From Salinimicrobium sp. TH3 (GTDB lineage: Bacteria; Bacteroidota; Bacteroidia; Flavobacteriales; Flavobacteriaceae), in contig NZ_JAPONB010000006.1 in NCBI RefSeq assembly GCF_026676115.1, positions 176,753 through 240,752 of the forward strand: a stretch of 64,000 nt of DNA. Reading direction: 5' to 3'. The position numbers and the translations under genes were made by a program. The notes beneath the pieces are model-generated. The model was not told the origin of the DNA. It saw nothing but the letters and a program-made list of their open reading frames with translations, and did no database searches. This document shows, piece after piece, positions 1-64,000 of the stretch; position 1 is the first letter of the stretch, and every line of letters begins with the position of its first letter.

Positions 1-1
1 A

Positions 2-1963
2 GCCGAAGGTCTTGCCCACCGAATTATTTCAGGAGATATTCCCGATAACCTTAAAGACAAGCACATCTATTCCCTGGATATGGGAGCCTTGATCGCAGGC
101 GCGAAGTACAAAGGGGAATTTGAGGAAAGACTCAAAGCTGTAATTAAGGAAGTTACTTCCAGTGAGGGGAATATCGTGCTGTTCATTGATGAGATCCATA
201 CCCTTGTAGGTGCCGGTGGCGGACAGGGAGCAATGGACGCGGCCAACATTCTAAAGCCCGCTCTTGCCCGTGGGGAATTGCGCGCTATTGGTGCAACAAC
301 ACTGGACGAGTATCAAAAATACTTTGAAAAAGATAAGGCACTGGAGCGTCGTTTTCAAAAAATTATAGTGGACGAACCCGATACCGAAAGCGCCATTTCC
401 ATCCTGCGCGGGATTAAAGAAAAGTACGAAACCCACCATAAGGTGCGTATAAAAGATGAGGCGATCATTGCGGCAGTAGAACTGTCCCAGCGATATATCA
501 CGAATCGTTTTCTTCCCGATAAAGCTATTGACCTTATGGACGAAGCTGCTTCCAGATTGCGCATGGAGATCAACTCCAAGCCCGAAGAACTGGATGTTCT
601 AGATCGTAAGATCATGCAACTGGAAATCGAGTTGGAGGCCATTAAAAGGGAAAATGATGAAAATAAATTAAAATCCCTTAGAGCAGATCTTGCCAATTAC
701 AAAGATGAGCGCAATGAACTAAATGCTCAATGGAAAAACGAAAAAGATGTTGTTGACAATATTCAGACTGCGAAATCTAAAGTAGAGGAATACAAACTTG
801 AAGCCGAGCGTGCCGAGAGAGAAGGTAACTATGGCAAGGTAGCCGAACTGCGTTATGGAAAGATAAAAGAAGAACAGGAAAGGCTGGCAGAACTTCAAAA
901 GCAACTGGAGGAAAACCAGAAGGGAAAAACCCTTATCAAGGAAGAAGTGACAAATGAAGATATCGCTGAAGTAGTAGCTAAATGGACGGGAATACCGGTA
1001 ACCAAGATGCTGCAAACCGATCGGGAGAAACTTCTAAAACTTGAAGAGGAACTTCACCGCAGGGTTGTAGGGCAGGACGAAGCCATACAGGCGGTAAGTG
1101 ATGCGGTGCGCCGAAGCCGTGCGGGACTCCAGGATCAAAAAAAACCAATTGGTTCCTTCCTTTTCCTTGGTACAACCGGTGTAGGTAAAACCGAACTCGC
1201 AAAAGCCCTCGCCGATTATCTCTTTAATGACGAGAGTGCTATGACGCGAATTGATATGAGTGAATACCAGGAGCGCCATGCGGTAAGCAGGCTCGTGGGA
1301 GCACCTCCGGGATATGTGGGTTATGATGAAGGTGGACAACTAACAGAAGCCGTGAGAAGAAAACCTTATTCGGTCATTTTGCTTGATGAGATCGAAAAAG
1401 CTCATCCCGACACTTTCAACATTCTGTTACAGGTACTTGATGAAGGAAGGCTTACAGATAATAAAGGAAGGCTCGCCGACTTTAAAAATACGATCATCAT
1501 CATGACGTCCAATATGGGTTCTCACATTATTCAGGAGAAATTTGACACCGAAAAGAATGTCGATTTGGCAATGGAAAGTGCAAAAGTGGAAGTGCTGGCT
1601 CTTTTAAAACAGAGCGTAAGACCCGAATTTATCAACAGGATTGATGACATAGTAATGTTCACTCCTCTTACCAGGAAGGATATTCAGGAAATTGTAGGTC
1701 TTCAGTTAAAAGGCGTAAGAAAGATGCTTGCGAAGCAGGGAATCACCCTCGACGCTACGCTTGAAGCTATCTCCGACCTTGCTGAAAAAGGATTTGATCC
1801 ACAGTATGGAGCAAGACCTGTGAAGAGAACTATTCAAAAAGAGGTTCTTAACAAGCTCTCAAAAGAGATCTTAAGCGGAAAAATTCATACAGATAGCATA
1901 ATCCTGCTGGATTCCTTTAATAATGAACTGGTCTTTAGAAACCAGGAAGAAATAGCACAGTAA
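2..1963 (+). CDS. clpB: ATP-dependent chaperone ClpB, 3' part
   Basis: Hexameric AAA+ disaggregase that rescues aggregated proteins together with DnaK. The reading frame is open from base 2, so the gene starts upstream of the window; about 653 residues are seen of a usual ~865. Visible in order: the end of NBD1 (pore segment [13 protein letters not shown], Walker B FIDEIHTL), the long charged coiled-coil middle domain, the linker WTGIPVTKM, and NBD2 with Walker [11 protein letters not shown], Walker [11 protein letters not shown] and the RPEFINRID arginine-finger segment. The Thr in place of Pro in the second P-loop is, from memory, usual in flavobacterial ClpB. The coiled-coil insert separates it from ClpA and ClpC. 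A strong hairpin terminator follows the stop. Confidence 0.97.
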
Positions 1964-1970
1964 AAAGAGA

Positions 1971-2102
1971 AGCTGTTTAAAAGAAAAACCTGTCATTCTG
2001 AATGTATATCAGAATGACGGGTTTTTTTTATACCTGATTTAATTCAGAAGTAATTTGAACCTGAAAAAAACCAGTGTTACGTGGATGGAACTCTAAACAG
2101 CT
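1971..2102. repeat. inverted repeat nested around the clpB terminator
   Basis: AGCTGTTTA (1971-1979) and TAAACAGCT (2094-2102) are perfect 9-bp inverted arms 114 nt apart, enclosing the terminator hairpin; the right arm runs into six T. It may be a small palindromic (MITE-like) insertion or a fail-safe hairpin. No transposase or clear target duplication is visible. Confidence 0.35.
1985..2030 (+). terminator. intrinsic terminator of clpB, possibly bidirectional
   Basis: A 16-bp stem (AAACCTGTCATTCTGA paired with TCAGAATGACGGGTTT, one G-T pair) around a 7-nt loop is followed by eight T. Runs of A on the left side mean it could also stop minus-strand transcripts from the convergent csbD-like gene. 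Confidence 0.85.
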
Positions 2103-2105
2103 TTT

Positions 2106-2291
2106 TTACCACCTGTCTATTTCCTTTTTCAATTCTTCCTTAGAGCGACCGGTTTTTTCCTGCAGCCGTCCAATCATTTCATCGAATTTTCCTTCACGGT
2201 AAGTGGTATCATCGTCAGTAAGATCGCCATACTTTTGTTTGAACTCACCCCTTATCTGTTTCCATTTTCCTTCTAATTGATCATCATTCAT
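2106..2291 (-). CDS. CsbD family stress-associated protein
   Basis: A 61-residue, highly charged soluble protein with the CsbD-family pattern: N-terminal LEGKWKQIRGEFKQKYG, a central acidic turn, then FDEMIGRLQEKTG. Family members are small general-stress proteins of unknown biochemical role, often induced by sigma-B-type or phosphate/osmotic stress. It is convergent with clpB and divergent from the lipoprotein gene at 2394. A TACTTTTA sequence about 30 nt upstream on the minus strand resembles a -7 box with one mismatch. Length and sequence fit the family well; function remains unknown. Confidence 0.88.
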   Translation of the reverse strand: MNDDQLEGKWKQIRGEFKQKYGDLTDDDTTYREGKFDEMIGRLQEKTGRSKEELKKEIDRW

Positions 2292-2380
2292 AATTTTAGT
2301 TTTTATGGTTTAAAATAAAAGTACAGAGAAATAAACCTGAACAACTCTAAAAATCTCATATTTTGCTCTTAAGATTTTGT

Positions 2381-2388
2381 TATTTTTA
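2381..2388 (+). promoter_or_regulatory. possible -7 box (TATTTTTA)
   Basis: One mismatch from the Bacteroidota TAnnTTTG box and only 5 nt before the ATG at 2394, which would give an almost leaderless transcript. Confidence 0.35.
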
Positions 2389-2393
2389 GACCC

Positions 2394-3494
2394 ATGAAAA
2401 AGATATTCTTCCTTACAATTTTTGCCTCTCTCCTCATTAGCTGTAAGAGTACCAGAGTGGGCAGCACTTCAAATGTTCAGGTTAGGTTTCTGGATGATTT
2501 CAATATTGAAGATGGTCTCAAAGTCCGGGACACTGAAGTTGGCGGACTTTCGGGAATTGATTATCACGATGGCATTTTTTATATGGTGAGCGACCATCCT
2601 TCCAACCCACGTATATATGTTGCAGAGATGGAATTTTCCGAAGAAAAGATCGATACTGTGGCGATAACAGATGTTATTCCTCTCGATAAGCAAGATGAAA
2701 ACCTGAAGGACCAGCATCTGGATCTTGAAAGTATTCTTTTTGAACCTGAAAATAAAAATTTCCTGTTAAGCAGCGAAGGGAACATTAACAGCAATAAAGA
2801 TCCAATGCTTTTAAAGGTGTCAAAAAAGGGAAATTTCGTTTCTTCTTTTGCCTTACCTGAAAACCTGTTAGCCGAAAGCGTTAAAAAACCGCGAAACAAC
2901 GGAACTCTGGAAGGTCTTGCAGCCTCTTTCGATGGAAAAGGAGTTTGGGCAGCTATGGAATTACCACTGGTAACCGATGGTCCCAAGCCAAAACTGTATC
3001 CTACAAAATCTCCTGTGAGGATTACCTATTTTGACAAGAAAACCCAGACTGCAACAAAACAATTTCCATATAGGCTGGAACGTATTGCAAAAATCCCCTG
3101 GCTGTATTTTGCGGTCAATGGGGTAACCGACCTTTTGGAATACGCACCCAATAAATTTCTCATTCTTGAAAGAGGATTTGCCGCAGGACATGGTCAAAAA
3201 GGAAATACAGTGAGGATCTTTGATGTGGATGCCACTCTGGCTACCAACACTTTAGATATAAACAATCTGAGAGTTTCTTTTAATAATCCTGCGAAGAAAA
3301 CTTTGCTTTATGACTTCAAGTGGGCAAAAGATTTCCTAAGCCAGGAGATCATTGACAACATTGAAGGCATTACTTTTGGTCCAACTCTCCCAAACGGCAA
3401 CCAAAGTCTTATCCTAATTTCTGATAATAATTTTAACTCCATGGGTCAACAATTAAACCAGGTGATCCTTCTGGAGTACATCCCAAAAATTTAA
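2394..3494 (+). CDS. esterase-like activity of phytase family lipoprotein
   Basis: A 366-residue exported lipoprotein: the signal peptide ends in the lipobox LLISC with Cys17. The body matches the phytase-like esterase family (PF13449 type), a beta-propeller-like fold, with GGLSGIDY near the N-terminus, the acidic DLESILFE segment, EGLAASFDGKGVW in the middle and IEGITFGP near the C-terminus. Members are thought to hydrolyse phosphate or carboxyl esters outside the cytoplasm, but the substrate is not known. The stop lies 4 nt before the histidine-phosphatase gene, so the two are probably co-transcribed, which fits a shared role in extracytoplasmic phosphate-ester breakdown (inference). Confidence 0.85.
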   Translation: MKKIFFLTIFASLLISCKSTRVGSTSNVQVRFLDDFNIEDGLKVRDTEVGGLSGIDYHDGIFYMVSDHPSNPRIYVAEMEFSEEKIDTVAITDVIPLDKQDENLKDQHLDLESILFEPENKNFLLSSEGNINSNKDPMLLKVSKKGNFVSSFALPENLLAESVKKPRNNGTLEGLAASFDGKGVWAAMELPLVTDGPKPKLYPTKSPVRITYFDKKTQTATKQFPYRLERIAKIPWLYFAVNGVTDLLEYAPNKFLILERGFAAGHGQKGNTVRIFDVDATLATNTLDINNLRVSFNNPAKKTLLYDFKWAKDFLSQEIIDNIEGITFGPTLPNGNQSLILISDNNFNSMGQQLNQVILLEYIPKI

Positions 3495-3498
3495 CTTT

Positions 3499-4020
3499 AT
3501 GAATGGATTTTTCATCTTTTTAATTTCGTTCTTATCTTTAGGAGAAAATTCTTTAGATCCTATTGAACTGCCTGTACAGGAAACCATGACTCAATATTAT
3601 TTTATTCGTCACGCCGAGAAAGATGAGAGCAATCCACGGGATCGCGACCCTCAACTTTCCAAAGCAGGTATGGAGCGGGCTGCAAAGTGGGCAGAAATAT
3701 TTAAGGATGTAGAATTTGATCTAATCTTCTCCAGCAATTACAAGCGAACTAATAGTACTGCTAAGACAATAGCCGATTCACAGGAAAAGACAGTCGAAAT
3801 ATATGACCCAAAGAAATTAAATGACCCAGATTTTCAGGAAAAGACAAAAGGGAAAACTGTACTTGTAGTAGGCCACAGCAACACTAATCCCGCCTTTGTT
3901 AATCTTGTCCTGGAGGAAAAGAAACATGAGGATCTGGACGAAAAGGAATATGGCAGCCTCTTCATAGTTACCGTAACTCCCGGTGGAGAAAGGACCTCAC
4001 AGGTCCTCTATATTAATTAA
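3499..4020 (+). CDS. histidine phosphatase family protein
   Basis: A 173-residue member of the phosphoglycerate-mutase-like superfamily. The catalytic motif is YFIRHAEK (RHG variant RHA) at about residues 33-40 and the second histidine lies in VVGHSNTNP near residue 122. The first ~20 residues are hydrophobic and resemble a signal peptide, so the product is likely exported; a start at 3586 (MTQYYFIRHAEK) would give a cytoplasmic SixA-like protein instead. It follows the phytase-like lipoprotein gene after 4 nt. Its stop overlaps by 4 bases the stop of the convergent gene. Substrate unknown. Confidence 0.85.
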   Translation: MNGFFIFLISFLSLGENSLDPIELPVQETMTQYYFIRHAEKDESNPRDRDPQLSKAGMERAAKWAEIFKDVEFDLIFSSNYKRTNSTAKTIADSQEKTVEIYDPKKLNDPDFQEKTKGKTVLVVGHSNTNPAFVNLVLEEKKHEDLDEKEYGSLFIVTVTPGGERTSQVLYIN

Positions 4021-4763
4021 TCCTGAATCTCAACATTGAGAATCTCATTCTCAATTTGTGATACTTTCGTAAGCTGTCCCTTCTGGAAAAGGTCATCCAG
4101 ATTTTCAAGTGGAGTTGATAGCTCATCAGTTTTATAATTCTCGTAATCTACAAAGCGAATTCCTCCAACTTCTCTTGGATTAACGGCTTTTCTAAACCTT
4201 ATTCCGCCGTCATTAACAAAAAACCGGTACGCCAGGTAATCTATGGTTAAATCATCTTTTTCGACCCAGTACATATAAACATCTTCATGGTCGACCCCGC
4301 CACCTTCCTGTTCAAAAGTCACTTTGATCTCGTGATATACCTTATTATCAATGGTATCCTGCCCCACAAGTTCTTTGATCACCGCATCATCATTCAGCCC
4401 AAAAGGTAGCTGCACGAAATAATGCACCGCATTTACGCTTTCAGAATAAACCCCTTTTAAAGAGTCAGAGAGTTTTACTTCTTTGTCTTTGTGATATCGG
4501 GTAAAGCCATCATTATTCAGCACATCATAATAGGTAGTGCCCGTAGAATCGGTGATGGTTCGGGTGTATTCGTACTCTCCGTTATTTCTTGTACTGGTGT
4601 ATTTGTTATTTCTGAAGGTGAACTCAATTTCAGCTTTCTTATACTTCTCACCTCCTGCTTTTTCAATTACTGCGGAAATTATTTTGTCGGCTTCAGAAGC
4701 TGAAGGTTCATTGTTACAGGCAATCAGTGAGATCAGGAAAAGGAACAAAAAATATTTTTTCAT
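4017..4763 (-). CDS. DUF6503-type lipoprotein of unknown function
   Basis: A 248-residue predicted lipoprotein starting MKKYFLFLFLISLIAC, with lipobox Cys16. The open frame extends 20 codons further upstream, but the ATG at 4763 gives a clean signal peptide. The mature part is rich in beta-strand-like alternating segments with a repeated theme of F..N...Y and ends in a short charged tail. It resembles Bacteroidota lipoproteins grouped as DUF6503 (assigned from memory; homologues are sometimes mislabelled as aldolases). No catalytic motif is recognised. It is convergent with the histidine phosphatase and divergent from smpB. Confidence 0.72.
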   Translation of the reverse strand: MKKYFLFLFLISLIACNNEPSASEADKIISAVIEKAGGEKYKKAEIEFTFRNNKYTSTRNNGEYEYTRTITDSTGTTYYDVLNNDGFTRYHKDKEVKLSDSLKGVYSESVNAVHYFVQLPFGLNDDAVIKELVGQDTIDNKVYHEIKVTFEQEGGGVDHEDVYMYWVEKDDLTIDYLAYRFFVNDGGIRFRKAVNPREVGGIRFVDYENYKTDELSTPLENLDDLFQKGQLTKVSQIENEILNVEIQD

Positions 4764-4871
4764 ATCGGGGAATTGTATGAGAGCAAAAATACCTATTCCC
4801 TTCCTGAAACTGAAATTAAACACCGGCTTTTAAGAATTCCCTAAAATCGCATGTATTTCGCGAAAGCTTGT

Positions 4872-4879
4872 TACTTTTG
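4872..4879 (+). promoter_or_regulatory. smpB -7 box, leaderless spacing
   Basis: TACTTTTG, a perfect TAnnTTTG, ends 5 nt before the smpB ATG, so transcription should begin at or next to the start codon. Confidence 0.6.
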
Positions 4880-4884
4880 TTAAT

Positions 4885-5340
4885 ATGAAGAACGACATCA
4901 ATATTAAAAACCGGAAAGCGAAGTTTGAATACGAGATCCTTGACAAATATATTGCGGGGATAAAGTTAGCCGGTACCGAGATTAAAGCTATTAGGGAAGG
5001 AAAAGCTTCCATAGCCGAAAGTTTCTGTGAGTTCTCCAATAGCGAATTGTTCGTGATCAATATGACGGTACAGGAATATTCGCATGCCACCTACTTTAAT
5101 CACGATCCAAAACATGCCCGTAAACTTCTCCTTAACCGTAAAGAGTTGAGAAAACTGGAAAAGGAAGTGAAGAATTCAGGTCTCACCATTGTTCCTTTGC
5201 GCCTCTTTATCAATGACCGCGGACTCGCTAAACTGCAGATAGCGCTTGCAAAGGGTAAAAAACTCTACGACAAAAGAGAGGTGATCAAAGAACGGGAAAG
5301 CAAAAGGCGCCTGGATAGAATTCAAAAAGATTACAGGTAA
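4885..5340 (+). CDS. smpB: SsrA-binding protein SmpB
   Basis: Trans-translation factor: binds the tRNA-like domain of tmRNA and brings it to stalled ribosomes. The 151-residue length is normal. Diagnostic segments are INIKNRKAKFEYEI at the N-terminus, GIKLAGTEIKAIREGKASI, the exposed SEFC/YSHA region, LFINDRGLAKLQIALAKGKK, and the basic tail ending in RIQKDYR that enters the empty mRNA channel. The promoter box is only 5 nt upstream, suggesting a leaderless mRNA. The DUF5686 gene starts 15 nt downstream and is probably co-transcribed. The tmRNA gene itself is not in this window. Confidence 0.97.
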   Translation: MKNDINIKNRKAKFEYEILDKYIAGIKLAGTEIKAIREGKASIAESFCEFSNSELFVINMTVQEYSHATYFNHDPKHARKLLLNRKELRKLEKEVKNSGLTIVPLRLFINDRGLAKLQIALAKGKKLYDKREVIKERESKRRLDRIQKDYR

Positions 5341-5355
5341 ATCAAAGAAAGACTC

Positions 5356-7839
5356 TTGAACAAACTTTACTTCCCCCTGTTGCTGTTTTTATGTTGCTTT
5401 ACGGGTTATGCTCAAATTACCGGAAAAGTCACTAACCAGGAAGGAACACCCTTAGCTTACGTCAATATTTACCTTGACGGCACCTTCTCTGGCACTACTT
5501 CAAACGAAAATGGCATCTATAATTTAGAGCTTTCTGAAACAGGAAATTATACTGTGGTTTTCCAGTTCCTGGGTTATAAAACAGAGAAAAAAACAATTTC
5601 TGTTACCGCTCTTCCTTATACTCTTAATGCCAAACTCACCGAAGAATCAACCACTTTGGATGAAGTAATTGTAAATTCGGGAGATAACCCGGCAAACAAG
5701 ATCATGAGAAATGCCATTGAAAAAAGGGATTTCCATAGATCAAAAATACGGGAGTATACTGCCGATTTCTATTCACGCGGACTCTGGCGGATAAAAAATG
5801 CTCCGGAAAAGATCTTAGGTCAGGAAGTGGGAGATCTCGGCGGCGGCCTGGATTCTACCCGAAGCGGAGTGGTTTATTTAAGTGAAACTATTTCAGAAAT
5901 AACTTATAAGGCTCCCAATGATTTTAAAGAGAAGATCATTGCTTCCAAAGTGAGCGGCAATGATAACGGGTTTAGCTTAAACAGTGCACAGGAAGCAAAT
6001 ATTTCCTTTTACGATAATACTATTAGCCTCAATACAAAATTGATCTCTCCATTGGCCAATTATGCTTTTAATTATTACAATTTTAAACTGGAAGGAGTCT
6101 TTTATAATGACCGCGGAGACCTTGTAAATAAGATCCAGGTTACTCCAAAACGACCAAAAGACAAAGTTTTTAGTGGCTTCATATACATTATAGAAGATAG
6201 CTGGCAACTTTATGGAGTGGAACTTAAAACCACAGGAGAAGCTATACAGGTGCCGCCCATAGAAGAACTGGTTTTTAGACAGAACTTTAATTTTTCTAAA
6301 AAAGAACAACTTTGGGTGCCTATTTCCCAGACTATTGATTTTGCTTTTAATATGTTTGGGATCAAGGGAGATGGAAGGTTTACAGCCGCTTATACCAATT
6401 ATGACTTTTCTCCCAGCTTGGAAAAGAAGACCTTCACGAATGAAATCGTGTCTTTTGCTCCGGAAGCGAACAAGAAAGATTCCATCTTCTGGAGTAGTGT
6501 TCGTCCTGTCCCGCTTACCGAAGAGGAACAGAATGATTACATAAGGAAAGACAGCCTACAGGAATTAAGAGAATCAAAGCCTTACCTGGATTCCCTGGAC
6601 AATGTTCGGAATAAATTTGGTTTAGGTAATCTTATTACCGGTTATACCTATAGTAATTCTTACGAAAAATGGTCTCTCAACATAGGCTCTCCTATTTTCA
6701 ATACTAATATCAATACCGTACAGGGGTATAATTCTACCCTCGAAGCTTCTTTCAGGAAAAATACAGGAGAATCATTCGGCCAGTACTGGCGTATATTCAG
6801 CGAAGCAAGTTATGGTTTTAGCGAAGAGAAATTTCGGATTTCGGGAGGTTTCCAGCAAAAATTCAACAACATTTCCAATCCTGTCTTGACCGTTTCAGGA
6901 GGAAGTGAGGTGGCACAGATCAATAGCAGGGAACCAATTTCGAAAACCTTAAACAGCATTACGACCAGCTTTTTCGAAAGAAATTACATGAAGCTTTATG
7001 AGCTGGATTTTGCAAAAGTATCTTATCAACAGGAATTGTTCAATGGGTTTTCTGCCTTTTCAGCAATAAGCTATGAGAATCGAAGTCCGCTCTATAACCA
7101 TCGTGACAAAGCTTTTCTCATCGATTGGGATGAGCGGGAATTTACATCCAATAATCCGCTGCAACCGAATAATGAAAACTCCGCCCCTTTTGTGGAACAT
7201 GAGATTTTTAAGATCTCGCTGGCAGCAAAGATTGAATTTGCGCAAAAATATTTGAGTTACCCAAACGCCAAATTCAATATCAAAAATGAGGATTATCCCA
7301 GTCTTACCATAAGGTATGACAAAGGTCTAGGGGCTAATATTCGGGAATATAATTTTGATCATTTGAGGATGAATTTGCTACAGGAGTTCACGGTAGCCAA
7401 CAAAGGGGAATTGGGCTACAGCATTACGGGAGGAACTTTTTTTGGTAATGAAGAACTTTCATTTTTAGATTACTGGCATTTTGACGGAAACCAAACGCGG
7501 ATTGGCACTTCTTCCAATTACCTGGGGAAATTTAATTTACTGCCTTACTACGCTCTAAGCACTAATAAAAATTATGTGGAAGGCCATGTGGAGCATAATT
7601 TCCAGGGTTATATCCTGGGAAGAGTGCCGTTGATCAACCGTCTTAATTATAATTTGGTAGTTGGTGCTCATGCTTTATCCACGGAAGGAACTGCACCTTA
7701 CTTTGAATATTCGATAGGGCTGGACAATCTGGGCTATGGAAAATTCCGGTTTTTAAGGCTGGACTACGTGGTTTCCCAACACAACGGAAACCATAAAGGA
7801 GCTTTTATTTTCGGGTTAAAATTTCTGGAGATCTTTTAA
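5356..7839 (+). CDS. DUF5686 and carboxypeptidase-regulatory-like domain outer-membrane protein
   Basis: An 827-residue outer-membrane-associated protein with a TTG start preceded by AAAGAAAG. Signal peptide of about 19 residues, then a CarboxypepD_reg-like beta-sandwich (ITGKVTNQEGTPLAYVNIYL, residues ~21-100), then a long DUF5686 region rich in aromatic, alternating strands typical of a C-terminal beta-barrel, ending in KFLEIF with a terminal aromatic residue. The layout resembles a TonB-dependent receptor N-terminus without the plug. Role unknown; probably an outer-membrane barrel. Gene order smpB-DUF5686-pcm is, as I recall, frequent in Flavobacteriaceae. No terminator is seen before the convergent pcm. 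Confidence 0.88.
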   Translation: MNKLYFPLLLFLCCFTGYAQITGKVTNQEGTPLAYVNIYLDGTFSGTTSNENGIYNLELSETGNYTVVFQFLGYKTEKKTISVTALPYTLNAKLTEESTTLDEVIVNSGDNPANKIMRNAIEKRDFHRSKIREYTADFYSRGLWRIKNAPEKILGQEVGDLGGGLDSTRSGVVYLSETISEITYKAPNDFKEKIIASKVSGNDNGFSLNSAQEANISFYDNTISLNTKLISPLANYAFNYYNFKLEGVFYNDRGDLVNKIQVTPKRPKDKVFSGFIYIIEDSWQLYGVELKTTGEAIQVPPIEELVFRQNFNFSKKEQLWVPISQTIDFAFNMFGIKGDGRFTAAYTNYDFSPSLEKKTFTNEIVSFAPEANKKDSIFWSSVRPVPLTEEEQNDYIRKDSLQELRESKPYLDSLDNVRNKFGLGNLITGYTYSNSYEKWSLNIGSPIFNTNINTVQGYNSTLEASFRKNTGESFGQYWRIFSEASYGFSEEKFRISGGFQQKFNNISNPVLTVSGGSEVAQINSREPISKTLNSITTSFFERNYMKLYELDFAKVSYQQELFNGFSAFSAISYENRSPLYNHRDKAFLIDWDEREFTSNNPLQPNNENSAPFVEHEIFKISLAAKIEFAQKYLSYPNAKFNIKNEDYPSLTIRYDKGLGANIREYNFDHLRMNLLQEFTVANKGELGYSITGGTFFGNEELSFLDYWHFDGNQTRIGTSSNYLGKFNLLPYYALSTNKNYVEGHVEHNFQGYILGRVPLINRLNYNLVVGAHALSTEGTAPYFEYSIGLDNLGYGKFRFLRLDYVVSQHNGNHKGAFIFGLKFLEIF

Positions 7840-7920
7840 CCTTCCTTAGGTTGTCCGGTAGAAACTATAATTAAAAGTAGAATTACTTCCCGCCCTTGAA
7901 CCTCTTTAGCCATACTGCTC

Positions 7921-7948
7921 ACTGAACACTGAACACTGAACACTGACC
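7921..7948. repeat. 7-bp tandem repeat ACTGAAC
   Basis: Three copies of ACTGAAC plus ACTGACC lie just beyond the 3' end of pcm, in the convergent spacer with the DUF5686 gene. The wording resembles the short degenerate tandem words at 28770-28811 and 29067-29098. Confidence 0.7.
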
Positions 7949-7949
7949 A

Positions 7950-8594
7950 TTAATTCCTGTCTTCCAGCAAAGGCACAAACCTGAAATTCCCGAATTCAGT
8001 TTTTTCAAATTCGGTTTCAGATTTTCTTTCGAAAAGGGTCATTACCTGCGTGTCCTTTCCAACCGGGATCACCATCCTCCCTCCTACTTTTAACTGGCTA
8101 AGTAATGGCTTCGGAACAAAAGGAGCTCCCGCAGTAACAATTATCCTGTCAAAAGGGGCATAATCGGGCAGGCCTTTATAACCGTCCCCAAAAGCCAGAT
8201 ACCTTGGACGATATCCTATTTTAGAGAGGAAAAGCTTTGTTCTCTTAAAAAGTTCCTGCTGTCTTTCAATGCTGTAAACCTTTGCGCCAAGTTCGCAGAG
8301 TACAGCGGTTTGATATCCACTGCCGGTTCCTATTTCCAGCACCATATCTCCTTTGTTTACCTGCAGCACTTCAGTTTGGAAAGCTACCGTATAGGGTTGG
8401 GAGATAGTCTGGTCCGCAGCGATGGGAAAAGCTTTGTCCTGGTAGGCATGATCTTCAAAACTACTGTCCATGAACAGGTGCCGTGGGATTTTTTTAATGG
8501 TATCCAGCACCTTTTCATCCTTAACGCCTTTGTTTTCAACAACCTTTGCCAGCTGCATTCTTTTCCCCTGATGTTTAAGCGTATCTTTTCGCAC
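7950..8594 (-). CDS. pcm: protein-L-isoaspartate O-methyltransferase
   Basis: Repairs isoaspartyl residues in ageing proteins by SAM-dependent carboxyl methylation. SAM-binding motif I is VLEIGTGSGYQTAVL, with the family motifs IPRHLFM, QTISQPYTVAFQTE and GRMVIPVG. The frame is open to an ATG at 8675, but a TAATTTTG promoter box at 8622-8615 lies inside that extension, so I place the start at the GTG at 8594, preceded by AAAAAAGG. That gives 214 residues beginning MRKDTLKHQGKR, the usual flavobacterial N-terminus. Monocistronic; divergent from the Gfo/Idh gene. Confidence 0.93.
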   Translation of the reverse strand: MRKDTLKHQGKRMQLAKVVENKGVKDEKVLDTIKKIPRHLFMDSSFEDHAYQDKAFPIAADQTISQPYTVAFQTEVLQVNKGDMVLEIGTGSGYQTAVLCELGAKVYSIERQQELFKRTKLFLSKIGYRPRYLAFGDGYKGLPDYAPFDRIIVTAGAPFVPKPLLSQLKVGGRMVIPVGKDTQVMTLFERKSETEFEKTEFGNFRFVPLLEDRN

Positions 8595-8614
8595 CCTTTT
8601 TTGCTTTTGAAGGT

Positions 8615-8622
8615 CAAAATTA
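8615..8622 (-). promoter_or_regulatory. pcm -7 box (TAATTTTG)
   Basis: Perfect TAnnTTTG on the minus strand, about 20 nt before the GTG chosen for pcm. It rules against the longer upstream ATG start. Confidence 0.55.
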
Positions 8623-8686
8623 CATAAAGAATACCTCAGGTTAAAGAAAAAACAGGAATGTCCTCTTTTATTCACCTGTAATTGGA

Positions 8687-8716
8687 TTGGCTTTAGTGCA
8701 AGAAATGTTATTTTTG
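8687..8716 (+). promoter_or_regulatory. promoter of the 8734-12534 gene run
   Basis: TTG at 8687-8689, a 19-bp spacer, and TATTTTTG at 8709-8716 match the Bacteroidota -33/-7 consensus in sequence and spacing. The ATG follows 17 nt later. Confidence 0.7.
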
Positions 8717-8733
8717 TTGAAAACCTTTTAATT

Positions 8734-9696
8734 ATGCTAAAAGCCGGCGTCCTGGGTGCAGGACACTTAGGAAAAATTCATCTGCGTTTGCTGAAAGAAT
8801 CTGAAAAATACATTCTTGTTGGTTTTTACGATATCGATGAAGAAAGTGGCCGCAAGGTAGAAGAAGAATTTGGATACAAATATTTCAACAATCTCGATGA
8901 GCTCATAGCTGCGGTCGATGTAGTTGATGTGGTTACACCTACTCTTTCTCACTTTGAAGTGGGACAAAAAACCATCAAAGCAGGAAAGCACCTGTTCATA
9001 GAAAAACCCATTACCAACACCGTAAAGGAAGCCGAACAACTGGTAAAATTAGCTAAGGAGTACAAGGTCAAAGGCCAGGTAGGACACGTGGAAAGATTTA
9101 ATCCGGCTTTTAAAGCCGTTGCAGATAAGATTGAAAACCCCATGTTTATCGAGGCGCATCGCCTGGCTGAATTTAATCCACGGGGAACCGACGTTCCCGT
9201 CGTACTGGACCTTATGATCCATGACATAGACGCCATTCTTAGCGTGGTAAAATCTGAAGTTAAGGAGATCAAAGCCAACGGGGTTTCGGTCATTAGTGAT
9301 ACTCCCGATATTGCCAACGCTCGTATAGAATTTGAGAATGGTTGTGTGGCCAACCTCACTGCAAGCAGGATCTCCCTTAAAAATATGCGGAAGGCAAGAT
9401 TCTTTCAGCGGGACGCTTATATTTCTGTAGACTTTCTGGAAAAGAAATGTGAAGTGGTGAAGATGAAAGATGCCCCCGAAGAACCTGGAGATTTTGATAT
9501 GATCCTCCAGAATGCCGAAGGTTTGAAAAAGCAGATCTATTTTGACAATCCGCAGGTGAACCCTAATAATGCCATTTTAGACGAGCTAAATTCTTTTGCC
9601 GATGCTATTGAGAATGACACTACTCCAATAGTGAATCTCGAGCAGGGAACGCAGGCTTTGCGTGTGGCAAAACAAATTATAAATTCATTTAACTAA
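8734..9696 (+). CDS. Gfo/Idh/MocA family oxidoreductase
   Basis: A 320-residue NAD(P)-dependent oxidoreductase. N-terminal Rossmann fold begins GVLGAGHLGKIHL; the family signature FIEKPITN (catalytic-lysine EKP motif) is at about residues 90-97; the C-terminal substrate domain has VGHVERFNPAF and DLMIHDIDAIL, the latter carrying the family's conserved histidine. The substrate, probably a sugar or sugar-nucleotide derivative or a related polyol, cannot be read from sequence. It has a strong promoter and is followed after 8 nt by the acyl-CoA dehydrogenase gene, so the two share a transcript. Confidence 0.92.
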   Translation: MLKAGVLGAGHLGKIHLRLLKESEKYILVGFYDIDEESGRKVEEEFGYKYFNNLDELIAAVDVVDVVTPTLSHFEVGQKTIKAGKHLFIEKPITNTVKEAEQLVKLAKEYKVKGQVGHVERFNPAFKAVADKIENPMFIEAHRLAEFNPRGTDVPVVLDLMIHDIDAILSVVKSEVKEIKANGVSVISDTPDIANARIEFENGCVANLTASRISLKNMRKARFFQRDAYISVDFLEKKCEVVKMKDAPEEPGDFDMILQNAEGLKKQIYFDNPQVNPNNAILDELNSFADAIENDTTPIVNLEQGTQALRVAKQIINSFN

Positions 9697-9704
9697 TACT
9701 TTCT

Positions 9705-10595
9705 ATGAAAAATATTGCAGTCATTGGTGCAGGAACTATGGGTAATGGAATAGCCCACACTTTCGCCCAATTCGGTTACAAAACTAATCTTATTGATATT
9801 TCAGAAAAAAGCCTTGAGAAAGGTATGAACACTATCTCCGGCAACCTCGACCGCATGGTTTCAAAGGAGAAGATTTCTGAAGAAGACAAAAAAAATACAC
9901 TAAACAACATCACCACTTTTACCAAGATTTCTGAAGGAGTAAAAAATGTGGATCTGGTTGTGGAAGCAGCTACAGAAAACGTGGACCTTAAATTATCCAT
10001 TTTTAAGCAGCTGGACGAGCTTTGTGATGCCGAAACTGTGTTGGCCTCCAATACCTCTTCGATCTCGATCACTAAGATCGCTGCTGCAGTGTCTAATCCG
10101 GAAAGGGTTATTGGGATGCACTTTATGAATCCTGTGCCGGTCATGAAGCTGGTAGAGATCATTAGGGGGTACAGCACGAGCGACGAGGTGACTTCCAATA
10201 TCATGGAGCTTTCAAAAAAGCTAAAAAAAGAACCTGTTGAAGTAAATGATTATCCCGGGTTTGTTGCCAACCGCATTCTTATGCCTATGATCAACGAATC
10301 TATAGAAACTTTATACAATGGTGTTGCGGGTGTTCAGGAAATTGACACGGTAATGAAATTGGGAATGGCACATCCTATGGGACCGCTACAACTTGCAGAT
10401 TTTATTGGGCTGGATGTTTGTCTTTCTATCCTGGAGGTGATGTACAGCGGATTTAAAAATCCAAAGTACGCTCCCTGTCCACTTCTTGTGAATATGGTAC
10501 AGGCAGGAAAACTGGGAGTGAAATCGGGAGAAGGATTTTATGACTATTCCGAAAGCAGGAAAGCCGAAAAAGTTTCCCCACAATTTACCTCTTAA
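9705..10595 (+). CDS. 3-hydroxyacyl-CoA (3-hydroxybutyryl-CoA) dehydrogenase
   Basis: A 296-residue NAD-dependent dehydrogenase that interconverts 3-hydroxyacyl-CoA and 3-oxoacyl-CoA. Rossmann motif VIGAGTMGNGIAHTF at the N-terminus, NTSSISIT, the catalytic-histidine segment GMHFMNPVPVMKLVEI, and the C-terminal dimerisation domain with PGFVANRILMPMINE. Single-domain length matches Hbd/PaaH-type enzymes rather than the fused FadB. Placed directly behind the Gfo/Idh gene and 37 nt before the DUF1015 gene; likely used in fatty-acid or short-chain acyl-CoA metabolism. Chain-length preference cannot be inferred. Confidence 0.94.
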   Translation: MKNIAVIGAGTMGNGIAHTFAQFGYKTNLIDISEKSLEKGMNTISGNLDRMVSKEKISEEDKKNTLNNITTFTKISEGVKNVDLVVEAATENVDLKLSIFKQLDELCDAETVLASNTSSISITKIAAAVSNPERVIGMHFMNPVPVMKLVEIIRGYSTSDEVTSNIMELSKKLKKEPVEVNDYPGFVANRILMPMINESIETLYNGVAGVQEIDTVMKLGMAHPMGPLQLADFIGLDVCLSILEVMYSGFKNPKYAPCPLLVNMVQAGKLGVKSGEGFYDYSESRKAEKVSPQFTS

Positions 10596-10632
10596 AAAGG
10601 TGTTTTTTGAACCTATTTAATCTGAGCAGCAT

Positions 10633-11868
10633 TTGGCAAAAATAATTCCTTTTAAGGCAGTCAGGCCTTCGCGGGACAAGGTGGGCCTTGTGGCTTCGCG
10701 CCCCTACCAGGAATATTCGGTGGAAGAAGTGAGATTTCAGCTGGAACACAATCCCTTTTCTTTTCTTCATATCATCAATCCCGGTTATAAATTTCAGAAG
10801 GAAATATCGGGAAGTGAGCGATTTCAGCTTGTTAAGAACCGCTACCTCGAGTTTAAGGAGGAAGAGGTTTTTATTCAGGATCAAAAGCCGGCTTATTACC
10901 TTTATAAGACAATTTCCCGGGAGCAGGTCTACTGCGGAATTATTGCTGCCACAAGTGCCGAAGATTACGAAAATAATGTAATTAGAAAGCACGAGGATAC
11001 TATTTCTCACCGGGAACAACTTTTTAAGGATTACCTTAAAACAGTAGGTTTTAATACCGAACCGGTGCTTCTCACTTATCCGGACAGCCCTGTGATCAAT
11101 GATATTACTACACAAGTAATGCAGGAAAGACCGGAATATGAATTCTCTTCCCTCAACCGTGATATTCATTATATGTGGATAGTGGATGATCCCGAAAGAA
11201 CGGCGAAAATAAGGCAGGAGTTTGAGCGTATGAAATCTGTTTATATCGCCGATGGGCATCATAGAAGCGCTTCTTCCTGGCTCCTGGCGAAAGAGTCACG
11301 GGAAAAGAACCCAAATCACACCGGAGAGGAACCTTATAATTTTTTCCTTAGCTATATGATTGCCGAAAGTAACCTAAGACTTTATGAGTTCAACAGGTTG
11401 ATACGGGATCTCAATGGGCTGGGGAAAGAGGAATTTTTAATTAAGCTGGACGAATGGTTTCGAATCGAGAACCGCGGGACACAGTATTATAAACCCTCTA
11501 AAAAACATCATTTTTCGATGTATCTGGATGGCGAATATTACTCACTTTACCTGCGCAAGACAAACTATGAATTCACAGACTCGTTGAGCGCACTGGATCC
11601 TTACATCCTGTTCATCAAGATCCTCAAACCTATTTTAGGCATCGAAGATCTTAAAAATGACAACAGAATATCTTACCTTCCCGGGAGGAACGAGAGTTTT
11701 GACGTAAAGAAAGCGGTAGATGAAGGAGAATTTGCCGTTGGCTTCGGAATGTTGCCCCTCACTATTGAAGAGATCAAAGAAATCGCCGATGCAGGTCTCA
11801 CTATGCCACCCAAAAGCACTTGTATTGAGCCAAAACTGAGAAGCGGTCTCACCGTTTACGAATTTTAG
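10633..11868 (+). CDS. DUF1015 family protein
   Basis: A 411-residue cytosolic protein with a TTG start (MAKIIPFKAVRPSRDKVG). The family signature YIADGHHRSASSWLLAKE lies near residue 200, preceded by HYMWIVDDPE, and LDPYILFIKIL occurs in the last third. DUF1015 genes are often found near serine-biosynthesis genes and are suspected enzymes, but no activity is established. Here it sits between an acyl-CoA dehydrogenase gene and yggS (6 nt gap), probably in one operon. The conserved GHHR motif suggests metal or phosphate binding (inference). Confidence 0.9.
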   Translation: MAKIIPFKAVRPSRDKVGLVASRPYQEYSVEEVRFQLEHNPFSFLHIINPGYKFQKEISGSERFQLVKNRYLEFKEEEVFIQDQKPAYYLYKTISREQVYCGIIAATSAEDYENNVIRKHEDTISHREQLFKDYLKTVGFNTEPVLLTYPDSPVINDITTQVMQERPEYEFSSLNRDIHYMWIVDDPERTAKIRQEFERMKSVYIADGHHRSASSWLLAKESREKNPNHTGEEPYNFFLSYMIAESNLRLYEFNRLIRDLNGLGKEEFLIKLDEWFRIENRGTQYYKPSKKHHFSMYLDGEYYSLYLRKTNYEFTDSLSALDPYILFIKILKPILGIEDLKNDNRISYLPGRNESFDVKKAVDEGEFAVGFGMLPLTIEEIKEIADAGLTMPPKSTCIEPKLRSGLTVYEF

Positions 11869-11874
11869 AGATTT

Positions 11875-12534
11875 ATGAGCATTTCAGAAAACATAAATAG
11901 AATAAAAGCGGAAATACCCGAAGAGGTTACTCTTGTCGCTATTTCCAAAACCAAACCCGAAAGTGACATTTTGGAAGCCTATAATACCGGGCACAGGATC
12001 TTTGGAGAAAACAAGATCCAGGAAATGACAGAGAAGTGGGAACAACTTCCAAAGGATATTAAATGGCACATGGTTGGCCACGTGCAGCGCAATAAGGTGA
12101 AATACATGGCCGAATTTGTTGACCTCATCCACTCTGTTGATTCCCTGAAGCTGCTTAAGGAAATCGAAAAACAAGCCGAAAAGTATAACCGCACTATCCC
12201 CTGTCTTTTACAGATCAAAATAGCCGAAGAAGACACTAAATATGGAATAGATGTTGATGAAGCAAAAAGTATACTTCAGTCAGACGCTTACCGCAAGATG
12301 TCTCATGTTAAGATAGTTGGCTTGATGGGGATGGCGACCCTTACCGAGAAAGAAGAAAAAATTAGAAAGGAATTCAGCTTTTTAAAGACTACTTTTGAAG
12401 AATTGAAATCCAGGTATGATTCCTTTACCACATTATCAATGGGAATGAGTGGCGACTACAAGATCGCCATTGAATGCGGCAGTACAATGATAAGAGTGGG
12501 AAGTTCAATATTTGGAGAAAGAAGTTATAATTAA
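11875..12534 (+). CDS. YggS family PLP homeostasis protein
   Basis: A 219-residue pyridoxal-phosphate-binding protein of the YggS/PROSC family, which buffers PLP and affects amino- and keto-acid homeostasis; it is not a racemase despite the alanine-racemase-like fold. The PLP lysine is in VAISKTKPES (Lys25). Other signatures: FGENKIQEM, WHMVGHVQRNKVKYM, HSVDS, LMGMATL, SMGMSGDYKIAIECGSTMIRVGSSIFG. Follows the DUF1015 gene after 6 nt and precedes the exonuclease gene by 16 nt. Confidence 0.95.
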   Translation: MSISENINRIKAEIPEEVTLVAISKTKPESDILEAYNTGHRIFGENKIQEMTEKWEQLPKDIKWHMVGHVQRNKVKYMAEFVDLIHSVDSLKLLKEIEKQAEKYNRTIPCLLQIKIAEEDTKYGIDVDEAKSILQSDAYRKMSHVKIVGLMGMATLTEKEEKIRKEFSFLKTTFEELKSRYDSFTTLSMGMSGDYKIAIECGSTMIRVGSSIFGERSYN

Positions 12535-12550
12535 CAGGGAGATTTAGCAT

Positions 12551-13924
12551 TTGTACGCAATTTTAGACATAGAAACTACCGGCGGGAAATATAATGAAGA
12601 GGGAATTACAGAGATTGCTGTCTATAAATTTGACGGTCACAAAGTCGTAGATCAATTTATTAGCCTGGTAAATCCCGAAATCCCAATTCAGCCATTTGTT
12701 GTTGGACTTACAGGTATAAACAATGATATGCTACGCCAGGCACCAAAATTCTATGAGGTAGCAAAGCGAATCGTAGAAATAACAAATGGAGCCATCCTGG
12801 TAGCCCACAACGCAAAATTTGACTATCGCATCCTGCGCACAGAATTCGGTCGCCTGGGTTTTGATTATGAAAGACAAAGCTTATGTACCGTAGAGCTTTC
12901 CAAAAAACTTATTCCCGGGTTGCCTTCGTACAGTTTGGGAAAACTCGTTAGATCCCTGGGTATTCCTCTTAGTGACAGACACCGTGCAAACGGAGACGCC
13001 CAGGCTACGGTGAAGCTGTTTAAGATGCTGCTGGCAAAAGATTCAGAAAAAGAGATCCTCAAAAGCTCGGTTCGCAATGCACCAAAACTTCAGATGGATA
13101 CGAAGCTAATCCGGTTACTTGAAGAACTTCCCTCGATCACCGGTGTTTATTACCTGCATAATTCCGAAGGAGATATCATTTACATTGGGAAAAGCAAGAA
13201 TATCAAAAAACGGGTGAATCAACACTTTACCAATGAGAACAGGAAGTCTATAGAGATTCAAAAAGAGGTTGCATCCATAAGTTATGAGGCTACAGGAAAT
13301 GAATTGAACGCGCTGCTAAAAGAAAATGAAGAGATAAAAAGAAATAAGCCGAAGTTTAATAAATCCCTTTCCAGAAATATTTTTTCTTATGCCCTGTACC
13401 AGTCAAAAGACGACGACGGGTATATCAATCTCAAAATTGGTAAAGCCGATCGAAGGAAGAAAAGCGTGACAACTTTTACAAACCTGCAACAGGCAAAGGC
13501 TTTGGTTTCAAACCTTGTGGAAGAGTATAACCTGTGCCAAAAGTACACGGGAATCCATACCGGAAACGGAGCCTGTTTCAACTACAGCATTAAAAAATGC
13601 AATGGGGCGTGCGTGAAAGAAGAATCTCCTTTAGAACACAATGAGCGCGTAAAACAGGCACTTCATAAGTATAGTTATGAAAAGCAAAATATGCTGGTAA
13701 TTGATCGTGGCAGGGAGCTGGACGAAAAGAGCGCATTGCTAGTGGAGGAAGGACAGTTTAAAGGAATTGGATACTTCAACCTCAACTATCAACTCAATAA
13801 TATGGAAATCATAAAATCCATAATTACCCCCATGAAGAATGATCGTGATGCCCAGCACATCATTCAAAATTACCTGAGAAAAAATAATCGCCTTAAGGTT
13901 ATTATGTTGGACCCGGCCGAATAG
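12551..13924 (+). CDS. DEDDh exonuclease fused to GIY-YIG/UvrC-like nuclease domain
   Basis: A 457-residue two-nuclease fusion with a TTG start. Residues 1-165 form a DNA polymerase III epsilon-type 3'-5' exonuclease: ILDIETTGG (DxE), HNAKFDYRIL and HRANGDAQAT (the DEDDh His and Asp). Residues ~195-275 form a GIY-YIG domain: GVYYLHNSEGDIIYIGKSKN with KRVNQHF. The rest contains a UvrC-like cysteine segment (CNGACVKEESP). Similar Cho/UvrC-like proteins act in nucleotide excision repair, but the pairing with an exonuclease points to processing of the excised end (inference). It ends the run of closely spaced genes from 8734. Confidence 0.92.
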   Translation: MYAILDIETTGGKYNEEGITEIAVYKFDGHKVVDQFISLVNPEIPIQPFVVGLTGINNDMLRQAPKFYEVAKRIVEITNGAILVAHNAKFDYRILRTEFGRLGFDYERQSLCTVELSKKLIPGLPSYSLGKLVRSLGIPLSDRHRANGDAQATVKLFKMLLAKDSEKEILKSSVRNAPKLQMDTKLIRLLEELPSITGVYYLHNSEGDIIYIGKSKNIKKRVNQHFTNENRKSIEIQKEVASISYEATGNELNALLKENEEIKRNKPKFNKSLSRNIFSYALYQSKDDDGYINLKIGKADRRKKSVTTFTNLQQAKALVSNLVEEYNLCQKYTGIHTGNGACFNYSIKKCNGACVKEESPLEHNERVKQALHKYSYEKQNMLVIDRGRELDEKSALLVEEGQFKGIGYFNLNYQLNNMEIIKSIITPMKNDRDAQHIIQNYLRKNNRLKVIMLDPAE

Positions 13925-13990
13925 AATTAATGCAGCCCGTAGAGCAGATTCTGCCGAAAAATCCTATTTTTAAGCTGTAATTCTTTTTTT

Positions 13991-14818
13991 GTGGTAAAAC
14001 CATCTGATTCTTCCTGGAAAAAAAAACTTCATGAGATCATCTATGAAGCCGATACCCCTGCGGGAAAAGCTTTTGATATAGGTCTTCTCCTGGTAATTAT
14101 TTTGAGTATTGTTTTGGTAATGCTCGAGAGTATTCCCGGAATGAGTGAAAAATATTATTCGGAATTCTATACTGCAGAATGGATCATTACAGCCGTTTTC
14201 ACCGTGGAATATATTCTTCGTATTGTGGTGATCAATCGTCCCGCCCGCTATATTTTCAGCTTTTATGGCATAGTGGACCTGCTTTCAACACTGCCCTCCT
14301 ATTTAGCCATTTTAGGCGGGGGCCACAATCTTTTGTTTGCAGTTAGGGCTCTAAGACTTCTAAGGATATTTAGGGTTTTAAAGATCACCCGATATATTGG
14401 TGAGTCAGATAAACTCCTCCGGGCTTTAAAAAACAGTCGCGCTAAAATTCTTGTCTTTCTTTATGCCGTTATTATCATGTGCGTGATCATGGGAACAGTA
14501 ATGTACCTCGTGGAAGGACCGGAAAATGGATATACAAGTATTCCAACCGGGATATACTGGTGTATTGTTACCCTTACTACAGTAGGTTTTGGAGATATTC
14601 ACCCGGTGACGCCCCTGGGACAATTCATCGCTTCTGTAATTATGATCACTGGTTACGGGATCATTGCAGTTCCTACGGGAATAGTTACTTCAGAATTTAG
14701 TCGTGCTTCGGCCAGTGAAGTATCTGTAAACACCCAAGTCTGCCCCCATTGTAATGAATCTAAGCACCTGGACAAAGCAGAATATTGCCATAACTGCGGA
14801 AATTCTCTAAATGCATAA
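13991..14818 (+). CDS. voltage-gated-type potassium channel with C-terminal zinc ribbon
   Basis: A 275-residue six-helix ion channel (GTG start). Helices S1-S4 occupy about residues 25-140, with an arginine-rich S4 (RALRLLRIFRVLKITRY). The pore loop carries TLTTVGFGDIHP; VGFGD is the potassium selectivity filter. S6 is FIASVIMITGYGIIAVPTGI. An unusual tail follows: CPHCNESKHLDKAEYCHNCG, two CxxC pairs forming a zinc ribbon, instead of an RCK or cyclic-nucleotide domain. The tail may sense metal or redox state, or only aid assembly (inference). The gene overlaps miaA by 8 bases. Confidence 0.92.
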   Translation: MVKPSDSSWKKKLHEIIYEADTPAGKAFDIGLLLVIILSIVLVMLESIPGMSEKYYSEFYTAEWIITAVFTVEYILRIVVINRPARYIFSFYGIVDLLSTLPSYLAILGGGHNLLFAVRALRLLRIFRVLKITRYIGESDKLLRALKNSRAKILVFLYAVIIMCVIMGTVMYLVEGPENGYTSIPTGIYWCIVTLTTVGFGDIHPVTPLGQFIASVIMITGYGIIAVPTGIVTSEFSRASASEVSVNTQVCPHCNESKHLDKAEYCHNCGNSLNA

Positions 14819-15719
14819 AAAATATCTCATTGTGGTTGTCGGTCCCACAGCTATTGGAAAAACCTCCCTCGGAATTGAGCTGGCACGTCATTTTAATACT
14901 GAAATCATCTCTGCCGATTCCCGGCAGTTCTTTAAAGAGATGACCATTGGAACTGCAGTTCCAACTGAAGGTGAATTACACGCCGCCAAGCATCATTTCA
15001 TTCAGCATATTTCGGTCGAAGAAGATTATTCTGTAGGAGATTTTGAGCGGGATGCCCTGCAAAAACTTAAGAAGCTTTTTTTGAAGCACGATGTTGTAGT
15101 GATGGTTGGCGGGAGCGGACTTTACGTAGATGCTGTGGTAAAAGGACTGGATGAGTTTCCGGAAATAGAGCCCCATATCAAGGGAGATTTGAAAAAGGAA
15201 CTGGAGGAAAAAGGTCTTAAAAAGCTTCAGGAAGAACTTAAAATAAAGGATCCCGAATATTATTCCGAAGTAGATCTTCAAAATCCGCACAGGGTGATAA
15301 GGGCTCTTGAAATTTGCAGAGGAACCGGAAAGCCATATTCCGCTTTTAGAAAAAGAACTACCAAAAATCGCTTTTTTGACACCTTATATGTGGGACTTAC
15401 ATCAGAAAGAGAGATTGTTTACGACCGCATCAACCGCAGGGTGGATATCATGATGCAGCAAGGTCTTTTAGAGGAGGCTGATGCACTTTTCCCCCAACGG
15501 AAACTAAATGCGCTCAACACTGTTGGGTACAAAGAACTTTTTAAATATCTCAATAAAGAATGGGACCTCGAAACGGCCATTGGAGAAATTAAAAAGAACA
15601 CGAGGAGATTTGCTAAGCGGCAGTACACCTGGTTCAGAAAAAACGAGCAGATCAACTGGTTTGATATTTCCACTCCTCCTGCTAAAATTCTGACCTTTGT
15701 AGAAGAAGAAATTACCTGA
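14811..15719 (+). CDS. miaA: tRNA dimethylallyltransferase
   Basis: Transfers a dimethylallyl group to N6 of A37 in tRNAs that read U-starting codons, the first step towards ms2i6A. The 302-residue length is normal. P-loop VVGPTAIGKTSLG at the N-terminus, SADSRQFFKEMTIGTA (the DSRQ motif), HHFIQHISVEEDYSVGDFERD, GGSGLYVDAVVKG, and NTVGYKELFKYL near the C-terminus with FAKRQYTWFRK. The start overlaps the channel gene by 8 bases, and the stop overlaps the end of the convergent HYR gene by 8 bases. Confidence 0.97.
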   Translation: MHKKYLIVVVGPTAIGKTSLGIELARHFNTEIISADSRQFFKEMTIGTAVPTEGELHAAKHHFIQHISVEEDYSVGDFERDALQKLKKLFLKHDVVVMVGGSGLYVDAVVKGLDEFPEIEPHIKGDLKKELEEKGLKKLQEELKIKDPEYYSEVDLQNPHRVIRALEICRGTGKPYSAFRKRTTKNRFFDTLYVGLTSEREIVYDRINRRVDIMMQQGLLEEADALFPQRKLNALNTVGYKELFKYLNKEWDLETAIGEIKKNTRRFAKRQYTWFRKNEQINWFDISTPPAKILTFVEEEIT

Positions 15720-18700
15720 TTATCGCCCTTTTTAAATATTCCCTCCCGTTGGTTTGAATGAGCAATTGATATACTCCCGCCTGGTATTCACTCAGGTTGA
15801 TCGAATATTCTAAAATTGGTACGCTGTTATCATACCTGTGCTCCAGGAGAAAACGCCCTCTAATATCAAAAACCTCGATCTGATGAATTTGCAGACCTTC
15901 AGAAACCTCAAATTTAAACAGCCCATCGCCGGGGTTGGGATAAAGTATTAAGGTATCTCTCTCTACAGGTCCGGGTGCTTCACAGATCTCCAAAGGATCC
16001 TCAACCACAACTTTCACCACACAGGAACCATTTCCATTGAGTGTGGTATAAGAAAGGGTTACCTCATTCTCTCCCAGGTCATCACAGGTGAAGTTTGTTT
16101 GGCTAAGGGTGTAAGTACCACTTGGACCACTGGAAAATGCCTCCTGAGGATTCAATTGGGCTCTCCCGCTTACATCCAAATCCAGGGTAATGAGATCTCT
16201 ACAAACTACTCCGGAAGGATTTTCCTCGTTGGGCAGGATCATAATAGTGGTTTCACAGGTATCGGTATTTCCAGATGCATCTCTAACAGTCAAAGTTACT
16301 TTTTGCTCCCCAAGATCGGCTGCGGTGAAGGAAGTGCGGTCAAGGCTCATAGCAGCAATTTCACAATTGTCTGTAGATCCACTATCAACATCCTCTGGTG
16401 CCAAAGTTGCCGTTCCATTAATGTCCAGGGTTAATTCCATATCTGCTTTACAAGAAGCGACGGGGGCAATATTATCCACGATCTCTACCTCGATCTCGCA
16501 ACTTTGGGAAGGATCATCTTTCTTTGTCAGCGTGATTGTATGAACTCCGATATCTTCACAGGTGTAGGTCACATCCCCAAAAAATTGGGCAGTACCAGGG
16601 TCTCCTTCGTAAAGATCCTGTGCGGTTAAAACGGCCTCGCCACCGGCATCCAGCTCGAGGGTTAAATTTTCCACACAATCCAGTTCCCCGGTAGTAGCCA
16701 TATAAGGTTTTACATTTACCGTGACTTCACAAAAATCTGAATTTCCCGAGGCGTCGGTTACGGTAAAGCGCACAGTTTGAGTACCAACATCGCTGCTTGT
16801 GAAATTGCTTTTGCTCAAAGACATATCTTCAATGGCGCAGTTATCGGTGGAATTTTGATCTACATCATTTACAGATATTTCTCCTGTTCCGTTTTCATCC
16901 AGAACCAGATCAATTTCGGAAATACAGTTCACCAGAGGTGGCAAATCATCCACAACAAGGATCTCAATTTCACAACTTCCTGTGTGCTCGCCCTGATAGG
17001 AGGCGGTGATCATTTGCGGCGGACCAATATCATCACAGGTAAAATCTTTTTTATTTAGCTCAAGTTCAATATTGTCCTCTTCCCCGGTATAGAAAAGGCG
17101 GAGTTCAGCATACCCGTTTTCGTCCAGGAAAAGCGTCTTGGACTCCACACAATCAACACTTCTCATAGGATCATATGGCACAACATTAATGGTAGTCTCA
17201 CAGGTTTCAAAATTACCGTTGACATCCACTACCGTCACCACAACGTCTTGTTCTCCCGCATCTGCAGTCTCAAAACGATCCTGGTCTAAAGTGACACTTT
17301 GTATCCCGCAATTATCTGAAAACGATTCCAGTAACATTTCTGGCGGAATGATTCCGTAGCCATCTTCATTGAGGTAAAGGTTAAAATCCTCCCGACAACT
17401 TATCACAGGTTTTAATTGATCTATTACTTCGATCTTAGTGGTGCAACTTCCAGAAGAACCATCAACAAAATGAACAATTAATTCTACTTCCTGCTCTCCA
17501 ATATTCTCACAGGTAAATACGTCTTTACTCAAATCAAAAAAGGCAACTGCAGGATTGGTTGGGTCGGCATCATATAAGGTAGCAGGATCCAGAGTAGCGG
17601 TTCCGTTAGGGCCCAATGCCACTTGAGTGGAAACACAATTTATTTCCACAGCAGGAGTATTGTAAACAATAGGAAAGGAACATGTCGTGGAAATATTTCC
17701 AGCTTCGTCCTCTACTGTTAAGGTGACTGTGGTGTTATTTGTAATTACGTCCTGAGGTGCGGGAACCTGAATGACATTAAGTTGGGTTGAGCAGTTATCT
17801 GAATAAGTGATTCGATCCTTATAATCTGGAACTACAAAGTTCTCACCGGGAAGAAGATCTACTTCGACAGGAGAATTATTACAGGAATTTATTTCAGGTG
17901 AAATGTTATCTTCTAAAGTCACCACTAAATTGCACTCCCCAACAAAAGGAGCATTTGCATCAGTTCCATGATATACCTTAAGATTTACTTGCAGCTCTTC
18001 TCCCAGTCTTTCCTCAGTTTGTTCAATAAATATCCCATCATCAAAATTTTGCCTGTTGTTCACATATGACCTAAAATCCTGCACAATATAATTGCAGTCC
18101 TCATCAAGCTCCAAAGATAAACCGGCAGTCGATCCACAATCAAAAGAAGGCTGATCTTCCTGAACTAATACAAGCTCTATGGAACATACATCAGATTCGT
18201 TATCCTGTCCATCAAAAGCCCGAATGTTTACAGTAACATCCTGGGTAATTTCCTCATTTGCAACCGGAGTTTGTTCATATCTTACGGGATTGCCACAATT
18301 ATCAACTGCTTCCACTTCCTCAAGAAGGTCCGGAACGAAATACTTACCGTTTACTGCTCCAACAAATTGCGTGGAATTCTGCGGACATATAGTAAACTGC
18401 GGTGGCTCTTCATCCTTTACGGTAATTTTTAATGTACAGGTAGCAGTATTATCTGATGAATCGCGGGCTTCAAAAATGACTTCATAAGAACCAGGAGCTA
18501 AGAAATCACCAGAATCTGGACCGCTTAGTTTTGTAACAGTTGCCGAACCGGAATTATCGGTAGGCGTAGGAGTTTCAAAGGTGACAATTGCTCCACATGC
18601 TCGGGGATCGGTTAATATTTCAATATTTGGCGGGCAACTTATCACAGGATCTTCCTCATCTTCGGCTTCATTTATGGTCACCGTGAAGCTACAGGTGGCG

Positions 18701-21045
18701 GTATTACCCACGGCATCTGTTACTACAAACGTATTGGTAGTGGTTTCTCCTACCGGGAAAACACTTCCCGAAGGTAATCCGGCTGTTTGATTGACTGTTG
18801 CACCAGAGCAGTTATCCCCATATGGCGCACTATAGTTTATTACTTTACCCGTTTCTCCAATAGCAACATTTTCGACAATATTTGAGGGACAGGTGATTGT
18901 GGGAAATATTTCATCTTTGACTGTTATTGTAGCAGGACAGGAGTCACTTAATCCTGTGGTTGGATCTGTTACCGTTAAAATAACGGTATTGTCCCCTAGT
19001 TTGGAGCAGTCGAATGAAGTAGTATCAATTTCCAGGTCCAAATTACCATCATTCCCACCGTACACCTGTTCGGCAGTAATCTGAGCCATTCCATTTTCAT
19101 CCAAAGAAACTATGAAACTATTGCAAATTGCCTCTGGAGGGTCTGGACTCACAGAATCTTCTACAGTGACCTTAACCGTACATTGAGCGGTTAATCCCGC
19201 TTCATCTGTAACGGTGAGGGTTACAGGAACTTCGCCAATATCTGCTGTAGTAAAATTATATTGTGAAAGAACTTTATTTGTAATTGTACAATTGTCTACA
19301 GAGCCATTATCAACCTCATCCACAGTTATAGAAGCATTTCCACCTTGATTTAAAGTTACTGAAAATGGCGCAACACAGGAAACAACGGGAGGTGAATTGT
19401 CAATTACCTTAATGGTGGCGGGACAGAAGTCACTTAATCCTGTAGTTGGATCTGTTACCGTTAAAATAACAGTATTCTCCCCCAGTTTGGAGCAGTCGAA
19501 TGAAGAAATATTAACTTCCAGGTCCAGCCCAACCTCATTCCCACCGTACACCTGTTCGGCAGTAATCTGAGCCACTCCATTTTCATCCAAAGAAATCGGG
19601 AAACTATTGCAAGTTGCCTCTGGAGGAACTGGACTCGCAGAAGGATTCACTGTAATTGTAAACGTACAGGTAGCTTGATTTCCAAATCCATCTGTGGCTG
19701 TGTATTCAATGGTATGTTTTCCAACAGAAAATTCACTCCCAGAAGGATCTCCAATGGTTTGTACAACTGTAGCAGAACAATTATCTGTCGCTGTCGCACC
19801 TTCAAATTCTACTTCGGCAAAATTGTCTCCAGGTTCTGCTGTGACCACTATATCTGCCGGACAAGTTAATTCAGGACCTTCAAAGCTGTCAAATGTTGGA
19901 GTTCTTTTATAGATTTCCAAATCCATTTCTAGTGCACTTGGTAAAAATTCGTGTCCTATCCAGTTATCATAATGATATAACTCTATTATATCTAAATTTA
20001 GAAGATACATCTTATCACAACTACTAAAAGCGATGTCAACAGGAAAATCAATCTTCTGTTTGTAAGAATATTCATAGGATTGACTGGGATCAAATACTTT
20101 AATACCAAAAGCATTTTCTTCGATCCCATCAAAAACCCGATGTGTGAAATCAATAGCTTCATCTATACCAATCTCCGAGAAATTAAGTAATTGGCCGAAA
20201 TTTAATCTACCCGCATATTCAATGACGTGTAAATAATCAAATTTGTCTACTAATAAACTGCCGGGAGATTGAACATTAGAAAGTCTCCCTTTAAAACTCA
20301 AATTTTGATCAAAAATTAAAACAGCCGGATCATCATTCCCGGCTTCGCTGACATACAAAATTCCTTTGGAATTTACAGCAATCCGATATGGAACCTCTAC
20401 ATCAATTTCGTTTTTTAATATCCGTATGTCTGTTTCTTTGTCATAGACAGATATCCTGCTAAATTGACTTCCCTGTTCAGGTCCTTGATTTCCATCATAG
20501 TATTCAGCCAAATAAATGTTTTTTTGATTCACATCTATTCCCATTGGTCGATAAAAACCTAAAGGTATAATGCGATTCAAATTTCCGTCAGAATCAAAAA
20601 CTTTAATTTTTCCGTGCCTTGCAAAATTTCCTTCGGCTAGATAGTCTGTTATATAAATAAAACCTTCATCGTCAACGGCAAGATCTAATGGTCCATCTAG
20701 TTGTGCAGAAGGAATAAAATCCTCGACTACAATTTCACCTTTAACATTTCTTAAATCCACCCCACTACCAAATGAAAGAGTGTACACTTTATTTTCAGGA
20801 CCAGTTGCGACAGCAATGGTTAGATTATCTGGATTGAGATTAGTTAGAGAAATGCCATTCAAGCTTGTTACTCCTTCATGGTTATAAGAAGGAACTTCGT
20901 CAGCAGGATTTTGTCCTAATAAAGGAAAGGAAGTAATTAATAGAATTAAACTGAGGATTACAAAGAACCTTCCCCGACAACCAAAAAAATGCCGCAAGAG
21001 TACGGCAGTAGAATTACATTTTTGGAAGGTTTGGAGTCTCCTCAT
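15712..21045 (-). CDS. large HYR-repeat protein with T9SS type A sorting domain
   Basis: A 1777-residue secreted, probably surface-exposed protein. Signal peptide near residues 20-45. Residues ~55-370 hold NHL-like beta-propeller repeats (LAVDDEGFIYITDY, IAVNSKGILYVSEA). From ~388 to ~1690 come tandem immunoglobulin-like HYR-type modules, recognisable by the recurring TDNC, LTVTD.G and TC.VTV themes. The last ~80 residues (LILYPNPGDGLFKFEV to the C-terminus) are a Por-type A signal for type IX secretion. Frames continue to an ATG at 21117, but the promoter box at 21070-21063 places the start at 21045. Likely adhesin or matrix protein (inference). Two modules share a near-identical 222-bp block. 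Confidence 0.92.
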   Translation of the reverse strand: MRRLQTFQKCNSTAVLLRHFFGCRGRFFVILSLILLITSFPLLGQNPADEVPSYNHEGVTSLNGISLTNLNPDNLTIAVATGPENKVYTLSFGSGVDLRNVKGEIVVEDFIPSAQLDGPLDLAVDDEGFIYITDYLAEGNFARHGKIKVFDSDGNLNRIIPLGFYRPMGIDVNQKNIYLAEYYDGNQGPEQGSQFSRISVYDKETDIRILKNEIDVEVPYRIAVNSKGILYVSEAGNDDPAVLIFDQNLSFKGRLSNVQSPGSLLVDKFDYLHVIEYAGRLNFGQLLNFSEIGIDEAIDFTHRVFDGIEENAFGIKVFDPSQSYEYSYKQKIDFPVDIAFSSCDKMYLLNLDIIELYHYDNWIGHEFLPSALEMDLEIYKRTPTFDSFEGPELTCPADIVVTAEPGDNFAEVEFEGATATDNCSATVVQTIGDPSGSEFSVGKHTIEYTATDGFGNQATCTFTITVNPSASPVPPEATCNSFPISLDENGVAQITAEQVYGGNEVGLDLEVNISSFDCSKLGENTVILTVTDPTTGLSDFCPATIKVIDNSPPVVSCVAPFSVTLNQGGNASITVDEVDNGSVDNCTITNKVLSQYNFTTADIGEVPVTLTVTDEAGLTAQCTVKVTVEDSVSPDPPEAICNSFIVSLDENGMAQITAEQVYGGNDGNLDLEIDTTSFDCSKLGDNTVILTVTDPTTGLSDSCPATITVKDEIFPTITCPSNIVENVAIGETGKVINYSAPYGDNCSGATVNQTAGLPSGSVFPVGETTTNTFVVTDAVGNTATCSFTVTINEAEDEEDPVISCPPNIEILTDPRACGAIVTFETPTPTDNSGSATVTKLSGPDSGDFLAPGSYEVIFEARDSSDNTATCTLKITVKDEEPPQFTICPQNSTQFVGAVNGKYFVPDLLEEVEAVDNCGNPVRYEQTPVANEEITQDVTVNIRAFDGQDNESDVCSIELVLVQEDQPSFDCGSTAGLSLELDEDCNYIVQDFRSYVNNRQNFDDGIFIEQTEERLGEELQVNLKVYHGTDANAPFVGECNLVVTLEDNISPEINSCNNSPVEVDLLPGENFVVPDYKDRITYSDNCSTQLNVIQVPAPQDVITNNTTVTLTVEDEAGNISTTCSFPIVYNTPAVEINCVSTQVALGPNGTATLDPATLYDADPTNPAVAFFDLSKDVFTCENIGEQEVELIVHFVDGSSGSCTTKIEVIDQLKPVISCREDFNLYLNEDGYGIIPPEMLLESFSDNCGIQSVTLDQDRFETADAGEQDVVVTVVDVNGNFETCETTINVVPYDPMRSVDCVESKTLFLDENGYAELRLFYTGEEDNIELELNKKDFTCDDIGPPQMITASYQGEHTGSCEIEILVVDDLPPLVNCISEIDLVLDENGTGEISVNDVDQNSTDNCAIEDMSLSKSNFTSSDVGTQTVRFTVTDASGNSDFCEVTVNVKPYMATTGELDCVENLTLELDAGGEAVLTAQDLYEGDPGTAQFFGDVTYTCEDIGVHTITLTKKDDPSQSCEIEVEIVDNIAPVASCKADMELTLDINGTATLAPEDVDSGSTDNCEIAAMSLDRTSFTAADLGEQKVTLTVRDASGNTDTCETTIMILPNEENPSGVVCRDLITLDLDVSGRAQLNPQEAFSSGPSGTYTLSQTNFTCDDLGENEVTLSYTTLNGNGSCVVKVVVEDPLEICEAPGPVERDTLILYPNPGDGLFKFEVSEGLQIHQIEVFDIRGRFLLEHRYDNSVPILEYSINLSEYQAGVYQLLIQTNGREYLKRAIIR
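18935..19156. repeat. internal 222-bp direct repeat, copy 1
   Basis: Within the HYR gene; matches 19421-19642 without gaps at roughly 88-90% by eye. Encodes the module part with AEQVYGGN and LTVTDPTTGLSD. Offset between copies is 486 bp, i.e. 162 codons in frame. Confidence 0.85.
19421..19642. repeat. internal 222-bp direct repeat, copy 2
   Basis: Second copy of the block at 18935-19156. The divergence is spread over the length, so the duplication is recent relative to the other, much more diverged modules, or has been kept similar by gene conversion. Confidence 0.85.
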
Positions 21046-21062
21046 AGAGTGCAGCTTACTAA

Positions 21063-21070
21063 CAAATATA
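21063..21070 (-). promoter_or_regulatory. -7 box of the HYR gene (TATATTTG)
   Basis: Perfect TAnnTTTG on the minus strand, 17 nt before the ATG at 21045. Confidence 0.55.
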
Positions 21071-21175
21071 AGTAAGTAAAACGAAGACCCCGATAAAGTA
21101 TTGTTAACAAATATCAAGACATTGCTGCAGTTTCACTGCAGCGATGCCCGATACCCGGAACTGAAAATTTTATGC

Positions 21176-21898
21176 TTATTTCTGAGCTTCTTCTTTATTT
21201 CTAATCACCAATCTAAATCCTTCCCCGTGAATGTTAAGGATCTCTACGTTCTCATCCTTTTTAAGGTACTTACGCAGCTTGGCTATATAAACATCCATAC
21301 TACGGGATGTAAAGTAATTGTCGTCTCTCCATATCTTGGTTAGAGCTAACTCCCGTGGCATAAGATCGTTCTCATGTAAAGCTAAAAGGCGCAACAATTC
21401 GTTCTCTTTTGGAGACAGTTTTGATGGTTCCTCATCTCTAAAGGTAAGGAAGCGAAGTTTTGAATTCAGGTGGAAATCACCAATCTGGAATTCGAACTGC
21501 TTGCTATCGGCCACGCTATCTGTAGCTTTACGCTGCATAATAGCTTTGATCTTCATAAGCAAAACTTCACTGTCAAAAGGCTTATTCAGGTAATCATCTG
21601 CCCCTACTTTATAACCTTTTAAAACATCTTCTTTCATTGCCTTTGCAGTCAGGAAGATGATAGGAATTTCTTCATTCTTCTCCCTAATCTCTTTGGCTAG
21701 TGTAAAACCATCTTTATATGGCATCATCACATCCAGGATACAAAGATCAAAATCATCTTTTTTGAATTTCTCAAATCCTTCCATCCCGTTCTTGGCATGT
21801 GTGACCTCATAATCGTTCATGGCCAGGTAATCTTTTAATACCGTTCCAAAGTTTGGATCATCTTCAACTAGTAAAATCTTCTTATTTTCAGTTTCCAT
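21176..21898 (-). CDS. OmpR/PhoB-family response regulator (RprY-like)
   Basis: A 240-residue DNA-binding response regulator. Receiver domain residues ~7-120 with acidic pocket EDD (residues 12-14), phospho-acceptor Asp56 in CILDVMMPYKDG, and Lys in DDYLNKPF. C-terminal winged helix ~140-235 with LSPKENELLRLLALHEN and SRSMDVYIAKLRKYLKKD. It lies 3 nt behind the kinase gene and is co-transcribed. The closest known relatives are the RprX/RprY pair of Bacteroides (assigned from overall resemblance). The inverted repeat at 23492-23529 near the operon promoter may be an autoregulatory site (inference). Confidence 0.93.
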   Translation of the reverse strand: METENKKILLVEDDPNFGTVLKDYLAMNDYEVTHAKNGMEGFEKFKKDDFDLCILDVMMPYKDGFTLAKEIREKNEEIPIIFLTAKAMKEDVLKGYKVGADDYLNKPFDSEVLLMKIKAIMQRKATDSVADSKQFEFQIGDFHLNSKLRFLTFRDEEPSKLSPKENELLRLLALHENDLMPRELALTKIWRDDNYFTSRSMDVYIAKLRKYLKKDENVEILNIHGEGFRLVIRNKEEAQK

Positions 21899-21901
21899 AA
21901 A

Positions 21902-23473
21902 TTAAGATATTAGTGGTAATTTAATTATAAATGTACTTCCTTTTCCTTTTTCACTTTCCACGCTTATTTGTCCGTGGTGGTCATCAAGGATACGCTTGGC
22001 ATAAGCAAGTCCAAGGCCGTGGCCTTTTACGTTGTGGATATCTCCCGTATGCTCGCGATAAAATTTTTCAAATATTTTTTTCTGAACAGGTTTTGTCATT
22101 CCGCTTCCCTGGTCACGTATTTTCATGACAATATAATTCTTTACATTTTCTGTGTAGATATCAATTTTAGGCGCATCTGTAGAGTATTTCACTGCATTAT
22201 CAAGCAGGTTTACAACAACATTGGTAAAATGGGTCTGGTTTGCCAGTATTGATGCTTTCAAGGCCCCAAAATGTGTTTGTATATATCCCTGTTTATCTTC
22301 CACAATTAGATCTATATGCGTAATGGCTTCTTCAATTAATTCATGTAAATCAAGTCTCTCCTTTTTAAGATCGAGTTCATTCTTTTCCAACCTGGAAATT
22401 CGCAAAACGTTCTCAACCTGTGCATGCATCCGCTTATTTTCATCCCTTATCATACGGTGATAATGAGCGACTTTTTCGGGATCGTTCATGATCTTTGGGT
22501 TCTTGATCGCATCCAGTGCAAGATTAATAGTTGCAATAGGTGTCTTGAACTCGTGGGTCATATTATTTATAAAATCTGTTTTAATTTCAGATATCTGCCT
22601 TTGCTTTATCAATTGGGATAGTGCACTTGAATATGCTACCACAATGATAAGGGTGAAAATGATCGATAAAGCCGCCATTAAAGTAATGGAAGACAATACA
22701 ACCTGTTTCTTTTCTGTAAAGTTCACGAACAAATTATAATCATTAATACTGCTGCCCGCAGCAAAAAGCGGCACCCTGTACGTGGTTCGTGCATCCAGTT
22801 TAAAATTCTCTGACTGCACCTTGGTTGCCAGACCATTGTCGTAAACAGCATATTCAAAGGAGGTATGCATCCCCCTGTTCTCAAGTTCATTCTGGATCAA
22901 ACCTTCCAGGTATGACTTTGAAACCCGTTCATGCAAAGGTTTCCTGCTCGTATATTCGTTCACAGTGGAACGGATAAATTCTTTCTCCACATCTTTCATT
23001 CTAAAGATGCGGTTGATCCTGCTGGAGGTGGCAAGCAAATCCTTATTTAGGCTATCATTCTTCACCAGCTTGGAAACCCTGCGGTTAATAAGCTTTTTAA
23101 ATTGAATGGTATCTATAGATGCATCCAGAAAAGCTGTAGAAAGCATGTAATCTTCTTCCAGTCTTTCCTGTGAAGAGAGATAATCATCCTCGGAGAATCC
23201 ATTGTGCTCTTCTTCAAATATTTCATTGATCATTGCACTATCTGCCTTTGCTCCCAAACTGTCAACCAACTCCTGCATCGCGAAATAATAGTTCTCCAGT
23301 TCGTTATTCTCAACTTCTGTAGCTACCCTTCGCAGTATCTGTTTTGCATTGAAAGAGAACTGCTCTTCCTTGCTCTCAACCGTGTTTTTTATCCAAAACC
23401 CCTGAACAAATATAATTCCTATTAAAGAGAGGCTCATTAGAACCACCAAAAGAAAAAAAATCTTTTTGTTCAT
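21902..23473 (-). CDS. membrane sensor histidine kinase (RprX-like)
   Basis: A 523-residue sensor kinase. Transmembrane helix 1 at residues ~4-28, a ~230-residue extracytoplasmic sensor region rich in acidic and charged residues with no recognised domain, helix 2 at ~255-285, then HisKA with phospho-acceptor His in NNMTHEFKTPIATI (about residue 306) and a HATPase_c domain with N box NLLDNAVKYS, DQGSGM and GHGLGLAYAKRI. Forms an operon with the regulator at 21176-21898. The ATG lies 5 nt from a perfect TACTTTTG box, so the mRNA is predicted to be leaderless. Confidence 0.95.
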   Translation of the reverse strand: MNKKIFFLLVVLMSLSLIGIIFVQGFWIKNTVESKEEQFSFNAKQILRRVATEVENNELENYYFAMQELVDSLGAKADSAMINEIFEEEHNGFSEDDYLSSQERLEEDYMLSTAFLDASIDTIQFKKLINRRVSKLVKNDSLNKDLLATSSRINRIFRMKDVEKEFIRSTVNEYTSRKPLHERVSKSYLEGLIQNELENRGMHTSFEYAVYDNGLATKVQSENFKLDARTTYRVPLFAAGSSINDYNLFVNFTEKKQVVLSSITLMAALSIIFTLIIVVAYSSALSQLIKQRQISEIKTDFINNMTHEFKTPIATINLALDAIKNPKIMNDPEKVAHYHRMIRDENKRMHAQVENVLRISRLEKNELDLKKERLDLHELIEEAITHIDLIVEDKQGYIQTHFGALKASILANQTHFTNVVVNLLDNAVKYSTDAPKIDIYTENVKNYIVMKIRDQGSGMTKPVQKKIFEKFYREHTGDIHNVKGHGLGLAYAKRILDDHHGQISVESEKGKGSTFIIKLPLIS

Positions 23474-23478
23474 ATTTT

Positions 23479-23506
23479 CAAAAGTATGATTTTAACATTT
23501 AGCCAA
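23479..23506 (-). promoter_or_regulatory. promoter of the kinase-regulator operon
   Basis: TACTTTTG at 23486-23479 on the minus strand, with TTG (23506-23504) 17 bp upstream. Only 5 nt separate the box from the ATG. Confidence 0.6.
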
Positions 23507-23529
23507 AGACGCCTTTAACCAAATGTTAA
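23492..23529. promoter_or_regulatory. inverted repeat TTAACATTT-N20-AAATGTTAA
   Basis: Perfect 9-bp arms (23492-23500 and 23521-23529) overlap the spacer and upstream part of the kinase promoter. The position fits an operator; it could alternatively be a weak 3' hairpin of coaE, but no T-run follows on the minus strand. Confidence 0.4.
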
Positions 23530-23546
23530 CAAAAGAAAGTCAGTAT

Positions 23547-24131
23547 TTACGCGCGCTCAAGAAGGGTTTCGTGCAAGTCACGCACTGCTTCGCGGGTTTT
23601 GGAGAGCTCCTTGTTTTCAATAATAAAATCTGCTAGTTCTGCCTTTTTTCCATCACTCCACTGGTGGCTCATCCTGGCTTCGATTTCTTCCAGTGTAGAA
23701 CTATCCCGCTCCTGCAACCTCGCCACCCTTTGTTCAAAAGGAGCGGTAATGAGTAGATTGAAGTCGCATTTGCGATAGCCTCCTTTTTCAAAGAGAATGG
23801 CTGCTTCATAAATTACATAAGGAGCATCTTGATCTTGTTTCCAGGTCTTGAAATGTTTGGCCACAGCCGGGTGGATTATTCCATTAAGTTGTTCCAGCTT
23901 TTTGTTGTCGCCAAAGACTTTTGAAGCAATGAATTTTCTATCGGGAATTCCCTCTTTATAGGCTTCCTCTCCAAAAAGCTGAATTATCGCAGCCTTTATT
24001 TTTTCATCTTCCAGCATTAACTTCTTTGCCTCCACATCGGCAATAAAAACAGGAATACCCAGCTCTTTAAAGAACCCGGCCACGGTTGTTTTTCCGCTTC
24101 CAATGCCTCCTGTAAGCCCAAGAACTTTCAT
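23547..24131 (-). CDS. coaE: dephospho-CoA kinase
   Basis: Catalyses the last step of coenzyme A synthesis, ATP-dependent phosphorylation of dephospho-CoA. 194 residues, normal length. P-loop GLTGGIGSGKTTVAGFF at the N-terminus, IADVEAKKLM, the IIHPAV segment, YEAAILFEKGGYRKCD and the RLQERDSSTLEEIEARMSHQ lid region. Overlaps the upstream ybbR-domain gene by 4 bases and belongs to the run glycosyltransferase-YbbR-coaE. coaBC for the earlier steps is also in this window at 29979-31190. Confidence 0.96.
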   Translation of the reverse strand: MKVLGLTGGIGSGKTTVAGFFKELGIPVFIADVEAKKLMLEDEKIKAAIIQLFGEEAYKEGIPDRKFIASKVFGDNKKLEQLNGIIHPAVAKHFKTWKQDQDAPYVIYEAAILFEKGGYRKCDFNLLITAPFEQRVARLQERDSSTLEEIEARMSHQWSDGKKAELADFIIENKELSKTREAVRDLHETLLERA

Positions 24132-25087
24132 TTTTTGATAATAAACTGAATTCGCTTCTCATTAAGCCGAATATTGGAGGTGAATTCCGGCTTCTGAATA
24201 ACTTCAGGAATAAGAAAATCCTGCTGCCCCCTTATATCATCGAAATCCACAACCACCCTAAAATCTGAAGCTGTCACTTTGCTGAAGTCTTTCAGGTTCA
24301 CCTGGTAAAACAGCACTACCTCCTTGGGAAAGATCACGACATTAAGCCCTGGAGGCACATTCATGACTTCAATAGGAACCTGCACCTTCCCCTCGGTAAC
24401 TTTTTCAACATCTACAGCATATTTTACTTTATTGCGATAAAAAGTAACATTGGGAAGAGCTGTAGTATCAAGATATACTGTCCCCTGTTGATCTTCTTTT
24501 ACTTTCGTAAGGCTAAGCTGCTGGGTAAAAATTTTTGAAAGTGTATCCAGAATATTGTCGGGACCACTAACCTTGATAGAATCCGGCTCATATTTCAACG
24601 CCTCCACAGCCGAGTATCCCACGGCATATTCAATTTTCAAGCGGAAAACAACCGGTAATTTTTTCTCCTGTTTTTGTTCATATTTCACAACAAGGGCATC
24701 CTTCAAAAATTCGTGATCATCCAGATCAATTTCCAGCTGGGATTGAAGGTCTGAATGGTTTTCATCAATAACATACACCAAAGCATCATTCTCAATACTC
24801 GCTTTAGAAAGATCGATCTTAACAGTGGGCGGAAAAAGAGAGAACCAGGCAACTGTAAATCCATTTTCCTGCATCCTTAATTCCAGGCTCTGTGGAATTT
24901 TCCCTACCAGCAGTTTATCCTGCGGCACATTGACATATTCCAATGGAATCTCCAGCACCTCACTGTATTGCTTGGAAAACTGAACAAAGATCCAGATCAC
25001 AATAGCAAAAAAGAGAAAAAATAAAAATGAATTAAAGTCGGTTTTTCTAAACCGGGCTTTAGTAAGCGTTTTAAATCTTTTAAGCAT
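24128..25087 (-). CDS. YbbR-like domain-containing membrane protein
   Basis: A 319-residue protein with one N-terminal transmembrane helix (FLFFLFFAIVIWIFVQF, residues ~20-37) and an extracytoplasmic part carrying YbbR-like domains, seen in LEIPLEYVNVPQDKLLVG and the later repeat VQVPIEVMNVPPGLNV. Homologues regulate c-di-AMP cyclase in Firmicutes (CdaR); in Bacteroidota the role is unknown. The frame is open to 25174, but the ATG at 25087 gives the clean N-terminus and an 8-base overlap with the glycosyltransferase. Coupled to coaE by a 4-base overlap. Confidence 0.85.
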   Translation of the reverse strand: MLKRFKTLTKARFRKTDFNSFLFFLFFAIVIWIFVQFSKQYSEVLEIPLEYVNVPQDKLLVGKIPQSLELRMQENGFTVAWFSLFPPTVKIDLSKASIENDALVYVIDENHSDLQSQLEIDLDDHEFLKDALVVKYEQKQEKKLPVVFRLKIEYAVGYSAVEALKYEPDSIKVSGPDNILDTLSKIFTQQLSLTKVKEDQQGTVYLDTTALPNVTFYRNKVKYAVDVEKVTEGKVQVPIEVMNVPPGLNVVIFPKEVVLFYQVNLKDFSKVTASDFRVVVDFDDIRGQQDFLIPEVIQKPEFTSNIRLNEKRIQFIIKK

Positions 25088-26087
25088 GTTTAAAGAATAG
25101 CTTTGGAAACCTCTTTTCCGGATCCATGTTGAATATCCTAAGATAGCAGGTTGACTTGCAGAAACCAAACCCATAGCCCAAAAATTGTACGAGAGTAGCT
25201 ACAATAGAATAAGCTGCGATCTTAATACTGCCGGTTAGGAAAAGGGAGTGGAAAAACAACATCAGAAAGTACCCGGCAGAGAGCCACAACGGCAAATACC
25301 ATTCAAAAATGGCAAAAATCACTGCTGATATTAACCCAAAACTGAACAATGTTGGAAACCAGTAAGTGATCTTGGCCGAATTGGGGTGCCACTTGTTCAA
25401 AATAGGCCTCACCATTCCAAATTTCTTCACCTGCTGATAGAATTTCTTCCAGTCTATGCGTCGCTTGTGATACACAAAGGCTTCCGGAAATAATCTTGTC
25501 TCAAAATGCCCTTTTTGAAGCCGCAGTGCCAAATCGGGATCTTCACCGGGATGGATTCTCCCAAAGCCACCACTTGCGTCAAAGGCTTCTTTTGAAAGTC
25601 CCATGTTAAAGCTGCGGGGTTCAAATTTTCCCAGCATTTTCTTTCCTCCCCTAATTCCGCCGGTAGTCAAAAAAGAGGTCATGGTATAATTTATGGCTTT
25701 CTGTAGGTCACTAAAATCTTCATGGGCGGCATCTGGACCTCCAAAACAGTGAACGAAATCCTTCTGCAGCTCTTTTTCAACTTCAGTTAAATAATGCGGC
25801 GGCAAAATAACATCACTATCAAGGATCAAAAAGTAGTTCCCGGCAGCTCTTCTCATTCCGTAGTTGCGGGAGTCCCCCGGCCCTGAATTCGGCTTCCTGA
25901 AGTAGCCGATATTCAAACTTCCGGCATGTTCCTGCACCACTGCTTCACAAGAAATTGTCGAACCATCTTCCACGATCACAACCTCAAATGGCTTTTGATA
26001 TTCCAGGGCCTGTATACTTTGCAGCAGCTCCTTAATCTCGGCGGGGCGGTTATAAACAGGAATGATAAATGAAAAAGAAAGCTCCAT
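25080..26087 (-). CDS. family 2 glycosyltransferase, membrane-associated
   Basis: A 335-residue GT2 enzyme. The GT-A domain spans residues ~1-240: FIIPVYNRPAEI at the start, VEDGST, the metal-binding LILDSDVILPP (DxD type), and GEDPDLALRLQKG as the acceptor/ED motif. Residues ~250-320 hold two or three hydrophobic helices. Probably transfers a sugar during surface polysaccharide or glycolipid synthesis; donor and acceptor unknown. The ATG is 4 nt from a TACATTTG promoter box. First gene of a three-gene overlapping operon with the YbbR gene and coaE, and preceded by the fabI terminator. Confidence 0.92.
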   Translation of the reverse strand: MELSFSFIIPVYNRPAEIKELLQSIQALEYQKPFEVVIVEDGSTISCEAVVQEHAGSLNIGYFRKPNSGPGDSRNYGMRRAAGNYFLILDSDVILPPHYLTEVEKELQKDFVHCFGGPDAAHEDFSDLQKAINYTMTSFLTTGGIRGGKKMLGKFEPRSFNMGLSKEAFDASGGFGRIHPGEDPDLALRLQKGHFETRLFPEAFVYHKRRIDWKKFYQQVKKFGMVRPILNKWHPNSAKITYWFPTLFSFGLISAVIFAIFEWYLPLWLSAGYFLMLFFHSLFLTGSIKIAAYSIVATLVQFLGYGFGFCKSTCYLRIFNMDPEKRFPKLFFKHA

Positions 26088-26091
26088 GACA

Positions 26092-26099
26092 CAAATGTA
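26092..26099 (-). promoter_or_regulatory. -7 box of the glycosyltransferase operon (TACATTTG)
   Basis: Perfect TAnnTTTG, 4 nt before the ATG on the minus strand, predicting a leaderless message. Confidence 0.5.
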
Positions 26100-26128
26100 T
26101 TAAAGAATGTGGGACAGGGCCCAAAAAA

Positions 26129-26165
26129 TAAGAGGCCTCAAAAATGACATTTTCGAGACCTCTTA
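26129..26165 (-). terminator. intrinsic terminator of fabI
   Basis: An 18-bp near-perfect hairpin (arms TAAGAGGCCTCAAAAATG and CATTTTCGAGACCTCTTA, two mismatches, 1-nt loop) is followed on the minus strand by TTTTTT. Its centre is a copy of the recurrent palindrome described separately. Confidence 0.8.
26133..26160. repeat. recurrent palindrome, copy A
   Basis: AGGCCTCAAAAATGACATTTTCGAGACC, read as arms CTCAAAAATG / CATTTTCGAG. Intergenic; forms the core of the fabI terminator. Confidence 0.55.
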
Positions 26166-26185
26166 CTATCGATATTTGAACTAGC

Positions 26186-27010
26186 TTACTCTTCTTTCCC
26201 TTTTATAAAAGCTTCCATAACCTGCTGGCTCACTCCCATATTGGAGAAACCACCGTCGTTGAAAAGATTTTGAAGGGTAACTCTTTTTGTAAGATCCGAG
26301 AACATTGTGATAATGTAATTGGCACAATCCATTCCCGTTGCATTCCCAAGAGGCGACATCTCATCTGCATAAGCGATGAAACCATCGAAACCTTTAACTC
26401 CTGTACCTGCAGTGGTAGGAGTTGGAGACTGGGAAATGGTGTTTACTCTTACTTTTTTCTCTTTCCCGAAGAAATACCCAAAACTACGGGCAATTGATTC
26501 GAGATATGCTTTATTATCGGCCATGTCGTTATAGTCTGGAAATACCTTTTGAGCAGCGATATAAGAAAGTGCCATAATACTCCCCCACTCGTTCATTGCA
26601 TCCTTCTTATAAAGACTCTGCATAGTTTTGTGAAAGGAAACTGCCGATACGTCCCAGCCTTTGGTGGTGTAATCATAATTCATATCGGTATAGTGATTCC
26701 CTTTTCGCACATTGACAGACATTCCTATAGAGTGTAGCACGAAATCAAGCTTTCCGCCAAGAATTTCCATGGCTTTCTCTACAAGATTATCAAGGTCTTC
26801 TACCTTGGTGGCATCTGCCGGAATAATTTCGGAATTCGTCTTTTCAGCAAGATCTTTGATATTCCCCATTCGCATAGCAATAGGTGCATTGGTAAGAACG
26901 AATTGTCCCCCCTCTTCATGGACGCGCATCGCCGTTTTCCAGGCGATAGAATTTTCGTCTAAGGCCCCAAAGATGATCCCTTTTTTTCCTTTTAGTAGAT
27001 TATATGACAT
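26186..27010 (-). CDS. fabI: enoyl-[acyl-carrier-protein] reductase (NADH)
   Basis: Reduces trans-2-enoyl-ACP in each fatty-acid elongation cycle; the triclosan target. 274 residues of the short-chain dehydrogenase fold. KGKKGIIFGALDENSIAW (cofactor site), the SIGMSV strand, and the catalytic Tyr-x6-Lys pair in DYNDMADNKAYLE, the FabI spacing. VRVNTISQSPTPT follows with the FabI-type Ser-Pro loop. A TATATTTA sequence about 35 nt upstream could be an imperfect -7 box, and a strong terminator follows, so it is probably its own transcription unit behind recN. Confidence 0.96.
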   Translation of the reverse strand: MSYNLLKGKKGIIFGALDENSIAWKTAMRVHEEGGQFVLTNAPIAMRMGNIKDLAEKTNSEIIPADATKVEDLDNLVEKAMEILGGKLDFVLHSIGMSVNVRKGNHYTDMNYDYTTKGWDVSAVSFHKTMQSLYKKDAMNEWGSIMALSYIAAQKVFPDYNDMADNKAYLESIARSFGYFFGKEKKVRVNTISQSPTPTTAGTGVKGFDGFIAYADEMSPLGNATGMDCANYIITMFSDLTKRVTLQNLFNDGGFSNMGVSQQVMEAFIKGKEE

Positions 27011-27059
27011 GGTATGGTTTTATAGTGTTTGTTAAGCGGGTAAATATAATAAACATCTT

Positions 27060-28712
27060 TTAATTCAAAAGGGCTTTCGCATGCGCCACGGCAGAATCAC
27101 TAATGTTTTTGCCGCCCAGCATCATTGCAAGCTCTTCTATCCTGTCTTCCCCTTTCAATTCCTTGATATTGGTGATGGTGCTGTGAACTGCATCTTCTTT
27201 ATAGATCTTGAAGTGCCTGTCCCCTTTTCCAGCAATCTGCGGGAGGTGGGTAATCGCAATAACCTGCATGTTTTTACCCATATTTTGAAGGATACCCGCC
27301 ATTTTCTGGGCAATATCACCCGAAACTCCGGTATCTATTTCATCAAAAATTATGGTGGGCAGTTTGCTGTAGGTTGCAAGAATACTTTTCACAGCCAGCA
27401 TGATCCTGGAGAGTTCCCCGCCAGATGCCGCCTTTTTAATGTCGTTATAGCTCCCGCCCTTATTCGCCGCCAGTAACCAGTTAAGCTTATCCTGCCCATT
27501 GGTGTAAAACTCTTTTTGTTGCTCCAGCTCGATTTTAAGGGTCGCATTTGGCATTCCCAGGTCGGCAAGAATATTTTCGACTTCCTTAATAAACTTTGGA
27601 ATAACACCTTTTCGGGAGGTATGTATTTCTGAAGCTATTTTATGCAGCTCTTCTTTCTTTTCTGAAATGGCTTTTTCTGAACGTGCAATTTCCTCATCGG
27701 CATTTTCTGAAACTGCAACCTTCTTCGCCAGCTCTTCCTGAATTTCCTTCAGTTCTTCTACTGTACCTGCCGCATGCTTCTTTTGAAGATTATACAACAC
27801 CTGAAGCTTTGTGTTCACCTGCTCCAATTCGGAAGGATTTGCCTCCACCTTATCCAAAGCCGATTCCAGTTCGGTGGCGATATCATCCAGTTCTATATTC
27901 ACACTTTGCAGCCGTTCAAAAAGCTGCTGATATTGACTTGAAATACCTGATATCTTTTGCAAATTATTTTTTGCCTCCCGAAGTGAGGCCGCAGCACCTA
28001 CTTCTTCCTGCTGAATATTATTGATCGCACTTCCCAATTGCTCGGTGAGTTCCTCTACATTACTAAGCTCTTCATACCGCTCCTCAAGCTCTTCCTGCAT
28101 GCCCGTTTCCAGCTTAGCTTGCTGAAGTTCGGTAAGCAAAAACAGGTTGTAATCGTATTCTTTGGTTGCCTGCGCCTGCTCTTCTTTCAACTCCTGTAAC
28201 TGCTTTTGAAGTTTCTTAAGCTGTTGCAATCCTGCCTGGTATTTCTTAATTGTGGCGGTGTTTTTGGCCAGGGAGTCTATTACCAGGAACTGGTATTCAT
28301 TATCACCAAGACTTAAAGTTTCGTGCTGACTATGGATATCAAGCAGCTTCTCGCCCAAAGTCTGCAAGGAGGAAAGGTTCGCCGGAGTATCATTAATAAA
28401 TGCCCTGCTTTTTCCTGAAGGTAAAATCTCCCTGCGTATAATGGTCTGGGATTCGTAGTCAAGATCCTCTTCAGCAAAAAGTGATTTTAGCTCATAGGAG
28501 GAAATATTGAAGCTTCCTTCAATAACACACTTCTTTTCCTGATTGCGAATTGCACTAAAGTCGGCACGCTTACCAAGCAAGAGGGAAAGAGCTCCCAGCA
28601 TTATGGATTTTCCAGCACCGGTTTCTCCTGTTATTATCGTAAAACCGCTTTGAAGATCCATTTGGATGTCTTCAATTAGGGCGTAATTTTTTATAGAAAG
28701 GCTTGTGAGCAA
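27060..28712 (-). CDS. recN: DNA repair protein RecN
   Basis: SMC-like ATPase that acts at double-strand breaks. 550 residues. Walker A GETGAGKSIMLGAL near residue 35, two long coiled coils (~160-210 and ~300-370) flanking the hinge region, the ABC signature GGELSRIMLAVKSI and Walker B PTIIFDEIDTGVSGD, then VIAITHLPQIA. It starts with TTG (MLTSLSIKNYALI). A TATCTTTA sequence about 20 nt upstream is a near match to a -7 box, so recN may have its own promoter after the 383-nt gap. Confidence 0.96.
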   Translation of the reverse strand: MLTSLSIKNYALIEDIQMDLQSGFTIITGETGAGKSIMLGALSLLLGKRADFSAIRNQEKKCVIEGSFNISSYELKSLFAEEDLDYESQTIIRREILPSGKSRAFINDTPANLSSLQTLGEKLLDIHSQHETLSLGDNEYQFLVIDSLAKNTATIKKYQAGLQQLKKLQKQLQELKEEQAQATKEYDYNLFLLTELQQAKLETGMQEELEERYEELSNVEELTEQLGSAINNIQQEEVGAAASLREAKNNLQKISGISSQYQQLFERLQSVNIELDDIATELESALDKVEANPSELEQVNTKLQVLYNLQKKHAAGTVEELKEIQEELAKKVAVSENADEEIARSEKAISEKKEELHKIASEIHTSRKGVIPKFIKEVENILADLGMPNATLKIELEQQKEFYTNGQDKLNWLLAANKGGSYNDIKKAASGGELSRIMLAVKSILATYSKLPTIIFDEIDTGVSGDIAQKMAGILQNMGKNMQVIAITHLPQIAGKGDRHFKIYKEDAVHSTITNIKELKGEDRIEELAMMLGGKNISDSAVAHAKALLN

Positions 28713-29095
28713 GAGAATGTAAGTTTGGGTTAAAGATAATATTTTTTACAGTTGACAGGGAGCGATTATCAATTAGCAATGAACAATTAGCAGTGAATAA
28801 TTAGCGGTTAGCCAAATTAATTTAATAAGGTTTTAAGCACCAAAAAATAAACTCAAAATTTCAAAAAGGATTCAGGGCTCAAAATTAAAGATTAATTTTT
28901 TTTCCAAGCAACTGACTTTTGAGCACTGCAAACTAAATTATAGAGGTCCCGGCTCCGCTCGACCTCACAGTAGACGTCCCGGTTGTAGATTCAAATCTTT
29001 ACCCAGCCTGCGCATTGAGCCCTGATTTTACTTTAGAAAAATTCTTGATTCTTGTCTCTTTTTCAGACTGATCACTAATTACCGACAACTGATCA
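28713..29095. other. 383-nt gene-free spacer with degenerate tandem words
   Basis: AT-rich spacer between the 5' end of recN and the 3' end of the DUF4835 gene. Contains a 14-bp word repeated three times (28770-28811), an 11-bp word twice (29067-29098) and an isolated GC-richer patch with arms GAGGTC/GACCTC at about 28945-28970. No ORF or clear terminator. Confidence 0.6.
28770..28811. repeat. 14-bp degenerate tandem repeat
   Basis: CAATTAGCAATGAA, CAATTAGCAGTGAA and TAATTAGCGGTTAG follow each other directly. Confidence 0.65.
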
Positions 29096-29098
29096 CTA
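29067..29098. repeat. ACTGATCACTA repeated
   Basis: The 11-mer ACTGATCACTA, itself containing the palindrome TGATCA, occurs at 29067-29077 and 29088-29098, the second touching the 3' end of the DUF4835 gene. Confidence 0.6.
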
Positions 29099-29986
29099 GT
29101 ACCTAATATTTCCCCACTTTTCCGAAAAAGTAGGAGCCATGTTATTTAAAGCGTCTACCACTTCACGAATATTGACTTGTGGACCACCGCTAAAGATCTG
29201 CTCCACCTCATCGGCTTTGGCGTCGAAGAAAGTTCTCAACAGGAGAGAATTTGGTCGCCGGCTGTTCATACGTTCCAGATCGATAAGAGCTGCGGCAATC
29301 GCTTCCTTTCCTTCTTCCGGCGACATGTGCATTACATCCAGCCCATTCCGGTGGTAGTTATACATCGCATTTCTATATCCCGAATAGGTATTCGAGAGCA
29401 GGTTGGCATTGAGTTGATACCTGGAACGATTGCCGTCTGTGCCTTTCCAGCCGCTGTAGGAACTTTGTTGTGCCGTTCCCACAATCTGGTTCGCAGTTTC
29501 AAAATAAGGTGTCCCTCCCTGTTCACTAAAGGTATCGGCGTCAAGACCTAAAATAGTATAGACGTAAAAACCAATTATCGAAACAAGATTAGAATCGAAT
29601 TGACTGGGACTAAATTCCAGCGGCTCATATTCGGTATACTCAAACGCAAAATCATCGTCGTTAAAGTTAAATACAGGACTAACCATGGTGGAACCAAAAA
29701 CCGGTCTTGAGGATTGCACCTGTATGCTCCCAGAAAAACTGTTCCCGTCATAACTGTTGATGTTGATGAACATACTACAATTGATGCGCTCCTGCGGAAG
29801 AAACTCCCTGTCGGTCCAGCGGGTTTGATTGATGAATTCGCTAATAGTGTTTTGAAGGGTTTTGAAAACGGAAGCATTTGCCTGTCCTGTTTTTTCTGAA
29901 TTGACCACAACCTGGCAGTTTAGCTCCTGCGCTCCGGAAGCTACGCTAAGACCAAACATAAACAGTAAAACAAATACTTTATTCAT
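29096..29986 (-). CDS. DUF4835 family exported protein
   Basis: A 296-residue protein with a cleavable signal peptide (MNKVFVLLFMFGLSVASGAQ) and a mature body beginning ELNCQVVVNSEKTG, typical of DUF4835. The conserved RTFFDAKADEVEQIF is near the C-terminus, and FYVYTILGLDADTFSEQGG in the middle. DUF4835 proteins are periplasmic or cell-surface proteins of unknown function found next to coaBC in many Bacteroidota; that neighbourhood is preserved here, with an 8-base overlap. It is probably expressed with the envelope gene bamD and rpoZ from a common upstream promoter. Confidence 0.9.
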   Translation of the reverse strand: MNKVFVLLFMFGLSVASGAQELNCQVVVNSEKTGQANASVFKTLQNTISEFINQTRWTDREFLPQERINCSMFININSYDGNSFSGSIQVQSSRPVFGSTMVSPVFNFNDDDFAFEYTEYEPLEFSPSQFDSNLVSIIGFYVYTILGLDADTFSEQGGTPYFETANQIVGTAQQSSYSGWKGTDGNRSRYQLNANLLSNTYSGYRNAMYNYHRNGLDVMHMSPEEGKEAIAAALIDLERMNSRRPNSLLLRTFFDAKADEVEQIFSGGPQVNIREVVDALNNMAPTFSEKWGNIRY

Positions 29987-31190
29987 TGCTTAGCAGGATT
30001 ATTTCATTCAGGATATCGCGGGCTACTTCGGTTTTCGACTTTAACTGAAAGCTCTTGGTCTTCCCGTCCTTAAAAAGGATCTTGATCTTATTGGTTTCCG
30101 ACTTAAATCCTGCACCGGAGTCGTTCAGAGAATTAAGCACGATAAAATCCAGGTTCTTTCTCTGCAACTTTCCGGCGGCATTCTCTTCTTCGTTTTCAGT
30201 TTCCAGCGCAAAACCCACAAGGATTTGATGCTTTTTCGTTTCTCCCAGGTTTGCCAGGATATCAGGATTTTTTACCAGCTCCAACATCATGGTTTCCGCC
30301 GATTTCTTGATCTTTTGGGTAGCCGAAAGCTTCGGCCTGTAATCTGAAACCGCAGCCGATGCAATTGCGATATCAACTTCAGGAAAGAATTTTGTAGCGG
30401 CTTCAAACATATCAACAGCACTCTGCACCCTTATCAATTTAATTTCCTCATTGGGATTCTGCAAATGTGTGGGACCGGAAATCAAAATTACTTCTGCTCC
30501 CAAAGCCCGGGCAGCAGCAGCCAGTTCAAAACCCATTTTCCCACTGGAATGATTTCCTATAAAACGTACCGGGTCAATGGCTTCGTATGTAGGACCGGCG
30601 GTAATGAGGACTTTTTTATTCCGAAGTGGAAGACTTTTGGCAAGATGATCTTCAATAAACTTGAGGATATCGTCGGGCTCTGCCATTCGGCCTTCCCCAG
30701 AAAGTCCGCTTGCCAGTTCTCCCGAGGTAGCTGGAATCATAATATTCCCAAAGGAAGTAAGTGTGTCAAAATTTTCCCTTGTAGAAGGATGCCTGTGCAT
30801 ATCAAGATCCATAGCCGGGGCAAAATATACCGGGCATTTGGAAGACAAATACGTTGCAAGTAAGAAATTATCGCTGTGTCCTTTTGCCATTTTTGAGAGC
30901 GTATTGGCGGTAGCAGGTGCGATAAGCATAAGATCGGCCCAAAGGCCTAATTCCACGTGGTTATTCCATTGATTACTATGATCTTCCTCTTTAGTAAAAG
31001 AAGAAATAACCTCATTTTTGGAAAGTGTGGATAAAGTAAGGGGTGTAACAAATTCTTTGGCTGCAGGAGTCATTACGACCTTCACCTGCGCCCCGGCTTT
31101 AATGAACAGCCGGACCAAAAATGCTGTTTTATAAGCGGCTATACCCGCGGTAACGCCGAGAAGTATCTTTTTGCCGCTTATTACAGACAT
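29979..31190 (-). CDS. coaBC: bifunctional phosphopantothenoylcysteine decarboxylase / phosphopantothenate-cysteine ligase
   Basis: Two steps of CoA synthesis: ligation of cysteine to 4'-phosphopantothenate and its FMN-dependent decarboxylation. 403 residues, usual length. N-terminal flavoprotein domain: KILLGVTAGIAAYKTAFL, the WNNHVELGLWADLMLIAPATANT segment split around the active-site His, and PAMDLDMHRHPSTREN. C-terminal ligase domain from ~190: VLITAGPTYEAIDPVRFIGN, SSGKMGFELA, IASAAVSDYRP, and the FALETENEE segment. Overlaps DUF4835 by 8 bases and follows rpoZ after 5 nt. Confidence 0.96.
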   Translation of the reverse strand: MSVISGKKILLGVTAGIAAYKTAFLVRLFIKAGAQVKVVMTPAAKEFVTPLTLSTLSKNEVISSFTKEEDHSNQWNNHVELGLWADLMLIAPATANTLSKMAKGHSDNFLLATYLSSKCPVYFAPAMDLDMHRHPSTRENFDTLTSFGNIMIPATSGELASGLSGEGRMAEPDDILKFIEDHLAKSLPLRNKKVLITAGPTYEAIDPVRFIGNHSSGKMGFELAAAARALGAEVILISGPTHLQNPNEEIKLIRVQSAVDMFEAATKFFPEVDIAIASAAVSDYRPKLSATQKIKKSAETMMLELVKNPDILANLGETKKHQILVGFALETENEEENAAGKLQRKNLDFIVLNSLNDSGAGFKSETNKIKILFKDGKTKSFQLKSKTEVARDILNEIILLSNE

Positions 31191-31195
31191 AATTC

Positions 31196-31522
31196 TTATT
31201 CTTCGCTTTTGGTATTGCGATAGTAGATCTTTCCATTAAGCCACTCCTGAACTGCTAAAGCATGCGGTTTTGGCAACTTTTCGTAGAACTTCGAAACTTC
31301 GATTTGCTCTTTGTTTTCAAAGATCTCATCAAGACTATCATTGTAAGTGGCAAATTCATCCAGTTTTTCAAGAAGTTCTTTCTTGATCTCTGAATTTATC
31401 TGGGTAGCTCTTTTCGAGATTATTGAGATCGCCTCATAAATGTTGTTCGTAGTAGCATCGATCTTGTTCTTGTCAAGAGTCGTAGTATTAAGTGGAGCCT
31501 CTGTTCTCTTTAGATCTATCAT
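31196..31522 (-). CDS. rpoZ: RNA polymerase omega subunit-like protein
   Basis: A 108-residue protein with the omega/Rpb6 core NIYEAISIISKRATQINSEI, which in the holoenzyme clamps the beta-prime C-terminus. The C-terminal half (FENKEQIEVSKFYEKLPKP) is the form seen in Bacteroidota. Its place between bamD and coaBC supports the call, as rpoZ adjoins coaBC/dfp in many phyla. Overlaps bamD by 4 bases and precedes coaBC by 5 nt, so the genes form one operon. Confidence 0.88.
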   Translation of the reverse strand: MIDLKRTEAPLNTTTLDKNKIDATTNNIYEAISIISKRATQINSEIKKELLEKLDEFATYNDSLDEIFENKEQIEVSKFYEKLPKPHALAVQEWLNGKIYYRNTKSEE

Positions 31523-32352
31523 ATTCTCGTCTCAGATTTTAATTGTTGTTCTTTTGTTTCAATATCTTTTAAGGCAGTATTAGCCATATCAATAAACTCC
31601 CCTTCGGAATAGTAACGCTGGTAATCCTCGTAATATCCTCTTGCTTTCGCCAATCTCTCGGGCATGGCATATTCATAACTGTTGATGGCGTAAAGATAAG
31701 CCGATTCAAACCTGTAATACATAGCTTTTTCCCTGAAAGGAGAACCGGGATATTGAGAAATAAAATTATCAAAAGCCGTCATTGCAGCGATATAACTTTC
31801 GGTGTGATGATATTGTTTTGCAATTTCATAAGCCTTTTGCTCAAGTTTCACCCTGAGTTCTGTAACCAGTTCATTGGCCTCATCCATTTTTTCACTTTCG
31901 GGAAAACGGTTAATAAAATCCTGGAGCTTACTTATTCCTTTTACAGTTTCAGTTTGATCAAGGTAATATGGAGGAGAGAGATAGTAATAACTCTTAGCTC
32001 CTTTAAAAGCAGCCTCTTCAAGTTTTTCACTCTCAGGATAAGTTTCTACAAACCGCTCAAATTGATAACCGGCAAGGAAATAATCTCCCAGCTCATAATA
32101 GGTATCTGCAAACAGGTACATCAACTTTTGCCCCTGTGGTTTACCCCTGAATTCTGGCACCAGCTGCTCAAAAAGCCTTAATGCCTTCTTATATTTACTC
32201 CTGCTATTGCCTTCACCTGCTTTAGCCTCGTTATAAAGGTTTTCTGCAGTTGAATACTTTAAACCTGTGTCTTTACTCTTCAACACCTTCTGGTATTCCC
32301 CACAGGAGGTAAAAAGAATAGCTAAACTTAAAAATAGGATGATTTTCTTCAT
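31519..32352 (-). CDS. bamD: outer membrane assembly lipoprotein BamD
   Basis: Essential lipoprotein of the BAM complex that folds outer-membrane barrels. 277 residues from the ATG at 32352, giving MKKIILFLSLAILFTSC with lipobox Cys17. The body is five TPR-like repeats; typical pieces are AENLYNEAKAGEG, ADTYYELGDYFLAGYQFERF, YPESEKLEEAAFKGAKSYY and FISQYPGSPFREKAMYYRFE. A second ATG at 32367 lies 4 nt after a perfect TATTTTTG box, so a slightly longer leaderless form is possible. First gene of the bamD-rpoZ-coaBC-DUF4835 operon. Confidence 0.94.
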   Translation of the reverse strand: MKKIILFLSLAILFTSCGEYQKVLKSKDTGLKYSTAENLYNEAKAGEGNSRSKYKKALRLFEQLVPEFRGKPQGQKLMYLFADTYYELGDYFLAGYQFERFVETYPESEKLEEAAFKGAKSYYYLSPPYYLDQTETVKGISKLQDFINRFPESEKMDEANELVTELRVKLEQKAYEIAKQYHHTESYIAAMTAFDNFISQYPGSPFREKAMYYRFESAYLYAINSYEYAMPERLAKARGYYEDYQRYYSEGEFIDMANTALKDIETKEQQLKSETRI

Positions 32353-32371
32353 TCTGAATTTTAACATCTGG

Positions 32372-32379
32372 CAAAAATA
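32372..32379 (-). promoter_or_regulatory. bamD operon -7 box (TATTTTTG)
   Basis: Perfect TAnnTTTG on the minus strand, 4 nt from the first in-frame ATG (32367) and 19 nt from the second (32352). Confidence 0.55.
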
Positions 32380-32458
32380 CTCTTTTCTGCCTTATTATAA
32401 AAACTTTAGTTTCAGTGCAAATTACGCCAAAAACGTAGGTATGCCCGAAGTAAGGGAA

Positions 32459-33331
32459 TTAAAAATTATCAATAAAAGCGTCGATCTTAGTAGTAAGATT
32501 TTCAGTCGAAGAAACCAGCGGCAATCGCAGGTTGTTCTTTACTATTCCTTTCTTTTTAAGAAGTGCCTTTATTCCAACAGGATTGCCTTCAGCAAAAATA
32601 AGATCAATAGAGGGAGCTACCTTATAGTGAAGTTTATAGGCTTCATCCACCTTTCTTTCGAGCCCCAGCTTTACCATTTTAGAGAACTCGGCAGGAAGTC
32701 CCTGCCCAATAACAGAGATCACTCCATGTCCCCCGGCGAGAACCATGGGCAAGGTGATCATATCGTCACCCGAGATCACAAGAAAACCTTCGGGCACCCC
32801 GTCAATAAGTTTCATTGCCTGCACGATATCTCCCGCAGCCTCTTTAATCCCAATAATATTATCCACCTGCGCCAGTCTTTTCACTGTCTCGGGAAGCATG
32901 TTAGAACCTGTTCTTCCCGGGACATTATACATAATGACAGGCTTTGGTGAAGCAGCCGCCACAGCCTTGTAATGTTGAAATATACCTTCCTGCGATGGCT
33001 TGTTATAGTAAGGAGAAACCGAAAGTACGGCATCAAAAGCCGAAAGATTTGTACTCTTCACCTCTTCAGAAACCTTTGCTGTGTTATTACCGCCAATTCC
33101 AAGTACTAGTGGGATACGACCATTATTCTCTGAAACAATGGTGTCAATAACCAGTTGCTTTTCTTTAGAAGTAAGGGTCGCACTCTCGCCGGTAGTTCCA
33201 AGAACCACCATATAATCAATTCCGTTCTCGATTTGAAAGTTCACTAAATCCTTTAATGCTTCCACATCTACAGTAAGATCGTCTTTAAAAGGAGTGATCA
33301 AAGCAACTCCTGTTCCAACAAATTTGTTCAT
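32459..33331 (-). CDS. dapA: 4-hydroxy-tetrahydrodipicolinate synthase
   Basis: Condenses pyruvate with aspartate semialdehyde at the entry to lysine and diaminopimelate synthesis. 290-residue TIM barrel. [10 protein letters not shown] at the N-terminus, [24 protein letters not shown] (Tyr of the catalytic triad), [12 protein letters not shown], and the Schiff-base lysine in [10 protein letters not shown] (about residue 163), then [10 protein letters not shown]. Overlaps the DUF6913 gene by one base, which precedes it. dapF of the same pathway is at 57502-58290. Confidence 0.97.
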
Positions 33332-33843
33332 TATATTGTTGTGTTTAATATTTTTAAATATTTTTTTATTTCTTCGGTGAAAATTCCTGCTTCTGAAAGT
33401 TCTGCGGAAATATTCAGGTCAAAAATGCTCTTTTCGGAAGTCTTTTCTCTTCCCACCTTTAACCTCGCCCGGGTAACCGAAACAAGAAAACTGGCCATTT
33501 TATTTTCTGAAGCTGTAAAAGATACCAGAACATCAAATTGAGCATCTATGAACGCTGAAGCTTTTTCAGAAACCCTGCCCTTCCAGCCAAAATCTTCCCG
33601 TGAAATTTCAGGCCATTCAAAAGTGTCATTTTTGACACTTTTTTTTCCACAAAACACAATTTTCACTTCCTGTTGCTTGAGGTTCAGGTCTTCCTTCAGC
33701 TTTAAAAATTGTTTTACGGATTCATCACTCCCGTCCTCCAGAATAATTCCCAGTTTACACACCTTACCTTCAGCAACCGAACTTTCAGCAGAAATCCGCA
33801 GATTTTTTTGAGCTACCGCAAGCTTAAGATCTTTAATTTTCAC
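33331..33843 (-). CDS. DUF6913-type protein of unknown function
   Basis: A 170-residue soluble protein with a GTG start, coupled to dapA by a one-base overlap. Visible parts: a basic N-terminal stretch, a putative nucleotide-fold-like segment [19 protein letters not shown], then KIVFCGKK and [18 protein letters not shown]. It resembles Flavobacteriales proteins classed as DUF6913 that accompany dapA (from memory). Function not known. The GTG lies 4 nt from a perfect TAATTTTG box, so it is predicted to head a leaderless dapA transcript. A copy of the recurrent palindrome is within the gene at 33619-33642. Confidence 0.78.
33619..33642. repeat. recurrent palindrome, copy B (inside coding sequence)
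   Basis: AAAAGTGTCA-TTTT-TGACACTTTT, a perfect 10-bp stem, plus a following T-run on the plus strand. Coding on the minus strand (SVKNDTFE), it would act as an intrinsic terminator for antisense transcripts. Confidence 0.55.
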
Positions 33844-33847
33844 AGGG

Positions 33848-33855
33848 CAAAATTA
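33848..33855 (-). promoter_or_regulatory. DUF6913-dapA -7 box (TAATTTTG)
   Basis: Perfect TAnnTTTG, 4 nt before the GTG start on the minus strand. Confidence 0.5.
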
Positions 33856-33900
33856 GGAATAATTGTATTACCAAAAACAAGGGAAATAAGGGATTTTCCA

Positions 33901-34599
33901 CTATACCAGGTGCAAAAGCCTGAGTTTTTTTTCGGGGGTGATAAAAAAAAGAAAAACGAGTTTTATCGCCGCAAATTTTATAAGGGTTCCAACGATTTCA
34001 ATACTTAGATCTCTAAAGTAGAAAACCTCCATATCCCTCAGAACATCCGAAAAAATGAAGGAAAGGGCCAGGCAAATAAAAAAAACCGATTTTTTGGAAA
34101 ACGAATTAAGATAGTACACCAGGGCAGTAATGGCAATAAACAGGAGATTGAGGTAGTAAATGGCATAAAGCCAAAAGGCGAGTTCATTCCCCAAATTTCT
34201 TTCAATTTCAGAAATTTGACCCCACAGTAAATAGACATAAATACCCACAATGATCAAAAAGTAAAGCGTAGTGAATTTACTGCCTTTTTCATACTCGGTA
34301 TGTCTAATAGCCTCCCTGGCCAAAAAGAAGTAACCTGTCAACCATAAACCGAGTTTTATCTGTTCAAAATACCAAAAGCTGCCTCCAAAGGAAATCAAGG
34401 TCGCTGCCATGGCCATCCCGAAAGACATGAGGAAATTGCAGTTTTTGAAGGGGAATTTTTTGTTATAATAAAAGATCAGGGGGAGGAAAAACAGGATTTC
34501 ACCCAATTTTCTAACCAAAAAGTTGTCACCTACAATACCGGCAACGTTCACACACATAGCAACGATAGCCAGGAGAGAAAGAAGAACCTTTTGTTTCAT
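33901..34599 (-). CDS. YhhN-like integral membrane protein
   Basis: A 232-residue protein with about seven or eight predicted transmembrane helices across nearly its whole length and short polar loops; a charged loop RHTEYEKGSKF lies near the middle and DVLRDMEVFYFRD late. The pattern resembles the YhhN/TMEM86 (lysoplasmalogenase) family, but I see no residue that proves it. The next gene upstream (34708-35394) is a similar-sized membrane protein, and the pair probably arose by duplication. Function unknown. Confidence 0.7.
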   Translation of the reverse strand: MKQKVLLSLLAIVAMCVNVAGIVGDNFLVRKLGEILFFLPLIFYYNKKFPFKNCNFLMSFGMAMAATLISFGGSFWYFEQIKLGLWLTGYFFLAREAIRHTEYEKGSKFTTLYFLIIVGIYVYLLWGQISEIERNLGNELAFWLYAIYYLNLLFIAITALVYYLNSFSKKSVFFICLALSFIFSDVLRDMEVFYFRDLSIEIVGTLIKFAAIKLVFLFFITPEKKLRLLHLV

Positions 34600-34707
34600 T
34601 AATGGGAGAAAATTCCTGCAATATAGAAATTTTGAGAAGAATAAACTTTAATGTGAAAAATATTATTAAAATGGAATACAAAAATTAATTCTAAAAAGAA
34701 TACTGCA

Positions 34708-35394
34708 TTAAAACCCTGGAAGAAGGGAACTTTTTCTTCTATGACTTGCATGTTCCACCAATCCAAAAAATGCGATAACATGAAATAAAGGATAGAAGAT
34801 GATGACACTAATATCTGGTATTATAAAAAGCCTGTAGAACAGGGAAAGCTCGGACAACAATAAGGAAGCGGAAGCCAGCATGAGCCATAGGGAAGCGTAG
34901 TGAGATTTGAGGAGGTACTGCGTAAAGGTCACTGCAAGTAAGCAAATGAGCAACAGCATATAAATATATGCAGTCTCCTGGTGGGATGGAATTACCTGCG
35001 GCACAAGATCGGCCATGGTATAGAATAAAAATCCAAGAAAAGTGTACATAATCATCAGGGAAATGAACTCTACCAAGTGTATCCTGGCCCATTTAAAGCC
35101 GGTGAATGCAAAAACATATAGAATTAAGACAGCACCACCAAAGCTCCAAAGAATAGGTCTGGGGTTACTAAAAAAACCTTCCAGCATAAGCAAATCCCGC
35201 ACGTAGAATAAAAGTAGCACAATCACCATTGGGACAAACCAATTTTTCGTCTTATATCTATAATAAAGGATAAGAACAGGGATTAAAAGGACTGTTGAGG
35301 CAACAGTAAGTACATTTAAATTGAAAATAGAACTTATTATAAAAAGTACTCCAATGACCAGGAACAACAACAGAATTTTTTTATTCGTCTTCAC
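34708..35394 (-). CDS. YhhN-like integral membrane protein, second of a pair
   Basis: A 228-residue polytopic membrane protein with a GTG start and about eight hydrophobic helices. Polar breaks: YRYKTKNWF, a loop YVRDLLMLEGFFSN comparable to the VLRDMEVFYFRD loop of its neighbour, and a basic C-terminal tail (HASHRRKSS). It may belong to the same YhhN-like group as the gene 108 nt downstream. Function unknown. The start codon is uncertain: no perfect promoter box is seen in the AT-rich 177-nt spacer before the divergent nucleotidase gene. Confidence 0.68.
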   Translation of the reverse strand: MKTNKKILLLFLVIGVLFIISSIFNLNVLTVASTVLLIPVLILYYRYKTKNWFVPMVIVLLLFYVRDLLMLEGFFSNPRPILWSFGGAVLILYVFAFTGFKWARIHLVEFISLMIMYTFLGFLFYTMADLVPQVIPSHQETAYIYMLLLICLLAVTFTQYLLKSHYASLWLMLASASLLLSELSLFYRLFIIPDISVIIFYPLFHVIAFFGLVEHASHRRKSSLLPGF

Positions 35395-35546
35395 ATTTTC
35401 CAGTTAGAAATAATCAGCAAATCGCGGCAAATTTTACCGAAAAATAGAACAATTTTCCTTTAGGAAAACAATAAGTTTATAAAAAGTAGAAAAAAGCGCA
35501 TTAACTTAAAATTAAAAATCTTTTACGGGTTCCTTTTAAAAACCCA

Positions 35547-35554
35547 TACTTTTG
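35547..35554 (+). promoter_or_regulatory. -7 box of the split 5'-nucleotidase operon (TACTTTTG)
   Basis: Perfect TAnnTTTG, 17 nt before the ATG at 35572. Confidence 0.6.
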
Positions 35555-35571
35555 TTTTTTACACCATAGAA

Positions 35572-36324
35572 ATGAAGCGATATCTCTTCCTCCTGTTGAT
35601 CATAGCCGGTTCTTGTAAATTCAGCGACAACTACACTCCCACCCGCATTGAAGGAACTCAGCTGGAAATAACCCCTGCTATTAAGGCCAATGATTCCATA
35701 GAGATGTTCATTCAACCTTATAAGTTGAATATTGACAGGGAGATGGAACAGGTATTGGCATACCTTCCTTACAATCTAACTAAAGCCGATGGGGAGCTTA
35801 ATACGGCTATAGGCAATCTAATGGCCGATGCTTTAATGGAGCTTTCAAATCCTATTTTTGAAAATCGCACGGGAGATAAAATAGATATCGTATTGCTGAA
35901 CTTTGGGGGAATAAGATCCTCAATACCTAAAGGAGATATCACAACAAGAACTGCTTTCCAGGTTATGCCCTTTGAAAATGAAGTGGTGGTCGCGACCCTA
36001 AAAGGAGAAGCTGTACGGGAGATGATCCACTACCTTATTGATTCGGGAAATGCCCATCCTGTTGCGGGAATAGAGTTACAACTGGAAAAAGACAATAGCA
36101 TAAGAAAAGTTTTAATTCAGGGGGAACCCTTACAGGACAACAGGACCTATAACATCGCAACAAATGACTACCTGCTGCAGGGAGGAGATAATATGGTTTT
36201 CTTTTCCAGGGCTCAAAAAGTCATTAACCTGGATTACAAAATCAGGAACCTCCTAATCGATTATTTTAAACAGGAAGACACCCTTACTCCAGTAAGAGAT
36301 CAACGTTTCATAAGAGTGAATTAA
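35572..36324 (+). CDS. 5'-nucleotidase C-terminal-domain lipoprotein
   Basis: A 250-residue lipoprotein (signal MKRYLFLLLIIAGSC, Cys15) that consists only of the 5_nucleotid_C domain: LTKADGELNTAIGNLMADAL, DIVLLNFGGIRSSIPKGDIT, FENEVVVATLKGEAV, ATNDYLLQGGDNM. In ordinary UshA-type enzymes this domain binds the nucleoside and follows the metallophosphatase domain in one chain. Here it is a separate gene, upstream, and overlaps the metallophosphatase gene by one base (TAATG). The two products probably assemble on the periplasmic side of a membrane to hydrolyse nucleotides or related phosphoesters (inference). Confidence 0.92.
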   Translation: MKRYLFLLLIIAGSCKFSDNYTPTRIEGTQLEITPAIKANDSIEMFIQPYKLNIDREMEQVLAYLPYNLTKADGELNTAIGNLMADALMELSNPIFENRTGDKIDIVLLNFGGIRSSIPKGDITTRTAFQVMPFENEVVVATLKGEAVREMIHYLIDSGNAHPVAGIELQLEKDNSIRKVLIQGEPLQDNRTYNIATNDYLLQGGDNMVFFSRAQKVINLDYKIRNLLIDYFKQEDTLTPVRDQRFIRVN

Positions 36325-37235
36325 TGGAAAGACGTACTTTTATTAAAAGAACAGCGGCAGCCGGTGCCTTTGCCGGTCTGGGCAGCCTTGGTCTGGTGTC
36401 TTTTGCACCAGAAAGAGCCCTTAAACACATCACGATCCTACATACCAATGATGTTCATAGCCATATAGAGCCTTTTGAACCCGATCATGCACAATACCCG
36501 GGCATGGGAGGAGTTGCAAGAAGATATACCCTTGTGCAACAAATAAGACAGGAAAATCCTCACACCTTATTGCTCGATGCAGGGGATATATTCCAGGGAA
36601 CCCCCTACTTCAATTTCTACGGTGGGGAATTAGAATTCAAGCTCATGAGTAAAATGGGCTATGATGCAGCAACTATTGGAAATCACGATTTCGATAACGG
36701 GATTGATGGTCTACTGGCCCAAATGCCTCATGCTGAATTTCCCTTTATTAATGCCAATTATAATTTTGAAAACACAGTGCTCGACGGACAAATCAAACCT
36801 TACCAGATATTCGTAAGGGATGGGATTAGAATAGGTGTTTTTGGATTAGGAATTGAACTGGAGGGCCTGGTAGGAAAAAAGCTGTACAAAGAGACCAAAT
36901 ATCTCGACCCTATCGATATTACCCAAGAAATTGTAAAACAGCTTAAGGAAGAGGAAAAATGCCATTTGGTAATTTGTCTTTCTCACCTGGGCTACGAATA
37001 CAAAAGTGATAAAATAAGTGATGTTAGGCTTGCCGGGGCCACGAAAGATATCGATTTGATCATTGGGGGTCATACCCATACCTTTCTTCCTGAACCCTCT
37101 GTAGTACTTAACAGCATTGGAAAAGAAGTATTGGTCAACCAGGTAGGTTGGGCTGGAGTGAATCTGGGAAGAATAGATTTTTACTTAGATACCTCCGGTA
37201 AAAAGGATTCCAGGGGCGCTACTATCATCGTTTAG
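36324..37235 (+). CDS. 5'-nucleotidase metallophosphatase-domain protein, Tat-exported
   Basis: A 303-residue protein comprising only the N-terminal catalytic domain of 5'-nucleotidases. It begins with a twin-arginine signal (MERRTFIKRTAAAGAFAGLG). Dimetal motifs: ILHTNDVHSHIEPF (D and H), LLDAGDIFQG, IGNHDFDNG (N-H-D), LSHLGYE and IGGHTHTF. All metal ligands seem present. The partner domain is the preceding lipoprotein, one base overlapping. Tat export implies folding, probably metal loading, before transport. The stop codon lies within the terminator hairpin. Confidence 0.94.
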   Translation: MERRTFIKRTAAAGAFAGLGSLGLVSFAPERALKHITILHTNDVHSHIEPFEPDHAQYPGMGGVARRYTLVQQIRQENPHTLLLDAGDIFQGTPYFNFYGGELEFKLMSKMGYDAATIGNHDFDNGIDGLLAQMPHAEFPFINANYNFENTVLDGQIKPYQIFVRDGIRIGVFGLGIELEGLVGKKLYKETKYLDPIDITQEIVKQLKEEEKCHLVICLSHLGYEYKSDKISDVRLAGATKDIDLIIGGHTHTFLPEPSVVLNSIGKEVLVNQVGWAGVNLGRIDFYLDTSGKKDSRGATIIV

Positions 37236-37255
37236 CGCCCGGAATCTGGTTTTTC
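37206..37255 (+). terminator. intrinsic terminator of the 5'-nucleotidase operon
   Basis: Arms GATTCC..GGGCGCT and AGCGCCC..GGAATC (a 1-2 nt bulge) enclose the TAG stop region; TTTTT follows. The hairpin overlaps the last codons of the gene. Confidence 0.7.
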
Positions 37256-37542
37256 CCTTTTATTTTAAAGGTGAAATTGCGTTCCCCCGGCATTGCAGGA
37301 AAATTTGGATCTAAATGATTTTTAACTCCTCGCAGCTCCAGAATTTTTTTGGTTATATCCTTTTAATAGATCCTCTTCTAAATCTAAAGATGATGGAAAT
37401 TTCATCCTATTCTTGCTGAAGAAATAATCACCAAAGCCTCTAAGTTACCCCTGTACAACCAAATTAGGAGGAATAAATAGCCGAATACACCTGTAGGACT
37501 GGCAAATATAAGTTATCCCGAACAAGACCCCTACTTCACTCC
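37256..37542. other. 287-nt spacer without a recognised gene
   Basis: Convergent spacer between the 5'-nucleotidase operon and the response-regulator gene. Contains a weak hairpin (GATGGAAATTTCATC, about 37391-37405). No ORF or clear minus-strand terminator seen. Confidence 0.5.
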
Positions 37543-37974
37543 CTAATATAACGGGCTTTTAGTTGTGCTTACCTCTGCCAAAGCTTCTACCAGCCCCTTA
37601 AGTTTATCTTTTTTCAAAGGTTTGGATAAAAAACCAGAAACAAAAGGATATAACTTTGCTTCGTTACTAAAATCTTCAATTGAAGAAGTAAGAATAAAAA
37701 TCTGAAACTGATTTTTTATGTGCTCCTCAAATTTCTGAAAAACATCAAGGAATTCCCATCCAGACATGCCTGGCATGTTAACATCTAAAAAAAGTATGGT
37801 GGGAAAATCAACTGCTCCCCCTGAGTAATCTTCCTTTATAAACATTAAAGCTTCTTCCGGCTCTAAAAATAACATAATTACAGCCTGTGGATTGAAACTT
37901 TTAATGGTGAACTCACAGATTAAGTTATTCGTTTTATCGTCATCAACTACTATGTAATACTTCGGTCTTTTCAT
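37543..37974 (-). CDS. single-domain response regulator
   Basis: A 143-residue receiver-only protein. Acidic pocket VDDD at residues 10-13, phospho-acceptor Asp64 in LFLDVNMPGMSG, Thr/Ser switch in FILTSS, and conserved Lys in FLSKPLKKDKL. No output domain. Its start overlaps the PAS-kinase gene by 32 bases, a strong sign of translational coupling, so the kinase at 37943-42154 is the likely phosphodonor. It may act as a phosphate shuttle or bind a partner protein, as no output domain is present (inference). Confidence 0.92.
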   Translation of the reverse strand: MKRPKYYIVVDDDKTNNLICEFTIKSFNPQAVIMLFLEPEEALMFIKEDYSGGAVDFPTILFLDVNMPGMSGWEFLDVFQKFEEHIKNQFQIFILTSSIEDFSNEAKLYPFVSGFLSKPLKKDKLKGLVEALAEVSTTKSPLY

Positions 37975-40900
37975 CTTTGATAATCATGTTAACTTCATTA
38001 AATTTTAGGGTGAAAATCGTTCCCTTATCCACCTCACTTTCAACTAATATCTTCCCACCAAGAAGTTCTACCTGAGTTTTAACCATGAAAAGGCCCATTC
38101 CCTTTCCTTCAACATGTTGGTGGAATCGCTTATATAATCCAAATACCTGCCCCCCTTTTTTAGCCATATCTATTCCCAAACCGTTGTCTTCGAAAATTAT
38201 AAGAACCTTACCGTCTTTCATTCTTGATGTGATCTTTAATTCTGGAGCAACTTCAGGTTTTCTGTATTTTATGCTATTGGTTATAAGATTATAAAAAATA
38301 CTATAGAGGTAGCTCTGAACCGTACTAAACACAGGTGCCTCCGAAAAGTCGGTAATAATTAAGGCCTGCTCTTTTTCTAATATCCTGTTGATACTGGATC
38401 CAATTGAATTTACAAGTTGTGAGAGGTCCACTTCTTCCCTCTTGGCCGTAAGGTCTACTTTCACCTGAAGGATCTCGTTGAGATCAATAATCACATTATC
38501 CAGCCTTTTTACATTTTCCAGTAATTCCTTTAGGAATTGATCTTTAGTTTCTGAAGGATAATCCTCCTCCAGCAAATCTGCCAGACCAATAATATTGGCT
38601 ACCGGTGATCGCAAATTATGAGAGACAATAAAAGAAAATTGTTCAAGTCCTTTATTCGCGGTAACCAGTTCCTGTGTATAATTTCGCAGATTTTTGTTCA
38701 GTTCCCTCAATTTGATGTCCGCTTTTTTACGTTCTGTGTTATCTGAAGAAACAGCTACATAGCCTTTAAAATTCTGTTCATCATCGTATACAGGGGAACC
38801 TGTGATCAAAGCGGGAAATTCAGTCGCGTCTTTTCGCGTCACCCATAATTCCCCAGACCAGGTTTCACTCTTTTTTAAAGCTTCTTTTAATTCCAGAGCT
38901 AAAGTATTAGATGCGCCGGAAGGAACGTGATCCATGATGTTCTTGCCTTTTATCTCCTCTGGTAACCATCCATAAATGGTTGTTGCTGCTTTGTTCCAAT
39001 AATTAATTACTCCCTTATTATCTGTCGCTATCACTGCCTGTCCAATTTTATCCAGCAGGTTAGCCTGGAATTTCATTTCTTTTTGGGCAAGTACCCTCGC
39101 GGTAATATCTATACCTACGCATTGTATTTCTCCAGGTTCATCTTGAGAAGCCTTTAAATAAATAAAATCCCACAGCGTACTTTTTATTGTCCCATTTTTT
39201 CCAGGCTTATCAATTTCCACCTGAAATACCCTATCGGGATTCTGAATACATTTTTCTGAGATTTCAGCCACTTTCTGGTGGTGGTATTCTTCAATTGAAA
39301 TCATGCAGTTCTTCCCCACAATTTTTTTGTCTGGATAAATCCATCCAAAATCCTCCTGGAATTTGTTATTGCAGTAAGTATATTCCCCTGCCATGTCCAC
39401 TCTGATAAAATAGTTAGTCTGGGACTGGATAAGACCTCTATGCCGGGCTTCACTTTTCATAAGTTTCTGCATGGCCATTTTCCTCTCAGTAATATCCTGT
39501 ACGGCTCCCACCATTCGAACTGCCTTACCTTCTTTATTTCTCAAAATGGTACCTTTTTCAACCACAAAAGCATACTGTCCATCTGCTTTTTTATAGCGGT
39601 ATTCTGCTCCCCAGGAATCTGAATCCCCTTTTACTACGGAAAATAAATCTCCAGCAATAGAATTATCTTCGGGATGTATATTGGCGCACCAGGAATCAAT
39701 GTCTTGTGTGAAGGAACTCAAGGAATACCCAAAAAGTTTATAATACCCTTCACTCCATAAAATATTCCCACTTTGAATATCCCAGTCGTAGATTGCATCT
39801 GAAGTGGCTTTTGATACCAATTGATAGCGTTGATTGCTTTCTTTTAAAGCCTTCTCTGCCTTAACTCTTTCAGTAATATCAATTCCCACGCACTGTACCT
39901 CAAGAGGTTCACCCTTTGCATCTGTAAGACATATGAAATCCCATAAGGTTGATTTTGCAGTTCCGTCTTTTTGTAATTTATCCAGTTCAACCTGTTGTAT
40001 AGTATTGGGGTGAGCTATACAGTGGTAAAAAATTTCTTCAGCTTTTCCTCTATGGTATTCCTGGAGCGTAACTTCTGCATATTCTCCAACAACCTTCCCT
40101 GCCGGAAATATCCATGCAAAATCTTCCAAAAACTTGTCATTACAATAGGTATAATACCCTTCCAGGTTAATACGCGTAAGATAGTTTGTTTGAGACTTCA
40201 GGATCCCCCGCTGCCTCGCCTCGCTCTGCATTAGTTTTTCAAGAAAGTTTTTGCGTTCTGTGATATCCTGAACAGATCCTTCCACACGAAGCGGCTGCCC
40301 CTCTTCATCTCTTATGAGTTTTCCTTTTTCATGAACCCATTTTACCTCACCATTAGGCAGAATAATACGGTGTTCAATGTCCAAATCCTGTATGCTGCTC
40401 AAAGTCTCTAACTTGTCCTTCCTGAATACATCAAGATCTTCAGGATGAATTGTCTTTTCAAAAGTTTCCAGATCTACGTTAAATTCCTCTTTCTTTCTCC
40501 CCCATATAGAATAAACTTCATCACTCCAGAAAAAGTAATTATCCTGGAGTCCCATTTCCCAATAACCAAGCTTAGCTAATTTTTCAGCATAAATAAGTTT
40601 CTCGGTCTTTTCTTGTAGTTTTTCCATTACAGCTGTCTTATCTGTAATGTCTATACAAACTATTAATCTACATCTTCGATTTTTATACTGCAGATTGTAG
40701 CCGTACACTTCTACTTTTATTTTTTCCCCATTCCTTTTTAAATTTACTATTCTATTATGGCTCAATTGTGCGCCATCTGTAATAACCTGGAAAATATTGT
40801 TTTTCAACCATTCTTTGTCTTCCTCAAGAAGAAAATCAAGCACTGTTAACTGTAGAAATTCCGCACGAGAGAAACCATAATGATCTATTGCTCCCTTGTT

Positions 40901-42154
40901 CACATCCAATATTTCAAAGGTATCCACGTCGTATATGAGGTTTGGAAGCGGGCTCATTTGAAATAGCTGCTTATATTTTTCTTCTGAAGCCCTTAAGTTT
41001 TCCTCTGCCCGGTTAGCTTCCGTATTATCTCTAATGATCATAGAAGTACGGGGTTCACCGTGGGCATTCTGAAAAACAGAGGAAGAAAGTGCAGCCGGGA
41101 AAATACTGCCATCCTTACGCACCATGTTGATCTCACACAGCACTTTCCCTTTGCTTTGCCTATCTTTAATTGCCTGTAACACTCGAGGATCTTTAGGGTC
41201 CACAAGTCCAAACCTCCCCGCCTCACATAATTCACGTTCGGTTCTTTGAAACATTTTACAGGCCGCAGCATTTGCGGCAAGAATTCTTCCATCGGTAACA
41301 GTGAGCAGGATTCCATCCTGGCTATTTTCAAAAAATGCCCGATATTTTTCTTCACTTTCTGATAAAGCTTTTTCTGCAAGTTTTCGCTCCGTCACATCGC
41401 GAAAGTCCACAACAATACCTTCAATATCGGGATCATCGATCAAATTGGTTACCGTGGTTTCCAACCAACGCCAGGCTCCATTTTTATGCCTTACCCTCAC
41501 TTCATCATCATAAAATGGCCTTTCTGGATACTCTATACAATTCTCCAGTTTTTTTGAAAAGCAGTCGTGATGATCAGGGTGGATGATCTCTAAAATATTT
41601 AATTGATGAATTTCCTCATCCGAATAACCCAAAACATTTTTTACAGAATTTGAAACATAAGTCGGAACTCCACCAGGGGAGAGAATAGCCACTGCACCAG
41701 CCGAATTTTCAATAAGACGTCTAAACTTTCGTTCACTTCTCTCGAGTTGTAGTAAAAACTCCTGTCGTTCTATTTCAAGACGGTGAATTTTGAGAACATT
41801 TTCAATAGCTGAAGGCAATCTTTCCAACCTGTCTTTAAGCACATAATCCTTTGCTCCTTTTTTGATAATATCTACTGCAAACTCATCTGTCATCGTCGCC
41901 GTAACCAGAATCACCGGGATTGGCTTTTCCAACTCTTGAAGTAACTCCAATGCTTCAAAAGAATTAAAGGAAGGTAGGGAATGATCGGCCAGAATGATAT
42001 CGGGTTCAAAATTTTTTAACGCCAGTATAAATTTCTCTCTGGAATCTGCCACCACACACTCATTCTCCACACATCTCTTTTTTAAGGAACGAGAAATAAG
42101 CAGGACATCACTTGGCTCATCTTCAAGGTGGAGGATCTTCAGTTTTTTCGGCAT
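37943..42154 (-). CDS. hybrid REC/8xPAS/histidine kinase
   Basis: A 1403-residue cytosolic sensor: no transmembrane helix or signal peptide. N-terminal receiver (residues ~5-125, Asp57 in DIILADHSLPSF), then about eight PAS/PAC units between ~140 and ~1165 (each PAC ends in a sentence like VDFRDVTERK, VQDITERK or VGIDITE), then a HisKA-type dimerisation segment with the phospho-acceptor His in FIVSHNLRSPVANI (~1205) and HATPase_c (NLITNSIKY, EDNGLGIDM, GKGMGLFMVK). PAS 5 and 7 are near-copies. Operon: kinase-Rcp1-like regulator upstream, receiver downstream. Confidence 0.94.
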   Translation of the reverse strand: MPKKLKILHLEDEPSDVLLISRSLKKRCVENECVVADSREKFILALKNFEPDIILADHSLPSFNSFEALELLQELEKPIPVILVTATMTDEFAVDIIKKGAKDYVLKDRLERLPSAIENVLKIHRLEIERQEFLLQLERSERKFRRLIENSAGAVAILSPGGVPTYVSNSVKNVLGYSDEEIHQLNILEIIHPDHHDCFSKKLENCIEYPERPFYDDEVRVRHKNGAWRWLETTVTNLIDDPDIEGIVVDFRDVTERKLAEKALSESEEKYRAFFENSQDGILLTVTDGRILAANAAACKMFQRTERELCEAGRFGLVDPKDPRVLQAIKDRQSKGKVLCEINMVRKDGSIFPAALSSSVFQNAHGEPRTSMIIRDNTEANRAEENLRASEEKYKQLFQMSPLPNLIYDVDTFEILDVNKGAIDHYGFSRAEFLQLTVLDFLLEEDKEWLKNNIFQVITDGAQLSHNRIVNLKRNGEKIKVEVYGYNLQYKNRRCRLIVCIDITDKTAVMEKLQEKTEKLIYAEKLAKLGYWEMGLQDNYFFWSDEVYSIWGRKKEEFNVDLETFEKTIHPEDLDVFRKDKLETLSSIQDLDIEHRIILPNGEVKWVHEKGKLIRDEEGQPLRVEGSVQDITERKNFLEKLMQSEARQRGILKSQTNYLTRINLEGYYTYCNDKFLEDFAWIFPAGKVVGEYAEVTLQEYHRGKAEEIFYHCIAHPNTIQQVELDKLQKDGTAKSTLWDFICLTDAKGEPLEVQCVGIDITERVKAEKALKESNQRYQLVSKATSDAIYDWDIQSGNILWSEGYYKLFGYSLSSFTQDIDSWCANIHPEDNSIAGDLFSVVKGDSDSWGAEYRYKKADGQYAFVVEKGTILRNKEGKAVRMVGAVQDITERKMAMQKLMKSEARHRGLIQSQTNYFIRVDMAGEYTYCNNKFQEDFGWIYPDKKIVGKNCMISIEEYHHQKVAEISEKCIQNPDRVFQVEIDKPGKNGTIKSTLWDFIYLKASQDEPGEIQCVGIDITARVLAQKEMKFQANLLDKIGQAVIATDNKGVINYWNKAATTIYGWLPEEIKGKNIMDHVPSGASNTLALELKEALKKSETWSGELWVTRKDATEFPALITGSPVYDDEQNFKGYVAVSSDNTERKKADIKLRELNKNLRNYTQELVTANKGLEQFSFIVSHNLRSPVANIIGLADLLEEDYPSETKDQFLKELLENVKRLDNVIIDLNEILQVKVDLTAKREEVDLSQLVNSIGSSINRILEKEQALIITDFSEAPVFSTVQSYLYSIFYNLITNSIKYRKPEVAPELKITSRMKDGKVLIIFEDNGLGIDMAKKGGQVFGLYKRFHQHVEGKGMGLFMVKTQVELLGGKILVESEVDKGTIFTLKFNEVNMIIKDEKTEVLHSS

Positions 42155-42201
42155 ATGTAGGGCTTAGGGGATTGGTATTGCAAGTAAGAACTAAGGTTGA
42201 T

Positions 42202-42645
42202 TTAATTGTAAGGAGTTTGGTTACCTATTAGCCAATAAAAACCTAACTCGGTAACCGTTTTGGTGAAATTCTCAAAGCCCACAGGTTTAACTATATAACT
42301 GTTCACTCCTAGTTTATGACTTTCAACAATATCTTTTTCTTCTTTCGAAGAAGTCATCATAACAACAGGAATAAGTTTTGTGCGTTCATCGGCCTTGATC
42401 ACCCTAAGCACTTCCAGCCCATCTACTTTTGGCATTTTGAGATCCAAAAAAATAACTTTTGGCTTATCTCCTATATGCCGTCCCTCATACTCTCCTTCTC
42501 CAAAAAGGAAATCAAGAGCCTTAGCCCCATCATGTAGGTGCACCAGATTATTTGCCAGATTAAGTTTTTTTAATGCTCGAATAGTGAGCATAGCATCAGA
42601 TTTATTATCTTCTACTAACAAGATCTGCACTTCATTATTTGACAT
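42202..42645 (-). CDS. Rcp1-type response regulator
   Basis: A 147-residue receiver-only protein with an enlarged loop after helix 2 ([16 protein letters not shown]), the hallmark of regulators paired with phytochrome-type or related kinases (Rcp1 group). Acidic pocket VEDNKSD, phospho-acceptor Asp68 in [17 protein letters not shown] and SYIVKPVGF. It is 15 nt behind the kinase at 42661-43593 and 47 nt before the giant PAS kinase, so all four signalling genes are likely one operon. Probable cognate of the upstream kinase. Confidence 0.93.
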
Positions 42646-42660
42646 AGTTTTATTTTTTAA

Positions 42661-43593
42661 TTAGTTAGCAGGCAGAGAAACATAGAAACAAGCGCCTTCT
42701 CCAACTTTACCCTCTGCCCAAATTTCCCCATCATGCTTTGATACTATTTTTTGCACGATAGCCAATCCTACTCCCGTACCTTCAAATTCGTTGCTGCTAT
42801 GCAATCTTTGAAAGACTCCGAATAACTTGTTATAATACCGGGGATCAAATCCGGCACCATTATCTTTTACGTAAAAAACCTGCTGCTCACCTTTGGGATA
42901 GCTTCCAATCTCAATTACGGAGTCTATCCTTCTGGAAGAATATTTAAAAGCGTTAGAAATAAGATTAAAAAACAATTGTTTCAGCATATTCTTATCTCCC
43001 TTTATTGAAGGTAAATTCTTTACATAAACAGTTGTTTTTCTTTCCGGCTCCAGTTCCTTTTGCTCATCTACTAGCTTGTGAATTATACCTAGAATGTTTA
43101 CAGGCACCCGAAAAAAATCCTGCTTGGAAAGGCGGGAGAACTCCAGTAAATTATCGATTAGATCCCCCATTTTTTTGACATTTCTGAGGATCTCAGAAAA
43201 GTAAAGTCGTGCTTCTTCATCTAAACGCTCAGAGTAATCCTCGATTAAAACTTCAGAAAATCCAGAAATTGCTCTTAAGGGAGTTCGCAAATCATGAGAA
43301 ACCGAATAGGAAAATGATTCCAGCTCCTTGTTCACCTCTTCCAGTTCAAGGGTCTTTTTTTCCTTTTCCTGGATCTGGAAAGCCAATTGCTTATTAACTT
43401 CAGCCAACTCGGCTGCACGTCTTTCCCTCTCTTCTATTTGAATAGAAAGATCTTTTACAGTCTCTGCCAATTGCAAAGTAATTTCCTTTTTTTCCTTATC
43501 CTTAGCTAACAGAGCTTCTTCAGATAATTTGAGGGCTAACGCTAATTTTTCATTTCTAGCCCAAACAGAAGTTGTTTTATTATTTTTTTTCAT
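42661..43593 (-). CDS. cytosolic histidine kinase with N-terminal coiled coil
   Basis: A 310-residue soluble kinase. Residues ~12-92 form a heptad-rich coiled coil (AELAEVNKQLAFQIQEKEKK and similar) that may be a signalling helix. HisKA follows with His100 in SYSVSHDLRTPLRAI, then HATPase_c: NLISNAFKYSS, VKDNGAGFDP, GTGVGLAIVQKI. There is no visible sensor domain, so input probably comes from a partner. The kinase region resembles bacteriophytochrome kinases, consistent with the Rcp1-type regulator directly downstream. First gene of the operon; a ~160-nt leader precedes it. Confidence 0.93.
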   Translation of the reverse strand: MKKNNKTTSVWARNEKLALALKLSEEALLAKDKEKKEITLQLAETVKDLSIQIEERERRAAELAEVNKQLAFQIQEKEKKTLELEEVNKELESFSYSVSHDLRTPLRAISGFSEVLIEDYSERLDEEARLYFSEILRNVKKMGDLIDNLLEFSRLSKQDFFRVPVNILGIIHKLVDEQKELEPERKTTVYVKNLPSIKGDKNMLKQLFFNLISNAFKYSSRRIDSVIEIGSYPKGEQQVFYVKDNGAGFDPRYYNKLFGVFQRLHSSNEFEGTGVGLAIVQKIVSKHDGEIWAEGKVGEGACFYVSLPAN

Positions 43594-43715
43594 TAAATAT
43601 CTTGCTAAGTCAGTGATGAAAACAGGGACGCCCCTTACCAGAATTAGTAAAATCTATCTTTAATCTCACCTAAATTCTACCTCTATGATATCTTGATTCT
43701 TCTTTAATTTAAGAG

Positions 43716-43733
43716 CCTTTTATCGATAAAAGG
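43716..43733. promoter_or_regulatory. 18-bp perfect palindrome in the kinase-operon leader
   Basis: CCTTTTATCGATAAAAGG is fully self-complementary and lies in the predicted 5' leader (or operator region) of the 43593-37543 operon. Confidence 0.45.
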
Positions 43734-43760
43734 AGGCTAATTATCTAGAAATGTAAGGTG

Positions 43761-43768
43761 CAAAGTTA
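43761..43768 (-). promoter_or_regulatory. -7 box of the signalling operon (TAACTTTG)
   Basis: Perfect TAnnTTTG on the minus strand; transcription from about 43754 would give a ~160-nt leader containing the palindrome. Confidence 0.5.
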
Positions 43769-44284
43769 TGATTTTTTAAGTAATTTTTAACAGGATGAAA
43801 TGTTGAAGTTCAAGGTAGTCAGCAAAATATTCTTAGGACACATGCCTTACATATGGTAGATTCAACTACTCCCAGAGGAACAAAAAGTTTCAGAAACCAA
43901 AAAGTGAACAAAAAGAATATAAAATACTTTTTATATGTAATATTTTTCCTACATAAAGCTGACATTTATTTAAATCGTGATTTCTTATTAGGAAAAAGTT
44001 TGGAAATTGCACAAAAAAGAACTGAAGGCTAATCATTTTTTGAACGTTCAGATCAAACTCTTTCCCCTACAAATAAAAAAGGGCGTTGTAGAAGATTTTT
44101 ACTTTGAAAGCACCAGAAAAAGGAAATATAAGTTGCTACAATAATTAAGGAGCAGCCAATTCTTACCTTTTAAAAATCCCCCGCAATTTTACTTCTTGGT
44201 AATACCAAAATGAACAAAGAATTTTTAAGAATTCCTTATAGAATAAAGGTGATCAAGGTCATAAATAAATAGCTACAACTGCAG

Positions 44285-44292
44285 TACTTTTG
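44285..44292 (+). promoter_or_regulatory. -7 box in front of the small-peptide locus (TACTTTTG)
   Basis: Perfect TAnnTTTG followed by CACCCG, the same form as boxes of known genes here. No annotated gene lies downstream on this strand, so it must drive the small ORFs or an RNA. No TTG -33 element at the usual spacing. Confidence 0.5.
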
Positions 44293-44321
44293 CACCCGAA
44301 TTTAACAGGAGACTTCTGATT

Positions 44322-44453
44322 ATGAGTGGAATGAATATCAGCAAGCCAAAATGTCAAAATTTATGTAATAAAGTAAATCCTCAAACTTGGGTTAAAATCA
44401 CATTGAGCAGCAACAGCAATGCAATAAATAATCTAAATTTGACCAGCTTTTAA
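44322..44453 (+). CDS. possible 43-residue small protein
   Basis: ATG-initiated frame 30 nt after a perfect TACTTTTG box, with AGGAGA-like purines a few bases upstream of the ATG. The product is polar, with two cysteines (KPKCQNLCNK) and an Asn/Ser-rich second half; no signal peptide or helix is evident. It does not resemble any family I know. It could be a chance frame within a non-coding RNA. It is followed after 32 nt by another small frame. Confidence 0.3.
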   Translation: MSGMNISKPKCQNLCNKVNPQTWVKITLSSNSNAINNLNLTSF

Positions 44454-44485
44454 TAAAAGATGATTGTTAATCAAAACAGTTGACC

Positions 44486-44605
44486 ATGATCAAAAGAATA
44501 TTTTTAAAAAGCAATAGAACAATGTGCTTTCAACAGAGATCGATGCTTGCCATCATCTTAATCCTTTCAGTTATTCTGGTTGCTATTATCTCTACAGGCG
44601 CTTAA
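44486..44605 (+). CDS. possible 39-residue single-span membrane peptide
   Basis: ATG frame encoding a basic N-terminus (MIKRIFLKSNRT) and a strongly hydrophobic C-terminal half from about residue 20 (MLAIILILSVILVAIIS), ending in STGA. This is the layout of small single-span membrane proteins or toxin-like peptides. It ends exactly one base before the 3' end of convergent ligA. An internal ATG at 44522 gives a 27-residue version. There is no homologue I can name, and selection on the frame cannot be tested here. Confidence 0.35.
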   Translation: MIKRIFLKSNRTMCFQQRSMLAIILILSVILVAIISTGA

Positions 44606-47255
<2,650 letters not shown>

Positions 47256-47259
<4 letters not shown>

Positions 47260-48101
47260 AATTTAATGCCTCTTAACATGCGGTCCACCCCGAAAATATC
47301 CTTTTTCAGGCGGGTTTGGAAATTTTTTTCAGTTAAAAGTGCTTCAGTTTCTTTTCCCAGGTACTGGTTGATCTCGAAATACAGTTTTCCGCCCGGTTTA
47401 AAATTGTTTACCGCCAGGTCTGTTATTTTTTGATAAAAGATCAAAGGATCGCTGTCCTTTACATAAAGTGCAGTTTCGGGTTCATGCTCCAGTACATTGC
47501 GCTGCATTTCGTTCTTCTCCAGCTCCCGCACGTAAGGCGGATTGGAAATGATCACATCAAATTGCTTTGGAAGTTTATCTATGGTCAAAATGTCCTTTTG
47601 AAGAAATTTGACTGATACATTGTTCATCTCTGCATTCCTTCCCGCCACTTTTAATGCCTCCTCTGAAATATCCAAAGCTAAAATCCTTGCCTGCGGCAGG
47701 TGCTTTGCAAGAGAGACCGCAATACAACCACTGCCGGTACCAATATCGAGAATATTTAGCTGCTCTTGATTTTCACAATCCTCCAGGATCCACTCCACCA
47801 ATTCTTCGGTTTCGGGCCTTGGGATAAGCACCTCGTTGTTAACTAAGAAGGTTAAACCATAAAACTCTGTTTTGCCGGTTATATATTGAATGGGTTCATG
47901 TTGTCTAAGCCTTTGCAATGCCGAATTGAATTTCTCTCCTTCCTCCAATGAAAGTTCACGCTGCAGATCAAGGGCAACATCTAATCTTGTAAGTCCGGTA
48001 AATTCCTGAAGCAGGATATGAAAGAATGACCCTGTCTCCTCCTTGGGATACTCCCCTTCTAAGGTGTCAAAAAAGTGATTTTTGAAGGCTGTTATTTTCA
48101 T
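47256..48101 (-). CDS. prmC: peptide chain release factor N5-glutamine methyltransferase
   Basis: Methylates the GGQ glutamine of release factors RF1 and RF2. 281 residues. SAM motif I is NILDIGTGSGCIAVSLAKHL and the catalytic NPPY motif is in VIISNPPYVRELE. N-terminal helical domain (PIQYITGKTEFYGL) is the substrate-recognition part. Upstream of and overlapping the VOC gene by 4 bases, preceding ligA. A copy of the recurrent palindrome lies at codons 6-12. No promoter box is evident within the 126-nt spacer to the acetyltransferase gene. Confidence 0.96.
48063..48090. repeat. recurrent palindrome, copy E (inside coding sequence)
   Basis: GGTGTCAAAAAAGTGATTTTTGAAGGCT, arms TCAAAAA/TTTTTGA; encodes AFKNHFFDT near the PrmC N-terminus. 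The most diverged of the copies. Confidence 0.4.
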
Positions 48102-48227
48102 TCATTCGAATTTTTTCACGCAAAAGCCGCAAGCATTCCTGAAGGGAACTAAAAATGATTTCATTTTTAAACCTTTTAATTCTCAAATAACTTTGGAAAT
48201 TGGTACCTGGAAAATTGGGATATGAAT

Positions 48228-48713
48228 CTAAAGATCTCTAATCATCCAAACACTACAGTTGTAATGGCCGGTATTTCCCAACGGACTATCCAATTGCTTA
48301 AATCCTGAACGCAGGTAAAGCTTCCTGGCCTGGTTCATATAAGGCATGGTTTCTATGTAGCATTTTTCAAAACCCTGCTCCTTGGCATAATCCAGACATT
48401 TTTTCATCATTTCTGCGCCAACACCTTTTCCCCTTACTTCAGGTAAAAAGTACATTTTTTGCAGTTCACAAATTGATCCTTCAAAATTGGCCAGGGGGGC
48501 AATTCCCGCCCCACCAATTATTTTTCCGTTATCATCTACAACAAAATAAGCCTTTCCCGGCTCGCTGTATTCGGCATGCATATTATTCAGAGAAGCGTCT
48601 TCGTAAGCTGTTCCTACTTTGGGAACACCCATTTCCACCAGCACACTCTGCACTACCTTTTTAACCTGCTCATTATCTTCGGGTTTGATTTCCCGTATTA
48701 CGTAACTGCTCAT
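48228..48713 (-). CDS. GNAT family N-acetyltransferase
   Basis: A 161-residue acetyl-CoA-dependent acyltransferase. The acetyl-CoA loop is VRGKGVGAEMMKKCLDYA after LQKMYFLPE, and the C-terminal YLRSGFKQLDSPLG follows. N-terminal VIREIKPEDNEQVKKVV is typical of the group that acts on small molecules or proteins; the substrate is unknown. Divergent from ribD across 29 nt, and separated from prmC by 126 nt that contain a further AAAAATG/CATTTTT inverted repeat (about 48151-48170). Confidence 0.92.
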   Translation of the reverse strand: MSSYVIREIKPEDNEQVKKVVQSVLVEMGVPKVGTAYEDASLNNMHAEYSEPGKAYFVVDDNGKIIGGAGIAPLANFEGSICELQKMYFLPEVRGKGVGAEMMKKCLDYAKEQGFEKCYIETMPYMNQARKLYLRSGFKQLDSPLGNTGHYNCSVWMIRDL

Positions 48714-48729
48714 TATCTCTATTAAATGC

Positions 48730-48737
48730 TATTTTTG
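48730..48737 (+). promoter_or_regulatory. ribD operon -7 box (TATTTTTG)
   Basis: Perfect TAnnTTTG. It overlaps the first of three consecutive in-frame GTG codons; the third (48743) lies 5 nt after the box. Confidence 0.55.
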
Positions 48738-48742
48738 TGGTG

Positions 48743-49792
48743 GTGAAGATACATGAAAAATACATAAACCGCTGTATTCAGCTGGCCCAAAACGGGCTGG
48801 GAAGAACCTATCCAAATCCTGTGGTAGGCAGTGTAATTGTATATAATGACACCATTATTGGCGAGGGCTGGCATCACAAAGCAGGAGAACCTCACGCCGA
48901 GGTAAATGCAGTAAATTCTATCAAAGATAAAAGCCTTCTCGCGAAGAGTACCATCTATGTGAGCCTGGAGCCTTGCAGTCATTACGGAAAGACGCCTCCC
49001 TGCAGCAATCTGATTATTGACAGCGGAATTAAAAAGGTAGTTATTGGCACTGTTGATCCATTTTCTAAAGTCGCGGGCAAAGGCATTAAAAAGCTATTGG
49101 ATGCCGGCTGTGAAGTTCGGGTGGGAATATTAGAGCAGCAATGCCGGGAGCTAAACAAAAGATTCTTTACTTTTCACACAAAACAGCGTCCTTACATTAT
49201 TCTTAAATGGGCGCAAAGCAGCGATGGCTTTTTAGCCCCTTTACCGCTTAAAAATGCTGAAAGAAAGCCTGTTTGGATCACAGGGAAATACTCCCAGCAG
49301 CTCGTCCACAAATGGAGGTCTCAAGAGCAGGCGATCATGGTGGGTACCAATACTGCAGTTACAGATAATCCAAAACTCAACACCCGCATGTGGCAGGGCA
49401 ATGACCCGGTTAGGCTGGTACTGGACAGGAATTTGAGAATTCCTCAAGAATCTCACCTTTTTGACGCCTCAGTAAAAACCATTATCCTTACAGGAAAATC
49501 TTCGGAAGAAATAAGCTCCAAAAATGTCATTTTTGAGACCGTTAATTTCGAAGCAGACCTGGCACAGCAGGTTTGTGATACACTTTTCCGTCACGAGATC
49601 CAGTCGGTTATTATTGAGGGAGGACGGGAGACACTGCAAACCTTCATTGCTGCCAATTTATGGGACGAAGCCCGAATTTTCATTGGAAAACCTCATTTTA
49701 AAGAGGGAGTCAAAGCTCCTGAAGTGGCAGGAACTCTAACTTCTGAAACAAAGGTTGACGAGGACCAGTTAAAGATATATTTGAATGATTAA
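48743..49792 (+). CDS. ribD: bifunctional pyrimidine deaminase/reductase of riboflavin synthesis
   Basis: Deaminates the GTP-derived pyrimidine and reduces its ribosyl side chain. 349 residues. Deaminase domain with zinc site His51-Ala-Glu (PHAEVNAV), Cys78 and Cys87 (LEPCSHYGKTPPC); reductase domain from about 150 (RPYIILKWAQSSDGFL, HKWRSQEQAIMVGTNTAVTDNP). Three GTG codons stand in a row; the promoter box overlaps the first, so I use the third (48743), giving MKIHEKYINRC and a leaderless mRNA. Overlaps the HAD gene by 8 bases. A palindrome copy is at 49514-49540. Confidence 0.95.
   Translation: MKIHEKYINRCIQLAQNGLGRTYPNPVVGSVIVYNDTIIGEGWHHKAGEPHAEVNAVNSIKDKSLLAKSTIYVSLEPCSHYGKTPPCSNLIIDSGIKKVVIGTVDPFSKVAGKGIKKLLDAGCEVRVGILEQQCRELNKRFFTFHTKQRPYIILKWAQSSDGFLAPLPLKNAERKPVWITGKYSQQLVHKWRSQEQAIMVGTNTAVTDNPKLNTRMWQGNDPVRLVLDRNLRIPQESHLFDASVKTIILTGKSSEEISSKNVIFETVNFEADLAQQVCDTLFRHEIQSVIIEGGRETLQTFIAANLWDEARIFIGKPHFKEGVKAPEVAGTLTSETKVDEDQLKIYLND
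49514..49540. repeat. recurrent palindrome, copy D (inside coding sequence)
   Basis: AAGCTCCAAAAATGTCATTTTTGAGACC, arms CTCCAAAAATG/CATTTTTGAG. Encodes SKNVIFET in RibD. Closest in sequence to copies A and C. Confidence 0.55.
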
Positions 49793-50393
49793 AACTATAA
49801 TATTTGATTTTGGAGATGTTTTTCTCAATCTCGACAAACCGGCTACGGCGCGAGAATTAAAGAAGCTTGAGATTTCACATTTTTCAGAAGAAATGCTGCA
49901 CAAAAATCAGCTCTATGAAAAAGGCTTGATCACTTCGGAAGAATTCATATCCGGCTATTGCGAGTCTTTTCCGAAGTTAACTTCCGGTAATTTTAAGGAT
50001 TCCTGGAATGCCATCCTCGTTGATTTTCCCGAACATCGCCTGAAGTTTCTTAAAAAACTAAAAGAGGAAAAATCCTACAAGCTTATTCTTCTTAGCAATA
50101 CTAATCATATTCATATTGACTGGGTAAAAAAGAATGTTTCATTTTTCGAGGAATTTAAAAATTCTTTTGATGCTTTTTACCTTTCCCAGGAAATCAACCT
50201 GCGCAAACCCGACCCTGAGATTTTCGAATATGTCCTGGAAAAACACGATCTAAAACCCGGGGAAACTCTTTTTATTGATGACACCCCCGAAAATACTGAA
50301 GCCGCCTCAAAGCTGGGAATTCATACCTGGAATATTGATCCCGCACAAGAGGATGTCTCTGATCTTTTCACTATTAAAAGCGAATTATTTTGA
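49785..50393 (+). CDS. HAD-IA family hydrolase
   Basis: A 202-residue haloacid-dehalogenase-type phosphatase. Motif I IIFDFGDVFLN (Asp nucleophile and Asp/Gly), motif II LILLSNTNH, the Lys in LRKPDPEIFEYVL, and motif IV LFIDDTPENTEAA. The alpha-helical cap lies between motifs I and II (~20-85). Located between ribD (8-base overlap) and the DMT permease (4-base overlap). The linkage with ribD suggests, without proof, that it could supply the missing phosphatase step of riboflavin synthesis, as other HAD proteins do. Confidence 0.9.
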   Translation: MIKTIIFDFGDVFLNLDKPATARELKKLEISHFSEEMLHKNQLYEKGLITSEEFISGYCESFPKLTSGNFKDSWNAILVDFPEHRLKFLKKLKEEKSYKLILLSNTNHIHIDWVKKNVSFFEEFKNSFDAFYLSQEINLRKPDPEIFEYVLEKHDLKPGETLFIDDTPENTEAASKLGIHTWNIDPAQEDVSDLFTIKSELF

Positions 50394-51268
50394 TCTACCT
50401 GTTGTTAAGTGTACTCTCATCAAGCGTGATCTTTGTGATCTTTAAACTTTTTGAGCGCTTTAAGATCAATACGCTACAGGCCATTATTTTCAATTATTTT
50501 TTCGCATTTTCGGCAGGGATGCTGGTAGACAGACAGGAGCTGGACCCTTTAAATGTACTTTCGAAAGATTGGTTTTTAGGAACCTTTATTCTCGGGTTCA
50601 TGTTTATCGCTGTCTTTTACCTGGCCGCCATTACAACTCAAAAAAGCGGATTATCTGTGGTATCTGTCGCTACGAAAATGTCAGTCGCTATTCCGGTTTT
50701 CTTTGGCATAATTCTTTACAATGAAAGCACAGGCTGGATAAAGATCATGGGGATTCTCCTCGCTCTGGTGGCCGTCTATTTAACTTCCATTAAAAAGAAA
50801 GAAGGCATCACGATTAGAAAAAGAAACTTGATCTTTCCGCTCCTGGTTTTCTTTGGTAGCGGCATTATTGATACAACACTCAAATTCCTGGAAACTTCTT
50901 ATGTCGCCGAAGCCGATGTCGCCCTTTTTTCCTCCACTATTTTCGCCATAGCCGGAATTATTGGAGTTTTGATCCTTCTTATTCAGGCCATAAGAGGCAC
51001 TCTTAAGTTGAGTTTCAAAAATGTAATTGGAGGCGTGGCTTTGGGTATTCCGAATTTTGGTTCTATTTACTTTTTGGTCATGGCTTTGCGAACCGAAGGG
51101 CTGGAGAGTTCCACAATTTTCCCAATTAACAATGTGGCGATTGTTATGATCTCCACTTTCCTCGGGATTCTTTTGTTTAAGGAAAAGATGTTGTCCAAGA
51201 ATTGGATAGGAATTCTACTTGCGATAACCAGTATCATTTTAATTGCAACTTCTGAAGAATGGATGTAA
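50390..51268 (+). CDS. EamA/DMT-type permease
   Basis: A 292-residue integral membrane protein with ten predicted helices in two repeated halves, the drug/metabolite transporter fold. It starts with TTG. Halves are separated by the basic loop KKKEGITIRKRN; features include an N-terminal VLSSSVIFVIFKLF, and a C-terminal SSTIFPINNVAIVMISTFLGILLF. Substrate unknown. It overlaps the HAD gene by 4 bases and the YigZ gene by 10, so all four genes from ribD are one operon. Confidence 0.88.
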   Translation: MIYLLLSVLSSSVIFVIFKLFERFKINTLQAIIFNYFFAFSAGMLVDRQELDPLNVLSKDWFLGTFILGFMFIAVFYLAAITTQKSGLSVVSVATKMSVAIPVFFGIILYNESTGWIKIMGILLALVAVYLTSIKKKEGITIRKRNLIFPLLVFFGSGIIDTTLKFLETSYVAEADVALFSSTIFAIAGIIGVLILLIQAIRGTLKLSFKNVIGGVALGIPNFGSIYFLVMALRTEGLESSTIFPINNVAIVMISTFLGILLFKEKMLSKNWIGILLAITSIILIATSEEWM

Positions 51269-51876
51269 AAGACACCTATAAAACAATCACAAAACCTTCT
51301 GAAGAAGTATTGTTCAAAGACAAGAACAGTAAATTCTTTGGTTACGCTTTTCCAATAACCACAGAAGAAGAGGCCAAGGAACATCTTGAAGACCTAAAGA
51401 AAAAACATCATGCTGCCCGGCATTGGTGCTATGCCTGGCAATTGGGGAAAAGCGATTTTCACTACAGGGCCAATGATGACGGGGAACCATCAAATTCGGC
51501 AGGAATGCCTATTTACGGGCAAATACAATCTTTTGAAGTAACTAACATTCTAATAGTTGTGGTAAGATACTTTGGGGGAGTAAAATTGGGAGTTGGCGGC
51601 TTGATCAATGCTTACAAAACTGCTGCGCAAATGGCCCTGGAAGCTTCAAGGATCGTCACCAGGACAATTGATGTAAAGTTTGAGATCTCTTTTGATTACC
51701 CCGAAATGAACAAAGTGATGCGGGTGATCAAAGAGAATAATCTAAATGTCGTGGACCAAATCCTGGAATTGGATTGTAAGGTCATAATCCTGGTTAGAAA
51801 AAATGAAGCCGAAAGAATTCACGATAAATTTGATGCTACCTATAAAGTATCTATTAAAGAACTGGAAGATCAATAG
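51259..51876 (+). CDS. YigZ/IMPACT family protein
   Basis: A 205-residue protein of the YigZ family (N-terminal UPF0029/IMPACT domain, C-terminal ferredoxin-like domain). Signature pieces: KHHAARHWCYAW, RANDDGEPSNSAGMPI and VRYFGGVKLGVGGLINAYKTAA. Eukaryotic IMPACT binds Gcn1; in bacteria the role is uncertain, probably translation-related. Overlaps the DMT gene by 10 bases, and its stop overlaps the convergent thioesterase gene by 7 bases without a visible terminator. Confidence 0.93.
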   Translation: MDVKDTYKTITKPSEEVLFKDKNSKFFGYAFPITTEEEAKEHLEDLKKKHHAARHWCYAWQLGKSDFHYRANDDGEPSNSAGMPIYGQIQSFEVTNILIVVVRYFGGVKLGVGGLINAYKTAAQMALEASRIVTRTIDVKFEISFDYPEMNKVMRVIKENNLNVVDQILELDCKVIILVRKNEAERIHDKFDATYKVSIKELEDQ

Positions 51877-52268
51877 CCGAGTTTCTCGAGAACATATTGT
51901 GGACATTTAATAGGTTTACTCTTTTCCACATCCATAAATATTAAAGTGGTTTCGGCTGTGGTGAGCAGTTCTCCATTCTGGTTGAAGATCTCGTATTCAA
52001 ATGCTATGCGCACCCCGGGCTTCTGTTTTAACCGGGTCACGATTTTTAACTCATCATCAAATTTTGCCGACTTTTTAAATTTTAAATTGAGCTCGTAAAC
52101 AGGCAGCATCACCCCCTCTTCTTCCATTTTTCGGTAGGAAATTCCCAGGGCATCCAGCCAGTCGATACGGGCTATCTCGAGATATTGAGCATAATTACCG
52201 TGATAGACGACTCCCATTTGATCTGTCTCTGCATATCTAACTTTAACATAGGTGAAGTGGCTTTTCAT
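51870..52268 (-). CDS. YbgC/4HBT-type acyl-CoA thioesterase
   Basis: A 132-residue hot-dog-fold thioesterase. The active-site segment is VRYAETDQMGVVYHGNY (Asp16 in the TDQMGVVYH motif). It hydrolyses acyl-CoA; in other phyla YbgC is coupled to the Tol-Pal system, but no tol genes are nearby here. Convergent with yigZ. No clear promoter box is visible in its 5' spacer; the AT-rich 168 nt between it and dnaA contain the divergent start of dnaA. Confidence 0.92.
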   Translation of the reverse strand: MKSHFTYVKVRYAETDQMGVVYHGNYAQYLEIARIDWLDALGISYRKMEEEGVMLPVYELNLKFKKSAKFDDELKIVTRLKQKPGVRIAFEYEIFNQNGELLTTAETTLIFMDVEKSKPIKCPQYVLEKLGY

Positions 52269-52376
52269 GATTTTTTTAAGTGTTTATTTGAATCGGTTTT
52301 GTACTTTCACAGTGAACGAAGTATGCTAAAATTTTTGTTAAAATTCAAGTAGTTAAACGTTTTTTTTTCAGATAAT

Positions 52377-52385
52377 TTGTTCACA
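52377..52385 (+). promoter_or_regulatory. weak DnaA-box-like site (TTGTTCACA)
   Basis: One mismatch from the TTWTNCACA DnaA box, upstream of dnaA. A single site cannot establish an origin or autoregulation. Confidence 0.2.
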
Positions 52386-52480
52386 TATTTGTTGCTCTTA
52401 AAAACCCAAGGGGAAAGATATTTTCTCTTTTTCTTATGGAAGTCACAACTAACAAACGTATTATAAATTTAGAATCCGGA

Positions 52481-53908
52481 ATGTCAGAAACTGCGCAATC
52501 AGTTTGGAATAACTGCCTAGCTTTCATAAAAGATAATATTACTCCACAGGCATACAAAACGTGGTTTGAACCTATACAGGCTGTTAAACTTTCAGATAGG
52601 GCTTTGAGCATTCAGGTACCTTCAAAATTCTTTTACGAGTGGCTTGAAGAGCACTATGTTAAACTTCTTAAAGTTTCGTTAAACAGAGTGCTTGGTGACC
52701 AGGCCAAACTGGTGTATGTTATAAGAATGGAAAATACCTACGGCAACAAACAACCTTTTACCGAAAAGATTCCCAGTACAAATCGTTCTAACGTCGCTTC
52801 CCAGGAAGTTGATGTGCCTATAAAGAATAAAAATCCGGAGTTGAAGAACCCTTTTATTATTCCCGGAATCAGGAATGTAAAAATCGAATCCCAACTCAAT
52901 CCCAGTTATAATTTTGATAACTTTTTAGAAGGAGATTCCAACAGGCTTGCTAGATCTGCAGGACTGGCCGTGGCTAACAAGCCGGGAGAAACTTCTTTTA
53001 ACCCTTTACTTATTTTTGGAGGTGTAGGTCTTGGAAAGACTCACCTGGCTCATTCTATTGGGATCGAAATCAAGGACAAGTATCCGGAAAAAACGGTTTT
53101 ATATATTTCTGCAGAAAAATTTACACAACAGTATATTGAATCTGTAAAAAAGAATAATAGAAACGATTTCATTCATTTCTACCAGATCATTGATGTGCTA
53201 ATTGTGGATGATATCCAGTTGCTTTCGGGGAAAGCCGGAACACAGGATGTATTCTTCCATATTTTCAACCACCTGCACCAAAACCGAAAGCAGGTGATCC
53301 TAACAAGCGACAAGGCTCCGGTGGATATGCAGGATATCGAGCAACGCCTGCTTTCCCGATTCAAATGGGGACTTTCTGCCGAATTACAACATCCCGACAA
53401 TGAAACACGGGTCTCTATCATAAAAAGCAAACTTTACCGCGACGGGGTAGAGATGCCCGAGGAAATTGTTGAATTCCTGGCCAATAATATAAAGACTAAT
53501 ATTCGTGAACTGGAAGGAGCTATAATTTCGTTGATCGCTCACTCCTCTTTTAACAAAAAAGATATTACTCTTGAACTGGCAAAAAAGATTGTGGACAATT
53601 ACGTTAAGAACACCAAACGTGAGGTTTCCATAGATTACATTCAAAAAATAGTGAGTGAATATTTCCAGATGGATGTGGAAACATTACAATCCAAAACCAG
53701 AAAAAGACATATTGTACAGGCCCGCCAGTTAGCGATGTTTTTTGCCAAAAAGTTTACAAAAGCCTCTTTGGCGAGTATTGGATCTCAAATTGGAAAGAGA
53801 GATCACGCGACTGTACTCCACGCCTGCAAAACTGTAGACAATTTAGCTTCTACCGACAAACAATTCCAGAAGTTTGTTGAGGATATCAATAAGAAATTAA
53901 CTCTTTAG
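52481..53908 (+). CDS. dnaA: chromosomal replication initiator protein DnaA
   Basis: Binds oriC and melts it to start replication. From 52481 the protein is 475 residues (MSETAQSVWNNC), the length usual in relatives; an in-frame ATG at 52436 would add 15 residues. Domain I (helical, binds DnaB), linker, domain III AAA+ with Walker A FGGVGLGKTHLAH, Walker B VLIVDDIQLLSG, sensor segment LTSDKAP and the arginine-finger LSRFKWG, and domain IV helix-turn-helix with the signature KRDHATVLHACKTV. It precedes the LMW phosphatase gene by 2 nt. Confidence 0.97.
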   Translation: MSETAQSVWNNCLAFIKDNITPQAYKTWFEPIQAVKLSDRALSIQVPSKFFYEWLEEHYVKLLKVSLNRVLGDQAKLVYVIRMENTYGNKQPFTEKIPSTNRSNVASQEVDVPIKNKNPELKNPFIIPGIRNVKIESQLNPSYNFDNFLEGDSNRLARSAGLAVANKPGETSFNPLLIFGGVGLGKTHLAHSIGIEIKDKYPEKTVLYISAEKFTQQYIESVKKNNRNDFIHFYQIIDVLIVDDIQLLSGKAGTQDVFFHIFNHLHQNRKQVILTSDKAPVDMQDIEQRLLSRFKWGLSAELQHPDNETRVSIIKSKLYRDGVEMPEEIVEFLANNIKTNIRELEGAIISLIAHSSFNKKDITLELAKKIVDNYVKNTKREVSIDYIQKIVSEYFQMDVETLQSKTRKRHIVQARQLAMFFAKKFTKASLASIGSQIGKRDHATVLHACKTVDNLASTDKQFQKFVEDINKKLTL

Positions 53909-53910
53909 GT

Positions 53911-54366
53911 ATGAAGACCCGGATCCTGATGGTGTGTCTTGGAAATATCTGCAGGTCACCTCTGGCCGAAGGAATTCTTAAATCCAAGGTAGATCCACAA
54001 CAGATTTTTGTCGATTCTGCAGGAACCAGTAACTATCATGTAGATGATTGCCCCGACCCCAGATCTGTTTCGATCGCAAGAGAGAATAATCTGGATATTA
54101 CTTCCCAGCGCGGAAGGCAATTTTCGGCAGAAGATTTCGAGAATTTTGACAGGATCTATGTAATGGACATGTCAAATTACCATGATGTAATTTCCCTGGC
54201 TGCCAATGAAGAGCACAGGAAGAAAGTATCGCTGATTCTTAACGAAATCTTCCCCGGTGAAAATGTAGAAGTTCCCGATCCTTACCACGGAGGGGACCAT
54301 GGCTTTAAAAAGGTCTACCAGATGCTGGATGAGGCCTGTGAAGTAATTGCAGAAAAACACAAATAG
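53911..54366 (+). CDS. low-molecular-weight protein-tyrosine phosphatase
   Basis: A 151-residue LMW-PTP. Phosphate-binding loop CLGNICRS with nucleophile Cys9 and Arg15 (C-x5-R), and the general-acid Asp in VPDPYHGG near residue 123. In bacteria these enzymes often reverse BY-kinases that govern capsule export; the genes around it (dnaA upstream, RsmI-like methyltransferase downstream) give no such link here, so its target is open. Two nt separate it from dnaA. Confidence 0.95.
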   Translation: MKTRILMVCLGNICRSPLAEGILKSKVDPQQIFVDSAGTSNYHVDDCPDPRSVSIARENNLDITSQRGRQFSAEDFENFDRIYVMDMSNYHDVISLAANEEHRKKVSLILNEIFPGENVEVPDPYHGGDHGFKKVYQMLDEACEVIAEKHK

Positions 54367-54367
54367 T

Positions 54368-55096
54368 TTGAGTTCACCTTTCTCCTATCCCGGAAAATTG
54401 TATTTGCTGCCCACCACCTTGGGAGACAATGACCCCCTGGAAGTTTTACCGGCCACCGTACAAAAACAGGTAGAACGTATTAACATTTTTATTGCTGAAA
54501 ACGAAAAAACCGCCCGCAGGGCAATAAAGAAGCTGGTGCCAACAAAGTCCCAGCCTTCTCTACAATTCTTCTTATTAAATAAACATACAGAACCTTCAGA
54601 GATTCCATCTTTTCTTGAAGCTTGCAAAGCAGGTACAGATATAGGATTACTTAGTGAAGCTGGTTGTCCCGGTGTTGCCGATCCAGGTGCCGAAGTCGTA
54701 AAAATTGCTCACAGAGAAGGAATACAGGTGATACCAATGGTTGGCCCCTCCTCTATTTTGTTAGCTATGATGGCTTCGGGAATGAACGGGCAAAATTTCG
54801 CTTTCAATGGCTACCTGCCCATAGATAAAACGGCGAGAAAAAGTGAGATTAAAGCACTGGAAAAGATCTCTCTTGAGAAAAATCAAGCCCAGTCTTTTAT
54901 TGAAACCCCTTATAGAAACAATAAGATGCTGGAGGACCTGATACAGATCCTGCACCCCGGCACCCGCATTTGTATAGCCTGCGACCTTACGCTTAGCACA
55001 GAATTCGTGGTGACCAAAACAGCTGCAGAATGGGGTAAAACAAAAGTGGACCTTCATAAAAGGCCCACAATTTTTATATTACAGAAGGACTATTAG
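54368..55096 (+). CDS. RsmI-like SAM-dependent methyltransferase
   Basis: A 242-residue tetrapyrrole-methylase-fold enzyme. GKLYLLPTTLGDNDPLEVLP at the N-terminus, the cofactor loop LLSEAGCPGVADPGAEVV, VGPSSILLAMMASGMNG and IETPYRNNKMLEDL match RsmI (2'-O-methylation of C1402 in 16S rRNA). It is shorter and more divergent than E. coli RsmI, so I avoid a firm symbol. The TTG at 54368 directly after the phosphatase stop is preferred; an upstream TTG (54347) would overlap it. Convergent with the lysozyme-like gene, overlapping by 23 bases. Confidence 0.88.
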   Translation: MSSPFSYPGKLYLLPTTLGDNDPLEVLPATVQKQVERINIFIAENEKTARRAIKKLVPTKSQPSLQFFLLNKHTEPSEIPSFLEACKAGTDIGLLSEAGCPGVADPGAEVVKIAHREGIQVIPMVGPSSILLAMMASGMNGQNFAFNGYLPIDKTARKSEIKALEKISLEKNQAQSFIETPYRNNKMLEDLIQILHPGTRICIACDLTLSTEFVVTKTAAEWGKTKVDLHKRPTIFILQKDY

Positions 55097-55748
55097 CCTT
55101 CGCTTTCCTGTCGGGGACGACAAAAGAAGTATCGAACCCTTCAAACTTTTTAAAGTAATGCTTTATTGAAGTGCCAAAACCATCACTAAAACTATTGGTT
55201 CCATTACTTCTAAGAAATTTTTTGACATTTCCGGGGCCGGCAAGATGAGCGGCTGCAAGAATTCCCGATTCGGTTATTTTGATCCCGTTCACAACCTGAT
55301 CCTCAAAACGCTCGATATCCTTTCTAAGAATCCATTTATTACGGGAGGCATTTGCATAAAAAGCAGCTTCCTGAAGATCGGGAGAGTTTAGAAAAAGATT
55401 CGTGTCTCTTATCCCAATTAACTTTAGGGTTCCTCTACCAAACTGGTACTTGCCCATGTAGCCAAATTCATTGATGACCTTATAATCACCACCAGATTCC
55501 TTAAATCCCAAAGCCTCTTTAAAGGCTACGTAAGACTTACCCAGTGCAGGGTAAGATCGAAGCTGTGGATCAAAAACAGCAGCATCTGGGGAATATGGCA
55601 CTTCAAAAGTTAATTCCTCATTTACTGTTTTAAACTCTTCCAGCAAAGCAGTGTTAATATCCTGGGCTTTGTTAGTCGAAAAGCTGTAAAAGAATATAGA
55701 GGCTCCTACAACCGGTAATACTGAAAATTTTGCAACTTTCTTCTTCAT
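55074..55748 (-). CDS. exported lysozyme/SLT-like putative peptidoglycan hydrolase
   Basis: A 224-residue exported protein with an N-terminal hydrophobic anchor/signal. A conserved FKEALGFKESGGDY followed by NEFGYMGKYQFGRGTL resembles the catalytic Glu-Ser and GxxQ-type motifs of transglycosylase/lysozyme folds (Glu in ESGG the likely acid). Later ITESGILAAAHLAGPGNV and FGTSIKHYF are conserved in Flavobacteriaceae homologues, which are often labelled LysM-type peptidoglycan-binding proteins although no LysM is visible. Proximity of mltG supports a cell-wall role (inference). Has its own promoter box. Confidence 0.75.
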   Translation of the reverse strand: MKKKVAKFSVLPVVGASIFFYSFSTNKAQDINTALLEEFKTVNEELTFEVPYSPDAAVFDPQLRSYPALGKSYVAFKEALGFKESGGDYKVINEFGYMGKYQFGRGTLKLIGIRDTNLFLNSPDLQEAAFYANASRNKWILRKDIERFEDQVVNGIKITESGILAAAHLAGPGNVKKFLRSNGTNSFSDGFGTSIKHYFKKFEGFDTSFVVPDRKAKANSPSVI

Positions 55749-55799
55749 CCTATTTGATTTAGCTTTAAAAAACCTTTAAGATTATTTCAAAACAGCCGA

Positions 55800-55807
55800 C
55801 AAATGTA
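55800..55807 (-). promoter_or_regulatory. -7 box of the lysozyme-like gene (TACATTTG)
   Basis: Perfect TAnnTTTG on the minus strand, leaving a leader of about 45 nt. Confidence 0.5.
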
Positions 55808-55941
55808 AGGTTTTTTTTAAAAATCTTATTATCAACATGTTAACCTAATTCTTAAAGAAATTTTAAGGTTGCACACATCATTGCATAGAACGTGCCAAGA
55901 ATGAATTTAGTACAGCCTATAATCCACTAGGAATTAATTAA

Positions 55942-56985
55942 TTACCTTTTGATCTTTTGCTCATTTATCCATTTTACATACGCCCGCTTGTTGGCATTGT
56001 GCTGCGAGAGGGTTTTGGCAAATTTGTGGTAACCAAAATTCTCTACATCTGCCACAAAATAAAAATAATCGTGGTCTTCATGGTTTAGAACGGCGTCAAT
56101 CGAAGAAATATCGGGCATAGTAATGGGCCCGGGAGGAAGTTCTTTATACTTATAGGTATTATAAGGGGAATCCAGGGTAAGGTCTGCATATAATACCCGT
56201 TTAATGATTGTATCAAAATTCTGTAGCTTGTCCTTTAAAGCATAGATCACAGTAGGATCTGCTTCCAGCTTCCAGCCTTTTTTTATTCTGTTCATGTAAA
56301 CTCCTCCAACCTTTGGTCTTTCGTCTACTTTCGCGGTCTCCTTCTGAATGATTGAAGCAATCACCATAACCTCCTGCGGGGTGAGACCTAATTCTTTAGC
56401 CCTGGCAAGCCTTTTCTCTGTCCAAAAGCGATCATATTCAGTTTTCATTCGCTCACGGAATTCTGTAGCAGAAGTGTTCCAGAAAAACTGATATTTATTG
56501 GGAACGTACATCGAGAGGGCATTCTTCTCCCCGAAGCCATACTTGTTCAAAAAAGCTGAATCTTTCATGCTTTCAAGTAGTTGGGTACTATCGGCTTCAA
56601 TTTGGGAAGCTACCCTACCGGCGAGATCCTCAAGCCTTTCCTGATTATTGAAGGTGACCCATACTGGCTCATTAGTACTGCGAAGCGTATTAATGATCTC
56701 ATTATTGTTCATACCCTTTTTTAGGATGAACCTTCCGGCTTTAATATTGTCAACATAGCCTTTTTTTTGAGCCACAACATCAAATTCCCCTTCATTTTCA
56801 AGGTAAGGCTCCAGGATATTTCGTACTTCGGGATAAGTAGCACCGGTAGGAACATATACATCTACCGTTTCTTCGGAAAAAGCAGTGTTTGATGAAAAAA
56901 TGACATCATAAATGTACCAGGAAAAACCTGCCAGTCCCAGGATGCCTAAAAGGGCAATAATTAATAAAATTTTCTTGATATACAT
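55942..56985 (-). CDS. mltG: endolytic transglycosylase MltG
   Basis: Inner-membrane lytic transglycosylase that cuts nascent glycan and helps end chain elongation. 347 residues: one N-terminal transmembrane helix (~6-28), a LysM-like domain (TVDVYVPTGATYPEV), then the YceG catalytic domain with the catalytic Glu in ASIIQKETAKVDERPKV (about residue 218) and NTYKYKELPPGPI. One nt after the acetyltransferase stop and co-transcribed with dapF, so wall synthesis and precursor supply are linked here. Confidence 0.96.
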   Translation of the reverse strand: MYIKKILLIIALLGILGLAGFSWYIYDVIFSSNTAFSEETVDVYVPTGATYPEVRNILEPYLENEGEFDVVAQKKGYVDNIKAGRFILKKGMNNNEIINTLRSTNEPVWVTFNNQERLEDLAGRVASQIEADSTQLLESMKDSAFLNKYGFGEKNALSMYVPNKYQFFWNTSATEFRERMKTEYDRFWTEKRLARAKELGLTPQEVMVIASIIQKETAKVDERPKVGGVYMNRIKKGWKLEADPTVIYALKDKLQNFDTIIKRVLYADLTLDSPYNTYKYKELPPGPITMPDISSIDAVLNHEDHDYFYFVADVENFGYHKFAKTLSQHNANKRAYVKWINEQKIKR

Positions 56986-56986
56986 T

Positions 56987-57508
56987 TTAATTGATCAATT
57001 GATACATAATTTCATCCTTATATTTTCCCTCCACAAAATTCCAATCCTTTTTTATTGCAGCTTTAAAAAATCCTGCCTTTTCAAACAGCAGTTTACTGGC
57101 GACATTATCGTCCCCCACATTTGCATACACCTGGTGGAGGCCGAGATGGGTAAAACAGTATTTGCAAAGCAACTCCAGGGCCTCTTTGCCATAACCTTTC
57201 TGGCGATTCATCCTGTTAATAATTACTATGCCCAAAGCCGCACGTCTATTTTTGGGATCGAAATCAAAAATGTCAATAAAACCCAAGGGCTCTCCTGCGA
57301 TCTCACAAATAACCAGTCTTAGCTGTTTAATTTCATAGATATCCTTATGGGAATTTTCAAGGTACTGCTTTAGAATAAAGCGGGAAAAAGGAACGCTGGT
57401 AGCACTAACTTCCCAAAACTCCTCATTGTTCTCCACCTCAAAAAGCAGGTCCAGATCTTCGGGTTCCAAAGCTCGTAAAAAGACCAGTTCTCCTTTTAAG
57501 GTCAACAT
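56987..57508 (-). CDS. GNAT family N-acetyltransferase (RimJ/RimL-like)
   Basis: A 173-residue GNAT enzyme. LVFLRALEPEDLDLLFEVEN at the N-terminus, the acetyl-CoA loop NRQKGYGKEALELLCKYCF, then VYANVGDDNVASKLLFEKAGF, the RimL-like helix pattern. Probably acetylates a protein N-terminus or a small amine; target unknown. It overlaps dapF by 7 bases and is 1 nt from mltG, in one operon. Confidence 0.92.
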   Translation of the reverse strand: MLTLKGELVFLRALEPEDLDLLFEVENNEEFWEVSATSVPFSRFILKQYLENSHKDIYEIKQLRLVICEIAGEPLGFIDIFDFDPKNRRAALGIVIINRMNRQKGYGKEALELLCKYCFTHLGLHQVYANVGDDNVASKLLFEKAGFFKAAIKKDWNFVEGKYKDEIMYQLIN

Positions 57509-58290
57509 GTTATTTCTCCTTTAAAAACCTGCTTTGCAGGTCCCTTTAACCAAATATTCCTGAATTCGTCACCCGAAGGTTCAAAGCTCACCTCAAGTTC
57601 ACCTCCCGGAGTGTTCAAAGTAACCGAAGTAGAAGAGGTCCTGCCAGAAAAATAAGCAGCCAGAGCAACAGCTGTTACGCCGGTGCCACAAGAAAGAGTT
57701 TCATCTTCTACTCCCCTTTCATATGTTCTCACTTGAAAGGTATCATTATCTACAGGAGACACGAAGTTTACGTTTGTTCCTCCCCGTTCCATGTACTGTG
57801 GAGAATATCGCACTGCAGCACCTTCTTTTTTGACATCTTTTCCGGTAACATCTTCAGAAAAAATGACATGATGTGGAGAACCGGTATTCAGAAAAAAGTT
57901 ATTTTCAGATTTAGAAATCTGGTTCACATCTGTCATTCTTAAACTTATCTTTTCATCCTCTATCACTGCTTCATGGAAACCATCTATAGCAGTAAAAGCT
58001 GCCCTGTCTGAAATTATTCCAAGAAATTTCGCAAAAGCCACAAGACACCTGCCCCCATTGCCGCACATACTGCTCTCATTACCATCGGCATTGAAATAGA
58101 CCATTTTAAAGTCTTCTCCTGCATTGGATGGTTTTTCCAAAAGAATAAGACCATCTGCCCCAACACCAAATCTCCTGTCACAAAGGAACCTGATAAAAGT
58201 GGTATCATTTTTGGATAAAATCAAACTACGGTTATCTACCATAATGAAATCATTTCCCGTACCCTGATATTTAAAAAAGTTCAGCTTCAT
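57502..58290 (-). CDS. dapF: diaminopimelate epimerase
   Basis: Converts LL- to meso-diaminopimelate, for lysine and peptidoglycan. 262 residues. The two catalytic cysteines are Cys76 in MCGNGGRC and Cys201 in LSCGTGVTAVAL; N-terminal YQGTGNDF and the GSPHHVIF segment are typical. It heads the dapF-GNAT-mltG operon, 18 nt after a TATCTTTG box. dapA for an earlier step is at 32459-33331. Confidence 0.97.
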   Translation of the reverse strand: MKLNFFKYQGTGNDFIMVDNRSLILSKNDTTFIRFLCDRRFGVGADGLILLEKPSNAGEDFKMVYFNADGNESSMCGNGGRCLVAFAKFLGIISDRAAFTAIDGFHEAVIEDEKISLRMTDVNQISKSENNFFLNTGSPHHVIFSEDVTGKDVKKEGAAVRYSPQYMERGGTNVNFVSPVDNDTFQVRTYERGVEDETLSCGTGVTAVALAAYFSGRTSSTSVTLNTPGGELEVSFEPSGDEFRNIWLKGPAKQVFKGEITC

Positions 58291-58308
58291 CTGGCATTTT
58301 TAAGGGTT

Positions 58309-58316
58309 CAAAGATA
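58309..58316 (-). promoter_or_regulatory. dapF operon -7 box (TATCTTTG)
   Basis: Perfect TAnnTTTG on the minus strand, 18 nt before the dapF ATG. Confidence 0.55.
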
Positions 58317-58425
58317 CAATAATATGTAAAAAAACGGGAGCAGTTGGATGAGAGTAATGCAGTGGAAGATACATACTAAAGTCTTAAATATTTTGTTCCA
58401 CAATTAATAAAAACATATAAGAAAC

Positions 58426-59790
58426 ATGAAAAGATTCACAAGTGTTCTCATGATCTCTGTTTTAAGCGGAATTCTTACCCTTGGTGGCTACGTCCTTTTT
58501 ATTGAGGAAGACAACGTTTTTATCCAGGAAAGCGAGGTTCTCCCGGATTACACCCCGGTAAACCTGAATTCCCTTCCTGCAGATGTTAATGCAGATTTTA
58601 CAGAAGCGGCCAACAAATCGGTAAATGCTGTAGTACACGTAAAAAATGTAGCAACAGTAAGAAGATCACCTTTTTCCTCCAGTACGACTCAAGCCCTGCA
58701 GGGAGCGGGAAGTGGGGTTATTATTTCTCCAGATGGTTATATAGTAACCAACAATCACGTTATCCAGAAAGCTAACCAGCTTCAGGTAACCCTTAATAAC
58801 AATCAGAGTTATATGGCAGAAGTCATAGGAACAGATCCTAAGACAGATATTGCCTTACTAAAAATTGATGCTGAAGACCTTGATTATCTTCCGTTTGGGG
58901 ATTCAGATAATGCCCGTATTGGGGAATGGGTTCTTGCAGTTGGAAATCCTTTTAATCTTACCTCTACAGTAACTGCCGGAATAATTTCGGCTAAGTCACG
59001 GGACCTGGGAATGGACTCAAATGTATCTTCCTTTATACAGACAGATGCAGCAGTTAACCCGGGGAACAGTGGGGGTGCATTAGTTAATATTTTTGGAGAA
59101 CTTATAGGTATTAATACAGCCATTACTTCTCAAACCGGGACTTATGTAGGCTACGCCTTTGCCGTACCTTCCAATAATGCAAGAAAGATTGTAGAAGACA
59201 TTCTTGAATATGGGGATGTTCAACAAGGTATTCTGGGTATTCGAGGAGTACAGGCCGCAAATGTTCCACGGGATTATGGGGTGAAAGTTTCTGAAGGAAT
59301 ATACGTAGACCAGGTTGAAGAAGGAAGTGGTGCAGATAAAGCCGGTATACGTTCGGGAGATGTGATCACCAAACTTGACAATGTAGAAATAAGGAAATTC
59401 TCGGACCTTACAGGATATATAGGTTCTAAAAGACCTAATGATGTAGTGAATGTACAGGTTATAAGAGATGGAAATACCAGGGAATTTGACGTTACTCTTA
59501 CCAAGTATGAAGTGTTTCAAATAAAGGCCATAGGTCTTGAGGTAACTAACGCTACACCTATAGAACTTAAACAAAAGAATGTTCCCAATGGCGTGAAGAT
59601 CACAAGAGGATTAACTCCTCAAATGCAAAATGAACAACTCTACGGAACAATAATTACAGCAATTGACAATATTCCCGTAAAGAATGTAGGAGATGTTGAA
59701 AGAATTATGAAGCAGAGATCTACCGGAGATCCAATCACAGTAACTTTTGTAACTCCCGACGGAGAAAAACAAAAATACGTTTGGCGATAA
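58426..59790 (+). CDS. DegP/DegQ-type periplasmic serine protease
   Basis: HtrA-family envelope protease/chaperone. 454 residues. N-terminal signal or anchor helix (~6-26), trypsin-like domain with His111 (VTNNHVIQ), Asp141 (KTDIALLKID) and Ser215 (NPGNSGGALV), then PDZ1 (~275-365, GIYVDQVEEGSGADKAGIRSG) and a weaker PDZ2 (~375-454). Degrades misfolded exported proteins. Monocistronic, with a strong terminator directly downstream. Confidence 0.96.
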   Translation: MKRFTSVLMISVLSGILTLGGYVLFIEEDNVFIQESEVLPDYTPVNLNSLPADVNADFTEAANKSVNAVVHVKNVATVRRSPFSSSTTQALQGAGSGVIISPDGYIVTNNHVIQKANQLQVTLNNNQSYMAEVIGTDPKTDIALLKIDAEDLDYLPFGDSDNARIGEWVLAVGNPFNLTSTVTAGIISAKSRDLGMDSNVSSFIQTDAAVNPGNSGGALVNIFGELIGINTAITSQTGTYVGYAFAVPSNNARKIVEDILEYGDVQQGILGIRGVQAANVPRDYGVKVSEGIYVDQVEEGSGADKAGIRSGDVITKLDNVEIRKFSDLTGYIGSKRPNDVVNVQVIRDGNTREFDVTLTKYEVFQIKAIGLEVTNATPIELKQKNVPNGVKITRGLTPQMQNEQLYGTIITAIDNIPVKNVGDVERIMKQRSTGDPITVTFVTPDGEKQKYVWR

Positions 59791-59813
59791 ACTTTATTAT
59801 AAAAATTGAAATG

Positions 59814-59845
59814 AAATACCTGCTTAATGAGCAGGTATTTTTTTT
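59814..59845 (+). terminator. intrinsic terminator of the DegP/Q gene
   Basis: Perfect 11-bp stem AAATACCTGCT/AGCAGGTATTT with loop TAATG, followed by a run of T. Confidence 0.9.
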
Positions 59846-59879
59846 GTTAAAATACTTTTACGAAAACGTTTGAAATATA

Positions 59880-59887
59880 TACTTTTG
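59880..59887 (+). promoter_or_regulatory. GAPDH gene -7 box (TACTTTTG)
   Basis: Perfect TAnnTTTG followed by CGG, 32 nt before the ATG. Confidence 0.6.
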
Positions 59888-59919
59888 CGGCAGTTTTAAA
59901 ACAACACAATTAAAGAGAA

Positions 59920-61368
59920 ATGAACTCTAACGAAGTCTACGAAAAAGAATTAGCCTTTCAGGCAGATCGTCGCAGGGCGGCAGTACAATTTATTAAAACC
60001 GTAAGTGATCTTTGGTACGATAAGTCAATCGAATTGGTTTTGTTTAGAAATCAATTAATCGATCGTAATGTCAGCGATATTCTGGACCTGCATGAGTATG
60101 CAGGAGAATTTGTTGAAAAGCCTATATCAATATTTGATTCGGTGGAAATTGCCGACGCCATCAAAAAGCTAGATTTCCCACCTGCAAAGCTGGACATTGG
60201 AAAGTTGACCTATGAATATCACCTGGAGGACGAAAAATACTCTAATGCCACAGCTTTTGTTTCCAGCAAATTGAAGGAAGCAAAGAAGGTTGAGGAACTT
60301 ACTCCAAAAGATGTGGTCCTTTATGGTTTTGGTCGCATTGGAAGACTGGTGGCCCGTGAACTTATGACTCGCACAGGTAAAGGAAGCCAGTTACGGCTTA
60401 GAGCAATCGTTACCCGCGGAAAGATTGATGAAACCACTCTTGAAAAAAGGGCAAGCCTTCTTAAAAATGACTCTGTACACGGGGATTTTTCAGGAACTGT
60501 TTCTTATAATGTTGAGAAAAAGTGTCTTATTATCAATGGCACCACAGTTCACATGATCTCGGCCAATGAACCTGAAGAAGTAGACTATACTTCATACGGA
60601 ATAAAAGATGCACTTGTTATTGATAATACAGGGGCCTTTCGAGATGAAGAGGCTCTTAAAAGGCACCTTAGCTCAAAGGGAGCTTCAAAAGTTCTACTAA
60701 CTGCTCCGGGTAAGGGTGTACCTAACATCGTTCATGGCGTTAACCATTTAGAGTACAACCCAGATGAAGTTTCAATTTTCTCTGCAGCATCATGTACTAC
60801 AAACGCTATTACCCCTGTGTTAAAGGCTGTACAGGATTCCTTTGGTGTTGTTCACGGGCACCTGGAAACTATCCATGCCTATACCAACGACCAGAACCTT
60901 GTTGATAATATGCACAAAAAATACAGGAGAGGTCGCGCTGCAGCCCTTAATATGGTGATTACCGAAACAGGTGCAGGACAGGCCGTAGCTAAAGCATTAC
61001 CCATCTTTGACGGGAAACTTACCTCCAATGCCATTCGTGTTCCGGTTCCTAATGGTTCCCTTGCAATCTTAAATTTAGAATTGGAAACTCCTACCACAAG
61101 AGATGGAATTAATGAAATTCTCAAGAAATATGCTCTTGAAGGAGTCCTGGTTGAACAGATAAAATATTCTATAGATAATGAACTTGTATCTACAGATATT
61201 GTGGGTTCTGCCCAACCCTCAATATATGACAGTCACGCAACAATAGTATCTGCCGATGGAAAGAATGCAGTGCTGTATGTTTGGTACGATAATGAATACG
61301 GCTACAGCCATCAGGTTATCCGTCTAGCAAAATACATCGCGAAAGTGAGAAGATTTACCTATTATTAA
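59920..61368 (+). CDS. glyceraldehyde-3-phosphate dehydrogenase, long form
   Basis: A 482-residue GAPDH with a ~130-residue N-terminal extension (helical, charged) before the Rossmann motif VVLYGFGRIGRLVA (GFGRIGR at 136-142). Catalytic Cys292 in SAASCTTNAITP; the partner His lies in the HGHLETIHAYTNDQ region, and WYDNEYGYSHQVIRL closes the C-terminus. Ordinary GAPDH has ~335 residues; the long type is widespread in Bacteroidota and may serve gluconeogenesis. The gene is monocistronic with its own promoter and terminator. Cofactor specificity not assignable by eye. Confidence 0.94.
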   Translation: MNSNEVYEKELAFQADRRRAAVQFIKTVSDLWYDKSIELVLFRNQLIDRNVSDILDLHEYAGEFVEKPISIFDSVEIADAIKKLDFPPAKLDIGKLTYEYHLEDEKYSNATAFVSSKLKEAKKVEELTPKDVVLYGFGRIGRLVARELMTRTGKGSQLRLRAIVTRGKIDETTLEKRASLLKNDSVHGDFSGTVSYNVEKKCLIINGTTVHMISANEPEEVDYTSYGIKDALVIDNTGAFRDEEALKRHLSSKGASKVLLTAPGKGVPNIVHGVNHLEYNPDEVSIFSAASCTTNAITPVLKAVQDSFGVVHGHLETIHAYTNDQNLVDNMHKKYRRGRAAALNMVITETGAGQAVAKALPIFDGKLTSNAIRVPVPNGSLAILNLELETPTTRDGINEILKKYALEGVLVEQIKYSIDNELVSTDIVGSAQPSIYDSHATIVSADGKNAVLYVWYDNEYGYSHQVIRLAKYIAKVRRFTYY

Positions 61369-61392
61369 TGTTGAGTTCAATTAGTGAAGAGG

Positions 61393-61421
61393 CCCGTCAT
61401 TTAAAAGTGACGGGTTTTTTT
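61393..61421 (+). terminator. intrinsic terminator of the GAPDH gene
   Basis: CCCGTCAT / GTGACGGG stem (one G-T pair) with a 6-nt loop, followed by seven T. Confidence 0.9.
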
Positions 61422-61671
61422 GTGCTCCGCAATGAAACCTGAAGGCAGTAAAACAAACATTCCCGATAAAGACCCTCAGAAAACAAAAGAAAATTAACTA
61501 AAAATATTCCCTTAGGCAGAAAGCCGTGCGATTTTAATTCTTTAGTTTTGCCACCGCTTTCCAATGAACACAGATACACAGGAAGTTAAAGAAGAAAAAA
61601 TCTAAAATTTCTTTACAATAACAGGTAGGTAGGTTCGTTGTTAAAGTGACTGAAAAATTTAATTACTCGCT
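61422..61671. other. 250-nt spacer with promoter and possible leader peptide
   Basis: Spacer between the GAPDH terminator and the coiled-coil membrane protein gene. Contains a TAGTTTTG box (61543-61550) and a 13-codon ATG frame (61564-61605, MNTDTQEVKEEKI) within the ~120-nt leader. No other feature seen. Confidence 0.5.
61543..61550 (+). promoter_or_regulatory. -7 box of the 61672 gene (TAGTTTTG)
   Basis: Perfect TAnnTTTG; leader of about 115 nt to the ATG. Confidence 0.5.
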
Positions 61672-62253
61672 ATGAAAAACATTTTATTTACCTTCTTATT
61701 TTTATTTACTGCTGCCACAACAGTAGCCCAAAACCCTGGTGAGACCACTATTGCTGAAAAGTTCCAGGAATTGATCACCAGTTCTAATAACTTTAAAGGC
61801 TACAAGGTAGTTGACACAGATCAACTTATGACCTTACAGGAACTCACCTCCAACAGGATAGCAGAACTTAAGGAAGAAATTGCTTCCTCTAAAGAAGCTT
61901 TTAATGCCCAGGAAGGTAAGATTTCTGACCTACAAGCTGAATTAGATAATCTTACAGAACAATTAAGTACTGTGACAGCCCAAAAAGATGAAATATCTGT
62001 TTTGGGAATGTCTTTAAGCAAAGCTTCCTACAACACTGCTATGTGGAGTTTAGTAGGAATTCTGGTTCTGGCCCTTGCACTTTTTGTAGTACGGTACAAG
62101 AAAAGTCATATTCACACTGCAGAGGCCCGTAAAAATCTGGCAGAACTGGAAAAAGAATTTGATGCTTACAGGGTTAAAGCTCTTGAAAAAGAACAAAGAC
62201 TTGGCCGTCTTCTACAGGATGAGAAAAACAAACAGCTTAAAGTAGCAAAGTAG
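61672..62253 (+). CDS. coiled-coil membrane protein of unknown function
   Basis: A 193-residue protein: signal peptide (to about residue 19, AATTVAQ), a ~110-residue periplasmic region with a predicted coiled coil (LTSNRIAELKEEIASSKEAF and following), one transmembrane helix (TAMWSLVGILVLALALFVVRY), and a cytosolic coiled coil of about 50 residues (LAELEKEFDAYRVKALEKEQ). Homologues next to trmD are often labelled tRNA (guanine-N1)-methyltransferase, which the sequence does not support: no SPOUT fold, SAM site or knot motif is present. A scaffold or sensor role is possible (inference). Confidence 0.85.
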   Translation: MKNILFTFLFLFTAATTVAQNPGETTIAEKFQELITSSNNFKGYKVVDTDQLMTLQELTSNRIAELKEEIASSKEAFNAQEGKISDLQAELDNLTEQLSTVTAQKDEISVLGMSLSKASYNTAMWSLVGILVLALALFVVRYKKSHIHTAEARKNLAELEKEFDAYRVKALEKEQRLGRLLQDEKNKQLKVAK

Positions 62254-62277
62254 CAGTTAAATTTTTTAGGTATTAAC

Positions 62278-62285
62278 TACCTTTG
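62278..62285 (+). promoter_or_regulatory. trmD -7 box (TACCTTTG)
   Basis: Perfect TAnnTTTG, 34 nt before the trmD ATG, so trmD need not depend on the upstream gene. Confidence 0.6.
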
Positions 62286-62319
62286 CATCTCAACCCGGCC
62301 CGGCCAAACCTTTGTCCCA

Positions 62320-63006
62320 ATGCGACTCGATATTCTTACCGTTGTTCCCGAAATCCTAAAAAGCCCCTTTGAGGCTTCTATCCTTAAAAGGGCAATTGAA
62401 AAAGGTCATGTGGAAATTCATCTTCACAACCTGCGGGATTATGTAAGTGACAATTACAAACAAATTGATGATTACCAGTATGGCGGAGGTGCAGGAATGG
62501 TAATGATGATCGAGCCAATAGATAAATGCATCCAGGCCCTGAAGGCGGAAAGGGATTATGATGAAGTCATCTATATGACCCCCGATGGAGAAACCCTGAA
62601 ACAGGGAATCGCTAATGAATTGTCCCTTAAAGAGAATCTTATCATCCTCTGTGGACATTATAAAGGAGTAGATCAAAGAGTGCGTGATCATTTCATTACC
62701 CGCGAGATTTCGGTTGGAGATTATGTGCTTTCGGGAGGAGAATTGGGAGCTGCGATTCTAAGTGATGCGATAATTCGGCTTCTACCGGGAGTTTTGGGAA
62801 ATGAAACTTCTGCCCTTACAGATTCTTTTCAGGATAATTTACTTGCCCCACCAATTTACACCAGGCCGGCAGAATACAAAGGTTGGAAAGTACCGGAAAT
62901 CCTTACTTCAGGAAACACTCCTAAAATCGAGGAGTGGCGGGAAGACCAGGCATATGCCCGCACTATGGCGCTTCGTCCAGACCTATTAGACGAGGAAGAA
63001 AAATAA
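62320..63006 (+). CDS. trmD: tRNA (guanosine(37)-N1)-methyltransferase
   Basis: Methylates G37 of tRNAs reading CNN-type codons, preventing +1 frameshifting. 228 residues of the SPOUT superfamily. [13 protein letters not shown], then the [16 protein letters not shown] stretch, [34 protein letters not shown] (trefoil-knot SAM site), PGVLGN and the C-terminal [20 protein letters not shown]. It is followed after 116 nt by rplS with its own promoter, the usual trmD-rplS neighbourhood. Confidence 0.97.
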
Positions 63007-63040
63007 ATAAGACGATTCTTTTTTGAATCATAAAAATTAT

Positions 63041-63048
63041 TACTTTTG
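63041..63048 (+). promoter_or_regulatory. rplS -7 box (TACTTTTG)
   Basis: Perfect TAnnTTTG with TTG 15 bp upstream; leaves a ~70-nt leader. Confidence 0.6.
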
Positions 63049-63122
63049 CACACGTTTCTGAACCAACCTCTGGCGATCTCCGTGAATGTTGCTTTAGACT
63101 TTATATTTAAACCATTATAGAT
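63049..63122 (+). promoter_or_regulatory. rplS 5' leader, possible autoregulatory region
   Basis: The leader contains the GC-richer stretch ACCTCTGGCGATCTCCGTGA, unlike the AT-rich surroundings. I cannot show a convincing hairpin by eye, so an L19 leader element is only a possibility. Confidence 0.25.
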
Positions 63123-63473
63123 ATGGAATCCTTAGTTAAATTTGTACAAGACGAATTTGTAACAAGTAAAGATTTTCCTGATTTTGCAGCAGGAGATACT
63201 ATTACTGTTTACTATGAAATTACAGAGGGTCAAAAAACCCGTACTCAGTTCTTCCGTGGAGTTGTTATTCAGAAAAGAGGAACAGGAGCTTCTCAAACTT
63301 TTACTATTCGTAAAATGAGTGGAACTGTAGGTGTTGAGCGTATTTTCCCGCTTAACCTTCCTGCCCTTCAAAAGATCGAGATCAACAAGCGCGGTAAAGT
63401 ACGTAGAGCCAGAATTTACTACTTTAGAGAACTTACTGGTAAAAAAGCCCGTATCAAAGAAAGAAGAAGATAA
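63123..63473 (+). CDS. rplS: 50S ribosomal protein L19
   Basis: 116 residues. Core pattern FAAGDTITVYYEITEGQKTR, RTQFFRGVVIQKRGTGASQTFTIRK and VERIFPLNLPALQKIEINKRGKVRRARIYYFRELTGKKARIKE is complete. L19 lies at the 30S-50S interface. Own promoter and a terminator 20 nt after the stop. Confidence 0.98.
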   Translation: MESLVKFVQDEFVTSKDFPDFAAGDTITVYYEITEGQKTRTQFFRGVVIQKRGTGASQTFTIRKMSGTVGVERIFPLNLPALQKIEINKRGKVRRARIYYFRELTGKKARIKERRR

Positions 63474-63492
63474 TCTTTCAAAATATACTATG

Positions 63493-63520
63493 AAAAGGCC
63501 TCATTTTTTGAGGCTTTTTT
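63493..63520 (+). terminator. intrinsic terminator of rplS
   Basis: AAAAGGCCTCA / TGAGGCTTTT hairpin (one bulged G, T-rich loop), followed by six T. Confidence 0.85.
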
Positions 63521-63584
63521 ATTTGGATTTTTTTTAGGAAATATTTATAACTTTCTGAAATCAAATTACTTGCGTTTGAAATAA

Positions 63585-63592
63585 TAAATTTG
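63585..63592 (+). promoter_or_regulatory. -7 box of the candidate non-coding RNA (TAAATTTG)
   Basis: Perfect TAnnTTTG with TTG 12 bp upstream. Nothing but the candidate RNA lies downstream. Confidence 0.4.
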
Positions 63593-63598
63593 TAAATT

Positions 63599-63902
63599 TA
63601 TTATAGAGTTTAAAGTTAAAGAATGTCGCAAGGAATTCTTCTTTCAAACTCAATGTAGAGCAAAGATCTTTACATATGTTTTTACCTTTTTGAATAACAA
63701 TATGCCCGACATAGTTGGTTTAATTCGGTAAAAACGTTTTGGATGATTTACACACACTCTTTTGGGACATGTAAATCCATCCAGATGAAATAACAACTTG
63801 CTTGTGAAATATAGATTTCACTTGAGAATGTAAAAGTTCAGCAAAGAATGTTATTTCATTAGAGCCATTTCATTATCAAAATAGTGAAATGGCTTTTTTT
63901 TG
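63599..63902 (+). ncRNA. candidate structured non-coding RNA (~300 nt)
   Basis: No frame longer than about a dozen codons follows the promoter box, but paired segments are dense: an imperfect hairpin 63606-63624/63635-63651; GGATGATTTACA (63741-63752) with TGTAAATCCATCC (63770-63782, one bulge); ATGAAATAAC (63785-63794) with GTTATTTCAT (63850-63859), which encloses the perfect hairpin GTGAAAT-ATAG-ATTTCAC (63804-63821); and a terminal AGCCATTTCA/TGAAATGGCT hairpin with eight T. I recognise no known RNA: the RNase P, tmRNA and SRP signatures are absent. Confidence 0.55.
63863..63902 (+). terminator. terminator of the candidate non-coding RNA
   Basis: Perfect 10-bp stem AGCCATTTCA/TGAAATGGCT (63863-63872/63885-63894), 12-nt loop, T-run following. 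No coding gene precedes it for 390 nt, so it probably ends an RNA transcript. Confidence 0.85.
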
Positions 63903-64000
63903 TCCATTTTGCCCCTCTTTCTCGGATCAAGAACAATTTCTGGGTTTTTGAGTTTTTAAGCAAATAATTTCTCAAGCCGATACAAGAAGAACTCTGTTTT

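Follow-up and report, generated by a model that had tools for sequence, protein, structure and literature searches.

To our knowledge, only a small number of regulatory RNAs have been described from marine flavobacteria. The closest descriptions come from the transcriptome of Flavobacterium psychrophilum, where 85 new RNAs are listed (PMC9723704). In the sections of that report drawn on here, two metalloproteases have lower mRNA levels once Rfp18 is deleted, and Rfp18 is proposed to pair with target mRNAs through its third stem-loop. In those sections, Rfp18 and other Rfp RNAs are independently transcribed and strongly folded; they belong to the same bacterial family as the RNA considered here, whose transcription is predicted. 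Rfp18 is presented there as widely conserved in Flavobacterium, whereas the RNA considered here was missing from the 2.2 kb after rplS in three Flavobacterium loci (L078, L105 and L107). The comparison was made by description and not by sequence, and the present RNA may be equal to one of the Rfp RNAs. As far as the consulted parts of another source go, OLE, GOLLD and ROOL are large structured bacterial RNAs (PMC12286853), as is the RNA of this work; unlike them, it matched no Rfam family in those loci that were scanned. The flavobacterial 6S-Flavo (RF01685) is likewise a non-coding RNA but a separate gene elsewhere in the genome, and the L19-Flavobacteria leader (RF03130) shares the locus but is a different element, upstream of rplS.

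The window, i.e. the whole stretch of 64,000 nucleotides analysed, is a contig end of a Salinimicrobium genome (G000), and the RNA locus lies near its 3′ edge. The plus strand carries, in this order, trmD, the L19-Flavobacteria leader, rplS, the rplS terminator, a predicted promoter, the RNA and its terminator (Table 1). The original prediction had placed an unassigned structured RNA gene downstream of rplS, and the stretch at that place was indeed found to fold far below its shuffles, with a minimum free energy of -89.3 kcal/mol for 63600-63902 and none of 100 shuffles as low. The claim that rplS ends at a terminator of its own was also confirmed, and that of the RNA as a separate unit was supported, the hairpin and T run 3′ of rplS setting the two genes apart as units. 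A hairpin resembling this terminator was seen by eye 3′ of rplS in most of the relatives printed, and the RF03130 leader was present in 8/8 distant homologue loci scanned. The downstream gene in relatives is icd, which encodes monomeric isocitrate dehydrogenase (PF03971 for the G009 gene; the others by tblastn).

Table 1. Features of the rplS-RNA locus, in coordinates of the window.
Feature	Position	Strand	Evidence
trmD	upstream of the L19-Flavobacteria leader	+	PF01746
L19-Flavobacteria leader, RF03130	63064-63091	+	38.9 bits, upstream of rplS
rplS	63123-63473	+	PF01245
rplS terminator, hairpin AAGGCCTC/GAGGCTTT followed by a T run	about 63494-63520	+	sequence
Predicted promoter, TTG (63570-63572) and conserved -7 box TAAATTTA (63593-63600)	63570-63600	+	genus alignment
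Structured non-coding RNA, predicted transcript	63606-63902	+	z -8.84, covariation, R1 match
P1, tip GUCGCAAGGA	63606-63651	+	fold, genus covariation
P2, UGUAGAGC...AUCUUUACA	63653-63675	+	fold, covariation, long-form comparison
P3, long hairpin GUUUUUACC/GGUAAAAAC containing internal loops and two inner helices	63676-63737	+	fold, covariation
P4, sequence variable between genera, helix held by two-sided changes	63740-63783	+	covariation
P5, UGAAAUAAC/GUUAUUUCA, enclosing two smaller hairpins	63784-63860	+	fold, covariation
3′ terminator hairpin AGCCATTTCATTAT/ATAGTGAAATGGCT (63861-63896) and U tract	63861-63902	+	genus and family conservation

The contig stops at 64000 inside a repeat. Its last 77-93 bases (63908-64000) are repeated at the ends of contigs C1, C4 and C15 of the same genome, which indicates that the assembly breaks in a repeat directly 3′ of the RNA gene. 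In genome G009, a related stretch sits after a tRNA, with no rRNA found in the next 2.1 kb. The idea that the repeat is an rRNA leader was not supported.

Concerning the predicted transcript, the -7 box first proposed, TAAATTTG at 63585-63592, occurs in just 1/11 genus sequences, and the conserved box lies 8 nt further downstream. There, a TAnnTTTA box is found in all eleven genus sequences (TAAATTTA in 8/11, TATATTTA or TAATTTTA in the other 3), 20 nt downstream of a TTG common to 11/11 sequences of alignment A2. From these two elements, transcription is predicted to start near 63606. Comparable TTG...TAnnTT boxes were seen at the same position in most but not all wider family loci. The covariance model R1, built from this sequence and ten others of the genus, matches 63600-63903 with 330.6 bits.

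The fold consists of six hairpins in a row, P1 to P5 and the terminator. The original prediction of four stems, one of them nested, was right as to the presence of stems and wrong as to their number, six hairpins being found and P5 enclosing two smaller ones; the strong terminator expected on the same strand was found as a hairpin followed by a U tract. In P1, the consensus fold contains only the inner 7 pairs, the outer part being present in the window fold alone; AUGACnnAAGGA-like P1 tips also occur in three Salegentibacter loci, Christiangramia crocea, Mesonia aquimarina and two Aquimarina loci. P2 likely corresponds to an element, AAAGUAACGUUCUUU, that lies close to the 5′ end in the long form described below. 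The AGCCAT/ATGGCTTTT part of the 3′ hairpin is nearly invariant, and no other element seen in the family is as well conserved.

The RNA is present in 11/12 genus genomes, the one without a match being 74% complete. When the eleven sequences were folded with RNAalifold, 85 pairs were obtained, of which 20 showed two-sided changes that keep the pair, versus 5.3 in shuffled alignments (none of 500 shuffles reached 20, in a control that ignores the relatedness of the sequences). The paired cells amounted to 97.9% versus 95.0 in the shuffles, with 0/500 reaching the observed value, and sliding the partner by 1-3 columns left 36-50% of cells paired and 2-6 two-sided pairs. Most of the change was carried by helices other than the terminator, where 15/16 pairs were constant. 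With seven sequences from outside the genus added (L021, L031, L032, L035, L037, L064 and L176), two-sided changes rose to 46/85 pairs versus 22.7 shuffled, in an 18-sequence alignment, covering several genera, that was fitted to the model. The same seven, aligned with MAFFT and folded free of any model, gave back P2, P3 (inner hairpin included), P4, P5 and the terminator, and failed to give P1; 23/68 of their pairs were two-sided, as a count without shuffle control. The compensatory changes looked for across relatives were therefore found. In the genus, paired positions were more conserved (93%) than unpaired ones (79%), which indicates that part of the constraint falls on helix sequence; this counts against the reading preferred below and would also suit an antisense or a DNA-level role.

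None of the Rfam families accounts for the RNA. The scan against Rfam 15 proposed with the original prediction was run, and no family reached its gathering cut-off in the RNA, the only match in the whole window being RF03130 upstream of rplS; Flavo-1 was presumably among the families scanned. The eight distant homologue loci (E up to 1) gave RF03130 only, and the compact-form loci gave only matches below the cut-off. The suggested 6S-like nature was rejected, as RF01685 had no match in the interval (E up to 10) and 6S-Flavo sits at G000:C16:314896-315002 with 106.1 bits. As predicted, there was no match in the interval for tmRNA (RF00023), RNase P (RF00010) or small SRP RNA (RF00169), and each of the three was located over its cut-off elsewhere in the same genome.

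The RNA belongs to an RNA family of the Flavobacteriaceae, whose members are placed mostly downstream of rplS and are often absent. Model R1 finds it in further genera, adjoining rplS. Its first family search gave 8/199 genomes, far below the hairpin-pattern counts given below, because the model fits the compact form of the genus and strict filters were on. Reliance was placed on the 8/85 non-genus loci with E below 1e-8, since R1 yields only rough E-values, with minus-strand matches of the palindromic terminator reaching down to 3e-5. A relaxed hairpin pattern, AGCCAT...ATGG[CT]TTTT within 2.2 kb after rplS, was found in 55/77 testable named loci and was missing from the other 22; these loci are a non-random sample, the best 80 rplS matches of 583, with 3/80 too short to judge. 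The carriers include Salegentibacter, Christiangramia, Mesonia aquimarina, Maribacter, Winogradskyella, Lacinutrix, Tenacibaculum, Polaribacter, Aequorivita and Lutibacter. The loci lacking the RNA include, besides the three of Flavobacterium, two of Robiginitalea, and both states occur within Mesonia, Aquimarina, Tenacibaculum and Algibacter.

A strict hairpin pattern, which both over- and under-counts the RNA, was found in 201/397 family genomes and 136/237 genera, once in 193 genomes and twice in 8 (hand count), while a backward control pattern gave 0 in every row of the scan listed. Loci with changed inner stem pairs, such as L039, L043, L045, L066, L067, L093, L100 and L101 among others, were missed by it. 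An order-wide scan with the strict pattern gave 15/50 family genomes versus 5/246 genomes of other families (split by hand); the latter 5 genomes hold 6 matching places, not one of them at rplS. The suggestion of a lineage-specific RNA agrees with 201/397 genomes inside the family against 5/246 outside it. Among genomes of up to 2.0 Mb, about 1/55 had the strict hairpin (hand count; many are incomplete). Thirty-four family places of the strict pattern were fetched, a non-random set that deliberately took in second copies and short-loop hits: 26 had rplS upstream within 2 kb, 1 had it behind a subtilase gene and 7 had neither. One of the 26, L175, has its hairpin only 201 nt after rplS and is at best a strongly cut-down copy. 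Separately, L047:4352-4817 appears to be a decayed copy of the RNA gene, with the stem of its 3′ hairpin broken.

The 55 family RNAs, cut out with 5′ ends set by rule and not mapped, measured 243-631 nt. Their median z was -5.6 with the terminator and -3.2 without it; the weakest, at -0.5 once the terminator was removed, folded hardly better than chance. A long form of about 500 nt is represented by 19 sequences from Winogradskyella, Algibacter and allies. Besides P5 and the terminator, it contains the long-range helix UUGUUUUUUGA/UCAAGAAAAACAA and a hairpin with the conserved segment GGUCAAUACAUUUUGAAA; 41/88 of its pairs were two-sided and 96% of cells paired, in a count without shuffle control. 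OLE is of a similar order of size to this long form.

Ahead of the gene, GTTnATAA boxes were found 25-125 nt past the rplS stop in 47/55 loci with the RNA versus 3/22 without it, from which it is likely that the boxes belong to the RNA gene. They were absent from the Salinimicrobium, Salegentibacter and Christiangramia loci of that census. In locus L034 and most other carriers (L028-L107), there are often two or three of them ahead of the RNA promoter. These boxes resemble DnaA boxes. This likeness, together with a distance of about 10-13 kb between the RNA and dnaA in G009 and G103 (first 20 kb of each, with Pfam run on the G009 gene only), was the reason for considering a replication origin, which was rejected: the nearest GC-skew switch in G009 was about 210 kb from the RNA (a 440 kb stretch plus sparse samples of the rest), and sparse, noisy samples from G397 and G103 showed no clear switch at the locus.

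A promoter-like box, a terminator, covarying helices and a failure to find a conserved ORF characterize the locus, and on this sequence evidence the reading of a separate, lineage-specific structured RNA gene is supported. Concerning its function, we give a probability of roughly 0.5 to a family RNA, with its own promoter and terminator, that regulates in trans through folded domains engaged with a protein partner. The RNA would be transcribed from its predicted promoter and stopped at its own conserved terminator; judging by its architecture, it would then likely act in trans as a regulatory RNA, and its folded domains may work with a protein partner rather than only with mRNAs. Action in trans is proposed because an inserted gene on the rplS side, or a missing icd, leaves the RNA intact. 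The protein partner is favoured because helices and internal loops are constrained over about 300 nt and no unpaired segment emerged that could serve as one seed throughout the family, either in the count of the RHGTTCWT motif or in the comparison of paired and unpaired conservation in the genus.

The main rival to the protein-partner reading is antisense action, in which a loop or unpaired segment would pair with mRNAs in trans, be it the loop around ACGUUCUU in the 5′ hairpin or, in the 3′ hairpin, the AGCCAU strand. We regard it as possible, although we doubt it on balance. The promoter-like box and the terminator would suit such an RNA equally, the AGCCAT strand is near-invariant, and Rfp18, in the sections of its report cited above, offers a precedent in the same bacterial family (PMC9723704). 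RHGTTCWT was found in the first 200 nt of 41/55 RNAs versus 73/1100 shuffles, but the motif is missing from the other 14, and a length of up to about 600 nt with many covarying helices exceeds the needs of an antisense RNA.

It is improbable that the RNA is a cis element, i.e. an icd leader or attenuator, or part of the rplS mRNA at its 3′ end, with alternative folds of P5 and the terminator. The placed copies are near rplS, but rplS has its own terminator, and in three loci (L032, L237 and L238) the RNA is separated from rplS by a subtilase (S8) gene. The genomes concerned are G004, G290 and that of Salegentibacter agarivorans; the G004 protein matches PF00082, and its homologues were identified by tblastn. 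In G004, rplS is about 1.7 kb from the RNA, behind that gene. On the other side, icd lies within 1.6 kb downstream in 50/55 RNA loci, in a census that counts only copies with a terminator-like hairpin of their own and cannot show copies lacking one. A cis leader would always be upstream of icd and on the same transcript, but in four loci (L058, L061, L082 and L085) the 1.6 kb downstream of the RNA contains no forward start of icd. In addition, a TAnnTTTG box stands between the RNA terminator and icd in 34/50 loci (16/50 lack the exact box), a rate similar to the 10/15 loci without the RNA that have it ahead of icd. A P5/terminator switch is possible in Salinimicrobium, where the 3′ strand of P5 could also pair with the 3′ strand of the terminator, but in long forms, whose strands read ATTTCA versus ATATCA or ATGTCA, the pairing, judged by eye, is lost, and the switch was rejected.

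The absence of a credible ORF was upheld, as no conserved protein was found in the RNA and the longest plus-strand frames of the 55 family RNAs had a median of 29 aa versus 30 aa in mononucleotide shuffles. A short frame, MSQGILLSNSM at 63623-63658, lies inside P1. Its MSxGILL-like pattern, an ATG or GTG start with 6-10 further codons reading MS[QKP]G[IVT][LF]..., occurs in 10/11 genus sequences, and starts resembling ATGACnnAAGGA are seen in 7 loci from other genera. An mRNA for a tiny or leader peptide starting in P1, the main alternative of the original prediction, is nevertheless very improbable, considering that G004 has ACG at the start, that the frame spans 7-11 codons with no fixed end and covers 36 of about 300 nt inside a covarying hairpin (helix 1), and that the motif, present in 8/36 other family RNAs (one of them from Salinimicrobium), occurs in 0/19 long-form RNAs.

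Returning to the RNA as a trans regulator with a protein partner, a more specific version can be put forward tentatively. The RNA may represent a new class of large ornate RNA forming the core of an undescribed ribonucleoprotein of the Flavobacteriaceae: encoded at a single locus, 300-600 nt long, compacted in Salinimicrobium and close relatives, preceded by a GTTnATAA control region in most carriers, and with the near-invariant 3′ hairpin as a handle for the partner. Its absences are patchy and most marked among small genomes, which points to an accessory regulator and not a housekeeping RNA. What emerges is a structured RNA held at one site in many genera, with no Rfam match and with a precise predicted start, end and set of helices; the species that lack it are natural knock-outs for comparison.
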